64,000 bases of DNA from Calvatia gigantea. Lineage: Eukaryota > Basidiomycota > Agaricomycetes > Agaricales > Lycoperdaceae. The stretch spans positions 4,278,001-4,342,000 of the forward strand of contig JACAAK010000004.1 of assembly GCA_025093985.1 (NCBI GenBank). Reading direction: 5' to 3'. Under the pieces are notes generated by a model. That model was not told where the DNA came from and ran no database searches. It was given only the letters and a program-made list of their open reading frames with translations. Position numbers and translations under genes: made by a program. Of the stretch, positions 1 to 64,000 are shown piece by piece (position 1 is the stretch's first letter; every line of letters begins with the position of its first letter).

Positions 1-1973
1 CGAAACTCACCATCCTCAAAAAAGAGGGTCAAATCCAGGAAGTTGACGTGATTATCATCCGCATCCCATTCAATTTCACAGTTCTCGAATTTGAGAGGAC
101 TTACCCATCCAAGGGCCTCTCCGTATGACCTAGCATACACTAAGGCCAAACAGTCATCGATATAGCGTCCATAATACGCTACGCGGGCGGTTGAACCCAT
201 ACGATAGGCTTCCTCATGGTGTACTCCATAAAGATTAGCTAAATCCGGTGAGCATGCAACGCCCATCGCTAATCCGTGATTCTGCCTATAATAATCCCCG
301 TCGAACTGGAATATAAGATCGTCGTTGGCCGCTTTGAGGCACTCCCTCATTAACCAAGCTCTGTTGGTGGATTCCTCAATGCTTAAATCCTCTTGCATCG
401 ATAACCATTTAAGGTATCTGTCATTAACAATCTCAAGACAGCGATCCTTATCGATATTAGGATAGAATGCTACGACGTCACCTGAGACGAAGTATAAGCG
501 ATGCAGCGACCCATTTATTAATTTAAATTGGGGTAACGACAATTTAGCAAGCTTAAGTACCAAATCCTTTGTTCCATGAATTATGAACGGACTCTCGGCA
601 ATTAAAGGTTTAAGATGCTTGGAGACATACTTCCTGGCTGGACCTTGTATAACAGAATGGCAAGGGATAATCGGCCTTGCCTTTACCGGTTGTTTATGGA
701 TTTTAGGAATCACATAAAAGTTTGGGAGTCGGTCAGCATACTCCGCCCAAGTATCTTCCTTGTGACGGTAATTTGTAGCCATGACCTCCGGTAAAAAGAA
801 ACTTCTAAAAAAGTCCGGAAGTTGCGGGTGAACATCATGTTCAGCACAGAATTTTGCAATTCTCTCCATGTGCGAAAGCTTCGACCATATGTACCAGTGG
901 ACCGATCCATACTCGCCAGTAGTATGGTCCATATGATTAGAATCAGGATGGAACGTCTTCGGGTCAAATTTAAGTTTTGTATAGTCAGGAGTATCCCGAC
1001 TACCCATAGCGTTTAGAAGCTTAAGCGCACTTTCTATGAACCAGGATCGCGGAGCGACTGCGCAACCGAGGTTTTTATCAGTGACCATCAGTAGGAGCTC
1101 GTGAGTTACTAGATAGTCGCGGAGTTTGGAGATCGGTGGTAAAAGCGATCTAGGTGTGCGACCGCCAATCTGGTCATCGTCGGGCAATTGCGAGACTACT
1201 TTGTTAATCGTCCGCGTCCCTTCATCGATGCCAAACTCGAATGCTCTGTCTAAGCGATCCGCACGCTTTCTAGAAGCTTTGGACGGAGTCGCGTAGTCTG
1301 GATCATAGTCGTTGATTAATTCATTATTGTCATGATCCTCCATAATTCTGAAGCGAACCGACCAACGGAGACGATCAACGAAATCGTCCCAAGCATCTAA
1401 GATTAATTGCTTAGAATACTTAGTGGGGAGCATGTACTTAAGTCCCGCACTCAAATGAATCGCTAAATCACGCGGTACATTGCAGTCAATCATGTGAATT
1501 GTGGACCTATAGCGCATACTTTCTAAAACTACAGAAGGTATTCTAGCCCATATAAACTGCTGCGCGTGACGAAGGGAAACGGTCAGTAGCCAACCTGGAT
1601 AAGTGGATGAAATATCCCACCTGAAAGGCGCGCGATGCACGCGTAGTCCTAGGACGCCGTTATCATCTATTATGACCTCCCGCCTTTCCCCTTCTTGTTC
1701 GGCTTGGATTTGCCCTGATTGCGTTGCCGAACTTGCTTGCCACCCTTGGTCCCCCGTACGCGTTGGGCTTGACCACCGGAGGATCTCCCCCCAGTGGCCC
1801 CGTCCTTCGCGCGCTGACCTCCTCCCTTGCCTGGCTTGGGATTCTGGTGGAAAAGGTAAGGAAAAATTGTCAGAGCTTAGCAGATCAGCATAAGCGTCGA
1901 TGGACGATCGACGTACCTGCTTGCCCTTCCCTTTACCCTTCTCGAGCGCCTTAGCTACCTCTGCCTTGACCAT
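1..1973 (-). CDS. Penelope-like element reverse transcriptase, partial (runs off left edge)
   Basis: The minus frame has no stop from 2108 down to position 1; the first ATG is at 1973, giving about 657 visible residues and no C-terminus. Reading from the N-terminus: a Lys/Gly-rich segment (GKGKGK), a long linker, then a reverse transcriptase core. Visible RT landmarks are FYVIPKIHK near 690, the motif A region GDVVAFYPNID near 450-490, motif B GLAMGVACSP near 230-290, the catalytic motif C YIDD at 153-164 (preceded by YYGR) and VNFLDL near 25-50. The PKIHK box, the MG..CSP motif and RYIDD with a following NFLDL are typical of Penelope-like elements and not of LTR or LINE enzymes. Whether a GIY-YIG endonuclease follows cannot be seen. 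The 5' part is damaged: a stop at 2109 lies in frame just upstream. Alternative: another RT lineage related to PLEs. Confidence 0.72.
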   Translation of the reverse strand, partial: MVKAEVAKALEKGKGKGKQVRRSSIDAYADLLSSDNFSLPFPPESQARQGRRSAREGRGHWGEILRWSSPTRTGDQGWQASSATQSGQIQAEQEGERREVIIDDNGVLGLRVHRAPFRWDISSTYPGWLLTVSLRHAQQFIWARIPSVVLESMRYRSTIHMIDCNVPRDLAIHLSAGLKYMLPTKYSKQLILDAWDDFVDRLRWSVRFRIMEDHDNNELINDYDPDYATPSKASRKRADRLDRAFEFGIDEGTRTINKVVSQLPDDDQIGGRTPRSLLPPISKLRDYLVTHELLLMVTDKNLGCAVAPRSWFIESALKLLNAMGSRDTPDYTKLKFDPKTFHPDSNHMDHTTGEYGSVHWYIWSKLSHMERIAKFCAEHDVHPQLPDFFRSFFLPEVMATNYRHKEDTWAEYADRLPNFYVIPKIHKQPVKARPIIPCHSVIQGPARKYVSKHLKPLIAESPFIIHGTKDLVLKLAKLSLPQFKLINGSLHRLYFVSGDVVAFYPNIDKDRCLEIVNDRYLKWLSMQEDLSIEESTNRAWLMRECLKAANDDLIFQFDGDYYRQNHGLAMGVACSPDLANLYGVHHEEAYRMGSTARVAYYGRYIDDCLALVYARSYGEALGWVSPLKFENCEIEWDADDNHVNFLDLTLFFEDGEF

Positions 1974-2163
1974 CTCTGCGACGGACTTGGAAGATGACGC
2001 CTCTTGGACGTCGTCGATGGCTGCTCGCTGGAGCCGTTGTTTATCTGCTTTATTCTTGGACTCCTTGTTAAGCGCGTCTTCTACGATGCCGACTCCAGAT
2101 AACTGGGATTAAAACCGTTGAGTTGTCCGATGGAGGAGACAGCGTAACAGGCTGGGGAGCTAC
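1846..2163 (-). repeat. Direct repeat copy 1 (5' region of the Penelope-like ORF)
   Basis: Near-identical to 4112-4464. Relative to that copy it lacks 8 nt near 2093 and about 27 nt near 2110, and has five instead of four A's at 1862-1866. The two deletions destroy the N-terminal reading frame that is open in the other copy and create the stop at 2109. Homology ends abruptly at 2163. Confidence 0.85.
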
Positions 2164-4103
2164 TGATCATGTCTAGGACAGTCACCAAACACCAATATCT
2201 TGCCAAGCGGTAACATTCCCTAGTCCCCCAGCCTGCATCCACGCAAATGTCGAAGTTTCTCCTAGGCCCTCATATCTCCCTCTCACGTTCGCTCCGCGGA
2301 CTCAAAGCTCAACGACGGCGGTACCTATAATAACGTGGTCCAGCCACCACCTGGGACTATAGTAATTTTTGGAACCCAAAAACCTAACGCGTTTAACTTA
2401 AGCCACCACGATCAACCCGGAACCGGGCGACCTCTGTACCAGGGATTTCCAGGACCATAGTGGCGCTCGTCATCCGATACCGTTTTCCAGACCGGTTCCA
2501 CGCGTGCCTCCCGTCGACGACAAGCGTGATCGTGCATTGCTAAAAACTTTGGTAATGTGTCAATACCTTCTCGGATCAAATCGAATCTCTTCAAGTCGTT
2601 GTGGTCCATTGTACGCAAAATACGTATTCTTATCTAGTTTATAGTCTAGATTTGACTATCGACTTTTCCCCGCAATTCTAAACCCACCACCAATTCAGCT
2701 AACCCATCGACCCAAGCATCAATTAACCTCAAGAACAAGACGCACCTCGCTAAGTCCCCACCAACCCCACCCTAAATCAATTACCAGATCATCCAGTACT
2801 TGCCTACGCAATTCTAAAACTCGAACGTTCTCCCCACCACCTCTGGTCACCCAAGGAACGATAGCCAACCTTGTAAGCAGCAAACCCCCGAAAGGCTTGA
2901 GAAGTCGTCGAGCCAAGAGCGCCATCAGGAAAACTCCGAGATCTCGCCAATGGGGGAAAGTCGTCAGGATTGCCGATTAGATCCGATTGCTTCGATCGAG
3001 GGACCCGTACAGGCTGGGTGACCCCGGAGACCTGTTTCCTTGACACTCTAGGCGCTGCTCTCCCTTCAGCCTACAATCCAATAGAAACGAGGTTAAATTT
3101 CATGGGGACGAGAAGCATAAGCGTCATGGACGATGAGTAAATGTAGCCTTCCCTTAAAAGCCAAAACCAAGCGTCGGGCTTAATATCTCTGGAAAGGAAA
3201 AGGAAGAGGAAAAAACTTGACGTCAGCGGGCGCTAGCCAACGTTGGGCCCTTTATCCCCACACTTAAATACACCGTCTTGAAATCATCACGACCAAGTAC
3301 CTAGTGTCATCAAGCTTGACAACTGAAGGCGGGGTACATACCGTGGCAGGTTATTTACGCAACAGTCCAGCTCGGGCAGTCCCTTAGTCCATCTATCAGC
3401 CTGCGCATCACGAGACAAGGCCGGTTCCACTCACCATTGTTAGGGGAGGTTAGGGGTTAGGGGGTTCCTACGTATTAGTAGTAGTCCAAGATTGCGTACA
3501 CGGATGTACTTACCGCAAAGTGTTCCATATGGCACACCTGCAAGGGAAACGTTGGTGATCCAAAGCGATGTTGTTGGTCGTTCGCTATCCCGACCGGGGC
3601 CATCACCTCCCCGGCGTATAACTACTGGTGAAAGCGTTCACTTAAGAACACGTTCGTCAAGCCACAGTACGAACTCTCAAACGACACTGACTACTGGCTT
3701 CATTCCTTCATCCTGCCTATTACCTGCCACACCAGGTTAAGCATTAGGTCTAGACTCCCTTCATATTGGTTGTGTGAACGTCAATATAGGTTGCCCAACG
3801 TATCTATCCCGCTCACGCGCCCATAGAAAGCGCACTTTACCTAAGATGAGTCCAACCTGACATGCTTGGCGTAACGCACACTGCGTAGTGGATCACTACT
3901 CGCATCGCATACTCGAAGGCATGCCAGGTATCAAAGGAGTTGGAGCCAGAAGGCCCCGTCGGGTCGGGAGATTTTTGATTAGACCGAAGTCACCCAGAAT
4001 CGTAACTGGGATTTCGTTTCGACCGAGAATTCAGAAGAAGTTTTCGCCAGGCGTCTAAAAGAACGCCCGCGGACAAGAGGTACTAGTGAAGCTCAAGCTT
4101 CAG
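2164..4103. other. Unassigned interval between the two Penelope-like fragments
   Basis: No ORF with recognisable domains. A minus-strand 60-odd codon ORF (2412-2609, ATG at 2609) reads like protein and could be a remnant upstream ORF of the Penelope-like element, but I cannot support a function. The rest shows short random ORFs only. A telomere-like motif lies at 3440-3464. Confidence 0.5.
3440..3464 (+). repeat. Telomere-like TTAGGGG repeats (three units)
   Basis: Three closely packed units TTAGGGG, TTAGGGG and TTAGGGGG, the first two separated by AGG. Fungal telomeres are commonly TTAGGG repeats, so this is a degenerate interstitial telomere-like tract at best. Three units could be chance. 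Confidence 0.35.
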
Positions 4104-4472
4104 CTAACCATTGTGGAAAAGGTAAGGAAAATTGTCAGAGCTTAGCAGATCAGCATAAGCGTCGATGGACGATCGACGTACCTGCTTGCCCTTCCCTTTA
4201 CCCTTCTCGAGCGCCTTAGCTACCTCTGCCTTGACCATCTCTGCGACGGACTTGGAAGATGACGCCTCTTGGACGTCGTCGATGGCTGCTCGCTGGAGCC
4301 GTTGTTTATCTGCTTTATTCTTGGACTCCTTGTTAAGCGCGTCTTCTACGATGCCGATCGCGCGACTCCAGATAACTGGGATGTCGTCAAGGAGGTGGAG
4401 GTGATTCCTAAAAACCGTTGAGTTGTCCGATGGAGGAGACAGCGTAACAGGCTGGGGAGCTACCCCAGCCAC
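4104..4472 (-). pseudogene. Fragment of Penelope-like element 5' ORF, copy 2
   Basis: Open minus-strand frame of 122 codons without an ATG at its upstream end. It encodes a moderately charged segment followed by the Lys/Gly-rich stretch also present at the start of the RT ORF at 1-1973. The shared part is 4112-4464; outside it the two loci are unrelated. With four instead of five T's on the coding strand near 4130 this frame does not continue into RT, and a stop follows at 4104. Confidence 0.6.
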
Positions 4473-4539
4473 CTGTTTCGTCTTATGACAGACTCATCAG
4501 GCGCTCTGATTATCCATCAGTACCTAACTACATTAGTTG

Positions 4540-4561
4540 GGTGCAGCGCTAGCGCTGCACC
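4540..4561. repeat. Perfect 22-bp palindrome
   Basis: Two 11-nt arms, GGTGCAGCGCT and its exact complement, with no spacer. Immediately upstream (4526-4538) lies a second small dyad, AACTA-CAT-TAGTT. Could form a cruciform or be a protein-binding site or element end; function unknown. Confidence 0.85.
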
Positions 4562-5117
4562 TGATAGTAATGGAATTGCTTTAAACTTGGTGAGTAGGTA
4601 GAGGACATCATTTTAGAAAGTACCCAAGCTGGGTACCACTGGGTACCTTGATTTGCTTGCTCCACACTGCCAGTAGTCTTCAAGGCCAAGAAAGCCAGTT
4701 AAGGAGGATAACCAAAAGGTATTCAGATTTCCCTGAAATTTGGCAAGTGTATAGCCCTAATATAAGTAGCCTGTTGAGTAAAGTAGCCAAGAGATTGAAG
4801 TAGTGGTTGGTGAGCTAGATGAGAGAGGAACAGAGATAAATCAACAAAAGACCAGCAACTGAGGTAAAGAGTCAGAAACTTGTTGAAATCTGTGACATCA
4901 CACTAGATTAGTAATTGTACCTTACTAATCACATGCCCTTCTCCCTCCCTTCTATATGACTAGGCCGGATTCCATGCCTTCAGCATGGGCAGTACTTTAG
5001 CCCTTCTAGTTATTTTAATCCTAGCAGTTATTCAAGTTACACTTTAAGTTTATTAATTTTTCTCTTAGTATTACATCTATTTTAATGCATAATTATGTTA
5101 TCAACAATGTTTGGCCA

Positions 5118-5330
5118 AACTGATAATCTGGCCAGCCTTCAAGCATTAGAGAGTGAAAGAATGGACAGTGGGAAGTTTTTTGCCTAGTCAGTTCTGATAA
5201 ATACTATATAATAATTGGGCTAGCCCTTAGGCATTAGAGAGTGGAAGAATAGGCAGTGGGAAGTTTTCTGCTTAGTTAGTTCTCACAACTGGCCAGCTCA
5301 GCATCATAGAGTGGGAGGAAGGCTTATAAA
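5118..5330 (+). repeat. Diverged tandem repeat, about 90-100 bp unit
   Basis: Two units share the order CATTAGAGAGTG, AAGAAT, CAGTGGGAAGTTTT, GCCTAGTCAGTTCT or GCTTAGTTAGTTCT; a third, poorer unit follows around 5290-5330 (GGCCAGCTCAGCATCATAGAGTGG split by changes). Non-coding. Confidence 0.6.
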
Positions 5331-6996
5331 TGCTTAGGCATTGCTGACAAATCTTAGTCAGCTCTGACCAATCCTGTGCTATTCTGATTAACATTGTAGT
5401 TTACATTAATTGTACATCACTCATTAACCCCTCTAATGTCATGTATATCACCCTTAAATAACTTTCTTCAATAAGACTTGGTATCTAGTATGGAAATTGA
5501 ATATGGTACAAATATTTATATATATAAGGGCAATTGGCAGAGGTCTGAGGTTGGCTGAGATGTAATACAGCAGATTTCATAGAGTAGCTGTAGTCAGATT
5601 AAATAGCTGAGAACTGTAGAGAAATTCTTAGAGAATAGGGTAAAGATTTCCTACAGGCATAGACCACATATATATGAGTCTTGTTACAATTTCATCCAAC
5701 ATCATATATACATCTCCTTGGGTCATTACCCTATTCTACCTCATGCCATTATTATCTACTCTATATTATATCTGTTCCAGCATTCTCTATATTCTAACTT
5801 GTACATTAATATTCCCTGTCACATAGATATTTCATATATAACTCCATCTGCTCAACCAGATAGTCCTTGTCTATTTAAGTGTAGTACATACTACTATATT
5901 CCATATGCTTAACTACTTGTATTTACCCTGCCCTTTCTCAATCTTGCTTAAGCTACAACCTAAGTTAACAACTTATACAGGTCATAACAAGTCTGTGTCC
6001 ATTGTCTATGCATACATTGTCTATATTATGTACAAGAGTCCAGTGTCCTCTAAAATTGCCAGTGTATATCAGAGTCCACTGTGAGCTGAAGCAGGCAAGT
6101 GGTGGGCAAGCAACTCAGGGTCTGGAAGGTCTAAAGGGCCAGAACAGGAGTTTTCCTTATAATATATATAGAAACTAAGGTAGAACTAACTAAAGAAATA
6201 ACTATTGAAACATAAGGAATTGTCTGGAACAAAGAACAATAATACTAGATAAGTAGAAAGGAGCTCTACCTGTTAAGAGTTGGAGAAAGTCTATATCTCC
6301 AAATACATATATAGTGACTCTGCCAGCAGAGTTGGATCAGGCAAGTCTGATGACAGACAATACTGTGCCTGTTATTACCTAGGATGGTTGCCAGCTCATG
6401 TTCATTCCCATCTAGCTTAGGGTTTCTCCATCTATTTACATTCAGGATTAGATGGGTGCTTTTCATCTGATCTATTTGCCCTTGCACCCTTTCTTACTCA
6501 TACACCACCTGCTGCCAACACTCAAATTTAGGGTCTCCCAATTGGTACATTAGTTGCAATCCTAGCAACAAATAAAGACAATGCCATTGTTGAATGGTAT
6601 TCCACAGATGCAGGTTATTCATGTGGTGAGGTACCCTCTTCTGTCCCTACTGCCAATCTCAATGGCTTGCAGTTAAGTATCTTGATTGTGACATATACAT
6701 CTCCACCCCAGCCTATCCCTGTCCCTCAACATTCACTTCCAGACAGTGTAAATAGAGTGGCCACCCTTTGTGCCATTGCCATTCCCCTTGTAGATGTTAT
6801 GAAACCTAAAGTATGTCAGCCACCAGCCCCCATGAATGGTAGCATATCAATCCAGCAGTCCAACTCGAATTAGAGCACCAACTCAAGCACCTCTGTACCC
6901 TCATTCCTAACTTGTTCCAAGTCCCAAATTCAAACTGTTTATATGCTCGCTAATAGATTCCATATAAACAACAACTATAACACAACCTTGGCACCC

Positions 6997-7156
6997 TGTT
7001 ATGACCTTAGTTGGGTGGAGCCTCAGGTTGCAATTTTAAAGCTAAGACTTGAGGGCAAGTAAGGGGAGAGGAACTGAAGGTGGTTAAGCATACCAAATAT
7101 AGGAGGATATATGTATGCTTAAATACAAGAGGATCATCCAGTTGAATGGATGGAAC
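6997..7156 (-). mobile_element. Gypsy-B LTR fragment (terminal 160 bp)
   Basis: Starts TGTTATGACCTTAG and matches the corresponding edges at 16109 and 18832, including the conserved GGTGGTTAAGCATACC-like stretch and the later TTGAATGGATGGA stretch. It stops where Copia-L copy 1 begins at 7157, so the LTR was interrupted by that insertion. The sequence left of 6997 does not resemble the Gypsy-B primer-binding region, so this is the outer edge of a 3' LTR or a solo LTR. Confidence 0.8.
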
Positions 7157-7715
7157 TGTTGAGAGAACGAGTAGACATCCCAATATAAGTTCACACTACC
7201 TAAGCGTGTAGGCGTCAGTGGTGGAGGGTAGTCATATTCATCTGGGAGACGGTCCAGTAGGAGAGGCACATGGTAACAGACATAGTCCTGCTTATACCAT
7301 CGTACTCAGAGAGTCTTGAGGAGAAGAGAAGCAATGCTTAGAGAAGCTAGCATAGAAGGAAGAAGACATAGTGTCTTATGCCAAAGGGCATACCCAAAAG
7401 GCATGAGCCAAGGGGCATACATACTACAATGCTACATAAGGGTATATATACTAATATCCCTGGTCTGTGCACTCTAAACCCTTATACGGGTGAGGTCTAA
7501 CTACCAGTAGCATAATTGGAGCATACTATGTACAATGCATGTACTAGAAGGTTCCATGTGGAGGGTATAACCAACTACCAGAAGGGTGGTACAACTACTA
7601 CATATGTAGTCCGTGATGGTCTGTTATTATCGACCCTCTGAAGGTGAAATACTCAAACCCCATTTCAGTTATAAATAGACTGAACCAACATAGTGGTACG
7701 GAGCAAGATTCAACA
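7157..7715 (-). repeat. Copia-L copy 1, 3' LTR
   Basis: 559 bp, bounded by TGTTGA...TCAACA inverted ends. Aligned over its length with the two 544-bp LTRs of copy 2; it is slightly longer because of a small duplication around 7365-7415 (repeated AAGGGCATA-like units). CTCCTCCTCACTTG, the complement of a polypurine tract, abuts it at 7716. Confidence 0.88.
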
Positions 7716-8451
7716 CTCCTCCTCACTTGAAGGGGGGAAGATTAACGCTTCAATAATCTAGCAGTATTGAAACCAAGCTTAGACATTGGAATCTTCAACA
7801 AAAGAGTGGTGGAGCCAAACATCAAATGTCAGAGTCATCAACGATCATGCGGAATTAACCAGCTTTTGAAAGTTGGAAAAGAATTCCTGTAGTGGAGAGG
7901 AATTGATGCTAGCATTTGCTATGATGGCCATAAAGGACGCAACGACAATTGCTTTGAGCTATCAAATGTCCTTTAACTCACTTTGAACTCCCACGACTAA
8001 CTTGCTGTGACTTTCGTCTAAGAGTAAGGAGTAGGAAAGCCTAAAAAGGCTCCTTCAGAAATTGTAAACAGCAATTCTTTCGAAGTGTTTAACAAGTCTG
8101 TTTTTCTGCGTAGGTGCAAAATACAAAAACCATTTTGCTGATGCGAAATCCTAAGTGATAGATCACTGGTTGCTAATTCAGTGTGCAATTGTTGTGAGAT
8201 CAGGAAAGCAGCAGTACTAAGCCAGCGTAACCAAGGCCATCACTTTGCGGTTATGTAGACCAATCAGCCGCGGCAGTCCTATGAGCCGGGAGCAATGATA
8301 CTACAAGCCTTGTTCTGATTTGACTCGAACAGATTCCAAATTAATGGATTCACAAATGGAAGTGGTCTCATGCAATTTTCCTCCATGCAAAAGGCATTTC
8401 AGCCAATGCGGATTAAGGATTCAGTCCCAAGGAATGCATACACACTTTTTG

Positions 8452-9134
8452 TTCTTTCCCATCAACTCCGAAAAGGAGAGAGGAATGATTAAGTCCCTTA
8501 CTTGTTTTTCCATACAACTCTGAAGAGGTGGAAGGATCTTGAAATTGACCCTGTATATTTTTCCGGACTCTCAAATTGAGGTGGATGGATAAATTCCATG
8601 TAGATGTTTTACCATAGACTTCATGAAGAGGCAGAAGGTTATATTCAAAACCTATGAAGTTTTTCCTCAATCTTGTAAAAGAGAGAAAGGATCGTTAGAC
8701 CCTATCTTAGTTTTATCTTATGAAAGGAATAAGTTCCTGCCATATTTTTACAGTCGACTCTTGAACGAGTGTGAAGGAATATGTTCCTGATTTGTTTTAT
8801 CCAACAACTCGTGAGAGGTGGAAAGGTAAAAGCGTAAACCTTATCATATTTTCTCCTACAACTTGTTAGAGGAGGAAGGAATAATTTCCTAATGTTATTT
8901 TTGCCTAAGATGCTCATCTTGAGATGTCAGTGGGGATAACTCCCCATTTGTTTTATCAGCGACTTGTAAGAGGCAATAGGAACAATTGAAAGTCCTATGA
9001 ATATATTTTTCCAGCGACTGTGGCGGAAAGGAATATTTCTAAACCTAATATTTTTATCCAAGCGTCTTCATATGAAGGTGGAAAGGAATATCATATCCTT
9101 TGTGTTTTCCCCATCGACTCCAAAGAGGAGGGCT
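8452..9134 (-). repeat. Copia-L copy 1 array of ~50-bp hairpin-bearing units
   Basis: About 14 degenerate units. On the plus strand each unit reads roughly GACTC-N4-GAG, GTGGAAAGGAATA, a short spacer, TTCCT and an AT-rich run ending TTTTTCC. Both CTC..GAG and GGAA..TTCC form small dyads in most units. Some keep pairing with changed bases, for example GGGGATAACTCCCC near 8930-8950 against GGAATAATTTCC near 8877-8890. Confidence 0.7.
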
Positions 9135-12100
9135 CATGATGACATAGGAATTGGTATCATGTTGCAGCAATCGCTTAAGCCAGCTAGTTGCAAGGCTATT
9201 AGACTTTATTGCCAAAGTGAGGTCGACGAAGTGGTTTTGGAAAATGCGGATAAAATCCAGTGTAATCACATGAAGGCGGATTAAATCCAGCTCAATCAAG
9301 GATTGAAGATTCCTTCCATGTAACACTTATAGTGCTCATCTGGTGTCATTCAAACTCTCTTCTTATCTTCTTAAGCCGAAGCTTGTCAGATTATTCCAGT
9401 GTATTTTCTCATCCAGTCTGCAAAAGCAGTTTTGTCATCAATGCTAAGCATTTCTCACATGCGTAGATAACTGGAGAATTAAATCACAAAAGCGATGCCT
9501 TCAACTTAATTGAAGTTCCTTTGCTGTGAAGCGCAGGATAAGGCGGTCATCGGATTTGGAGTAAGAATACTATATCCGTTGTTCTCCTCCATGCTTTTCA
9601 GCATGTTAAGTTTCCTAACACATGTTACTCAATCATATCACTTTTTAGGGCTTAGAGAGTGTTTATCATGTTACGAACCACTGTAGCGCACATCAATTAA
9701 GATAGACCAGCGAAGTGTAGCCATTGAAAGCTTTAATTGTATGCAGTTATTCACCAGTGATTAAGAACTTGTTTTACTGTACTCCTCCCTCAGTGACAAG
9801 TGTTTTCAATTTAAATGTCAACGCACATTGTTAATGGTGGATCATTATTGATGCAATTCCAGAAATAAAAAGAATTTTCTTGCAAGTTTGTTAAGCTATG
9901 TGAGGCGAAAGCTCATATGGAGGTATAACCATCACATATTTTTAGGATAATCTATCCGAGCTGTTGCGCTTTTCTGGTAGATGCTAGTGTGAACACATAG
10001 CAAGTCTTATGCTTGTCCAACTCTAGTCGGTGAGTCCAAACGAGTTCTTCTTTGAAATTGAACACCTAACCCATTGTAGTCTACCTGTAGGTGACCCGCG
10101 TAATGAACAGTGCGGTCTTTCCTAGTCAGGTTCAATTGTGCAATGCGTATTAACCAGCATTTTATTCTATAACTCCTCCATAACGGTTGTTCCACATAAG
10201 TGGCGACACAGAAGTGTGGTGTGTCAAAAGCAGTAGATATCCTGTAAAGGATGCGCATATTATGCATCAAATTGGTGATTATATCAGTGTAAGACATAGG
10301 GTATGGTGGGCGGAGATTTCTCGAATGGAAATGGAAAGGAATCAGGAGGTGATCATGGAGTTAAATGGAATATATCCTGTGACATCAAAAGATGGTGGGT
10401 AAAGAAGTTGCTGTCTCTTGCTTCGTGCAGATTTTGCTCTCTTCTTTGCAAATGAACTGGTTTACTGCTATCCAGTTGCTGAATCATGACGTTTAAGGGT
10501 ATATTCCCTCATTGAATAAGGCATCCAAATGTGGATTGTTCATAGAACGTTAAGCCTTTCTGTGTACCACTTGAACTCGAAAGTTCTTGTTGATCAAATG
10601 ATCAAGGTATGTTATATCTTAAATAAGCGATCATGTTTGGGCAGTCATCATGTTAACTGATGTGCCGTGAAGCCAAACCCACAGTACAGAACCAAATCAA
10701 TGGTTTATCCCTTGATTTACACAATTAAGTGTCTTCCACTATAAATGCTTGGACTGGTGTGTTACGCTCTTGTCAACGCTAAACTGAGATGGGTAAGACA
10801 TTCCCATTGCTATAAAGCTTTTAGGCTCTCAAAGTGTAGTGCGGATCAGTCTCTCTACATCAACCATTGCAAAAGCATTGGGAGTAGGAGGTTTAAGTGG
10901 GTTATTCATGCCACGAATGTTTGCTATTGCTCTCATTTAGACAAACTCTCCTCCGTAATCAGTTGCGACATTGGCCATTGTCAGCTATACTGTAGAGGTT
11001 TCTCAAATGAGTCTTAGAGCCTCATAACTTCTTTCGAAGGAGGACAACTATCATCATGAGATGAGAAGTCATAGAATAGCATCGTATTTGACAACTAGCA
11101 ATTCCATCAAGTCCGAGTATAATGCTCAAGGATGAGGATATTTGTATAAAGGATTCTGGATAAAGGTACTGATGCAATTTCCCTTGTGAAATAATCCAGA
11201 GTGGCAATGAAATAATGCAATATCTCGACAAGTCGTGAATGGCAAATGGAGAAGGCATAATCATGGGAAGTTCTGTTCGATGATGTCAAACAATATAGTC
11301 TATTAGGTGTAATGTTCAACAACCATTCATCTCCTTGCTTATAATGCAAGTTCGTGTACAACGATGAGATTGGGTGAACGAAAACAGCTCTGCATGACTT
11401 ATTGCAAAGGTAGTGACCTTTAACAATTGCCTCAAAAGCATTACACTCGAGGACATACATTATAAGATTTTCTCGATATAGATTGGCTGCACACTAATGT
11501 GGCGCTACAAATCTTTATCCCTAATGTCATAGACTAATGCTGGAATATGAAAGCAGCTCAGACTTGTCTTTCCCGAGGGATTCCAGTTTCTTGCCTCAAG
11601 CCTAATGTAAAGTGGTGAGGTCTAAGAATTATATCTGGTGACACAGTGCTGAAGCTCAACCATTATACATTGGGAGCTATTCTGCTAATTCCTAGACGTG
11701 TCGTAATTTCCTTTCTTTGTAATAATGCAATTCACGAGATCCTGTAAAGGATATTCTTCTCGAGTGAATAGAGCGACTTGCTTCCGCTATCATTTTCATA
11801 TGATCCATAAGGATTTCTCACTTGTTGCGTAGAAAAGGATTTATAGCCAGTGCTTACATCTCACATGGCACACCGTTATTCATAGCATTTATCAAGGAGT
11901 ATGAAGTCAAAAGTACTACCATATATCCATCCATTGGTATCAAGGTCAGCAACATCCGAAGATGGCGACACAAGAACTCCTCTGGCGCCAAGCTCCATAA
12001 AGAGTGGTCTAAAGGATTCCTTAAGGAATTCGTTGGCGTATTGCATCGTATGGTGCTATACTCATCCTCTTTCTCAATCATAGTTGCTAAATGGTGCGCT

Positions 12101-13157
12101 CAAGTCCTAGTATTGGACGGCGACTTCCATAAAGTCAAACTTCCTTAAAGCAACCATTGTTATTCCTGTAGTTGGCGGACAAAACATTTTAACGTGCTCA
12201 TCCATGCTCTGACTTTAAACAGGTTTTCAAACTTGGGTGTGTGAACATGCACTTAACACAAGTGAAGTAACGTTGGTGCTGGAAGCAGGGCGTGATATAA
12301 AGCGACGCAGCTCCTCTATAAGAGAAATAGTATATGGGGGCAATCGCTCGAGCCAGTGGCATATTTAACTATATTCTGAAGTATTTCCTGAAACAACATA
12401 ATGGCGGTATTACCAGCTCATTATCCTTCTCCTCTTATTTCCCAGCTGCAAGGACGCAATTAAGCATTCTTCTCCTTGCTATCTTCTTTGGATATTTTTG
12501 CGAATGCTGCAAGTACTGCTGCTATTGGTGCAGTGCCATTGGTTTTATTGGTGCTGCAAGCCTTGCAGCTGCTGTCTACCATACCAGCATAAGTGCTGCA
12601 AATGTGGCAGCTCACTGCCTTAGCACGGCATAAAGCGCTTGAAGTGCATGAGCTATCCATGGAAAGAATAAAGCAGTAGTCGAATAGACATGGAAGGGGT
12701 AAAGCATTGGAGCCTGAAGTAAAGGAATGAATGGCGGACTTCTCAAAGATATTTTCTATATCCCAGCTTTATTTGATTAAGCGGGCCTTAGCAGCTTATA
12801 ACTGCCAGCTTAAGTGAGTCAAATAGCTCAGGTATATGCTCATGGTGTGTTATTCTACTCAAGGCAGGACTTGCCCAATTGACTTGAAACACAAGAACAC
12901 AAGGCTTATAATTTGCCTGACACTGCGGTATTTATTGCGGTCACTAAGACCAGCTAATTTACCAGCAAAGCAGAGCATAGTGCTCAGCGTAAATGATACA
13001 TCATATAGTAAATTACTGAGGTGGATCTGAAGAGAATCCCAGAAAGCCCAAAGTGTCATCATCGATCAGAGAGAGAATACCAGAACAGAGGTGGAGCAAC
13101 CAGAGCGGAACAGTTCTGCTGCAACCCAGAATGGGGAGCAGACCTAAAGTGGTCAAA

Positions 13158-13779
13158 TGTTAAGCACGGGTCACGCGGGTGAGACGACTGGAGTCTAGAC
13201 GCCCGGAATGATGTGTGGATGCAGACGAAGATGGACGAAGCGGGTGAACTCGGGAGGACTGTGGCTTCAACGTATGTATTGCGCCCTCCTGCCGACAAGT
13301 GGTCCTAACTTCAGAATAAGGGACGAGGGCAGAGTCAGAGGCAGAGACAGAGACAGAGACAGAGGTAGGATAGAAGTAGCGTGTCGCTAAGTAGATTTCA
13401 GACTGAGGATTACAGGCGAAGTAGCTATGGTTTATATACGCGAGGAAGTGTGGTTCTACAAAAGGAAACTACTACAACTTCATGTGTGGGCCAGGTATGG
13501 CCGCTAGATAAAAACACCGGGAATGCAACTAGCTAAAAGGAATAAGGTGAAACAGGAATGATATGAATGGTAAAAGGGATTGCAAGGGAAATGGGAGTAG
13601 GTATGACGACTGGAGAAATGTACAAGGAGGATAATCGGAAATTAACGTCAGACATAATAGTAAGAATGGAGAGCAGGGGAGACAGGGGAGAGCAGGTGAG
13701 AGCGAATGGTAAATAAAATATAAAGTATAGTCTGGGTAAGAGCAGGTGAAGCGGGTGAGCACATGTACGGGTTGTGACA
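13158..13779 (-). mobile_element. Gypsy-A solo LTR
   Basis: 622 bp, TGTCACAACC...TTAACA on the minus strand, the same length as the two LTRs of the complete Gypsy-A at 19706-27739. Flanks TCAAA and GTCTC do not form a target duplication: one side is Copia-L internal sequence, the other a Gypsy-B RT gene. This is the junction expected from recombination between two Gypsy-A copies with loss of everything between. Confidence 0.9.
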
Positions 13780-14835
13780 GTCTCCTGGAATGGCAAAGTC
13801 ATCCATGTAGTTTACGATGTCTCCGTTTTGCAAAAGGTTGTGGAAGATGCTTGTCATCATTCTGGAGAACGTTCCTGGTGAGTTGCTAAAGCCAAAATAC
13901 ATGACTGTTGGTTCAAAGAGCCCTTCATTGGTGAGGAAGGTGGCTTTCCATTCATCTCCTTCTTTGATTCTGACATTGTTGTATCCCCAGATGATGTCTA
14001 ATTTATTGAAGTATTTTGCCTTCCCAAGTTTGTTGATTACTTCACCAATTCTTGGCAATGGTGTCTTGTCTTTGACTACCACATTGTTTAGTTGTCTGTA
14101 GTCTTGGATTAGCCTTTTGGATCTGTCTTTCTTTGGGATGAAGAAAGTTGGTGCTGCATATGGGGATTTCAATGGCTGTATTTGTCCTGATTCTAGGTTT
14201 TCCTTGATGAATGACTTGAGTTCATCCTGTTCTTTGACCATCATGTTGTATGTTCCTGCACTTATTTCTTTTGGGGCATCTTCGGTTAGGACTATTTCGT
14301 GGTCCCATTTGGTTCATTCTGGGAGCTTGTCGAATGTTGTTTTGTTGAACAAGTGTGTGAATGGTTGTACGTAGTCTGGTAGGTCTTCCGGCTTGGTCGG
14401 GTCTGGTTCATCTTCCTCCTCCCATAGGTCTTCCGTAGTGGCTATGCTTTGTATTTTTTCGGTGATAGGAATGTTCTGATGGGGGAATTCGCAGCCTGGC
14501 GAGCATTGGGTGAACTTGATTTCTCCATTGTTCCAATCTACTTCCAGGTTATGTTTGACTAGCCAATCATGTCCTAGGAAGATTTCTGCTCTGTCTTGTA
14601 GTTGTACAACTGAGGCCTCAATTTGTTCCTTGTGTCCCTGGATATCAATGTTGATTGTGGTGGTCTCTGTTACTCTTCTGCCTTGGTTAGGTGTTCCGTC
14701 CGTGTTTAGTACCAAAATTTGTTGTTCCAATTTCCGGGTAGGGAGTCTTTCTTCGTCTACCAGTTTTTTGCTGATGCTGCTGGTTGTACACCCTGAGTCT
14801 ATGATGGTGTTGACTGTTATCTCCTTTCCTGCCAT
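13780..14835 (-). pseudogene. Gypsy-B pol: protease and truncated reverse transcriptase
   Basis: ATG at 14835. The aspartic protease motif is IIDSGCTTSS (around residues 11-20), followed by LGHDWLVKHN. One in-frame TGA at 14314-14316 separates this from the RT part, which shows the fingers region PTFFIPKKD, KLDIIWGYNN, GFSNSPGTF and the catalytic NYMDDF. The frame then leaves the element into the Gypsy-A LTR, so thumb, RNase H and integrase are absent. The TGA sits where arginine is expected (LPE-stop-TKWDHE), consistent with CGA to TGA. The enzyme would copy element RNA into cDNA in Gag particles; this copy cannot. Confidence 0.88.
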
Positions 14836-14939
14836 TTGTATTTTTCCTTTTAGATTTAGTACGCGCTTTCTTCTCTGAGGAATCGTATAGAATTTGTCTG
14901 ATATCCTAGATACAAGCTTTTTGACTCTCGAGGTAGCAC

Positions 14940-16028
14940 CTACTCAGAGTCTTTGGAAAAATCCTTCCCTTCTTCATTGGTGACCTCTTCTACTCCTCGG
15001 ACTTGGATCTTCTTGGGTGTGGTGCAGGCTTTGGCTATGTGCCCCTTTTTTCCACAGTTGTAGCATATTAACCCCTTGGGCTTTTTGCAATCTTTGGCGA
15101 TGTGGCCAAAAACACCACAATTGTAGCACTTCGGCTCTCCTTTGTCATTGAAGATGTAATGCCTACTTCCTATCTTTATAGGTTCACCCATTCCTCCATA
15201 GGTGGTGCCGGTGTTTGTTTTCCTGTCTCCTTGGTATTCAGATGCTTCATATCCTTGTCTGATGGACAATATGGCTTCTTTCCATTCCACATATGTGTCT
15301 GGCCTAGCAGAAGGTGGATAGCCTGTGATTGTGTGTATGATATCCTAATGGGTGTTCTTCCTAAGTAGGAACATGGCATTCAGTACTTCAAATTTGATTA
15401 GGTAGTTGGCAGTGTTTCGGTTTCCTTGTTTGAATTTTTCAATCTGCCATTCTGCTTTACTGTTTGAGGCATCGTCTGAGAAGGTCCTTCTAAATTCCTC
15501 GGAGAAGACCTTCCAGTCTACTGAGTCTTCAGATTCCAGGATGGCTGGTGCTCTCATAGCTGCATATGCTCCTGCAGTTCCACCTCGCAGTCTGGCTAGA
15601 ACTGCTATGGCTTTATTGTCTGCTGAGACTATCTTGTTGAATTTCATGAAGAGCGTCATTGCTCTCCACCAGTCATCGAACTTGGTGCAGGTGCTGTCAA
15701 AAAATCCTGGGTCTGGCACTAGGCCTTTCCTACTGGGTGTTGTTGTGGGCACTACTGCATTGTCGGTCATGTTGGAGCCGGTTTCTGATTCTGTTTCGTC
15801 TGAGCTTGATTCGTCTGATTTCTCCTGATGGGCTATCTCTTCCTCTGCTAGGTCGAGTTCGTTTAGAAGTTCTGATAATACTTCCTCTTCTGCTGGGTTT
15901 GCTCCGGGTTCATTGTGTGTTTCTTCAGGTACTTCAGGGTTCCCTGTTTCTTCCTCATCTGATGTTTTGGATTCGTCATCAGTGACTTCGAGATTTGGTT
16001 CTCTGTATTCATCCAGGTTCAAGCTCAT
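14940..16028 (-). pseudogene. Gypsy-B gag with two CCHC zinc knuckles
   Basis: 362 codons from the ATG at 16028. An acidic N-terminus (EEETGNPE, DESSSDETES) is followed by a capsid-like middle part and two C-terminal zinc knuckles, [14 protein letters not shown] and [15 protein letters not shown] single in-frame TAG at 15345-15347 interrupts it after LLRKNTH; the downstream part stays in the same frame, so one CAG to TAG change explains it. pol starts 105 nt downstream in a separate ORF. Confidence 0.88.
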
Positions 16029-16108
16029 ATACTAGCTTCTGGGTTGCTCCTGTTCAGGCCTATTTTCAGCCTACTCCTTGCAAGGTGAGGTGGGGACACT
16101 TAACCAAA

Positions 16109-16415
16109 TGTTACAACCTTAGTCTGATAAGACCTCAGGTTGCAGCTTAGGCTAAGTCTTGAGGGCAAATAAGGGGGAAAGAACTAGGTGGTTAAGCATA
16201 CCGAATACAGGAGTATGTATGTATGCTTAAATACAGAAGGAACATCCAGTTGAATGGATGGAGATAACTACATGAAACGTCCGATGACTATGGCATAGTA
16301 GTTATGAGTCAGAGTTTGGGGATCGCACAGGTAGAATAACTGAAACAGGTACACAGCTAGGAGGGAATGTAGACAAGTACAGAGCTGATACAAGAATAGA
16401 CTGGAGTTCACAACA
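16109..16415 (-). repeat. Gypsy-B copy 1, 5' LTR
   Basis: 307 bp, minus-strand TGTTGTGAAC...GGTTGTAACA. Related to 18832-19127 and to the fragment at 6997-7156. Confidence 0.88.
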
Positions 16416-16565
16416 TTCATGTTATTTTGTGGAATTGTCCCTCATATTGTCAGATTGCCTCCCCATGAACTTGCCTTGTGCAGAAATCTTTAAATATCTA
16501 TTCTGTCAGCTTAATCTAAGCCGTACATCCATATCACACTTGGTATTCTATTTCTGCCTCTTTAG
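16416..16565. other. Unassigned 150 bp between Gypsy-B LTR and Gypsy-C fragment
   Basis: Does not continue the Gypsy-C protease (compare 28790-28830) and shows no ORF or repeat I can recognise. It may be a remnant of deeper host or element sequence. Confidence 0.4.
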
Positions 16566-16824
16566 TGCATACTCCATGGCATTCTGCTGTGTCTGTAGTT
16601 TCCAGTTCTACTTGCAGCATGAGTGAAGTCCCACACTGGTCCAGAGCAGCTATAACAGGTTTGGGTGGGAGGCACTTTTCCCACTTAGGATGGCAAGGTG
16701 TTGAAGGGGTTTTCTGTGGTGCAGCTTTCAGTTCAGGTGTGGATGAGGATGAATGGTCATCTATTTGGTCTATGGGTAGCACACTGAACCTATTTACACT
16801 TTGCAGTGAGGGTGCACTCTCCAC
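16566..16824 (-). pseudogene. Gypsy-C copy 1 pol, N-terminal fragment
   Basis: Aligned with 28533-28800 of copy 2 (QSVNRFSVLPID..., KPVIAALDQCGTSLMLQVELE). It begins 8 nt after the gag stop without an ATG (GTG in that position) and in a different frame, so it is normally expressed as a gag-pol read-through or frameshift product. It ends before the protease active site. Confidence 0.75.
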
Positions 16825-16832
16825 TTGCTGCT

Positions 16833-17936
16833 CTACAGAAAATCTGCTTCTTCAGCTGCTTGAGCTGAGTCTGCTGCTTCTTTCATATCTTTCTTGGCCA
16901 GGAGTCTCATAAGAAGGTCATCTTCCTCCTCCACAGTCAAGTGGCATATGTCATGTCTAAGTGGACATTCAGCCTTGATATGTCCAATCTTCTTGCAACA
17001 ATAGCAGGTAGGTGGGAGTGGAGCAGGTTTGTGAGAGGCATCTACCTCCATAGGTGCAGGGGTGCTGAGAGACAGTGTGGGCCAAATGGGTGGAGGTGGA
17101 ACAGTAACTAGTGGGAATGGAAGGGAACAGAGGGGTTTAGCTTTTGGAGGTAGCGGGTTGGAGCAGGTGATGGCTTGGAAGGCATTGTTGGCAGCCCTCA
17201 CCTGGTCAATGCATTGAGCATACCAACCTTCTATGTTGTTGTCCCAGGGGCATCCTGAGACCATGGTGGCTACTATGTTCTGGATTGTCAGCTGAAGTCC
17301 ACACTGGAATTTCACAACTATTACCTTCAGGTCAGTGTACCCTGAGTCTGCAATAAGGTTGTGGAAGTTGTCAAGGTAGTCATCGACATTCCAGTTGCTC
17401 TGGTGGTATCCTGTGCCCTCCAGAATATTGACTGCAGCAGCTTCTGCATCCATAGGGAAGAAATGCAGATAGAACTTGGTGGAGAAATCTTCCCAACCAA
17501 GGAAGCAGGTTTGCCCTGGGTGTTGCTCTTCCCAATGCATTACATTCTCAGCCCACTTAGCTGCGTGGCCATTCTTCATGTATGACAATGCCCACAGGAT
17601 CTGGGCATTTTTGTCTTTGAAGTGATCCTTGCACAACTGAAGGTAGATGTGGCAGGAGTTAAGGAATGCATGACCTCTAGAGTGATCTCCATTGAAGTCA
17701 GATGGGGTGGCTACCTTGGCCCAGATGGATGTGAAGTGTGGCTGAGGTATGGGGGTATGGTCAGTGGAAGGTTGTGGAGCATGGGGAGCAGAGGCATTTG
17801 CAGTAGCCACCATACTGATCTGACTTTGTAAGGATGAGAGTGTTTCATATACTCTTAGTTCAGATGCTGTCTGATGATTTATCACCTCCTGCAGGCTGTT
17901 CTACAGCTGTGCGAGTATTTGTTCCAAGAGAGACAT
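16833..17936 (-). pseudogene. Gypsy-C copy 1 gag
   Basis: Likely start ATG at 17936 (MSLLEQILAQL), as in copy 2. Codon 12 is TAG where copy 2 has CAG, after which the frame is open for 350 codons. Capsid-like middle part (residues about 70-290) and one zinc knuckle near the C-terminus, CYCCKKIGHIKAECPLRH. Ends EEADFL. One nonsense mutation only. Confidence 0.85.
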
Positions 17937-18121
17937 GCTCTGTGCTGGCTATAGTTGATCTTGCTGTAGTTGCCCCTGCTGCTGTTGCAGCTGGGGCTAG
18001 TCTGACATGGAGAGTAGGTCAGGCAGGTAGAGATGGGGTCAGCTGGTGGAGGGTGATCAAGAGGAACTCCTTGAAGTTATTTTCAGTGGGCGACCAGGTC
18101 TCTTGTGAGATCTAATTCTTC

Positions 18122-18459
18122 TGTAAGGGCAACCCACAGTCTGAGTGGCTTGGGGACGTGAAGTTCTCATGAGGTGGGTGAGCAGGTAACTGCAGGGGAA
18201 TCCTTAGTTGTATTACAAGTGGCTGTGTAGACTATATACCTGCGGGGGAATCCTTAGAGAATCAGATAAGGGTCCCTTGCAGGTATACAGGTTAATATAT
18301 ACTACATTACTGTCCATTGTCCTATTGTTTCATTATGTATGTAAGTCCATCATTGTCCTTCAGGGTCTCCAGTTGTTACTCATGTCTGTGTGGCTGAGAG
18401 CAGGTGAGAGCATAAGGTTGTGGGACAGTCCAGAGGGACTGTCAGAGGTTGCCCTGACA
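18122..18459 (-). repeat. Gypsy-C copy 1, 5' LTR
   Basis: 338 bp, minus-strand TGTCAGGGCAACC...GCCCTTACA; same length as the 3' LTR of copy 2 at 39211-39548. Confidence 0.9.
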
Positions 18460-18511
18460 CTATGTCTGGTTCTGTTTCTGTCAATTCATCTAATTCTGAT
18501 TCCTCCTGTTC

Positions 18512-18751
18512 TTATGTTGGGTTCTTCTGATGTCCTAACTCTTCTTCTGCTAAGTCGAGTTTGTTTAAAAGTTCTGATATTACTTCCTCTTCTACTATTG
18601 GGTTCTCCTGTATATATTCTCTGGGTTCATCATGTTTGATTGGTTCTACAGGTACTTCTGGGTTCCCTGTTTCTTCTTCATCTGAAGTTTCTGACTTGTT
18701 ATCTGTGACTTTGAGATTCAGTTCTCTGTATTCATCTGGGTTTGAGCTCAT
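18512..18751 (-). pseudogene. Gypsy-B copy 2 gag, N-terminal fragment
   Basis: ATG at 18751, 79 residues, acidic (DEEETGNPE, VEEEVISELL), stop TAA, followed by about 50 nt of recognisable but out-of-function gag sequence to 18460. The counterpart in copy 1 starts at 16028. Confidence 0.8.
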
Positions 18752-18831
18752 ATACTAGCTCCTGGATTCATTGTTGTTCAGGCCTGTTTCAGCCTTCTCC
18801 TTGTAAGGTGAGGTAGGGATGCTTAACCAAA

Positions 18832-19127
18832 TGTTATGACCTTAGTCTGAGTGAACCTCAGGTTACAACTTTAGGCTAAGACTTGAGGGCAAGTAAGGAG
18901 AGAAGAAGGAGGTGGTTAAGTATACCAAATACAGGAGAGTGTATGTATGCTTAAATACAGGAGGCATCTAATTAAATGGATGGAGCTAACTATATAAAAC
19001 GTCCGATAACAATGGCATGGTAGTTCTATGAGTCAATACTCAGAGATTGCTGGGACATGAATAGGTGAAACAGATATGAGATAGAGATGAGTATGGAAGT
19101 GCAATAGAAACAGTGGAATTCATAACA
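18832..19127 (-). repeat. Gypsy-B copy 2, 5' LTR
   Basis: 296 bp, minus-strand TGTTATGAATTCC...GGTCATAACA, flanked inside by a TTTGGTTAAG primer-binding region as in copy 1. Confidence 0.88.
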
Positions 19128-19187
19128 TTGCCCACTTCATGAGAGCCTCACATTCCTGAGCTGCTCAGACTATGGGTTGCCCTTACA
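19128..19187 (+). repeat. Gypsy-C copy 2, 5' LTR remnant
   Basis: Last 60 bp of the LTR (CCCACTTCATGAGAGCC...GCCCTTACA), compare 39490-39548. The first ~280 bp are missing at the boundary with Gypsy-B copy 2. Confidence 0.8.
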
Positions 19188-19372
19188 GAAGAATTGAATC
19201 TCATAAGAAACTCAGTCACCCACTGGGAACAACTCTAAGGAGTTCCTCTCAAACACCCCCTATCAGCTGACCCCATTTCTATCTGTCTGACCTGGCCCCC
19301 ATGTCAGACCAGCCCTAGCTGCAACAGTAGCAGGGACAACCACAGCAGGTTCAACTGCAGCCAGTGCAGAAT

Positions 19373-19705
19373 ATGTCTCCCCTGAAACAAATACTTGTAC
19401 AACTGCAGGATAGCCTGCAGGAGGTGATAAATTATTAGGCAGCATCCAAACTGAGAGTCTATGAAACACTCTCCTCCTTACAAGGTCAAATTAGCACAGT
19501 GGCTGCTGCAAATGCCCCTGTCCCCCATGCTCCACAACCCTCCGCCAACTACACTCCTGCTCCTGTACCTCAGCTACACCCCACATTCACCTGGGCCAAG
19601 ATAGCTACCCCATCCGACTTTGACAGAGATCACTCCAGAGATTGCGCATTTCTCAACTCTTGCCACATCTACCTTCAGTTGTACAAGGATTAGTTTGAGG
19701 ATGAA
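19373..19705 (+). pseudogene. Gypsy-C copy 2 gag, first part
   Basis: ATG at 19373 (MSPLKQILVQLQDSLQE). Stops occur at codon 24 (TAG after INY) and near 19694 (TAG after LYKD). The frame is cut at 19705 by Gypsy-A and resumes at 27745. The 5-bp ATGAA at 19701-19705 is repeated at 27740-27744. Confidence 0.85.
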
Positions 19706-20327
19706 TGTCACAACCCATACATGCACTCACCCGCTTCACCCACTCTTACCCAGACTATACTTTATATTTTATTTACCATTCGCTCTCACCTGCTCTCCCC
19801 CATCTCCCCTGCTCTCCATTCTTACTATTATGTCTGACGTTAATTTCCGATTATCCTTCTTGTACATTTCTCCAGTCGTCATACCTACTCCCATTTCCCT
19901 TGCAATCCCTTTTACCATTCATATCGTTCCTGTTTCACCTTATTCCTTTTAGCTAGTTGCATTCCCAGTGTTTTTATCTAGTGGCCATACCTGGCCTGCA
20001 CCTGAAGTCATAGTAGTTTCCTTTTGTAGAACCACACTTCCTCACATATATAAACCGTAGCTACTTCACCTGTAATCCTCAGTCTGAAATCTACTTAGCG
20101 ACATGCTACTTCTATTCTACCTCTGTCTCTGTCTCTGTCTCCGCCTCTGACTCTGTCCTTGTCCCTTATTCTGAAGTTAGGACCACTTGTTGGCAGGAGG
20201 GTGCAACACATACGCTGAAGCCACGGTCCTCCCAAGTTCGCCCGCTTCGTCCATCTTCGTCCACATCCACGCATCATCCCGGGTGTCTAGACTCCGGTCA
20301 TCTCACCCATGTGACCCGCACTTAACA
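19706..20327 (+). repeat. Gypsy-A 5' LTR
   Basis: TGTCACAACC...TTAACA, 622 bp. It contains a short CTCTGT hexanucleotide run near 20120-20150 and a possible TATA motif ACATATATAAACC near 20044. Confidence 0.95.
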
Positions 20328-20377
20328 GTATTTCAGACTCCCAACTCCTGCTGTCGATTTCTATTCCTTCACTTACT

Positions 20378-21955
20378 ATGGCTACATTTGTCAGAACTAA
20401 GACTGGCACAACTGTTCATCGGTCCCTTTGCAACAATCCCAAACGAACCCCTTCATCAACCCAATCCACCCCCAGAACTCAGAGATTGAAACGGTCTCAC
20501 CTATCTGTTCCAGGCGACTTCCCACAAAACTCCCCTAACCCCTTCGCAGAGCTGATCTGGGAGGAACTTCCCGAACATAGCTCCAGCCCACCTCAGGGCC
20601 CGAGTAGTGGAAATGGCATAGGCAGCACAGTTCCACCTGGAGATCCTGGCTACCCTGGTGGTGGTGACTATGGTATTAATGATAAAGACAACTATGGCGA
20701 TGACTAGAACGATGGTCTAGAATATGCTGATTACCCTTACCCCAATCCTGATGATGGTGGAGGCGATGGGCCTGGAGGCAATGACGAACCTGAGGAACCA
20801 TCGGATGATGATGACGATGGTGATGATGAAACAAGCACTAGTGAGCCGCACAGCTGTCGGGGACTTGATCGCCCTCTGGCCCACACTATTAGATCCCTCG
20901 CTAATGCCATAGATGATCGTGCCCACTCTCAGCCGCCCCAGCCTCCTCAACCTCCCTGTACTAAGGCCTGCGAACCCGAACCATTCAGCGGTGCCAACCC
21001 TGATGACCTTCCTTGCTTCCTTTTCCAATGTCGACTCTATTTCCGTGCCAACCCTACACAATTCACATCTGATACCACCAAGGTCAACTTCGCCCTCACC
21101 TTCCTTACTGACGTCACTCTTTGCTGGTTTGAAACTGGCATCGACCAGAAAGAGACTCAAGGCATATCCCATGCCTAGTCCACTGACTGGGATGAGTTCA
21201 CCACTGAGCTCAAGACCAACTTCGGTGTAGCCGACCTGAAGGGCGAATCAGCCAAACTCCTGGAGAATCTGAAGATGAAGCATGGTGAGAAGATCACCAC
21301 CTATAACATTGAATTCATGCAGCTCTCATCCCGACTTCGATGGGGCAATGACGTTCTCTGCTACCACTACTACAAAGGCCTCCCTAATTGTCTCCAAGAT
21401 GCCCTCTCTTCTCGCCCCAATGACAAGCCCACCTCGTTCAACGAAATGCGTGAAGCAGCCATCATCCTCGATAATCGCTATTGGGAACATCAACATGAGA
21501 AGACCTGTGTGAAGGAAGCGGCTGAATCGGCGTCCGCTTTTCTCAACAGGAAGTTGGGTAACAACCCTGGACCTTCCTCGAACAAGGCCAGCAGCAACAA
21601 CAACAACAGCAACAACAGCAACAGCAGCAACAACAACAGCAACAGCAACAAGCCCAACCACAGCAGCAGCAAGGGAAACACCTCGAACAAACCCACCAAC
21701 ACTACCCCATCCTCCTCCACACCCGCCAAATCATCCTTCCCCGCTAAACCCAACTTATCTGACAAACTTGGCAAGGATGGCAAGCTGACTACCGAAGAAC
21801 GCAAGTGCTGCCTTGACAACAACCTCTGCCTGTTCTATGGCAATGCCGGCCACAAGGTTAGCGAGTGTAGGAAGAAAGCCACTTCGACTGCAAAGGCTGT
21901 CGCCCGCAAGGCCAAAGTGGTTGGGGAGAGCTCTGAAAAGAGCTTGGAAAAATGA
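20378..21955 (+). pseudogene. Gypsy-A gag
   Basis: 525 codons in one frame from ATG 20378. A Pro/Gly- and Asp/Glu-rich N-terminus is followed by a retrotransposon gag capsid domain (PFSGANPDDLPCFLFQCRLYF onward, roughly residues 205-380, core words CWFE and EFTTEL). An Asn/Ser low-complexity run encoded by AAC/AGC repeats (21590-21670) precedes one zinc knuckle-like motif, CLFYGNAGHKVSEC, with the second Cys replaced by Tyr. Two in-frame stops, TAG 20705-20707 and TAG 21176-21178. The stop overlaps the pol start in ATGA. Gag would form the cytoplasmic particle. Confidence 0.9.
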
Positions 21956-24900
21956 GTGGCGGTCCTCAGGACTCTGCACAGGCTGAGGACCGTGTTGAAC
22001 TCACCTGTGCTACAGAGTGTTTTCGACTCAACGCTTCCACTCTTTCTAACCCCAATTCCCTGCAGCTCTATCTCACTTCCCCTTCTGTTTCTTCATCCAC
22101 TTCATCTAACCTCATCCGCTTCAAGGCTCTTGTTGATAGTGGGTCTACCCATTGCTTTATGGACTCTGACTTTGTACATTCATATGATCTTCCGACCACA
22201 CCCATTCCTCCTATTGAACTTCGTCTCTTTGATGGCTTGTCTAATATGTACATTACTGAACTAGTGAAGCTTCTTGTTACTTTTAACTGTGGTGAATCTA
22301 TGACTCTGGACTTTTACGTCACCTGGCTTGACTCTTCTTGCTCTGTGGTTCTTGGATATAACTGGCTTACCCGCTACAATCTGTTGATTGACTGGGTTCT
22401 GGGCCATATCACTTTCCGACTGCTTCAGCCTGAACTTCCTGCTACTTCTGCTCGCAGTGTGTCCATTCCAGTCGCACCTGCATCCTCTGCAGCATCCGCT
22501 TCAGCCGCCCCATCTGTCACCTCACAGTCTTCACCATCTGCTTCTTCTGCCATTTCTGTTACGGGCATGGTTGATGCAGCTCGTCCATACGTCTCACTGG
22601 TTAATGCCACCACCTTCCTCCATGCCTCTCACCTCCCTGGTTCAGTTCAGTATAGCCTCAATCTCAACAACCCATCTATAACAGCTTCCTCTGCCTCTGT
22701 TGAGGAGCCTCAGGACGACTGGTCCCATATCCTGGAAGAGTACTGTGATTTTGCTGACGTCTTCAGTAAAATGAAGGCTGACAAGCTTGCCCCACATTGG
22801 CCATATGACCTCCAGATCAATCTTGAAGAAGGTGGCCAACCACCAGTTGGTACCATCTATTCCCTATCTCAGGTTGAACTAGAGGCTCTATGTGAATTCA
22901 TTGACAAAAACCTTGCTATCGGATTCATCCACCCCTCCAACTCCCCTCATGGAGCCCCTGTCCTCTTTGTCAAGAAAAAGGATGGTTTGCTCCATTTATG
23001 CATCGATTTCCAAGGTCTCAACTGCATTACCAAGAAGGATCGCTACCCCCTTCCTCTCATATCCGACCTACTTGATTCGCCCCGCAAAGCCCACATCTAT
23101 ACCAAGATTGACCTATGCCATGCTTATCACCTTGTCCACATCACAGAAGGTGATGAATGGAAAACGGCCTTCCGAACCTGCTACAGATCGTTTGAGTGGC
23201 TCATTATGCCTTTCGGCCTTACCAATGCACCTGCCGCCTTCCAGCAGTTCATGAACAACATCTTCAAAGATCTCTTAGATGTCTGCATGACAGTCTATCT
23301 TGATGACATACTCATCTATTCCGATGACATCAGCATACACCACAAGCAAGTCTACAAGGTTCTCAAGTGGCTTAGGCAGAACGGTCTCTACGCCTGCATG
23401 GATAAGTGCGAATTTGAGTCTGACACAGTTGAATACCTTGGTTATGTTCTTTCCCCTGATGGTCTCAAGATGTCTGAAGACAAGGTCAAGATTATCCAGG
23501 ACTGGCCAGAACTGAAGAAGATCAAGGACATACAGTCCTTCTTAGGTTTTGCCAATTTCTATTGTCACTTCATTTATAACTACTCTGACATTGTAGTTCC
23601 TCTCACCTGCCTTACCTGCAAGGGTATTTCTTGGAACTTCAATGATAAATGTCAAGAGGCTTTCCAATCATTGAAGGATGCTTTCACCTCTGCTCCTATC
23701 CTGACCCACTGGATCCCTGATGCTCAAATCATTGTCAAGACAGATGCATCTGACTACACGCTAGCCGCCATCCTCTCTATCGTCACTGAGGATGGTGAAG
23801 TTCACCCCATGGCTTTCCATTTCTGTACATTCACTTCAGCCAAGTCGAACTACAACACATATGACAAGGAACTACTGGCTATCTTTGAAGCCTTTAGGAT
23901 CTGGCAGCATTATCTTGAAGGTGCTCCCCTTCCCATTGACATGGTCACTGATCATAAGAATCTGGAATACTTCTGCACCACTAAAATCCTTACCCGCCAT
24001 CAAGCTTGCTGGTCCAAATTCTTGTTACAGTTCAATCTCACCATCTGCTTTCGCCCCGGCCAACTTGGTATAAAGCCCGACACTTTAACTAGACGATGGG
24101 ACATCTACCCTAAAAGGGGGAATAATGGCTACACTACGGTCAATCCTCACAACTTCTGTCCAGTCTTTACTCATGAACAACTCACAGCCTCCGTCCACGC
24201 TACTTATCTTTATACCCCTTCCCTTTGTGCAGCCATGATCATTGACCTCAATCAGCTGCATTCCGACATCCTTTCATCTCTTCTGCAAGACCCAACTATG
24301 GCTCAACACCTAGCCAAACCTGAAGGATGCTGGATTGTAGATTCATCCAGTTTTCTCCGCCTTGATGACAGGATCTATGTTCCCAATGTTGACAATCTTC
24401 GACTTCATGTTCTACAGTACAAGCATGATCACATCCTTTCTGGACACTTCGGTCAGAACAAGACTCTGGAGTTAGTCTGACGTGATTACACTTGGCCCGA
24501 AATCTGCACAACAGTCAAAGATTTCTGCAAATCCTGCATCACCTGCATGTGCTCTAAGCCACAATGACACTGACCTTATGGAAACCTCAAGCAGCTCCCC
24601 ATTCCTGAATGGCCATGGAACTCTATCTCTATGGACTTCATTGAGAAACTGCCCACATCTTCCGACTACGACACTATCCTTGTTATCGTTGATTGCCTTA
24701 CCAAGCAATCTTTGTTCATTCCCACTCACGACACCATCACCTCAGCCAAACTCGCCCGCCTATTCGTCATTCATGTATTCTTGAAACATGGTATTCCCGA
24801 ACATGTTACATCCGATCGCAGTTCCAAATTTGTTTTGCACTTCTTCCACTTGCTTGGACAAGCACTGGACATGAAGTTACACTTCACCTCTGGGTATCAC

Positions 24901-25695
24901 CCTGAGGGTGACAGACAAACCGAACAGACTAACCAGACTCTCGAGCAATACCTCCGCATCTACTGCAACTACTAGCAGGACAACTGGGCTGAGTTACTGC
25001 CACTAGCTGAGTTTGCCTATAACAATGCTCCTAGTGCCACTACTGGTGTCTCCCCATTCTTCACTAATAAAAGCTATCATCCCAATATCACAGTCTACCC
25101 AGAACGCAACTTGGCGTCCACACACGCATGTCAATTCGTTGTCGACCTCAATGAACTCCACACAGTACTCAAATCTGAGATCAAGCAAGCTCAAGAATGG
25201 TACCAGTCATCCACTGATATCCACCGGACACCTGCACCTAACTTCACAGTTGGGCAAAAGGTCTTCGTTAAGGCACAGTTCTTCCACATGACTCGACTGT
25301 CGAAGAAACTCTTGGAAAAGTATTTGGGTCCTTATGAGATTATCGCTCAACCTGGTTCCATTTCTTATACTCTATGCTTACCTGACTCAATGCATGCCAT
25401 TCACCCAGTATTCCACATTTCGATGCTTGAACCTGCCACACCTAACCCATTTGATGGCCACTCTGACCCGCCTCCTCTGCCCATTGAAGTCGAAGGTGAG
25501 CCGGAGTACAAAATCACCCATATTGTTGACTCGAAGATCGACCATCGACATGCCTACAAGTTATTATACAAGGTCATTTGGTTGGGTTATGAGGATACTG
25601 AAGAAGAGTCTTCTTACTGAATTAGAGCATGCAGCTGAACTTGTGGCAGATTTCCATACAGCTTATCCTACTAAGCCTGGTCTCTTGCATTCTTT
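21952..25695 (+). pseudogene. Gypsy-A pol: protease, RT, RNase H, integrase, chromodomain
   Basis: ATG 21952 overlaps the gag stop. Open for 842 codons to TGA 24478. Order: aspartic protease (VDSGSTHCF, then LGYNWL), RT (FVKKKDG, KIDLCHAYH, FGLTNAPAAFQ, catalytic VYLDDILIYSDD near 23293), RNase H (KTDASDYT, DKELLAIFEA, TDHKNLEYF), integrase zinc finger (HDHILSGHFG..CKSCITC) and catalytic domain (SMDFIEKL, SDRSSKF, E in the DRQTEQTNQTLE helix), GPY/F-like region, and a C-terminal chromodomain (IVDSKIDHRHAYKLLYKVIWLGYED). Further stops: TGA 24565, TGA 24571, TAG 24973. Near 25615 a small shift moves the tail (ELEHAAELVADFH) to another frame, ending at 25699. All stops fit C-to-T changes. Confidence 0.92.
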
Positions 25696-25744
25696 GTAAC
25701 ACTTAATGGACTTATTTTCACTCTTATTCATGGACAGACTTTTT

Positions 25745-25767
25745 TTTATTGGACATTCAACTTTATT
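25745..25767 (-). promoter_or_regulatory. Candidate poly(A) signals of the antisense gene
   Basis: On the minus strand two AATAAA hexamers (complements at 25745-25750 and 25762-25767) lie 60-85 nt downstream of the antisense gene's final stop. Also within reach of the end of sense pol, but in the wrong orientation for it. Confidence 0.5.
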
Positions 25768-25829
25768 AAACATCAAAATCATGAGGAGCGAGGAAAGCCG
25801 TGTTCACCCGCACACCCTCAATCCTCATG

Positions 25830-26980
25830 CTAGCCCCCTTCCACACCCTCTTCCACACCATCTTCTTTTTCTCCACTCTCCTCCACACTTTCTTCACTTC
25901 CTTCCTCTCCACTACTACCATTTCCCTTCTCTTCCTCATCCAAGTCCATCTGCTCACCCCCTTCTCGCACCGGTCACGATGGCCCCTCACCCCAGTCCTC
26001 GATGTCGATGTCACCCGCCTCATCCACATGCCATTGGATATCCGCACCAGGCAGCCATTCTGCAATCTGTCCTGGATGTTCAGTCCTTCCTGTGTGTGGA
26101 GGATCCTGTTGACTCACCACCAGGCCAAGGGCATGGAACTCCTCTCCATTTGCAATGGTCTCCCTCAAGATCGCGGCTGAATTGTGGGTATCATGTTCTT
26201 GGTATCAGGACTTGTGTGCTATCCACGCATTCTGCTGACGCAATAAAATGATGATTTCATTAAGGCATAGGGTGTTCTCTTCAAGTGTGGTCATGAATCG
26301 GTTGAGATGTTGTGCGAGGACATGGGGATTCGAGACCTTGGCGCTTCCACCTGCCAGCTCACACTTTCGCTTGCCCTTGACACAAGTTGCGCATTTGGTG
26401 GTAACCTGGCTAAGGACTTCTCAGCTTAATATTCAACAGGAAGAGGCCGCACTTACTTGGAGTGGGTCTGTCCGGGTTGACACCTGATACCCATGTTGAT
26501 GCAGTGCTTGCAGAGGTTGTCCCCACCCATGGGAACACGCAACTGCAGCTGAACCTCCTCCTCTTCCTCCTTGTCCAACAACCCTGGCACATCATCCTCT
26601 TCATCCGAATCCTCCACCCTTGGCCATTTCCTCAATCGGCTGGGACCTGCTACCAGTTCCTCTTGGGCCTTCCCCTTCCTACGTCGTCATTCCTCCACGT
26701 TCTCCTCCTCTTGCTCCTCCCTTTTCTTACGTGCTGCCTCCTCAAGCCGCTTCTTCCACTTGTCACATTTCTTCGCCTCCTCTCGTTTCCTCTCCTCATC
26801 ACACCTCTTCTTCTCCTCCTCTTCATGCTTCTCCCTATCTGCTCTTTCTTTGGCTTCAGCGGCGGCGAGGTCCGCAATCAACCTGCACTCATCCTCTTTC
26901 TCCTGCTCACACTGAAGTCTGGCGCATTCACGTTTCTCCTCAAGTTCGGCTTGTAGTTGGGCAGCGGTCTTGGGAGGCAT
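25830..26980 (-). pseudogene. Antisense spliced gene of Gypsy-A: coiled coil plus Zn2Cys6-like cluster
   Basis: Minus-strand ATG at 26980. Exon 1 is 26457-26980, intron 26410-26456 (GTAAGT...TTAG, 47 nt), exon 2 is 25830-26409; together 368 codons in frame. Layout: a highly charged coiled coil (residues about 5-100), an acidic patch DSDEEDD, then CKHCINMGIRC, the splice junction in the linker, and CATCVKGKRKC. That gives C-x2-C-x6-C-x13-C-x2-C-x6-C, a Zn2Cys6-like pattern. A leucine-rich helix (TLEENTLCLNEIIILL) follows, then an acidic C-terminus rich in Glu/Gly/Ser. Premature stops are exactly three TGA codons (26687-26689, 26205-26207, 25974-25976), each one change from CGA. Similar coiled-coil/cysteine-cluster proteins annotated as Zn2C6-type are common in Agaricomycetes; role inferred as DNA or RNA binding. 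Function unproven. Confidence 0.75.
26410..26456 (-). other. Predicted intron in the antisense gene
   Basis: Minus-strand donor GTAAGT at 26456-26451 and acceptor TTAG ending at 26410; an AATATTAAGCTGAG stretch could hold the branch point. It contains a stop in the exon frame, and only its removal joins the two cysteine half-clusters in one frame. A nearby CAG acceptor would break the frame. Confidence 0.7.
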
Positions 26981-27117
26981 GGTGGTAGTAGGAGGTCAAG
27001 AGGCAATCAAAGGAAAATTTTTCAAAAGTGTGGATCTTATGCCCACATCAAATTTTTCAACTCCATTTCCCATGATACCTTCATGGCCTCAAGGGCTCAG
27101 CCCTAAGGGGGAAATAC

Positions 27118-27739
27118 TGTCACAACCTGTACATGCGCTCACCTGCTTCACCCGCTCTTACCTGGACTATACTTTATATTTTATTTACCATTCGCTCTCA
27201 CCCACTCTCCCCTGTCTCCCCCACTCTCCATTCTTACTATTATGTCTGACGTTAATTTCCGATTATCCTCCTTGTACATTTCTCCAGTCATCATACCTAC
27301 TCCCATTTCCCTTGCAATCCCTTTTACCATTCATATCGTTCCTGTTTCACCTTATTCCTTTTAGCTAGTTGCATTCCCAGTGTTTTTATCTAGTGGCCAT
27401 ACCTGGCCTGCACCTGAAGTCATAGTAGTTTCCTTTTGTAGAACCATACTTCCTCACATATATAAACCGTAGCTACTTCACCTGTAATCCTCAGTCTGAA
27501 ATCTACTTAGCGACATGCTACTTCTATTCTACCTCTGTCTCTGTCTCTGTCTCCGCCTCTGACTCTGTCCTTGTCCCTTATTCTGAAGTTAGGACCACTT
27601 GTTGGCAGGAGGGTGCAACACATACGCTGAAGCCATGGTCCTCCCGAGTTCGCCCGCTTCGTCCATCTTCGTCCACATCCACGCATCATCCCAGGTGTCT
27701 AGACTCCGGTCGTCTCACCCATGTGACCTGCACTTAACA
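27118..27739 (+). repeat. Gypsy-A 3' LTR
   Basis: 622 bp, differs from the 5' LTR at about 21 positions, all transitions, no gaps. Followed by the ATGAA target duplication at 27740-27744. Confidence 0.95.
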
Positions 27740-27744
27740 ATGAA

Positions 27745-28524
27745 GCCCAGATTCTATGGGTGTTGTTGTATATGAAAAGCAGCTGAGTGGCCAAGTAGGC
27801 CAAGAACATAATGCATTGGGAAGAGCAACACCCAGGGCAAACCCAATTCCTTGACTGAAAGGATTTTTCCATGGAGTTCCACAAGGACTTCTTTCCTGTG
27901 GACATGGAAGCTGCTACAGTCAACATCTTGGAAGGCACAGGGTACCACCAGGGCAACTGGAGTGTCGATGACTATCTCGATGACTTCTGCAACCTCATTT
28001 CACACTCAGAGTACACTGATCTAAAGGTGGTAGTTGTGAAATTCCAGCAAGGACTTCAGCTGACAATCTAGAATGTGATAGCCACCATAATCTCAGAATG
28101 CCCCTGGGACAATGACATAGAAGGTTGGTATGCTGCAGCCCAATGCATTGAACAGGTGAGAGCTGCCAATAATGCCTTCCAAGCCACTATCTGCTCTGAC
28201 CTGACATTCTTGAAAGCCAAACCCCTCTGTTCCCTCCCACTTCCACTGGTCACTGCTCCACCTCCACCCATTCAACCCACACCATCTCCCAGCACTCCTA
28301 CACCCATGGAGGTAGACACCTCTTGCCAACCTGCTCCACTCCCACCCACCTACTACCATTGTAAGAAGGTTGGGCACATTAAATCTGAATGCCCTTTCAG
28401 ACATGATGTCTGCCACCTGACTATAGAGGAGGAAGATGACCTCCTAATGAGACTCCTAGCCAAGAAGGATGTGAGAGAAGCAGCAGACTCAGCTCAAGCA
28501 GCTGAGGAAGTGGATTTTCTGTAG
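27745..28524 (+). pseudogene. Gypsy-C copy 2 gag, second part
   Basis: Continues gag after Gypsy-A (AQILWVLLYMKS, compare AQILWALSYMKN in copy 1). Several in-frame stops occur before 27871 and one TAG near 28070 (LTI-stop-NVIA). The tail carries the zinc knuckle, here YHCKKVGHIKSECPFRH with the first Cys replaced by Tyr, and ends EEVDFL at TAG 28522-28524. Confidence 0.85.
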
Positions 28525-28532
28525 AACAGCAA

Positions 28533-31531
28533 GTGGAATGTGCACCCTTGCTACAAAGTGTAAATAGATTCAGTGTGCTACCAATAGATGAAATAGACAA
28601 CTCTTTGCTTTCACCCATACCTGAACCAAAAGCCACACCACAGAAAACCCCTTCAATACCTCACCATCCTAAATGGGAAAAATGCCTGTCACTCAAACCT
28701 GTCATAGCCATGCTTGACCAACATGGGACCTCACTTATGCTACAAGTGGAACTAGAGACTACAGACACAGCAGAATGCCATAGTGTATGTGCTCTCATGG
28801 ACAGCTGTGCAACCAGCTCTTTTATTGACTGAGACTACATGCAGACCAACAAACTCAACACCCATACACTCTCTCACCTACTTGCAGTCTACAATGTTGA
28901 TGGATTGGAAAATGAGGCTGGTCAGATAATGGAAGTCATAGACATCATCCTTTACTACTGCAACCACTCAGAATGCTTCCTGCTCACAGTTACTGGACTT
29001 GGCCACCAAGACTTGCTTCTTGGATATACTTGGCTCAAACTACACAACCCTGACATCAACTGGCAGACCAGTGAAGTCCAAATGTCCCAATGCCCATCCA
29101 AGTATAAAGAGTGCAAGGTCAAAGCTAAAGCTGAGGCCCATACCCACCATCTCCAAACCTGCTGCATCTGTGCCTGCACTCTGGGCTCCTTCCCTGCCTG
29201 TGTAGAAGAAGTGGAAGAAGTGGATGATTCACCTGCCCTGCCATCTGCTCCCACTGATCTCTATGACGACAATGACTGAATCTTTGCTATCAATCTCCTC
29301 CCATGTCCAGGAGAAATTCATACAATGGGTACCATGTCCCAATAGCTGGCTGAGGCCTTCCACCACAACTCCCAGTCACCTGACTCACCCACTGGGTTTA
29401 GGGAAATCATTCTCTTCTATCTTCATGACTTCAAAGCCATATTCACCAAGGAGTCCTTCAACACACTGCCAGAGCATTGACCATAGGACCACATAGTTGA
29501 GCTCATCCCAGACACTGATCTGAAGGGCTGTAAGGTATATCCACTCTCACCCACTGAGCAGTTGCAGTTGGACGACTTCATCCAGGAAAACCTCTCATCT
29601 GATCGCATCTGCCCCTCCAAATCCCCCATGGCCTTGCCTGTCTTCTTCATCAAGAAGAAGGATGGATCCCTCTGTCTCATCCAGAACTACCATGCTCTCA
29701 ACACCATTACAGTGAAGAACAAGTACCCTCTCCTGCTCATATCTAAACTCATTGCACAGCTTCATGGAGCCAAGTACTTTACTAAATTGGATGTTCAATG
29801 GGGATTCAACAATGTGCAGATTAAACTGGGTGATGAGTAGAAGGCTGCATTCCAGATGAATCACAGATTATTTAAGCTGCTGGTCATGTTCTTTGGCCTC
29901 ACCAATAGCCCAGCCACCTTCCAAACCATGATAAACAATATTTTCCATGAGCTCATCATGGAGGGCATTGTTGTGGTATATATGGACAACATACTGATCT
30001 TCATGAAGATGATTGAAAAGCATCAAAAGGTCACCCACCAGGTCTTGCAAATTCTTGAATGGCACTAGCTTTTCCTTAAACCTGAAAAGTGTGAGTTCGA
30101 GAAGACCCACATCAAGTATCTTGGCCTCATCATATTGGAGAACAGTGTAGAGATGGACCTGGTCAAGGTCACAGGGGTATGAGAATGGCCTGCTCTGGCC
30201 AATGTGGGGGAAACACAAGCATTCCTGAGGTTTGTCAACTTCTACCACTAGTTCATCTGTGACTTCTCCCATATAGCCCGCCCCCTCTTCGACCTCACTA
30301 AGGCAGATACCAAGTGGAAATGGGGTATTGTGGAAGAAATGGCTTTCCAAGCACTTAAGGACACAGTTACCTCCTCCCCAGTTCTCCTCTCACTCCATGA
30401 CTCTGCTCCCTTCTGCATCGAAGCAGACAGCTCAGACTCTGCAATGGATGTGGTTCTCTCTTAGAAGGTAGCAGACTCGGACCAGTGGCATCCAGTGGCA
30501 TTCTACTTGAAATCCCTCTCTGCAGTTGAACAAAATTATGAGATCCACAACAAGAAAATGCTGGCAATCATCTGTGCACTAGAAGAATGGAGACACTTCC
30601 TCAAAGGTGCATGCTACCAAATTGAGATCTGGATAGACCATAAAAACCTAGAGTACTTTATGTCCACCAAGAAACTCAACTGTTGCCAAGCCCACTGGTC
30701 TCTTGTACTCTCCCACTTTGATTTCCACTTGTACCATTATCTCAGCTGAACTATGGGGAAACCCAATGCACTGTCCCATAGAGCCAACCATGGCACAGGA
30801 GCCCACAACAATGAGAACATCACCCGCCTTTCTAACAGACTCTTTGCCATTTGTGTACTCAAAGGGATTTTGATGGAAGGAGAGGAGCAGCTCCTGTTGA
30901 AGGATATCCACTCTGGAAACTGCATGGGTAAACAAGAGGAGACAGTTACTAAAGCTGCACAGGAACTCAAGCAGTCATCCACCAAGACTATGAGGAGTGC
31001 AGAATGGACAGAGCAGGATGGTCTACTCCTATTCCAAGGGAAGATCTATGTCCCAATAGGCTCTGATCTTAGACAGAGGATAGTAGCTCTCCACTATGAA
31101 ATGAAGATTGCCAGACATGCTAGGCAATGGAAAATGCTAGAACTCATCTTCCATAGCTACTGGTAGCCCTAGATGGCTTGATACATTGGTCAGTATGTCT
31201 CCACCTGTAATCTCTACATGTGTACCAAGCCTATCTGCTGTTCCCCACAAGGAGAACTCCACCCACTCCCCATCCCTGAAGCCCACTGGGACACGCTCAG
31301 TGTAGATTTTGTGGTCGAACTCCTGGAATCCACAGAGTATGACACTGTCATGACAGTAGTGGACTCTGTTTCTAAATGAGCCTACTTCATCCCTACCCAC
31401 ACCACTGTCTCAGCTGAAGGTGCAGTATGGCTCTTCCTCCACAATGTCTGGAAACTCCATGGACTTCCCAATGCTGTTGTTTTGGACTGCAGACCACAGT
31501 TCATTGCTGCATTTATGAAAGAGCTTTACTA
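28533..31531 (+). pseudogene. Gypsy-C copy 2 pol, protease to integrase core
   Basis: Shifted frame relative to gag, no ATG. Protease MDSCATSSFID near 28797 and LGYTWLKLHNP near 29020; RT from about 29560 (VFFIKKKDGS, KLDVQWGFNN, FGLTNSPATFQ). The catalytic box near 29976-29990 reads VYMDNIL, the second Asp of YMDD having become Asn. RNase H near 30410-30700 (EADSSDSAM, NKKMLAIICALEEW, DHKNLEYF). Integrase zinc finger and core to RPQFIAAFMKEL at 31525, where Copia-L interrupts. Many stops and frameshifts, more decayed than Gypsy-A. The Asp-to-Asn change alone would abolish activity. Confidence 0.88.
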
Positions 31532-32075
31532 TGTTGAATCTCGCTCTGTACCACTACGTTGGTTCAGTCTATTTATAGCTGAAATGGGGTTCAAGTATTT
31601 CACCTTCAGAGGGTCGATAATAACGGACCATCATAGACTATGTACGCAGTAGTTGTACCGCCCTTCTGGTAGTCAGTTATACACTCTGCATGGAACCTTC
31701 TAGTACATGTGTCGTACACAGTATGCTCCAATTATGCTACTGGTAGTTAGACCTCACCCATATAAGGGTTTAGAGTACACAGACCAGGGATATTAGTATA
31801 TATACCCTATGTAGCATTGTAGTATGTATGCCTCTTGGCTATGCCCTTTGGCGTAAGACTATATGTCTTCTCTCCTCTATGCTAGCTTCTCTAAGCATTG
31901 CTTCCCTTCTCCTTAAGACTCTCTGAGTATGCTGGTATAAGCAGGACTATTGCCGCTACCATGCATCTCTCCTACTAGACCATCTCCCGGATGAATACGA
32001 CTACCCTCCACCGCTGACGCCTATACGCTTAGGTAGTGTGAACTTATATTGGGATGTCTACTCGTTCTCTCAACA
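31532..32075 (+). repeat. Copia-L copy 2, 5' LTR
   Basis: 544 bp; differs from the 3' LTR at about 24 positions, all transitions, no indel. Confidence 0.93.
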
Positions 32076-32087
32076 GGTTATGGGCCC
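32076..32087 (+). other. Copia-L primer-binding site (half tRNA-iMet type)
   Basis: GGTTATGGGCCC directly after the 5' LTR. It is one mismatch from GGTTATGAGCCC, the complement of the fungal initiator tRNA anticodon stem-loop. Confidence 0.65.
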
Positions 32088-35000
32088 CGACTGCTGCTCA
32101 CTCGGACCATGTTAGCAACGCTGGTAGAGGTTGAGGAGGCTATGGTCGCTTTCAACCTGGGAGACAGTGGTGCCTTTGGTCCACTTGATACCCTATCTAA
32201 CCCATGTTGTGAACGCGTGCACTACACACAGCAGTCCTACATGATGCCGACATGTTGTTACCCGTTCTTGGTTTTTGATCTGGCAAACCGTCATCTCTGG
32301 TCTGGTTTGACTGCTTTAGGTCCACTCCCCATTCTGGGTTGCAGCAGAACTGTTCCGCTCTGGTTGCTCCACCTCTGTTCTGGTATTCTCACTCTGATCG
32401 ATGACGACACTTTGGGCTTTCTGGGATTCTCTTCAGATCCACCTCAGTAATTTACTATATGATGTATTATCTACGCTGAGCATTATGCTCTGCTTTGCTG
32501 GTTAATTAGCTGGTCTTCGTGACCACAATAAAACCGCAGTGTCAGGCAAATTATAAGTCTTGTGTTCTTGTGTTCCAAGTCGATTGGGCAAGTCCCGCCT
32601 TGATTCAAAACACACCACGAGCATATACCTGAGCTATTTGACTCACTTAAGCTGGCAGTTATAAGCTGCTAAGGCCTGCTTAATTAAATAAAGCAGGGAT
32701 ATAGAAAATATCTTTGAGAAGTCCACTATTGGTTCCTTTACTCTAAGCTTTAATGCTTTACCCCTTCTATGTCTATTCAACTACTGCTTTATTCTTTCTA
32801 TGGATAGCTCATGCGCTTTAAGCGCTTTATGCCATGCTAAGGCAGTGGGCTACTACATTTGCAGCGCTTATGCTGGTATGGTAGACAGTGGCCGCAAGGC
32901 TAGCAGCATCAATAATACCATGGCATTATGCCAATAGCAGCAGCACTTGCAGCATTTGCAAAAATATCCAAAGAAGATAGCAAGGAGAAGAACGCTAAAT
33001 GCATCCTTGCAGCAGGAAAATAAGGGGAGAAGGATAATGAGCTGGTAATACTGCCATTATGTTGTTTCAGGAAATACTTCGGAATACAGTTAAATATGCC
33101 GCTGGCTTGAGCGATTGCCGCCATATACTATTTCTCTTATAGAGGAGCCGCGTTGTTTTATATCGCGCCCTGCTTCCAGCATCAATGTTACTTCACTTGT
33201 GTTAAGCGCATGTTCATGCACCCAAGTTTGAAGACCTGTTCAAGTCAGAGCATGGACAAGCACATTAAAATGCTTTGTCCACCAACTACAGGAATAACAA
33301 TGATTGCTTCAAGGAAGTTTGACTTTATGGAAGTTGCCGTCCACGATTAGGACTAGAGCGCACCATTTAGCAACTATAATTGAGAAAGAGGATGAGTATA
33401 GCACCATACGATGCAATATGCCAACGAATTCCTTAAGGAATCCTTTAGACCGCTCTTTATGGAGCTTGGCACTGGAGGAGTTCTTGAGTCGCCATCTTCG
33501 GATGTCACTGACCTTGATACCAATGGAAGGATATATGGTAGTACTTTCGACTTCATACTCCTTGATAAATGCTACGAATAACAGTGTGCCGCATGAGATG
33601 TAAGCGCAGGCTATAAATCCTTTTCCACGCAACAAGTGAGAAATCCTTATGGATCATATGAAGATGATAGCGGGAGCATGTTGCTCTATTCACTTGAGAA
33701 GAATATCCTTTCAAGGATCTCATGAATCGCATCATTACAAAGAAAGGAAATTACGACACGTCTAGGAATTAGCAGAATAGCTCCCAACATATAACGGTTG
33801 AGCTTCAGCACTGTATCACCAGATTTAATTCTTAGACCTCACCGCTTTACATTAGGCTTGAGGCAAGAAACTGGGATCCCTCGGGAAAGACAAGTCTGAG
33901 CTGCTTTAATATTCCAGCATTAGTCTATGACATTAGGGATAAAGATTTGTAGCGCCACATTTGTGTGTGGCCGATCTATATCGAGAAATCTTATAACGAA
34001 TGTCCTCGAGTGTAAAAGCTTTTGAGGCAATCGTTAAAGGTCACTGCCTTTGCAGTAAGTCATGCAGAGCCGTTTTCATTCACCCAATCTCATCGTTGTA
34101 CACGAACTTGCATTACAAGCAAGGAGATGAATGGTTGTTGAACATTACGCCTACTAGACTATATCATTTGACATCATCAAACAGAACTTCCCATGATTAT
34201 GCCTTTTCCACTCGTCTTTTACGACTTGTTGAAATGTTGCATTATTTCATTGCCGCTCTGGATTATTTCACAAGGGAAATTGCATCAGTACCTTTATCCA
34301 GAATTCTTTATACAAATATCCTCGTCCTTGAGCGTAATACTCGGACTTGATGGAATTGCTAGTCGTCTATTATGACACTACTCTATGACCTCTTATCTCA
34401 TGATGATAGTTGTCCTCCTTCGAAAGAAGTCATGAGGCTCTAAGATTCATTAGAGAAACCTCTACAGTATAGCTGACAATGGCCAATGTTGCAACTGATT
34501 ATGGAGGAGAGTTTGTCTAAACAAAAGCAATAGCAAAACATTTGTGGCATGAATAACCCACTAAAAACCTCCTACTCCCAATGCTTTTGCAATGGTTGAT
34601 GTAGAGAGACTGATCCACACTACACTTTGAGAGCCTAAAAGCTTTATGGCAACAGGAATGTCTTACCCGTCTCAGTGATAGTTTAGCGTTGACTAGAGCG
34701 TAACGCACCAGTCCAAGCATTTATAGTGGAAGACACTTAATTATGTAAATCAAGGGATAAACCATTAATTTGGTTCTGTACTGTGGGTTTGGCTTCGCGG
34801 TGCATCAGTTAACATGATGACCACCCAAACATGATTGCTTATTTGAGATATAACATACCTCAATCAATTGATCAACAAGAACTTTTGAAGTTCAAGCGGC
34901 ACACAGAAAGGCTTAACATTCTATGAACAATCCACATTTGGATGCCTTATTCGATGAGGGAATATACCCTTAAACGTCATGATTCAGCAACTGGATAGCA

Positions 35001-36333
35001 GTAAACCAGTTCATTTGCAAAGAAGAGAGCAAAACCTGCATGAAGTAAGAGATAGCAATTTCTTTATCTGCCATCTTTTAATGTCGCAGGATATATTCCA
35101 TTACATTCCACAATCACCTCCTGATTCCTTTCCATTTCCATTCAAGAAATCTCCACCTACTATGTCCTACGTCTTATGCTGACATATTCACCAATTTGAT
35201 GCATAATATGCGCATCCTTTACAGGATATCTACTGCTTTTGACACACCACACTTCTGTGTCGCCACTTAAGTGGAACGACCATTGTGAAGGAGTTATAGA
35301 ATAAAATGCTGGTTGATAATGCATTGCACAATTGAACCTGACTAGGAAAGACCGCATTATTCATTACGCGGGTCACCTACAGGTAGACTATAATGGATTA
35401 GGCATTCAATTTCAAGAAGAACTCATTTGGACTCACTGACTAGAGTTGGACAAGCATAAGACTTGCTACATGTTCACACTAGCATCTACCAGAAAAGCGC
35501 AATAGCTCGGATATATCATCCTAAAAATATGTGATGGTTATACCTCCATATGAGCTTTCGCCTCACATAGCTTAACAAACTTGCGAGAAAATTCTTTTTA
35601 TTTCTGGAATTGCATTGATAATGATCCGCCATTAACAATGCGTGTTGACATTTAAATCAAAATACTCGTCGCTGAGGGAGGAGTACAGTAAAACAAGTTC
35701 TTAATTGCTGGTAAATAACCACATATGATTAAAGCTTTCAATAGCTACACTTCGCTGGTCCGTCTTAATTGATGAGTGCCGTGGTGGTTCGTAACATGAT
35801 AAACACTCTCTAAGCCCTAAAAAGCGATATGATTGAGTAACATGTGTTAGGAAACTTAACATGCTGAAAAGCATGGAGGAGAACAACAGATACAAGTATC
35901 CTTACTCCAAATCCGATGACCGCCTTATCCTGCGCTTAACAGCAAAGGAACTTTACTAAGTTGAAGGCATCGCTTTTGTGATTCAATTCTTCAGTTATCC
36001 ACGCATGTGAGAAATGCTTAGCGTTGATGACAAAACTGCTTTTGCAGACTGGATGAGAAGATACACTGGAATAATCTGATGAGCTTCGGCTTACCAGATA
36101 AGAAGAGAGTTTGAATGACACCAGACGAGCACTATATGTGTTACATGGAAGGAATCTTCAATCCTTGATTGAGCAGGACTTTAATCCGCCTTCATGAGAT
36201 TACACTGGATTTTATCCGTATTTTCCAAAACCACTTCGTCAACCTCGCCTTGGCAATAAAGTCTAATGGCCTTGCAACTAGCCGGCTCGAGTGATTGCCA
36301 CAATATGATACCGATTCCTACATCATTGCGAGC

Positions 36334-37020
36334 CCTCCTCTTTGGAGTCGATGGGGAAAACACAAAGGATATGATATTCCTTTCTGCCTTCATACGAAGA
36401 CACCCGGATAAAAATATTAGGTTTAGAAATATTCCTTTCCGCCACAGTCACTGGAAAAATATATTCATAGGACTTTCAATTGTTCCTATTGCCTCTCACG
36501 AGTCGCTGATAAAACAAATGGGGAGTTATCCCCACCGACGTCTCATGACAAGCGTCTTAGGCAAAAATAACATTAGGAAATTATTCCTTCCTCCTCTAGC
36601 GAGTTGTAGGAGAAAATATTATAAGGTTTACACTTTTACCTTTCCACCTCTTATGAGTTGTTGGACAAAATAAATCAGGAACATATTCCTTCATACTCAT
36701 TCAAGAGTTGACTGTAAAAATATGGCAGGAACTTATTCCTTTCACAAGATAAAAATAAGATAGGGTCTAACAATCCTTTCTCTCTTTCACGAGATTGAGA
36801 AAAAAAACTTCATAGGTTTTGAATGTAACCTTCCGCCTCTTCGTGAGTCTACAGTAAAACATCTACATGGAATTTATCCATCTGCCTCGAATTGAGAGTC
36901 TGGAAAAATATACAGGGTCAATTTCAAGATCCTTCCACCTCTCCGGAGTTGTATGGAAAAACAAATAAGGGACTTAATCGTTCCTCCCTCCTTTTCGGAG
37001 TTGATGGGAAACAACAAAAA
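36334..37020 (+). repeat. Copia-L copy 2 array of ~50-bp hairpin-bearing units
   Basis: Counterpart of 8452-9134: about 14 units of roughly 45-56 bp. Each holds a CTC-N4-GAG dyad (for example CTCTTCGTGAG, CTCTCCGGAG, CTCTTATGAG), an A-rich run after GGAAAA or GGATAAAA, and an AGGAA..TTCCT dyad. Not in a reading frame; units are too diverged to be recent duplicates. Confidence 0.7.
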
Positions 37021-37752
37021 AAGTGTGTATGCATTCCTTGGGACTGAATCCTTAATCCACATCAGCTGAAATGCCTTTTGCATGGAGGAAAATTGCATGA
37101 GACCACTTCCATTTGCGAATCCATTAATTTGGAATTTGTTCGAGTTAAATCAGAACAAGGCTTGTAGCATCATTGCTTCGCCGGCTCGTAGAACTGCCAC
37201 GGCTGATTGATCTACATAACCACAAAGTGACGGCCTTAGTTACGCTGGCTTAATATTGCCACTTTCCTGATCTCACAATAAATCGCATGCTGGAATAGCG
37301 ACCAGTGATTTATCACTTAGGATTTCGCATCAGCAAAATGGTTTTTGTATTTCGCACCTATGCAGAAAAACAGACTTGTTGAACGCTTCGAAAGAATTGC
37401 TGTTTACAATTTCTGGAGGAGCCTTTTTAGGCTTTCCTACTCCTACTCTTCGATGAAAGTCACAGCGAGTTAGTTGCGGGAGTTTAAAGTGAGTTAAAGG
37501 ACATTTGATAGCTCAAAGCAATTGTCATTGTGTCCTTTATGGCCATCATAGCAAACGCTAGCATTAATTCCTCTCTGCTACAGGCTTTTTTCCAACTTTC
37601 AAAAGCTGGTTAAATCCACATGACTGTTGATGACTCTGACATTTGATGTTCGGCTCTGCCGCTCTTTTGTTGAAGATTCCAATGTCTAAGTCTGGTTTCA
37701 ATACCGCTAGATTATTGAAGCATTAATCTTCCCCTCTTCAAGTGAGGAGGAG

Positions 37753-38296
37753 TGTTGAATCTTGCTCCGTACCACTACGTTGGTTCAGTCTATTTATAGC
37801 TGAAACAGGGTTTGAGTATTTCACCTTCAGAGGGTCGATAATAACAGACCATCACAGACTACGTATGCAGTAGTTGTACTGCCCTTCTGGTAGTTGGTTA
37901 TACACTCTGCATGGAACCTTCTAGTACATGTGTTGTACACAGTATGCTCCAATTATGCTACTGGTAGTTAGACCTCACCCGTATAAGGGTTTAGAGTGCA
38001 CAGACCAGGGATATTAGTATATATACCCTATGTAGCATTGTAGTATGTATGCCTCTTGGCTATGCCCTTTGGCGTAAGACTATATGTCTTCTCTCCTCTA
38101 TGCTAGCTTCTCTAAGCATTGCTTCCCTTCTCCTCAAGACTCTCTGAGTACGCTGGTATAAGCAGGACTATTGCCGCTACCATGCATCTCTCCTACTGGA
38201 CCGTCTCCTGGATGAATACAACTACCCTCCACTGCTGACGCCTACACGCTTAGGTAGTGTGAACTTATATTGGGATGTCTACTCGTTCTCTCAACA
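37753..38296 (+). repeat. Copia-L copy 2, 3' LTR
   Basis: 544 bp, preceded by the purine tract GAGGAGGAG and followed by the target duplication TACTG. Confidence 0.93.
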
Positions 38297-39110
38297 TACT
38301 GACTCTTAGGGATCAAGATGGCTGCCTCAACTGCCTGGCACCCACAGACTGATGAGCAGACAGAGTGGGTGAACCAGGAACTTGATCAGTACCTCTGCCT
38401 CTTCATAAATGAGTGACAGAATGACTGGCATGACCTCCTCTCACTTACAGAATTCCAGCACAACAACTATGTCCACACTTCCACCCAACACTCCCCCTTC
38501 CTCTTAAATACTGAATGTCATCCACACATGGGATTTGAGCTGTGTCAGCTGCCCTTGAAGATCAAATCAGTTAACAAGTTTATGAAGCAAATGGAGTCAA
38601 CACTAGAGGAAGTGAAATCTGTACTGGTCAAGGCAAAAGATGACATGACCCACTACTACAACCAATGATGTACACCCACACCTGTATACAAACCAGGCAA
38701 CAAAGTTTACCTCAAAGTGGATGATATCCAGACCACCCACCCATCAAGGAAGCTTTCTCACCAACACCTCAGACTATATGTCATAGACAAGCAGGTCAAT
38801 GCCAATGCCTACCATTTTCACCTCCCCCATTCTATGCAATGTCTCTATCCAGTTTTCAATGTTGTTAAACTCATACCCACACCACCCAATCCAATCAAGA
38901 ACCACCATGCAAAACCTCCATCCAATCCTATCATTGTCAATGAAGAAAAGGAATGGGAGGTTGAAGAAGTCCTTAACAGCCACATTCACTGAAAACGACT
39001 TCAATACCTCATCAAGTGGAAAGGCTTTGGAACAGAACACAACTCATAGGAGCTAGCCAATGGAGTCCAAGCCCCAGACCTAGTCCAGGAGTTCTACCAC
39101 AAATATTCTA
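38297..39110 (+). pseudogene. Gypsy-C copy 2 pol, integrase C-terminus and chromodomain
   Basis: Resumes the integrase after Copia-L ([20 protein letters not shown]). Then a frame-interrupted C-terminal region, the GPY/F-like stretch (KLSHQHLRLYVID..., HPVFNVV-like words near 38850) and a chromodomain (KEWEVEEVLNSHIH, stop TGA, then RLQYLIKWKGFG and AQDLV-like words to about 39108). Stops near 38414, 38666 and 38992. Chromodomains direct integration to methylated-histone chromatin in chromoviruses. Confidence 0.85.
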
Positions 39111-39210
39111 GCACCCCTTGTCTCATCCATGCACTTACTTTTGGCTCACTTCCCTTCCAACTGATCCAACACCATGCATCAAGATGCTGTGATTTTGGAG
39201 GGGGGGTGAA

Positions 39211-39548
39211 TGTCAGGGCAACCTCCAACAGTCCCCCCAGACCACCCCACAATCCCACACTCTCACCTGTGCTCAGCCATGCAGACATGAGCAACAACTG
39301 GAGATCCTGAAGGACAATGATGGACTTACATACATAATGAAGCAATAGGACAATAGACAGTAAAGTAGTATATATTAACCTGTACACCTGCAAGGGACCC
39401 TTATCCGATTCTCTAAGAATTCCCCCACAGGTATATAGTCCATACACATGTTCATAATACAACTAAGGATTCCTCCACAGTTACCTGCTCACCCACTTCA
39501 TGAGAGCCTCATGTCCCCAAGCCACTCAGACTGCAGATTGCCCTTACA
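39211..39548 (+). repeat. Gypsy-C copy 2, 3' LTR
   Basis: 338 bp, TGTCAGGGCAACC...GCCCTTACA, preceded by a G-rich polypurine tract at 39197-39206. Confidence 0.92.
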
Positions 39549-39553
39549 GTAGG

Positions 39554-39636
39554 GATATAAAATCATGTACACTCTCAGGACACTGAACAGACTTTATGCT
39601 AGTAGTAGAATTGGCTCATTAATTGGTGCCAATTAC
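39554..39636 (+). repeat. Unclassified repeat U, copy 1
   Basis: About 80 bp similar to the complement of 45232-45305 (shared words TTTATGCTAGTAGTAGAATTGG with few changes, GGACACTG, TCATTAATTGGT). It continues, less clearly, beyond the fold-back element at 40436-40490. Family unknown. Confidence 0.55.
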
Positions 39637-39639
39637 CCA

Positions 39640-40432
39640 CCTTTCATTCTGATTCAAAAATAAGTGCCCTTATTGTCTTTGAATCTTCTTATTGTCTCTG
39701 GACATAGGACCCATTGTGGCTGAGATTCAAAATCTGACTTACAACTGGCCCAGATTCTTGATTTGGTGCCTGGGGTACAACTGGTCATAGAACTGGTGGT
39801 GGCTCCAGAGAAAGAGTCAAATGGGCAGCACAGGTTAGTCCCAGAGGCAGGAAATGATTGATGCCCAGGTTCTGAGTCAGTGCTGGTCTCAGCACAGGGC
39901 ACTGGGCAAGTCATGGGTTCTAAATTGGTGCCTGCAAAAGGTTGAGTGGCCCAGGAGCAGGTGCAGGAGCAGGACACTCAGGTAAATTGCAGCAAAAAGG
40001 TAAAAGAGGAAAGCACTGAGATAAGAAACCAGCATGTTTGCCTTAAAATACTCAGATAAGAATCCTCCTGTTGAAATTGTCAAATATATCCCATGTTGAT
40101 GTCATGTAAATACTGTAGATTTTATTCGAGTGCCCTGCTCCTGCACCCGCTCCACCCATGACTTCCTCAGTGCCCTGTGCCAAGACCAGCACCAACTCAG
40201 AACCCAGGCATCAATCATTTCCTGCCTCCGGGACTAACCTGTGCCACCCATTTGACTCTTTCCCTGGAGCAATGGCCAGTTCTATGACCAGTTTTACCCC
40301 GGCTACCAAATCAAGAACCTGGGCCAGTTGTAAGTCAGATTTTGAATCTCAGCTACAATCAGCCATATGTCCAGAGACAATAAGAAGATTCAAAAACAAT
40401 AAGGGCACTTGTTTTTGAATCAGAATGAAAGG
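39640..40432. mobile_element. Fold-back element with ~300-340 bp inverted arms
   Basis: Left arm 39640-39978 and right arm about 40128-40432 are inverted copies (ends CCTTTCATTCTGATTC / complement) with a spacer of about 150 bp. Flanked by CCA on both sides (39637-39639, 40433-40435), a possible 3-bp target duplication. Each arm encodes, outward-ending, the same ORF (39654-39977 minus, 40158-40418 plus; shared words HQSFPASGTNLC, WASCKSDFESQ, CPETIRRFK, NKGT). Inserted in repeat U. No transposase. Confidence 0.75.
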
Positions 40433-40980
40433 CCAGGAATCAGTCCCAGTGGAAAGTCAATCGAGCCGCAATCACACCAAATCGGGTGGCAGTTGCCAGT
40501 TTCGAGAAGCATTGATGAAGATTGATATCACATGTAACTAGCCCTCGTGACAAAGGGAAGAACCTATTGCAATCGAGCTTCGTTGACCGGCCTTCGGCAC
40601 GTGCTGAGTTCGGGTTTATTAATAGGTTATTTCTTGGCCTCTTTTCCCGTTGTCATGTTCTTGCAGCCAGTCCCGAAAGTCCCGTTCACCGGTGTACGAC
40701 GCAAGCAACCATCCTGGTACTGGTGCGCTGGCCTGTCTTTGTATATTGATTTTACTCCCATAATTGCCCAGGAGGCTGCTTGTTTGCCTACCTCGTTCCC
40801 ACTTGTTGTTATCACTTTCTGGGGCCCTACCTGTGGACGCCTGGTCAATTCATCCCCCTCTCACTCATGATCAAACTATCACCTCGCCTACATATCTCTG
40901 GCCTCTATCTTATGCAGTGATTCAATGATCGATGGGCTGGTTCACAATTATACAAGAACTTGGACCCTGTTATATCCAAT
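40433..40980. other. Unassigned interval
   Basis: Holds the continuation of repeat U (to about 40490) and then sequence with overlapping short ORFs around 40522-40870 that I cannot relate to any family. Confidence 0.4.
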
Positions 40981-40989
40981 ACACATTGC

Positions 40990-41453
40990 GTGGGAGATTG
41001 GCGCATGGACCTGGCAGCCGACATGATGTTCAGACAGGCTACTGGCATTGTGCTCTATAACTTCATATTCCCCTACTGCCTTGGCTGTTGCCCATGTCTG
41101 GAGATGTTTATCTTTATAGAAATTTACGGCTACTCTGACATGTCCGCCTGCATCAGGCTCCCGGAAATGTGTCTGACCCTCATACTAATTTGTCTTCGTA
41201 CGTGCAGGAAAATGTTTTTGAAGAGGGCATCATCGCCAAGGTAGCAACAACTATAGGGAATTTGTGTAAAGAGGTCATGGTCAGGAGTGTAGTCCATGAT
41301 TGTATACGTGAGATTCAGGCATTCCACGATGTGGTGGAGAGTTACAACACCGGGGTGTCTTGATACTAGCTGATGCAGCGCTATTTCATGGATGTGGACC
41401 TGTCGTAGTATCTGACCGCCTGCAACCATTTTTTCTGAGCCCATAAGAAACAA
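40990..41453 (-). pseudogene. Protein kinase remnant (Ran1-like catalytic domain)
   Basis: The minus frame from 41453 contains HEIALHQLVSRHPGVVTLHH, MDYTPDHDLFTQI and YLGDDALFKNIFL, the hinge region of fungal Ran1/Pat1-type Ser/Thr kinases between the alpha-C helix and helix alpha-D/E. An intron-like GTACGA donor follows the last motif. After an AG acceptor near 41145 a garbled catalytic loop appears (FYKDKHLQTW where HRDLKPEN is expected), so the HRD Asp and Lys-Pro-Glu-Asn are gone. No ATP-binding Gly loop or DFG is legible. Clearly non-functional. Confidence 0.65.
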
Positions 41454-41611
41454 GAACTCCTGGAAATGCGGACTTCCATTTTAGGCAAATGCACAAACAA
41501 CCACAACCCGAAAACGCGCTCTGCGATCCGCTTGCCTCTTATCTCTAACCACGACTGCCCGCTCCCCAATACAATATTTATTCACATTCTTTCAAGTCTC
41601 ACCCATATACT

Positions 41612-44330
41612 GATGCCGATCGAAACACAGGAGGTCCTCGACATCTTTGGGGAAGTTTTTCCTGATGGTTCTTACGATTCTGACCCATATGCAAACACCA
41701 CACAGGAACGCGCTCTTCATGAGAAACAGTGCGCATTTGATCTCAAATACAGGAACCCAGATCCCACCCCTTCTCCCCCTCCCTCCCATCCCCCTCATCC
41801 CCCGCGTTTGTCACGTATTAACCCTTCCTATCATACCACAAAATATAGCTGCAGTCCCCAACCCTCTCACCGATATCAACACGTCTCAAACAGTGAATTA
41901 CACGTTGATTCACGGTCTGTTAATCACCCAGGCGCACCTCCAGCCGTAGCTGAAGCCCCGGACGTCAACAAGGAACTGATTTCCTCGAGTCACGACATCG
42001 TGGTCGTCGCGAGGGCAGTTATTGTCCATTTGGTGAAAAGGGACAACAGCCAAAGCGAATCGCGCCATATGTCTTGGTAAGTTTGGTGTCAAACATTACC
42101 AAGTTACAACTTAACGTAGCATATATGCTATGTTTTAGATCAGCCAATATGATGAGAACACACGCGAGGCCATTCGCCATGCTTCTCGCGATGTTCTGAA
42201 GTGTTTGGGTAATGAAGCATATGAAGAACTGGCCGACCATGTTGCTGAGTTAAAGCCCGACAACACATTCCTGCAGAGCGAGCTCAAGAACCTCCACATA
42301 CGATTTCATGATATACAGTACGTTCTTGTTTTGTGTTCAAACATGTACTCATTGTCCCCGGTAATGTTTCAGAGATCTCATTCAACATTTATGCTCTGCA
42401 CCGAAGCAAGCTTCGAGTAGTGTGGCCATGGATGGCTCCCCCAACCACTCCGATCCCATTGCTGGCACCACTCCGATCCCATTGCTGGCCCGCCTGCGCC
42501 CTTCAATGACTATCCAGCTCCCACCATAATTCAACGCTCCACGTTCCCTGATGGTACACTGATGCTCGGTTTCTCGGTACCAGAACCAATCAAATCCGAG
42601 CTGCCTGATATGAGTCCGGAGGTCCATTGGACTGAGGCAAAATGGCTCAAATCAGGTTCTAATGGCAAGAAACCACCAAACGGAGATTTTGTTCATAAGA
42701 TCGATGGCCAGAACGTATCAGACCATCGACTTTCCGAAATTCGAAAGCTCGCTCGTGACACGTGGACTTTTCTTGCTGAGCGAATGGAATGGTGTACGCA
42801 TAACCTCAAGGATACGTTGGACTTTCAAAACCATTTCCATGCTGTTGTTGAGAAGGCCTTTCCCGAGCTCACGCTTGGTCATGGTCACTGGAAGGCCGAT
42901 AGAATTGCGACAGAGACATCCAAACTGGGTCGATGGCCAGCTCGAGGAGAACGGTGTCAAGAATCTCCATCCACACAACTATACACAAAAGAAGGTCGTA
43001 CAATCCTTGGAGGCCACAGGATATTCACAAGATATTGACAATTCATCATCTTCATCAGTAAGTATCTCACCTATCAAACAATGTGTGTTTACTGATCATT
43101 ACCCAACAGGCTTCCGCACCAGCAGGACAATGGTCAAAGTTCCTTACTTCGCTCGCCCAGAAGAGTAAGGGAAATCTACAGGTGAGTTTGTGTACGCTTT
43201 ACAGTGGCCTGTGGGGCTGACTTTTATCACCTGGGGCAAAATAGTCATCAAGTCGACGAACCACTTTACTCTCAAAACCACATCAGTACTGCCTCAGCCT
43301 CCAGTACAGCCCCCGGAATCCCCACAAATCCCCCCACTGCCCCAGGAAGCTTGTGCCAATGCCGCTGGCCAACAGAACCTGCTGCCCGTTCCCACCAACA
43401 ACAACACTGCTCTGAATCTGCAGGGTACTGCTCCACTGAGTGGTATGGCTCCCCAGAACGAGGTCCCGATGGTAGCCACCAATATGGCATCGCCTGGAGC
43501 GATGTCAGCTGCCACAACAACGATGATGACGATACCTCCCCTAGTGAACAACACCAGTCATCCCCCCCTACTGAAGCTCATTCCGTCCCATGATTCTACA
43601 ACGGCAGCCAAGATGACAACTCCCCAGGATCCAACCACGATATCGGCACCCCTCCCACTGACAGATGGGCGATGCGGGTCATCTCCAACAGCCTCGTCAA
43701 TCGGGCGGCACGATCCCTCCTCTTCAACCAGATCACAACGCAGAATGTTAAACGTGTATCCCTACTTTCGTCCCCCACACCCAGAACCCCAGAACGGTGC
43801 AGCTGCGGTGCCGGATATATCCCATCATCATGTCCCGACGAGCTTGAGCCTTACCTCAGTTCAGCTTCACAAGGACCCCACCATTGACCCTGCTCATGCC
43901 GCCACGGAACCAACTGGCTCATGTTCAACAGAAGCTGGATCCCCGATCGTAGTCCCTTCCCCGCCTGGATATGATGAAAAGGAGTGGCGTGGTGTTGTAT
44001 GTGATCATCCACAGCCAGGCCATGCCTACAAGCCAAAGAAGCATGGAACAGATGCAGAGTACGTTCGCTCCTTCCTCTATACATCTACAATTGGTGGATA
44101 ATGTTTTCAACAGGAATCTCGCTGGTATCGATTGGCTGAAGTGTCTTGAAGAACAGAAGGATAAAACAAATAACAAGAACAAACTTTGCAGATTACTGGC
44201 ATACGATGGACGCCATTCAAAAGATTGTATGTGCTTTATCATCTCAAACAATTTATTGCGGTATAACTGTGATGATAGGCTTATTTCGAAAAATCAAAGA
44301 GTTTATTTAATTCAACAGTACGTCCAACAT
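41612..44330 (+). pseudogene. Unrecognised multi-exon basidiomycete gene, frame-broken
   Basis: Starts near ATG 41612 (MPIETQEVLDIFGEVFPDG). Plausible introns: after 42079 (GTAAGT...TTTTAG), 42317-42370 (GTACGT...TTTCAG), near 43059-43109 (GTAAGT...CAACAG), 43181-43244 (GTGAGT...AATAG) and 44061-44112. Exons read TREAIRHASRDVLKCLGNEAYEEL, then STFPDGTLMLGFSVPEP and MSPEVHWTEAKWLKSG, then a long Pro/Gln/Thr-rich disordered part and a conserved-looking end (GYDEKEWRGVVCDHPQPGH, CLEEQKDK). Frames disagree near 41960, at 42444-42489 (23-bp duplication) and 43670. No known domain recognised. Confidence 0.5.
42444..42489 (+). repeat. Perfect 23-bp tandem duplication in an exon
   Basis: The unit starting ACCACTCCGATCCCATT occurs twice head to tail (42444-42466, 42467-42489). 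As 23 is not a multiple of 3 it shifts the frame; removing one unit would join the flanking exon frames. Confidence 0.9.
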
Positions 44331-44677
44331 TTTTCCTTTCCTCCAATATAAAACTCTAACATCCCTTGGATATAGAAACCCGTGGCCCGCAAACCTAAAA
44401 AATCCGGTATGCCCCACCTGACTTAAAATACATTCGTATGCTGAGGTTAGCGCAACATAGCAGTTAATTGGCGCCCCATGCCAGTCCCCCGACCACACAT
44501 CCTTTTCCTTGGTACGCCATGTTCCGAGTTTACTTGCAGCGAGCTCAGGTCTTCAGTCAGCCTGGCCTATCAGTCTGTACTCGCCCTATCGTATTATGGA
44601 CCCCTGCTCTTAAACCCCACTTGCTATTGCTCGTTTGACTCCCATATTCAATTTGTACACATCCGACACTCATATTT

Positions 44678-44845
44678 GCTCTCAACTCACACAAGCTGTA
44701 CTCGTACTCACTCGCTTTCAACCAACACAAGCCATACTCGCACTCACACTCGCTTTCGACCTGCACAAGCTGTACTCGTACGCACACTCACACTCGCTTT
44801 CAACTCACACAAGCTGTACTCGTACACACACTCGGAATTGCTTTT
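44678..44845 (+). repeat. Tandem repeat, ~40-50 bp imperfect unit
   Basis: Four units of the type CTCGCTTTCAAC-N-CACAAGCTGTACTCG with interspersed CACTCACACTCG. Any ORF across it (44478-44906) owes its length to the repeat. Confidence 0.75.
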
Positions 44846-44906
44846 GGCCCCACCTTGGAACTGTTTTCGGCCTTACTCATGCTTTTATGTTTATGCTGAC
44901 TCCTAG

Positions 44907-45149
44907 CTTTTTTGTTCACTCGCTGTGGTGAGTTGACCATTATTTCATCACATCGAGTTGAAATAACCTGATTTTTACAGGATTTACAAAAAATGGGCCA
45001 ATGGTATGAACCAACCTGACCAAATCCGCGTAGATATGGCGTGATTCGTATTATTGCAGTTACTCAACGATATTAGATTTTATTAGATTACAGAATCATT
45101 GAAATTGAAAGATATCGAGGGAACTCAATTTAACTAGAAATAAAGTGCG
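44907..45149. other. Short AT-rich unassigned stretch
   Basis: No ORF or repeat recognised apart from weak AT-rich runs; probably part of the unknown element whose end is at 45305. Confidence 0.35.
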
Positions 45150-45305
45150 CAAGATCGTGCGCTAAATCGAGCCAGGTTGGTTTCTCAATTTTGCCCAATT
45201 TGGCTCGATTTAGTATCAACTGGGAATCAGTACCGATTAATAAGCCAATTCTACCACTAGCATAAAATGTATACAGTGTCCCAAGAGTGTCTACGATTTT
45301 ACATC
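45150..45305 (-). repeat. Unclassified repeat U, copy 2, with inverted hairpins
   Basis: Its end matches 39554-39634 in inverse orientation and abuts the broken end of the PSD gene at 45305. It contains the 13-bp inverted repeat CTAAATCGAGCCA (45162-45174) / complement (45201-45213) and a GCGCA..TGCGC dyad just before. Probably an element that truncated PSD. Confidence 0.55.
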
Positions 45306-48300
45306 CCCTCTAGTGTACCCTCGGTGATGAGTCCCGATCTCAATTGGTCTCAGGTGATAGGTCATCCTGTCAATCTTGCCTTCAGCGGGCGGGCGGGAGC
45401 AATGATAATCTTGCGGGGCCAACCTGAGGATACCTAGCGCACTACCAGTATACCTGTCCGCCTGGTCCTTGTGTACATCACCTAGTGGTCGACCAACCGA
45501 GAATTCGTGGCCTTTAGTCCACAGACGTGTGGCTTCAGAGATGTTTTCAAAAACCATGAGGTGGGAGTCTGCAGCACTAACATGTCGGCAGGGATTCCTC
45601 GGGGCTTCAACGGGGCGAGCGGAAGGTTTGAGTTTTCGATAGAAGAATTCATTGAACTTTTCTATCGTAATGGCGTTGTTAGGTTTTAACGGTGATCAGT
45701 GGAGGATAACGCACTGAACGACTCGAGGGGATCAAGGGTTTCGTCTACTTTAAGTTTATAGAATTCGATGAAGGCTGGGATGTCCTTGGCAGACTCGGGC
45801 AAGTCGTGCTTGGTGCCCTGTTTGATCGAGAGTGATTTGGGGAGTCCACAAGCTAACAATTTTCATCAGTTATGTAGCTTGAGCACAAGTAAGCCAGATA
45901 CCCACCTCGTGCACCCTCCATGCGGCCCCTTCATACCCTTGTACAGCAGGCGGATGCCCAACCTCACGTACACCTGCATCTTTTCCTCCTCCAACTGACC
46001 CATTAGCCTGTTTTGCACAATGATATTGGCCAGGTTCTGGTAACCAAACTCGTGTCAATGTACAAACCTATACAAACTCAAACTTCCCATGGTTAGGGCT
46101 TACCACCCCGAGCTTGTGTCGCCACTACTCAACTTCGTAATAACCTTCACATACCACTTCCTCTGCGCCTGACTCGTGGTAACGAAATTACCCACCACAA
46201 TCCTGTCCACCCGATTCCAATCCTGCAACACGCAGACGGCAATGTGCGGCATAATGTCTACCTCCCCCTTCGAACCCATTCTCAGACAATGACGTAGCGG
46301 ACAACTCTTGATGTTGATAACACACTCCACCGAGTCCTCCCTGCTACTATCGTCCCCACCACTGCTGGCTGTAGATACGTCGCCAATTCCCGTAGATTTC
46401 TTGGTGACTTTCGGCTTGAGGGACTTGCCCTTTCGTTGAAAACGGGGATATTTTTTAGGCGGAGGTGGGTTGGTGAGTGAACGCTAACCACCCAGCACTT
46501 TTCCCGCAACACGTGACACGGACTTCTCTGACGGCCTCCCAGGGATCAACTGCATAACATTGAGCATCCTTTGATGAGCAGCCCTTACATGTTTTCGAGA
46601 ATCCGCCGCCCCGGGATGGCTTAAATCTGTTGACACTGAGAATGTTCTTGCAACTCGTGCACCATTGTTGTTGCTCCTCAATATCAATATCTTCCATCAT
46701 CCAAGCAGGCTAAGAATAGGCACAGTGAGGAATAAAAATGTTTTTGAATTCCCTAATGTGTCGCGTCGCGACGCGACACAACATATTCTTCTTTAGGTAG
46801 CCTGCTTATGCTATATGTTATCTCCTACTTGTTAAGTATGTCCTCAATTTGGTCGATATTCTCGTGCTGGCTTTGATCCCTCGAAGGCCATCGGAGAAGT
46901 CCGCGTCACGTGTTGCGGGAAAAGTGCTGGGTGGTTAGCGTTCACTGGGTTGGTGGCGTCATATCCGACGGGAATGCAGAATTGGCGCTGTTGGATGGAG
47001 GTGGGAGTTGTTGGAGCCCGAAGGAAGACCTTCCTCGGCATCTTCAGAACCTGATTCGGCAGGAGAGGCACTGGCGCCGCCACCCATGATGGAAGAAATA
47101 GGTGCGGTGACCTGTTGGAGGAGGACTTGCATAGGTTCCGTATTCATACCACGCGGGACTGGAGTTTTGTTACTATCGTTGATCATTTCTGGATCGTTGT
47201 CAATTCTACTGTGTAAGGTAGCGGGACCCGAAAAATCCAGTTGATCAAGTTTGAAGACGTTTCCTCTCCTATCAGCAACTTGGAGCATGGGCGTCGCGCA
47301 GAAACTGGTATCAATGCTCATGTCACCGCTATCCAATCGCTCCTTTTGGTCCTCGGGCCTGTTGAGCTCTTCCTCCAAACAGAGTATAACTTCTTCAAAA
47401 GAGAGTTCGTCTTCGTGAGCCTTTTTGCCGTAGCGTATGAAGAAGTTCGAGATCGTGGACGAGGAGAGGGTACTAGAACTGAGAGAGTCGAGCACGGGCG
47501 TGAGCTGGACGTGGGAGAGGCCCAGGTGCCATTGGTATCATACTACTTCATGTATTGGCACCAAAATCGTTGCTGGAGCGTGTCGTAAGGCTGATATTTA
47601 GCACTATTCCGACACCCTCAGTACATGGAACTAATAAAACAATGCACTGACTCACCGGAATGTGATTGTACCATTACGTTTTGCCTCCCAAGGCACCTCC
47701 TTGGCCGTCACCAATGGCAACTTATATTACTTCATAGGGTGGTCGCCATTCTCATCAGCAGCATACAACCCATTCGATCCAGGTTGGGGTGCGGAATCAA
47801 TCAATTCCCTTACGTTGAAGATGGCACCGCGGATGTGGTCATTCGAGGAGAGCTTGTTCTGATCAAGGATCGCGAGTTGAACGTTGAACATCTCGTAGTG
47901 CCAAACGTGGAAAAGTAATTTCTCATCCCAAACGAGATTATGCAACTGACGTATGATGCGCGTCTGGGACACTTTCTTACCGAATGAGATGACGATGAAG
48001 GGGTCCATGTCCCACTCTGTGCGTGTCACTAAACAAAACAACTAAATAACTAATTCAGAAATCAGGAGGTAACGATCGCACATACTGTTCCAAAGGCGTG
48101 GAAGGTCATCAGCCCCTTGAATCTCCAACATCACAATATCCAGAATATCATTTCCCCCTTCAGGCTTGTATTCCGGGGATTTGGAGGGTGCCGTCGGTCG
48201 TCAGGGTAGAAGTGGCAGAAGTGGGAGCGGATGTGGAGGAAGAACCACTCACAGCAAGCCCCGATAAGCTTCAAGGGAACTTCATATAGGGCATGAAATC

Positions 48301-49410
48301 AGTTTTTGGGGTCATTGCTACCGGTGTCTTGACCATGGTTTCTACAGTCAGTGTAGTGAGAGAGCCGACAACTGTGGCCTTGAGTTTTTGTTCGATTGCA
48401 GTTGGGGGAGGTGTAGGTGAGGTGTAGAGATGAGCAAGCGGGCTTGGAGGGGCGGAAGAGGATGGTTCTGAGGGTGCATCGACAAAGTTGCCTTCAAGAC
48501 CACCATCAATTTGGAACCCTAGACCTCCTTGATAAGAGCGGATGGTGCCGACAACTCCAGTCTGAGGGGTGTTAACTAGTGAAACTGAAGAGATGAGGGG
48601 AAATCACACATGGGGGGAGCAGAAACAACAGACGGCCTAGATCGTTTATTGGGCTCCTTAAACACACCAGTGAAAGAGAGGGGAGATGGCGCATTGGCCG
48701 GTGCGATGAAGTCAAGTTTAAGTCGAAATGCGCCAGTCGCTTGTATATTGGAACGGGTGGAGACGAGGGATACAGAGAATTGCCATATATAATGCATCTG
48801 TACACAAGGATGATGAAAGTGGAGGTCAATACACCATGTTACTAATGTGTTATTGGGATCATCAAAAGCGAACGGCCGAGCCACAAACCAGTCTTCCAAC
48901 GGGAATGCCGCTTCTCCAAGGTGATCCTTAGTGGGCATGTCCTTGTCCCACACGACAAGTTCAATAGCGCCCAGCTTATCAGAAGTGGAAAGGTACAAAG
49001 GGAAATCGAATGTCGCATATTTCAGACTGTGCATCGGATTGGTGGAGTGCTTAACGACAGGAGTACTTTGACGGGAGTTGAGGCCTAGTACAGAGGCAAC
49101 GATGAACCTGTGTGGGTGGTTATGTAAGTGATCGTGTGCTGCCAAAGAGGACGTATGGGCCACAGAAACCATTCTGTTAATAAGGTCAGTGCAACCAGCG
49201 ACGTAAACATGGAGAATAATGACCGGCAGTTCACCCTGAGCGGGACTGAAACCCCCACGGAAGCCTCGTGTAGCCTTGAGAGGAAGTCTTGCGGCAATCT
49301 TGAGTGCTCGTTTGAATTTTGTGAATGTGACGTTGGCGGTAGTGGTTGGGGGTCAAGTGAGGAGGGTATATTGGGTGAGGCAATATCGTTGCCGTCATTA
49401 TTAATGTTCT
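45306..49410 (-). pseudogene. PSD2: Phosphatidylserine decarboxylase with C2 domains (Psd2-like), truncated
   Basis: Minus strand. First C2 domain about 48880-49260 (LPVIILHVYVAGC, ATFDFPLYLS, VELVV-like AIELVVWDKD, DHLGEAAFPLEDWF); second C2 about 47750-48110 (EWDMDPFIVISFGKK, VWDEKLLFHV, LSSNDHI); EF-hand-like segment about 47380-47480 (FFIRYGKKAHEDELSFEE); Cys-rich segment near 46600-46680 (WCTSCKNILS, CKGCSS); decarboxylase domain from 46330 (DIMPHIAVCVLQDW, DRIVVGNFVT, KWYVKVITKLSSG), through [15 protein letters not shown] near 45920, to RLAPQDYH near 45390. The family converts phosphatidylserine to phosphatidylethanolamine in endomembranes after self-cleavage at an LGST motif; that C-terminus is missing, cut off by repeat U at 45305. 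Several frameshifts and stops. Confidence 0.85.
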
Positions 49411-50600
49411 GGCTAGTACCGGTACTGTCAACATTAGTGCGAATACAATGTTGAACCATAGAAGGGAACTCAAGTCCCAAATCAGCAGGTCTCTCCTGGA
49501 TTTCACACATGGTGTCGGACTGCAGGGAGAGTCTCAATGTATTCTCCAAGAATCCACAAGACACCGCGGAACGCTTTGCCAGATCTCGGGGAGCGTGAGT
49601 ATGAGTTTTTGGCGGATGGAGGGATGGAGGCCAGGCGGGGAATTTCTCTACGACTTCACTGTTATTTAGGGATCAGCGTATAGCTAGCAGCCATTGGCTA
49701 CACGATTCTTACACAAATTCACTATGACACTAAAGAAACTTGTGACTCCACGCATTGCTTGCGTCTTTCGTATCTACCAGGGATTACCGGAGTTAAACGC
49801 TTCAAAAGGTCCTCAAGAAATTGGAAGCCGCAAATCGTCGAACGAAAATGCTCGGCGATTTCTTCGCCTTACGCCAACGTGAAGGTAGGTAGAACCCTAT
49901 ATTTTGTTTAAGCACATGTAATGTGCCGTACTACGTTCCGAAGCATAGTAAGCACTGTACCTAGGTGTGCAAACCGACAGTTTGGCGTCGCACTTCATTT
50001 TACAACTGCACCTGCTCTTGGCACCGGTTGAAGACTGGAGCATTTCGGTTGTTCAAGATTTGAAAACCAGTTCCAAATGTAACTGGCTTCGGCGGATCCT
50101 TGAATTGAGAGATTTGCACAGTTGCGAAAAGGGAGCAAGGGCTGTAACTGGCCGAAGTTAGAATTCCACGGACAGTTTGGGAGGCCAGACAGCTTCACCT
50201 TTGCTCTTGGCCGTCTTGTGACATTGACAACTTGTCGCATCTCTTTGATAGGTAACTGTGAGGGATTCTTCGGGAGTATATGTCAATGGCAGGTCCTCAA
50301 CAACCATGGTTTGCACGGTGATAGCATCCCCCGCAGAGGCGGATGCCTTGAAGTTGCCTTGGCCTTGGAACAAGTTGGGGAACATCGGTGAGGAGAGGGT
50401 TGGACACTTCAAACTTGGTCGAAGCAACGAAGTTCAACTGGCCTGAGTAATTGAAGCGACTGTCACTTATAATGCTCGTCAGAAAATACCGTATGGAGTG
50501 CCCAGGATTCGAACGTTCCTGTGTTTGAATGGTCACATCAGTCACAGCTCACTCATGATTTCCTTTCAAAGTGAGAGCAGATCGCCAACAGTGAAATGTA
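49411..50600. other. Interval with unrecognised coding-like remnants
   Basis: Minus-strand segments around 50160-50460 read like protein (SGQLNFVASTKFEVSNPLL, then in another frame GDAITVQTMVVEDLPLTY) but match nothing I know. 49411-49980 may be the PSD 5' region. A tRNA-like T-loop sequence at 50487-50505 is not backed by a cloverleaf. Confidence 0.4.
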
Positions 50601-50626
50601 AGGGTTCGTAGTTTGCACTCCCGCTG

Positions 50627-50927
50627 AAAAAAGGTCAAATCAGGAAGGACTGATATCATCCGCACCCTCAATTTCAGTCTCAATTGAGAGGCTTCCCATC
50701 CAAGGGCCTCCAGACCTAGCGTACACTAAGGCCAAACAATACGAAGTAGCTCCATAATACGCTACCGGGGGTTGACCCATACGATAGCTTCCTCATGGTG
50801 TACTCCATAAAGATTAGCTAAACTGGGAGCATGCAACCCCATCGTAATCCGTGATTCTGCCTATAATTCCCCGTCGAACTGGAATAAAGTCGGCGTTGGC
50901 CGCTTGAGGATCCCTCATTAACCTAGC
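50627..50927 (-). repeat. Deletion-scarred copy of the Penelope RT (matches 18-360)
   Basis: About 300 bp that align end to end with 18-360. Long identical words include TCCATAATACGCTAC, CTTCCTCATGGTGTACTCC and ATCCGTGATTCTGCC. It has at least 15 separate 1-4 nt gaps, nearly all missing bases in this copy, plus a few substitutions. No reading frame survives. Confidence 0.88.
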
Positions 50928-51009
50928 ATTATTAGGCTTTGCAAGAGCTAGCTGCTCTGGAGCCTATGGGTATGTGCCCTTTGCTGTAAAGAAGCTTACA
51001 AGGGTACTA

Positions 51010-51044
51010 CCATTGGAATCGCCTTGTCAAGGGGATTCCAATGG
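51010..51044. repeat. Imperfect 35-bp palindrome, copy 1
   Basis: 17-nt arms (CCATTGGAATCGCCTTG and complement with one mismatch) around a single T. It is the same family as the palindrome at 51200-51238; both are embedded in a repeated context (GAGCC..ATGGG..TGTGCCCTTT upstream). Confidence 0.85.
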
Positions 51045-51101
51045 CAGGTCTCAACAACCAGCTTGACGGTGATAGCTCCCCGGAGGCGGATGCCTTCCAT
51101 G
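51035..51101 (+). repeat. Shortened copy of 50284-50350
   Basis: Shares CAATGGCAGGTC, TCAACAACCA, CGGTGATAGC and GAGGCGGATGCCTT in order with 50284-50350, but misses about five 1-4 nt pieces between them. Confidence 0.75.
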
Positions 51102-51199
51102 AATTATCTAAGAAGGAGCGGCTCCAGGAGGAGGCTCTCGGCAATTGCCGTGGAGCCCATAGGCATGCGCCCTTTCCTGTGAATAACATACAACCTTAC

Positions 51200-51238
51200 T
51201 ACCGTTGGAATCCCCTCGACGAGGGGATTCCAACGGTA
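51200..51238. repeat. Perfect 39-bp palindrome, copy 2
   Basis: Two 19-nt arms (TACCGTTGGAATCCCCTCG and its exact complement) around one A. Compared with copy 1, two base pairs differ on both arms at once (A-T versus G-C, T-A versus C-G). Confidence 0.92.
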
Positions 51239-51239
51239 C

Positions 51240-52599
51240 CAAAATCATGTCAAGGGGATAAGTATTTGACTTTCTATGGAATAAACAATATTTTCTTTCA
51301 ATTATCTAAGAGGGAGCGGCTCCAGGAGGCAGCTCTCGGCAGTTGCTGGGGGAGCCTCTGGAGCCAGTGCCTCCAATGTGTGTGCGCCCACCTCAAAGCT
51401 CTGGAGCCTCCGGAAATTGCCGGTATGTGCTCTGGAGCCTGTCCCCGAGCCTCATGCCGTTCCAAATTGGGACACAGGCTCCAGATCTGGGATCCTGCCA
51501 GAGCCTGAGCTCGTCTGCTCAGCATTCTCCAGAGCCTCCCTTGAGACAACCCCTGGTCTATGCATATGTAACCCAACGTTTGGCCTAGTAAATGTGACCA
51601 AATAACGTTCATCCATTGATTGTAAGTTGAATGTACTAGGCGACAACTGTGTAAACTAATCACCCCTGCCTGACGGCAACTACTCTCTACTCTCAGCTCA
51701 GCTCGCACACCAAAAATGCAGGCCCAGATTCTGGCTTGGAAGCCATGGCACAATTACATTCTCGTCGTAAAACTAAGAAGGTGACGTTGCCGACGCGCTC
51801 AAGGCCCCAACGCACTCTCGTCCCCAAGGGGGCCTGCCTATACTACTCAGGCATTAATTGGCGGTATGTCACCAAACACATGGAATCTACAGAAGGGGAA
51901 ATTGATCCTCCAAGCAACAGAATGTGACTACGAAAATCCACCCAACACTCGTCCCTAGCGAACAGACGCCCACGAGCTCAGCTGCTCTACGTCTCTCCCT
52001 CACCACCTGGAGGTCTCCCGGCTATCTCCTCACCACCTTGCGGCACCACACACAAGCTGTTGTGCCCGCGTTAAGCTTGACAGAAATTATGCAAGAAGGA
52101 GTTGCAGGTCGAGCGGCTTGTGTGTGATAGGTGGCATCTTGTAGGTTGGGGGGGAATAGAGAGTGGCGAGGGGACGACAACATGTTGAACACAACATAGA
52201 CGAGGTCCGTGATCGTATTTCTTCTCTGACTCCTGGCTAACGCAACCACAGACCTCCAAGATTTTTATTCCGCCCTCTCTCACTCAGCAACAGACAATAT
52301 CATGACAAAAGTCTCTTGTAGCTACTCTACAACACCGCACATCCCTCCCCGAGCACAAGCTCTCAGAATACCATGCCCGAACAGATGAGTGTTCTACCCC
52401 AGACAACTTGGGGGACCTAATGGTGTCCCTTCGCAGCTCGATGTTGGTTGTGGTGGATCCCGGAAGCGATGGCCGGGATCAGTGGGGTATGCGCCCCTGG
52501 GAAATCTAGGCTCGCATTCGAACACATCCTCAACTGCCTCCAAGGTGAACCCCAAAAGAGTCCAAGACTGACTCAGAACTCAAATCCCTCTCTGGATCC
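51240..52599. other. Interval without a recognised gene
   Basis: 51290-51540 repeats words of 51090-51150 (ATCTAAGA-GGAGCGGCTCCAGGAGG, GCTCTCGGCA) and is rich in GGAGCC. 51715-52130 has plus-strand ORFs (ATG 51718 and 51736) with no family resemblance. Confidence 0.4.
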
Positions 52600-52789
52600 A
52601 TGAACGACATTCACCAAGTCCTTGCTGGTAATATTGTACGCAAATTTTTTTTTTTTTTTACTGAATTTTATGTTATGTTAGTTTTGACTGATCAACCACC
52701 TTCTAGCCCGCGAATATCCTTATTAATTGCCTCCCGTACGACCCCTACGACAGCGACCATGACAACAACAATGATATCCAACATGTCCA

Positions 52790-53905
52790 GATGCTCGATG
52801 AAGTTGATGGTGTGGATGAGGACGGTGCGAGGAGCATCTCAACGATCTTCCTCATGAACTTGAGCCGGTTGATGAGGAGTCTACTGAACATGCGGGAACC
52901 TGAAGAGCATGAAGAATGCAGGTGTGAAATCAATTATGCAGAGGAGGACGGCGCCGATGATGATAACCATGCAGATTCTATAGACCCTGAACGTGAACGC
53001 GAAGGCTAGTCGAATTGACAACGCGATCGGGATCGGGAGCGCGAGCAGTAGCTCGAGTGAGAGGCTGCACTGCGGAAATGGGAGGACCTAGATGTTCAAT
53101 GTTAGTCGGCCGCGCACACCGGAGCTTTCCTTTGGTCTCCTAGATGAATCATCGACAAAATTGAATGTTAGTATCACTACTACCGCCGCCACCAACTCTC
53201 CACGCACGAGGTCTGGTACCCTTCTCGGACCTGGTCCTAGCCGATCACCATCTTCGCCTGTTGCTCGACTAGGCGTCACGGCAAGTATGAAAGGGGGTGT
53301 GATGGGTGGTGGTGAGGTGATGGAACAAGTGTTGCAGCTTAGTGTTCAGATTTCGGTGGTGGTCAAGTTGACTATGGAGGCACAATATTCTGCTGCTCAG
53401 GATACAATTCGGACGCTGGAGGGTAAAGTGTCAGAACTTGAGAAGACGGTGAAGGACTCGAAGTCAAAGGTGACTACGACCGTCGTGGACACTGCTGTCT
53501 ACCCCGCGCCTCCTACTATCGTCTCTCCGAAAATAATGACAAGGGTGGAGAAGAAGATAAGAAATCGTTGATGGAAGAGTGGAAGAAGGCGCCGAAGGGC
53601 AGTGGAGTGATGTGAGGGGGGAATGGCATGAGGAACGCAAGAGGGTGAAGCGCGCGAGGGAGGAATGGGAAGCCAAAATGAAATCGGTTGATACTGGTCT
53701 CCTACCCGCTTGCTGCGAATTCTGCCATCCTTCTCGCGACGTGAACACGATGATTTCCGTGCCCCCTATTCTCGAAGCATCCCCAGCTCCTCCCTCTCAC
53801 ACTCTTCCAAACCACCCACTCCCCTCCCACTCGCTTGGTCTTTTTACTAAAAATTTTGCGAAGGAAAAAAAATCGCGGGATCAGGTGAATGGCAACGTCG
53901 CGTAA
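52790..53905 (+). pseudogene. Unrecognised coiled-coil protein, frame-broken
   Basis: Plus-strand pieces: 52791-53009 (acidic, with PEEHEECRCE), 53092-53571 (Ser/Pro-rich linker SPRTRSGTLLGPGPSRS, then the coiled coil AAQDTIRTLEGKVSELEKTV, about residues 100-125) and 53579-53905 (coiled coil WSDVRGEWHEERKRVKRARE). The coiled coil crosses the 53571/53579 stop in a changed frame, so at least one frameshift is present. No known domain. Confidence 0.45.
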
Positions 53906-53959
53906 GTCTCCTATTTTACCTCCTCAAGAAATTCTCCGCTGACTTGAACACTTGTCAGA

Positions 53960-55495
53960 TGCTCCGTTTGCGAGCGGCCTTTGAACACAGCTATGGGGAC
54001 AGCACACAAAGCGTGCACCGATCCTCACGCTTGGTGCTCGTTCACCAACGGTACGACGAAAACAAAGGTCAAGAGGGAAGGGAATGGAGGGAAGTTGATA
54101 TGTCCCAGGTGCAAGACTGGGTTTTTCGGTACAACAGATATTATTGTACGCGATGTTTCTCCTCCTCCAGTTCACCTATTCACGACGCGTCGCTAGCTTC
54201 AGCCGAACTTGTCCTCTCCGGGGTCCATCCAACACAAAAGCACAACAGTCAGGCCCAGCTCGTGTAGTTCATAGCAACGAGCTTTTAACCAAACTCCTGA
54301 CTACCTCTGTTGTGCACCCCTCCACGCTGGTACAACGCCAATCTCCTCACATCGATACCACGCCTCCTGTATCATCACCACTTCGATACCTCACGAACAC
54401 GCCAATCCCCACTCGTCCGACTTCGATCGCAGAAACCATTGACTGACAGCTGGATGTAACTCCACCTTCCTCACCCCGCACATCCCCTCCAAATACCCTA
54501 TATCACCATCCCACTCTTGATACTATCCAACTGCTGCTTCTCATTCAGCATGGATTGGTTATCAACTCCAACTTTAACGTCCTCATCTGCCTCGAGCGCC
54601 GAGGCATCATTGATCCTTCGGAGCTTCGCCGCCATTTCACTACCCACCACAAGGAACTCCGGCCCTCGCCCGACCTTCAGGAGCAATTCAACAATGAAAT
54701 CTCCGATACTATCCCAATCTCACCTATACTCCACCACACCCAAACGATTGTGTCAACCCCATTTACAGTCTCGCACCACCAGTCTCCAATTATTGGCACT
54801 GTTCGACGCATAACCACTGTTATTCCTCCAGAAATACTTTTGGGAAACACCGGTGTACCTCGACCTCGCCATCCTGGACATTAACCCGTGCCCAACGCTT
54901 CGTTAACAACACGTCCAGTCCTTGGTTTCCAGTTCGCGATCCTGCTCCGCTTCCCAAATCTCGAGACGCATGGACCCTCTACAAAGCTCAACGTCGAGAA
55001 CAGGTGCCGACAAATACAACGACCGCCATTTCTGATGACTACCGGGTTCTTCACCAATTTCTCCACAAGCATCGCTGGTTTGAGCAAATCTGTGATAGCA
55101 ACATGAAGATCTTATCCCACTTGTATCGTACTCCGCTCGTGATGAAACCTATGGTAATCTTCATAAGCACATACATGCTTTCCTTGCAAACTCCCAATCT
55201 TCCCTTGATGGTTACTACATACGCCGACTTGTGAGCACTAAACCAGCTGAAGAACACACTGAAACCAATGTTCGTCGCCACCGAGATGTAAGCCCTGATA
55301 CCCATGACAATTACGCACGTATTATCACAAGTCTTGTTGCCTTCGTCCACTGTCTTATGTCACATGAAGACAATCCTTATCATTTTTCCATTCTATCTGA
55401 AATCGATTCTGCCTGTCGGACCTTAGTTGGCCATCTCTCTCCACCTAGCCTTAGGGGTGACAACATCAGAGCTCTAATATCCAATCAATAATCAA
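53960..55495 (+). pseudogene. OrsD-like (DUF3505-type) zinc-finger protein remnant
   Basis: In one frame from 54144 to 54884 with a single TGA at 54444. Core at 54530-54700: HGLVINSNFNVLICLERRG, then DPSELRRHFTTHHKEL, the shape of the N-terminal C2H2-like finger of OrsD/DUF3505 proteins, often fused to RecQ-type helicases in basidiomycetes. Here the expected second Cys (C-x2-C) is Arg. Downstream, 54888-55495 reads coherently across two frames (WFPVRDPAPLPK, DDYRVLHQFLHKHRWFEQ, then LIPLVSYSARDETYG, DNYARIITSLVAFVHCLM), a shift lying near 55100. A CPRC motif at 54100 precedes it. Non-functional. Confidence 0.5.
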
Positions 55496-55499
55496 CAAC

Positions 55500-56240
55500 A
55501 CTCCCCTACACTCTATAGGTACGATTCATATACCACCAGAATCTACTCGTCGAGGCGATTCCAGCCGTAAAAAAATCTCGCTGAACGGACAAGATCCGGA
55601 TTTTCTACGGCCTATTCTCTTGTCACCACCAAAAAGCCGTGCCATTGCTAAATACGCTCTGTATTTACATACTCTTCAATAAAATATATGATTTATATAC
55701 TGCTGACTCCTGGTTTTCTATGACCCATTCTTTCGTCGTCCCCCAGGAGCCATTGCCATTCCGGAAATTGCCGGGATCTAATGGCACCTCCCAAAACGGT
55801 GAACCACTGCCGCTGGCACCCCAGTGGCACGCCCCCTTGCCATTTCTCCCACCATTCCCCTCCCGATCTGGCCAGTGATCGAGGCCGATCATGTTTCCCA
55901 ATCCAGCCAGTGATCGAATGGCTGGCTGGTGAGTCTCTCCCCCTGGCCACAACCATTGCCTGCCGTTTGCCTATCCCCTCCCATCCCCTTCTGTCCCCCT
56001 TCCCTCCATGTACGGCAGGAGCACTGCCGCAGGCTATGGCAGCATATACTCACCCGTAGGTTGAGAGAAAATGACCTTCGGTGAGTGTCAATTCTCGTAT
56101 GGGTTCTAATTGAGTAATAGAACCCACCAACGTCGTGATCACGGGCATCGTGCACGAACGCAGTGGCCTTTTTTCTTCAACCACAACGACGACAGGGAGG
56201 CGGGATGTTTTTTTACCTACCCGTGAGTAACATGCAAGTC
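55500..56240. other. GC-rich unassigned interval
   Basis: Contains repeated GGCAGTGGT/GCCATTGCC-like words and two CCAGTGATCGA copies (55870-55915). No gene recognised. Confidence 0.4.
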
Positions 56241-56259
56241 CGTGAAAATTTTTACTGAT

Positions 56260-57540
56260 GTATTTTGCAGGTCCAAGCGTGCACGTTCTGGTGCATCGTC
56301 CGAGGGGCCCGAATGACCACCGTACGTAGTAGGACTGCCACCGCCAAGTTTTTGGCACTGCTAAAATCTTATTTAGGACGAAAAAGTCAAGGGAACCCAG
56401 GGAGGATACAATCAGGTACGTCAATACACAATGTTATGGCTATGTACTCATTGGTTTGCATGCAGATGCCCAGTTTGCTCACACCCTGTCCTTGGACAAC
56501 TCAAAATCCTTGACGAATGTGCGATCGGCACTGTGGACTGCACGCTTCGAGGGGGAGAACAGGTTCGGGTGGAGAGGGACGCTGTGACGGGCAGTTTGCT
56601 GATGTCCGAACTGCTCGTTCAGATGTTTTATGGGTTCGGAACTTGTGGTGCGTCGCATTATCTTATTGCAAATTTTACTTACTCACTTGTATCCAGAATC
56701 ATTGCCTCCAATGTACCCTTCCAGGGATAATGACGACACTCCTGTGTCGCAGACGTACTGGTAAGTTCGCTCACCCCCAGATTACGCGTATAATCACTCA
56801 CTATGCATCCGAGGACAGTTTAACCTCTCTAAATGTAGATTTTGTTGGTCCCCGTTTTAATGCAATTGTTATAGTTGTGTTATCAAGTCAGAGTAGGAGT
56901 TGCAGGTCGCGAGGCCATTCGCCCTCGCGTTATGTGCAGCACCCATGATCATCCACCAGTCTTCAGGGAGTTCTATGGCCCGTCCTGCGGCTTCTCGCAC
57001 TCCTTCTCACCGCCATTCTCCTGATCTTCCTTCAATCCGTAGCGCCAGTCGTGGCCGCTCTCGTAGCCCTAGTCATCACCGATACTGCGACGGGTATTCT
57101 AATTCTTTTGGTCATCATTCAACGAGTTTCACTTCGACTCCTCTTCATCACCAAATTCCAGAGTTGAGCCCAAGCACCCTTCCGCTCTCACCACAGTCAC
57201 CAGCGTACAGTCCGAGGGGCTCACAAGAAGAGGGTATATGTATCGAGTATGTCCACGGCATGCGTCGCTTCGTCTTCTCCCGTACACTTTTTTCCTTGAT
57301 GCCAACAGGTACAAGGTGAGTCTTCGTGATTTTTAAAGACACTTTTCGTTGAGTATCGTAGTTCTAAACACAATCATTCTCCTACGTACGCCCACGTTAG
57401 TGGGCACCTCGACCATTAAATGTCTCAACAATCCTTTTCGTCGTGGGGGTCGTTGGTCCAGCAAACCATGGGAACGGAAGCTGTTGACCGGCCCCCGATA
57501 CCTAAGTGATCTCTATCTTATTTCGACCTTCTCCGACTAG
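56260..57540 (+). pseudogene. Unrecognised intron-containing gene remnants
   Basis: Coding-like pieces joined by intron signals: a piece ending at 56414, GTACGT...TGCAG intron (56415-56465), then 56466-56650 (frame with HTLSLDNSKSLTNVRSALW, or the alternative frame with MSELLVQMFYGFGTCG). A second piece 56944-57319 is Ser/Arg/Pro-rich (SASRGRSRSPSHHR) and ends before a GTGAGT donor. I cannot name the family. Confidence 0.4.
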
Positions 57541-57859
57541 CGCTCTCTCGTGATGACGCGTAGCTCAGTCCTCTACTTCCTACGGTGACGACGTTCTCAA
57601 CAAAATACGCCGTTCGGTGACCACAACAACTAGCCACGGCCAGTCCAGCGCAAATGGAACAATCAAGCGTTCGGCATTTGAAGGCAGAAACACGATTGCT
57701 TACGATCCGTGGGACCTCTTACCAGATGCAAGTGATGAGGCCATGATGAGTGGAAAGATGCCCACATTGACGCCCTTATGAAGACGCAACAAAGAGAAGG
57801 GGAAGCATCAACAGTTGGATTGATTCGCTCTTAGGTGTGTTCTGAACTTAAAGCGACGC

Positions 57860-58496
57860 TCATGGACTCATTGCTTGAACAGGAGAAACGTGGAACGTCC
57901 TCAAAATCTGTCTTCAGCTGCAGCAGGCTCGGGAATGGTTCCCAAACGGTCTCGTCGACAAACGTGTTCTACAGACTCAAAAATGGAATTTCTTGCTCTT
58001 CGACATGCCTACCCACCTTGTCGCTGACGTACGAACCCAAGAATCTATCATTAACCGCATCGCCGCCCTCCTCATTTCCACAACATCTGCCATTCCACCC
58101 AGCGCTCTCGACATGGAGGCCGTCCAATATCGTATGATATGCCGATTTGTCTCGCATGCAAAGCGTACACGGCCGGCGTGCTGGATAACGGCTTTAGGAG
58201 ATTGGATTGCGAAGCACGCGAGGCTGCTTTTCAACAGTGCGACAAAATCTCGCCAATATCAACCACTCCTTCATCCCCCAACCTTCAACCTTCAAATTAC
58301 CAGTGTATTTTCCCTCACTCCATTTTGTGATCCGCACACATTCCTGACCCGCAAACGTAAAATAGTGCCACTACGACGAGACCTCCTCAACGCCATCAAC
58401 AAACTCGCTAACGGTCGCTCTGGCAAGGCTCACTACCTCCTTCGGCGTGCACCTGCGGTTGAGGTGATGAACCTCCTACGATATTGGGGGTGTTAA
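57860..58496 (+). pseudogene. Conserved-looking hypothetical protein, about 200 codons
   Basis: A continuous plus frame reads ETWNVLKICLQLQQAREWF, then KRVLQTQKWNFLLFDMPTHL and ITALGDWIAKHARLLFN, ending LLNAINKLANGRSGKAHYLL and WGC at the stop near 58494. Helix-rich, no membrane segment, no known motif. An upstream stop near 57830 and lack of a good ATG suggest a missing first part. Confidence 0.4.
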
Positions 58497-58499
58497 TCT

Positions 58500-59818
58500 G
58501 ACCTTCACTTTCAGGCATGAGCTCTCAGAGGGTATCTTCGACCTTGAGATCTTACTTATCCAACGTTATTCAACAAAACCCCAAATACGCAGCCGTAGCC
58601 CCAATATGTCGCTCCCTCCTTCACTACCATTTGCCACCCAGAAGGACCCTTATGTTACAGGCAAGATCTTCGAGGTTAACACTGGTTTCGTTGCTCGGGT
58701 TCGATGGGAGAGGGGCCCTGATACCGTTTTCAAGACGGACACTACCTTTACCCCCACCGCCGTAAGGTTTCATTTGTTTAAGTGCAAGGTGTTAAAGCAA
58801 AATAGTGGGCATGCGGGCACTGTTGAAAAGGACTAGCTTTTGCGAGTGTGCGACAGAGCGCGCTTGTCCCACGAGGAGAACATCCTGGGAGCCATGTATT
58901 GCTATATCCACGGGCACAGGTGAGCGCCGTGTATCCAGGGAGTCGACAGACACACCCGCACTCACAAATAGCTTTGTAGGTGTCACCGGTGGTGGAAGGG
59001 ACGATGTCAGTCTTCATGTCATCCGATTTTGATTGGAAGGGCTGGGAATTAGATTTTGGGGGAAGGGTTTGTTATTGGTCGTCGCCCCCGGTGCTGCTAC
59101 TCCTCACCTCAGTCTCAACTCCCCGATATTTGGACGCCCTACCTGACTAAACCCTGGTGAGTTCTTTCCCGTGTTTGGTAGAGTGTTTATAATCGCGATA
59201 TCTTCAGATACATCTGCGGTCCGCAAAGACTAGGACAGGCAATGGATCCTAGATTGTTTTGCCCTGCGCTTGGATCAGCAGGGTGATGAAAAGAGGGCGA
59301 GGGCAATGGACGACTTTGGAGAAGGCCCCTTGGTGATGTTCAGAAAGTCGGATTCCAGAATCTGTAAGTCATTATTTTGTCTGTATGTAGGTTGATGATC
59401 CATTACTGTTAGTTGAACGCTCTATATAACACTCCATGGTAAATCACCCTCGAAGCCTTGTGCCAATGATTTCAGCGACTAGCCATGTAAGGACCTGCGG
59501 TGTGGAGAAGGAGTGATCGCGACTACAAGAATGTTCAACTTCAAAACTCCAGATCTTTGGTGGGATTTCCCTTGTTCTCAAGAAGTTCATCGCTCCCCAG
59601 CCCGCTGTGCAATAAGGACAATCTGGATGCGCCGAGTGGGTTATTCAATTCTTTCGGACTGTAGCATCATACTACCCGCACTCCCTTGTACCCACACTCC
59701 CTTGAATCCACGCTCGTTCCACTGTTAACTCACTCATTTGTACTGGTACAATCACACTATAGTCACTCATTAGAAAATCACGCTCATTTGTACTACCAAT
59801 ATTAACCATTTGTCGCAC
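58500..59818. other. Interval with short unassigned ORFs
   Basis: A plus-strand piece at 58606-58836 (DPYVTGKIFEVNTGFVARVRW) looks coding but unplaced. The rest has no recognisable genes. Confidence 0.35.
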
Positions 59819-60269
59819 TTATGATGAAGTTGGCAGGGCAATGTTGTCCCCGAAGCATGAGAACAAGGTCCACGCGTCAAAAATTTTCGTCTTTTTTTTT
59901 TCAACAACCAACAACTCCAAGCCAGTACTGCTCTCACTCGCTAGAAGTTCCCCACCACTGCGCAACAACGGCCAAGAACTGAGAGTGGGGTCCGCCGGCC
60001 ATCTCGTTGTCGAAGGCAAGTCCTGGATCAAACCAAGAAGTGCTTCGCTCGCGGAGGGAAGCTTTTGGAAACCACTCCAGTGGCAGGTGAGTGTGGGCGG
60101 GTTGAGAAGTTCGAACAAGGCACCGGCCCAGAAAAAAAAAAAGGCCAGGTTGTCACGGTCACGGTCACAGTGTTTGCCCCACTTTGCGCGCAAGCAGCTT
60201 GGGCAGCAAGTTATCGATCCCGAAATGCCCGATATGGCATCGCTGGTCTTTTCTGGCGGAGAGTAAGAT
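59819..60269 (-). other. Sequence downstream of the MCD4 remnant
   Basis: Open minus frame to 60358, overlapping the last recognisable MCD4 codons, but of unusual composition (poly-Phe from an A-run at 60131-60143). It lacks the multi-span membrane part expected of MCD4. Probably unrelated DNA joined to the truncated gene. Confidence 0.4.
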
Positions 60270-61745
60270 TTAAATAAGAGCGTATGAGCCTTCTTCAACT
60301 CTGCCAAGGGGCGATTTAGAACAAACTTCAAAGGATAGAAAGAGCTTCGGCGGACCATGTTTGACTCGGTACTGTTCCACGATCATCCTTACATTCACCA
60401 AAGCTGCCTCAGCCAACGGTTGTTTTCCCGGTTTCTGCTCTAGATATCCCGGGCGATCAGGATCGACATCGGGTAACACCCCAACCGAATTGACGGGCCA
60501 GGGGGCACCAATGGGTGCCGACATAAGCGCCATGATATCAGCCTGCTCAACATCTCGTCTGTAGAGGTGGTTGAGGTTCTATGGCCGAGAGTAGGAGTCG
60601 TGAGAGGAAGGAGTTGTGTCTGGGAGAGGCTCGCGAATCCCCTTGCCCCATGCGATGAGAGGTGCTAGGGTACAATCAGGATCTATCAGAAATCATGGAG
60701 ATGGGGAAGATATGGTAATGACAACGATTGAAATGCTCACGTACGTCTCCGTGGTTCCCAATCACCGACATTCCATGGTCAGCGGTGAATACGAAACTAG
60801 TCTCATCATCTTTATAAAATTCCTTCATGGGTTTTTCAGTACGTTTGACGATAGAGTCCCCAACTTGGATGTTCTTCATATATTCCGGAGAGTGGGGTCG
60901 GTAGGAATGTCCCGTAGTATCTAGGCCTAACATGTGTAGGAAGGACACGACTTTATCTGCCCGCATTTTGGCGTTCAGCGCAGGGTCGGCGGTTGTGTTG
61001 CGGAAGAGTGTCTCGACTTGGTTAAGAACCCATCTATCAAGGTCGACGGCATCTAGTGAACGAGTTGAACGAAATTCTAGGTTAACAAGTAGAGGGTATA
61101 CCTTTCGTAAAGTCCTCTTCTTCTGTACCATATGGCCACCCCAGAACTCTACCCGGCATGGCACTGCGCGCGAACATAGTTAATATATCTGGCGAACCAA
61201 AGGAGAACGTCGTGCTTGACTAGTTGAATACAGAGTCAAAATCCACAGGATTAGTCTTCCATCCGTACTAGCCGTCAGAATCACAATACTGCTTCAAGTA
61301 ATTTGTATACATACCTTAGTCACAACAGAAACATCTTCGGACATTCCACCAATAATAGCAACATGCCCTGGTCGACTTTCTCTGGGCAATGAGGGGGCGA
61401 GATTCTGAATGCACCACGGGTTTCTGCTATAGATCTCAGATATGGTGCTATGATCTTCAGAGAGTCTTTGATCTTCGGAAACGGATTCTCATCGAACAAA
61501 AGGTCAGCTCGCAAGCCGTCACCTAAACAATTAAACCGATCAGAGCTTGTCCCCGGGTTTGAAGTTATCTGGAGACGTACCAATGACCAGGACCAACCTC
61601 TTTTCCTTGCCCTGCTTCATTTGAAACCTCTTCATCCCATGAACGACCAGACTCGTGAAGTAGCAGTCGAAGACTGAGCCAACGAAGACGAGGTGGGGGG
61701 AGACTGGTGAGCAGCAGCTTTCTGACGCTATACATTGACTTGACC
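60270..61745 (-). pseudogene. MCD4: GPI ethanolamine phosphate transferase 1 (Mcd4), N-terminal catalytic part, decayed
   Basis: Minus strand. A membrane-anchor region (FVGSVFDCYFTS, VVHGMKRF near 61640-61710) is followed by exon 1 ending at 61581 (KRLVLVIG), intron 61523-61580, then exon 2 GDGLRADLLFDENPFP and APYLRSIAETRGAF. RPGHVAIIGGMSEDVSVV appears only in a shifted frame; a second intron (GTATGT) follows. Then GWKTNPVDFDSVFN with a TAG before SSTTFSFGSPDI, and HMLGLDTTGHSYRPHSPEYM and VFTADHGMSVIGNHGD near 60760-60900, the metal-binding core. It ends PIGAPWPVNSVGVLPDVDPDRPGY and YRVKHG near 60360. Mcd4 adds ethanolamine phosphate to the first GPI mannose in the ER. The C-terminal multi-span half is absent; several frameshifts. 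Confidence 0.88.
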
Positions 61746-61936
61746 ACACCATGGCATGCAACTGGTGACATGGATTCCGTTCCACGTACTGCGCTTTGTT
61801 GTCAGGGGGTAGAGATTATAAGCCTGGGAGACACGACCATCATCTGGGCGGTGATGACGGAACGGACAAACGAAGTTGAATCATGTGAGTAATTGTCATT
61901 ACCCGATCCAAGTTGGCTTATTCTGCTCAGCACACA
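61746..61936. promoter_or_regulatory. Short divergent intergenic region between MCD4 and HDAC remnants
   Basis: About 190 bp separate the two divergent genes, so it would have held a bidirectional promoter in the ancestral arrangement. No specific element is recognised. Confidence 0.35.
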
Positions 61937-63738
61937 ATGTCGAAGCCAAAAGTTGCGTACTACTATGACCGTATGTATTCACTTCTACTCACCTTTGGTT
62001 GTTATATTGACGATAATCAACCATTAGCGGTTGTTGGCTCATACACCTATGGCCTTGGGCATCTTATGAAACCTCACCGGATGCGGGTCGCCCATGACCT
62101 CGTCACCGCCTACCACATGCTACCCAAGATGCATGTCCTTGTGAGTTTCTCCATTACCCTGGTATACTGCAAGGTTAACAGGACATGGGACTGCTCCAGC
62201 GCCCCAAGCGCGCCAGCCCTAAAACCATGACAGCTTTCCACACCGACGAATATGTCCACTTCCTCACCCGCATCGCCCCTGAAACCGCCGAAGAACTAAC
62301 ATACCACGGAACGAGATGTCGGTATTCATGTCTCCGATTCTCGCACTTCCGAAGAACTTACGATGTCTTGAAGTTCTTGTAGGAGACGATAACCCAGCAT
62401 TCGAGGGATTATCCGAGTTTTGTTCATTATCAGCTGGAGGTTCAATATGTACGTGCCCATGTCGCCTTTCAAGAATCTACCTAACAAAGTCTAATTCCAG
62501 GCGCTGCTCGGTGAATAGCTTTAGGCGCGGCTGACATCGCCATAAACTGGGCCGGTGGTCTCCAACATGCCAAAAAAACGTGAAGCATCAGGCTTCTGTT
62601 ACATCAACGACATTGGCCTCGGCATCCCCAAACTCCTTCGCTCTTACCTTCGTGTTCTCTACACTGATATCGACTACCACCACGGCGATGGTGTCGAAGA
62701 AGCCTTTTACACCACCGACAGAGTCATGACGTGTAGTTTTCACAAATTTGGTGAGTACTTCCCGGGTACTGGGATGCAGGAGGATAAAGGGAGAAAGAAG
62801 GGGAGGGGATATGCGGTAAATGTACCATTGAAGGATGGAATTACGGATGAATCATTCAAGGGTATTTTCGAGCCCGTAAGTCCGTCATGACCCTCTTCGT
62901 ATCACAAGGTACACATCCAATGGGATCACAGGTTATTGCGAAGATCCTCGATGTATTTCAACCCTCAGCAGTAGTACTCCAATGCGGTGCCGACTCACTG
63001 GCGGGAGACAAACGGGCTGCTTCAACATAACTATGAACGGACACGCACACTGTGTACAATTCCTCCGGAAACAGAACATACCGCTCATTCTACTAGGTGG
63101 AGGAGGATATACCGCGAAGAACGTTGTGAGGACATGGACCTACGAGACGGCATGTGCGCTCGGAATCGAAAACGAGATCGACCCTAACCTACCCTGGAAC
63201 GAATACTCCGAATGGTTTGTGCCAAGATACCGATTAGAAGTGGTGGCGAACAACATGGATGATCTGAATGTTAAGGACGGTTCCCTTGACTGCGTGTGGT
63301 GAGCAGCACCGTTGTTATCAATGACCTTAATGAAACTGACTTGGGTGCCTTGAACTCAGAGTTACAGCCCTTGAACAACCCCAAGTGCTCGTACACGCAC
63401 CCTCAGTCCAAATGCATGTCGTGCCAAAAGAAAGCTTGGGCCAACACCCCGGGTTTATTAAAGACGAAGAAGGGTGGGACGAGCTTGACGAACCGCTAGC
63501 ACGTAAGTCTTCCTGCTTCTCCTTACCCACCCAAATCCCTCTCACAAAAGAACCAGAGCATGCACGATATAACCCCTGCTCCCTTCTACCCTTACCATGC
63601 AACACGGGAACAAAGAAAATGCCCTGCCTGAAACTACCAACCCTATTTAAGTCCATATTACCCGCTTAAATATGTGCCTAATGCCCTAACAGGTCGAAGC
63701 GTCATAAACTTAATCTAGACGATGTGGGCAATCTGTAA
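61937..63738 (+). pseudogene. Class I histone deacetylase (Rpd3/Hos2 type), decayed
   Basis: ATG 61937 (MSKPKVAYYYD). Exon 1 to 61970, intron 61971-62027, exon 2 SYTYGLGHLMKPHRMRVAHD to 62140, intron 62141-62181, then [121 protein letters not shown]; last exon to about 63738. Class I HDACs remove acetyl groups from histone tails. Zn ligands (D..H in [10 protein letters not shown] in GADSLAGD) and the Tyr of GGGGY are kept, but the first His of the GGLHH dyad is Gln. Single-nucleotide indels occur near 62505-62525 and 63013, and GPGHP has become GLGHL. Confidence 0.9.
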
Positions 63739-63883
63739 TTGCTTGACTATCGCTTTTTCATAGAGTTTCGCGAGACCATATGCCGCAGGTGCTCCTTTGT
63801 CAACGACTATCCCTCAGCGGTTCCACTTCGATTCACCAAAGCTGCAAGATTCTCATCGTATCCGTCGTTACCATTGTTCAACT

Positions 63884-64000
63884 ATGCCTCCAGCGCACCC
63901 CTACACTGTGCAGCAGCCACATCCTGCCCTGTATCTCCACCCGCTGAATGACTCCTCTGTCCCAAAATATATCTCCGTCGTTGGTGGTTAGCGTGTTAAA
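63884..64000 (+). pseudogene. Start of a probable FHA-domain protein (runs off right edge)
   Basis: ATG 63884, MPPAHPYTVQQPHPALYL followed by HPLNDSSVPKYISVVGG, a TAG stop at 63988-63990, then RVK. This resembles the beginning of basidiomycete FHA-domain (phosphothreonine-binding, Far9/Far10-like) proteins, where Gln is expected at the stop, i.e. CAG to TAG. Too little is visible for certainty. Confidence 0.4.

Follow-up and report, generated by a model that had tools for sequence, protein, structure and literature searches.

A spliced antisense gene with a zinc-cluster-like domain between pol and the 3' LTR of Ty3/gypsy elements in Calvatia gigantea

Antisense accessory genes are already known in plant elements and in the Boty element of Botrytis, and the Boty antisense gene, brtn, was reportedly described by Zhao et al. 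in 2011. By analogy, the best-known working parallel to the gene considered here can be taken to be HBZ of HTLV, whose spliced transcript originates in the 3' LTR. Passages of PMC3736048 describe the control of 5' LTR activity by HBZ. For plant Ty3/gypsy elements, antisense open reading frames located between pol and the 3' LTR (aORF-3R) are described in passages of PMC11963269 and PMC7264820, with Grande gene23, RIRE2, PvRetro13 and Retand TRP28 as examples; according to the same passages (PMC11963269, PMC7264820), these frames occur in most copies and a nuclear or DNA-binding regulator has been proposed. Boty, found in Botrytis and Sclerotinia, is a fungal LTR element with brtn as an extra antisense gene (passages of PMC7264820 and PMC8365987), and its gag-pol is reported in a passage of PMC4227169 to contain a CHROMO domain. 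Finally, a passage of PMC5735166 states that VANC proteins and their target DNA diverge between related VANDAL families.

The gene described here lies in a 64,000-nucleotide stretch of Calvatia gigantea DNA (the window) taken from a 46-Mb genome assembled in 77 contigs. It resembles the plant aORF-3R genes, as presented in the passages cited above, in its Ty3/gypsy context, its antisense strand, its position between pol and the 3' LTR and its presence in most copies, and it differs from them in its fungal host, in a six-cysteine cluster that is split by an intron and in its product of 371-372 aa. Retand is a non-chromovirus according to a passage of PMC11963269, whereas a chromodomain is found here, and PF04195, the family of Retand TRP28, was absent, as were bZIP families, from Pfam scans of the antisense proteins of the two element families, A and B, described below (E <= 1). 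With brtn of Boty the gene shares its antisense placement in a fungal LTR element, although the host of Boty is an ascomycete. Like the HTLV regulators HBZ and APH, it is encoded on the antisense strand toward the 3' end of its LTR element; HBZ is a bZIP retroviral protein, unlike the product found here, and no sequence relation is claimed. The likeness to VANC, which belongs to a plant DNA transposon, lies in the divergence of a mobile-element protein and its target DNA and is not sequence-based. Open-licence literature yielded no zinc cluster in connection with an LTR retrotransposon in Agaricomycetes, and the papers returned on Zn2Cys6 proteins, retrotransposons and antisense genes appear to be unrelated. 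As far as the literature searched shows, the zinc-cluster-like domain, the intron splitting that domain and the conservation in two families with matched LTR divergence are new in a fungal chromovirus; to the plant genes and the one ascomycete gene known in antisense orientation between pol and the 3' LTR, this case adds a zinc-cluster-like domain split by an intron.

The Ty3/gypsy element that carries the gene occupies window positions 19706-27739. Its LTRs form a direct repeat on the plus strand (5' LTR, 19706-20327; 3' LTR, 27118-27739) and are flanked by equal 5-bp copies of a target-site duplication, ATGAA, at 19701-19705 and 27740-27744. The LTR pair is 96.6% identical, and all 21 of its differences are transitions. 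A gag remnant (Retrotrans_gag) is found on the plus strand at 21179-21955, with the gag frames further upstream broken, and is followed on the same strand by pol regions matching the Pfam families RVP_2, RVT_1 and RT_RNaseH (protease, reverse transcriptase and RNase H, 21937-24480) and SH3_Tf2-1 (integrase C-terminal region, the 3' part of pol, 24976-25620). The chromodomain falls under the Pfam cut-off in the window copy and over it in copy L012, where a single 1257-codon pol includes RVT_1, RNase H, the integrase core (rve) and Chromo (31.2 bits against a cut-off of 25.1). Judged on copy L012, with its order of reverse transcriptase, RNase H and integrase and its C-terminal chromodomain, the element lineage is a chromovirus. 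The window element is itself flanked by inverted arms (16568-17614 and 27737-28789, 79-86% complementary), and it therefore sits between two opposite-oriented copies of another repeat; a further inverted arm pair (17620-18178 and 19131-19695, 81-82%) lies just to its left.

The gene is indeed present on the minus strand, in the interval that separates pol from the 3' LTR, with the exons and intron given in the preliminary description. Exon 1 (26457-26980, minus strand) begins with an ATG at 26980, the 47-nt phase 2 intron (26410-26456, minus strand) reads GTAAGT...CTTAG, and exon 2 (25818-26409, minus strand) consists of a coding part at 25821-26409 with the natural TGA directly after it. Once the intron is removed the exons do join in frame, as 368 codons in the window with the cysteine pattern C-x2-C-x6-C-x13-C-x2-C-x6-C, made up of a first half, CKHCINMGIRC (codons 157-167, 26480-26512, minus strand), and a second half, CATCVKGKRKC (codons 181-191, 26361-26393, minus strand). 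The length of 368 codons holds for the frame in the window and not for the full product, which has 371 aa, the frame running on past a TAG. The view that three TGA codons are the only defects also needs correction. Four nonsense codons are found in the window copy: TGA at codons 98, 243 and 320 (first bases at 26689, 26207 and 25976) and the TAG at the end of the 368-codon frame (first base at 25832), which is CAG in the stop-free copy L010 and hence a fourth nonsense change. All three TGA codons correspond to CGA in L010, in agreement with the CpG origin proposed for them. The two minus-strand AATAAA signals noted previously lie downstream of the gene (25745-25750 and 25762-25767), and family B likewise has one AATAAA 3' of its antisense gene. 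We regard the antisense gene as almost certainly real.

DNA of the antisense gene matched 42 places in its own genome, some of which are pieces of one copy, and 33 loci of this family (family A) were aligned, among them the window copy itself (L009) and the near-twins L017 and L018. The intron ends are GT...AG in 34 of 34 family A rows (the 33 loci and the window itself). Three of the 33 loci (L010, L011 and L022) are free of stops and frameshifts, seven contain frameshifts and three contain large deletions, a locus being counted once where both are present; one subfamily shares in-frame gaps, of 12 and 21 nt. In 31 copies, 148 nonsense codons could be codon-aligned, of which 117 are CGA to TGA changes, and C-to-T differences relative to the youngest-looking copy amount to 0.305 at CpG sites and 0.026-0.063 elsewhere. 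LTR pairs could be measured in 13 of 20 loci, six of which have equal 5-bp flanks, and 345 of the 350 differences within these 13 pairs are transitions. The bias toward CGA to TGA, the excess of C-to-T change at CpG sites and the predominance of transitions together indicate that the stops are the ordinary post-insertion decay of CpG sites. Together with the zinc-cluster-like domain and the intron that splits it, the presence of many copies of different ages in one genome makes the function of the gene testable. The possibility that the element had recently captured a host gene was considered and rejected, as no separate host paralogue was found: all 77 own-genome matches to a cysteine-domain query (E <= 1 in a loose exon-wise search) lie, as read from the list, at family A places. 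L017 and L018, found on C69 (a contig of 11 kb) and on C6, encode the same antisense protein and are perhaps a duplicated or redundant piece of the assembly.

A protein search revealed 20 more places with 28-39% identity over exon 1, which form a second family, B, whose DNA matched 42 places in the same genome. In 14 of the 14 B loci that were aligned, a 47-nt GTAAGT...CTAG intron is found in the same phase as in A. Four of the 14 (L045, L049, L052 and L053) are full-length without stops or frameshifts, and the fragment L042 is stop-free. BLASTP aligns the A and B products at E = 2e-10 over both the cysteine region and the segment that follows it, with the six cysteines spaced identically as C-x2-C-x6-C-x13-C-x2-C-x6-C. 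The cysteines of the first half are conserved in 30-32 of the 32 rows of A and in 13-14 of the 14 rows of B, and those of the second half in 26-31 and in 14 rows, respectively. On these sequence comparisons we judge the antisense gene to be homologous between A and B, with its position and its intron kept.

Depletion of amino-acid changes was observed in both families. Among non-CpG differences from L010 in family A, such changes are depleted to 0.37 for transversions (p = 1.4e-4) and 0.70 for transitions (p = 1.2e-3), and the corresponding non-CpG values in family B are 0.45 (p = 0.016) and 0.71 (p = 0.037). CpG changes are not depleted (synonymous share of 0.33 against a possible 0.32, shared changes), as expected of decay. 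With every CpG site dropped, the N/S ratio in the predicted frame is 0.36-0.50 in all six of six hand-chosen pairs (p from 1.6e-9 to 5.7e-3), and stop-free B copies compared pairwise give dN/dS values of 0.25-0.49. Stop-free copies exist in both A (3/33) and B (4/14), and the antisense gene is under purifying selection in its predicted frame. Between A and B, the antisense gene has a dN of 0.80 at saturated dS, compared with 0.22 for the gag part, 0.11 for protease, reverse transcriptase and RNase H and 0.06 for integrase (with dS of 1.0-1.5); in terms of identity, the antisense protein is at ~31% and integrase at ~90%. The antisense protein is constrained and yet the fastest-changing protein of the element. 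The LTRs of A and B align over a block of ~88 bp, containing the polypurine tract and the LTR edge, and a block of ~101 bp further in, and no more. The antisense protein and the LTR have both diverged far more than integrase between the two families.

The gene was proposed to be an accessory gene of the element, and its linkage to pol bears this out. An integrase query gave 126 scored matches out of 1172 first-look candidates. Of these, 40 at <=37% identity belong to other families and were left out, and 11 of the 86 matches at >=71% identity stop short of the end of pol, leaving 75 A/B-type pol 3' ends for examination. An antisense match adjoins 73 of the 75, convergent and close, of A-type at 38 and of B-type at 35. 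The distance from pol to the antisense gene is 136-146 bp in A, with two exceptions at 213 and 736 bp, and 64-77 bp in B, with one exception at 140 bp. Coded on the strand opposite to gag-pol, located between pol and the 3' LTR and present in most copies (73/75), the gene matches the aORF-3R genes in layout. The two pol ends with no antisense match are C10:318050 and C9:568565, and at C10:318050 a reverse-oriented A-type LTR cuts the sequence just before the antisense gene. The locus L057 (G000:C10:314800-318100) has a young-looking pol end and is missing its antisense gene because of the adjoining A-type LTR in the opposite direction. At three loci of other gypsy elements (L058-L060, taken from the 40 low-identity matches, in stretches that may stop short of a 3' LTR), no paired cysteine motif was found in antisense.

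The product of 371-372 aa reads, from its composition, as a series of distinct regions. The N-terminal third is rich in charged residues (72% in A, 61% in B) and hydrophobics are scarce. The stretch formerly called a coiled coil is instead highly charged, with 72% D/E/K/R, 9% LIVMF and no heptad peak, and it reads as a charged helix more than as a coiled coil. Both families have basic patches that run into acid residues (KRPRVEDSDEE and KRKRVDEESD), and we take them to be nuclear-signal-like. The leucine-rich helix and the acidic tail of the preliminary description were recovered, the former as a stretch after the cysteines with 30-32% LIVMF and a heptad-like pattern, and the latter with 38-44% D/E in both families, which is presumably activation-domain-like.

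The cysteine cluster is located in the middle of the protein (residues 157-191). Its six cysteines are arranged, as in Zn2Cys6 domains, in two C-x2-C-x6-C halves, which are separated by a 13-residue linker in both A and B, and the half with the basic loop stands second, not first. In the natural order, the profile check proposed earlier stayed below the Pfam Zn_clus (PF00172) cut-off of 21 bits: full-length A scored 10.2 bits and cut-out pieces 13.6-17.5 bits, with one half matched, and full-length B matched no Pfam family. When the halves were swapped, three constructs scored 21.1, 22.0 and 20.9 bits; with a 7-residue linker, the swapped order scored 20.7 and 19.7 bits versus 14.5 and 16.1 bits for the natural order, and none of six shuffles with the cysteines fixed matched Zn_clus. 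A search of PDB with swapped A returned five chains at E <= 10, all of which we take to be Zn2Cys6 factors, with PUT3 as the best (E = 0.042 and 0.076); the same search returned nothing for swapped B or for natural-order A. As the swapped order scores higher, each half appears to resemble the opposite half of a Zn2Cys6 domain, and with moderate confidence we suggest that the cluster is a circularly permuted Zn2Cys6, which we do not assign as a member of that family. Like Zn2Cys6 factors (PF00172, for example PUT3), the protein has two C-x2-C-x6-C halves, one K/R-rich loop, a pairing-type helix after them and an acidic tail. It is unlike them in the 13-residue linker and in the mid-protein position, apparently swapped halves and sub-cut-off natural-order score, and for these last three reasons the original wording, the build of a fungal Zn2Cys6 regulator, does not hold as it was put.

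Upstream of the gene, a TATA-like site, CATAAG in the window copy, is found ~60 nt before the ATG (27036-27041, minus strand) and may act in a promoter. Among the A rows listed, TATAAG stands 60 nt before the ATG in eight of ten and CATAAG in the other two; in B most listed rows lack the TATA-like site and read CATGTAAAT at this position, with CATATAAAT in L046 and L042. Between this site and the 3' LTR, a block conserved in A and B (window 27081-27119, assigned to neither strand) combines a CpG-centred palindromic stretch, the polypurine tract and the LTR edge, and is a candidate cis element. The block is near-identical in the two families (window 27081-27119; L012 7559-7639; L045), with palindromic parts CCTCGAGG and AGGGC-n3-GCCCT, and may serve plus-strand priming, an antisense promoter or binding. 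CCCGC repeats at the LTR edge were also considered as a target. They occur in the A rows and in four of six B loci and are missing in L042 and L044, which leaves them a weak lead at most. The 3' LTR starts of L042 and L044 are built differently, without the CCCGC repeats, which suggests LTR sub-types within B.

The reading that we favour, and hold to be fairly probable, is that a chromodomain Ty3/gypsy lineage carries this as an accessory gene, whose product would be a nuclear, DNA-binding zinc-cluster protein that regulates the element itself; the regulatory role is our inference. Antisense to gag-pol, transcription would begin at a point lying between the ATG and the polypurine tract, and the transcript would be spliced once and end in the short gap before pol. 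The predicted 371-residue product, with its charged N-terminal helix, nuclear-signal-like basic patch, six-cysteine cluster, leucine-rich and probably pairing helix and acidic tail, would enter the nucleus, where it would bind, as a dimer and through the zinc cluster, DNA of its own family, either in the LTR or in the block next to the polypurine tract. Protein bound in this way would tune the transcription or the silencing of the element, in one direction or the other.

Other explanations were weighed against this one. Chance opening of the frame, or a gene coded in sense and read from the wrong side, is scarcely credible. Sense frame 1 does show some N/S depletion (0.48-0.59 in the six pairs, and in the pair L049-L053 marginally stronger than the predicted frame, 0.48 versus 0.49), and L012 has sense ORFs of 157-180 aa. 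However, 5-7 stops interrupt sense frame 1 in every one of the seven stop-free copies, and comparison of the A frames with B DNA gave matches from the two antisense exon frames only, with none of the three sense frames of A matching B at the protein level. As sense frame 1 has stops in every stop-free copy and no match between A and B, its depletion is read as a shadow, and the chance or sense-coded frame was rejected as far as sequence can show. A function of the antisense RNA over the protein, in which double-stranded RNA would self-limit copy number and coding would be secondary, fits the layout convergent with pol, and antisense RNAs of LTR elements can act so according to a passage of PMC7264820. 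We nevertheless hold it to be quite improbable, as RNA pairing alone needs neither the depletion of amino-acid changes nor the frame, splice phase and cysteine spacing that are kept between A and B.

Two further alternatives retain a protein and change what it does. Action on the side of RNA or the particle (as a nucleocapsid helper, in nuclear export or in packaging) rather than on DNA would suit a Cys-rich protein with very basic and acidic stretches, as these also occur in RNA-binding accessory proteins, and plant antisense accessory proteins are likened to Rev/Tat in a passage of PMC7264820; we think it unlikely, because the arrangement of cysteines differs from a CCHC knuckle and the best, though weak, family matches are to Zn2Cys6 transcription factors. 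Unlikely, too, is a VANC-like anti-silencing protein that would bind family-specific motifs and remove or block CpG methylation on its own copies, with protein and target diverging together. CpG C-to-T decay (0.305 versus 0.026-0.063) and the 345 of 350 transitions in LTR pairs are consistent with host methylation, and the antisense protein and the LTR are the most diverged parts of the element, much as VANC proteins and their targets diverge in a passage of PMC5735166. VANC belongs, however, to DNA transposons, and fast divergence would also fit an ordinary regulator of transcription, a partner of the capsid or a protein that antagonises host factors. In its most specific form, which we offer as a doubtful conjecture, a circularly permuted zinc-cluster protein would recognise its own LTR or the polypurine-tract block and counter silencing by CpG methylation, with protein and target re-diversifying together while pol stays nearly constant. 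If fungal retroelements do control their own transcription or silencing, this would explain why the antisense protein changes fastest in an element that is otherwise conserved.

Beyond this genome, no homologue of the antisense protein was found among 5.8 billion proteins or in viral contigs. Among the best 120 of 7978 matches, relatives of pol are found at 84-88% in Leucocoprinus birnbaumii and Agaricus bisporus and at 76-80% in Pleurotus, Coprinellus and Trametes, and the element lineage is therefore widespread in mushrooms. The lack of a protein match for the antisense product could reflect rapid divergence, an intron that gene callers overlooked, or absence of the gene. A scan of genome contigs yielded two distant pol relatives, at 44% and 54%, and at one distant relative, L061, the paired cysteine motif was not found in antisense. 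One protein in these searches (P0068), assigned to a 'Chlamydiales bacterium' MAG, is a fungal-type chromovirus pol (79%), and the MAG contig is thus probably contamination.
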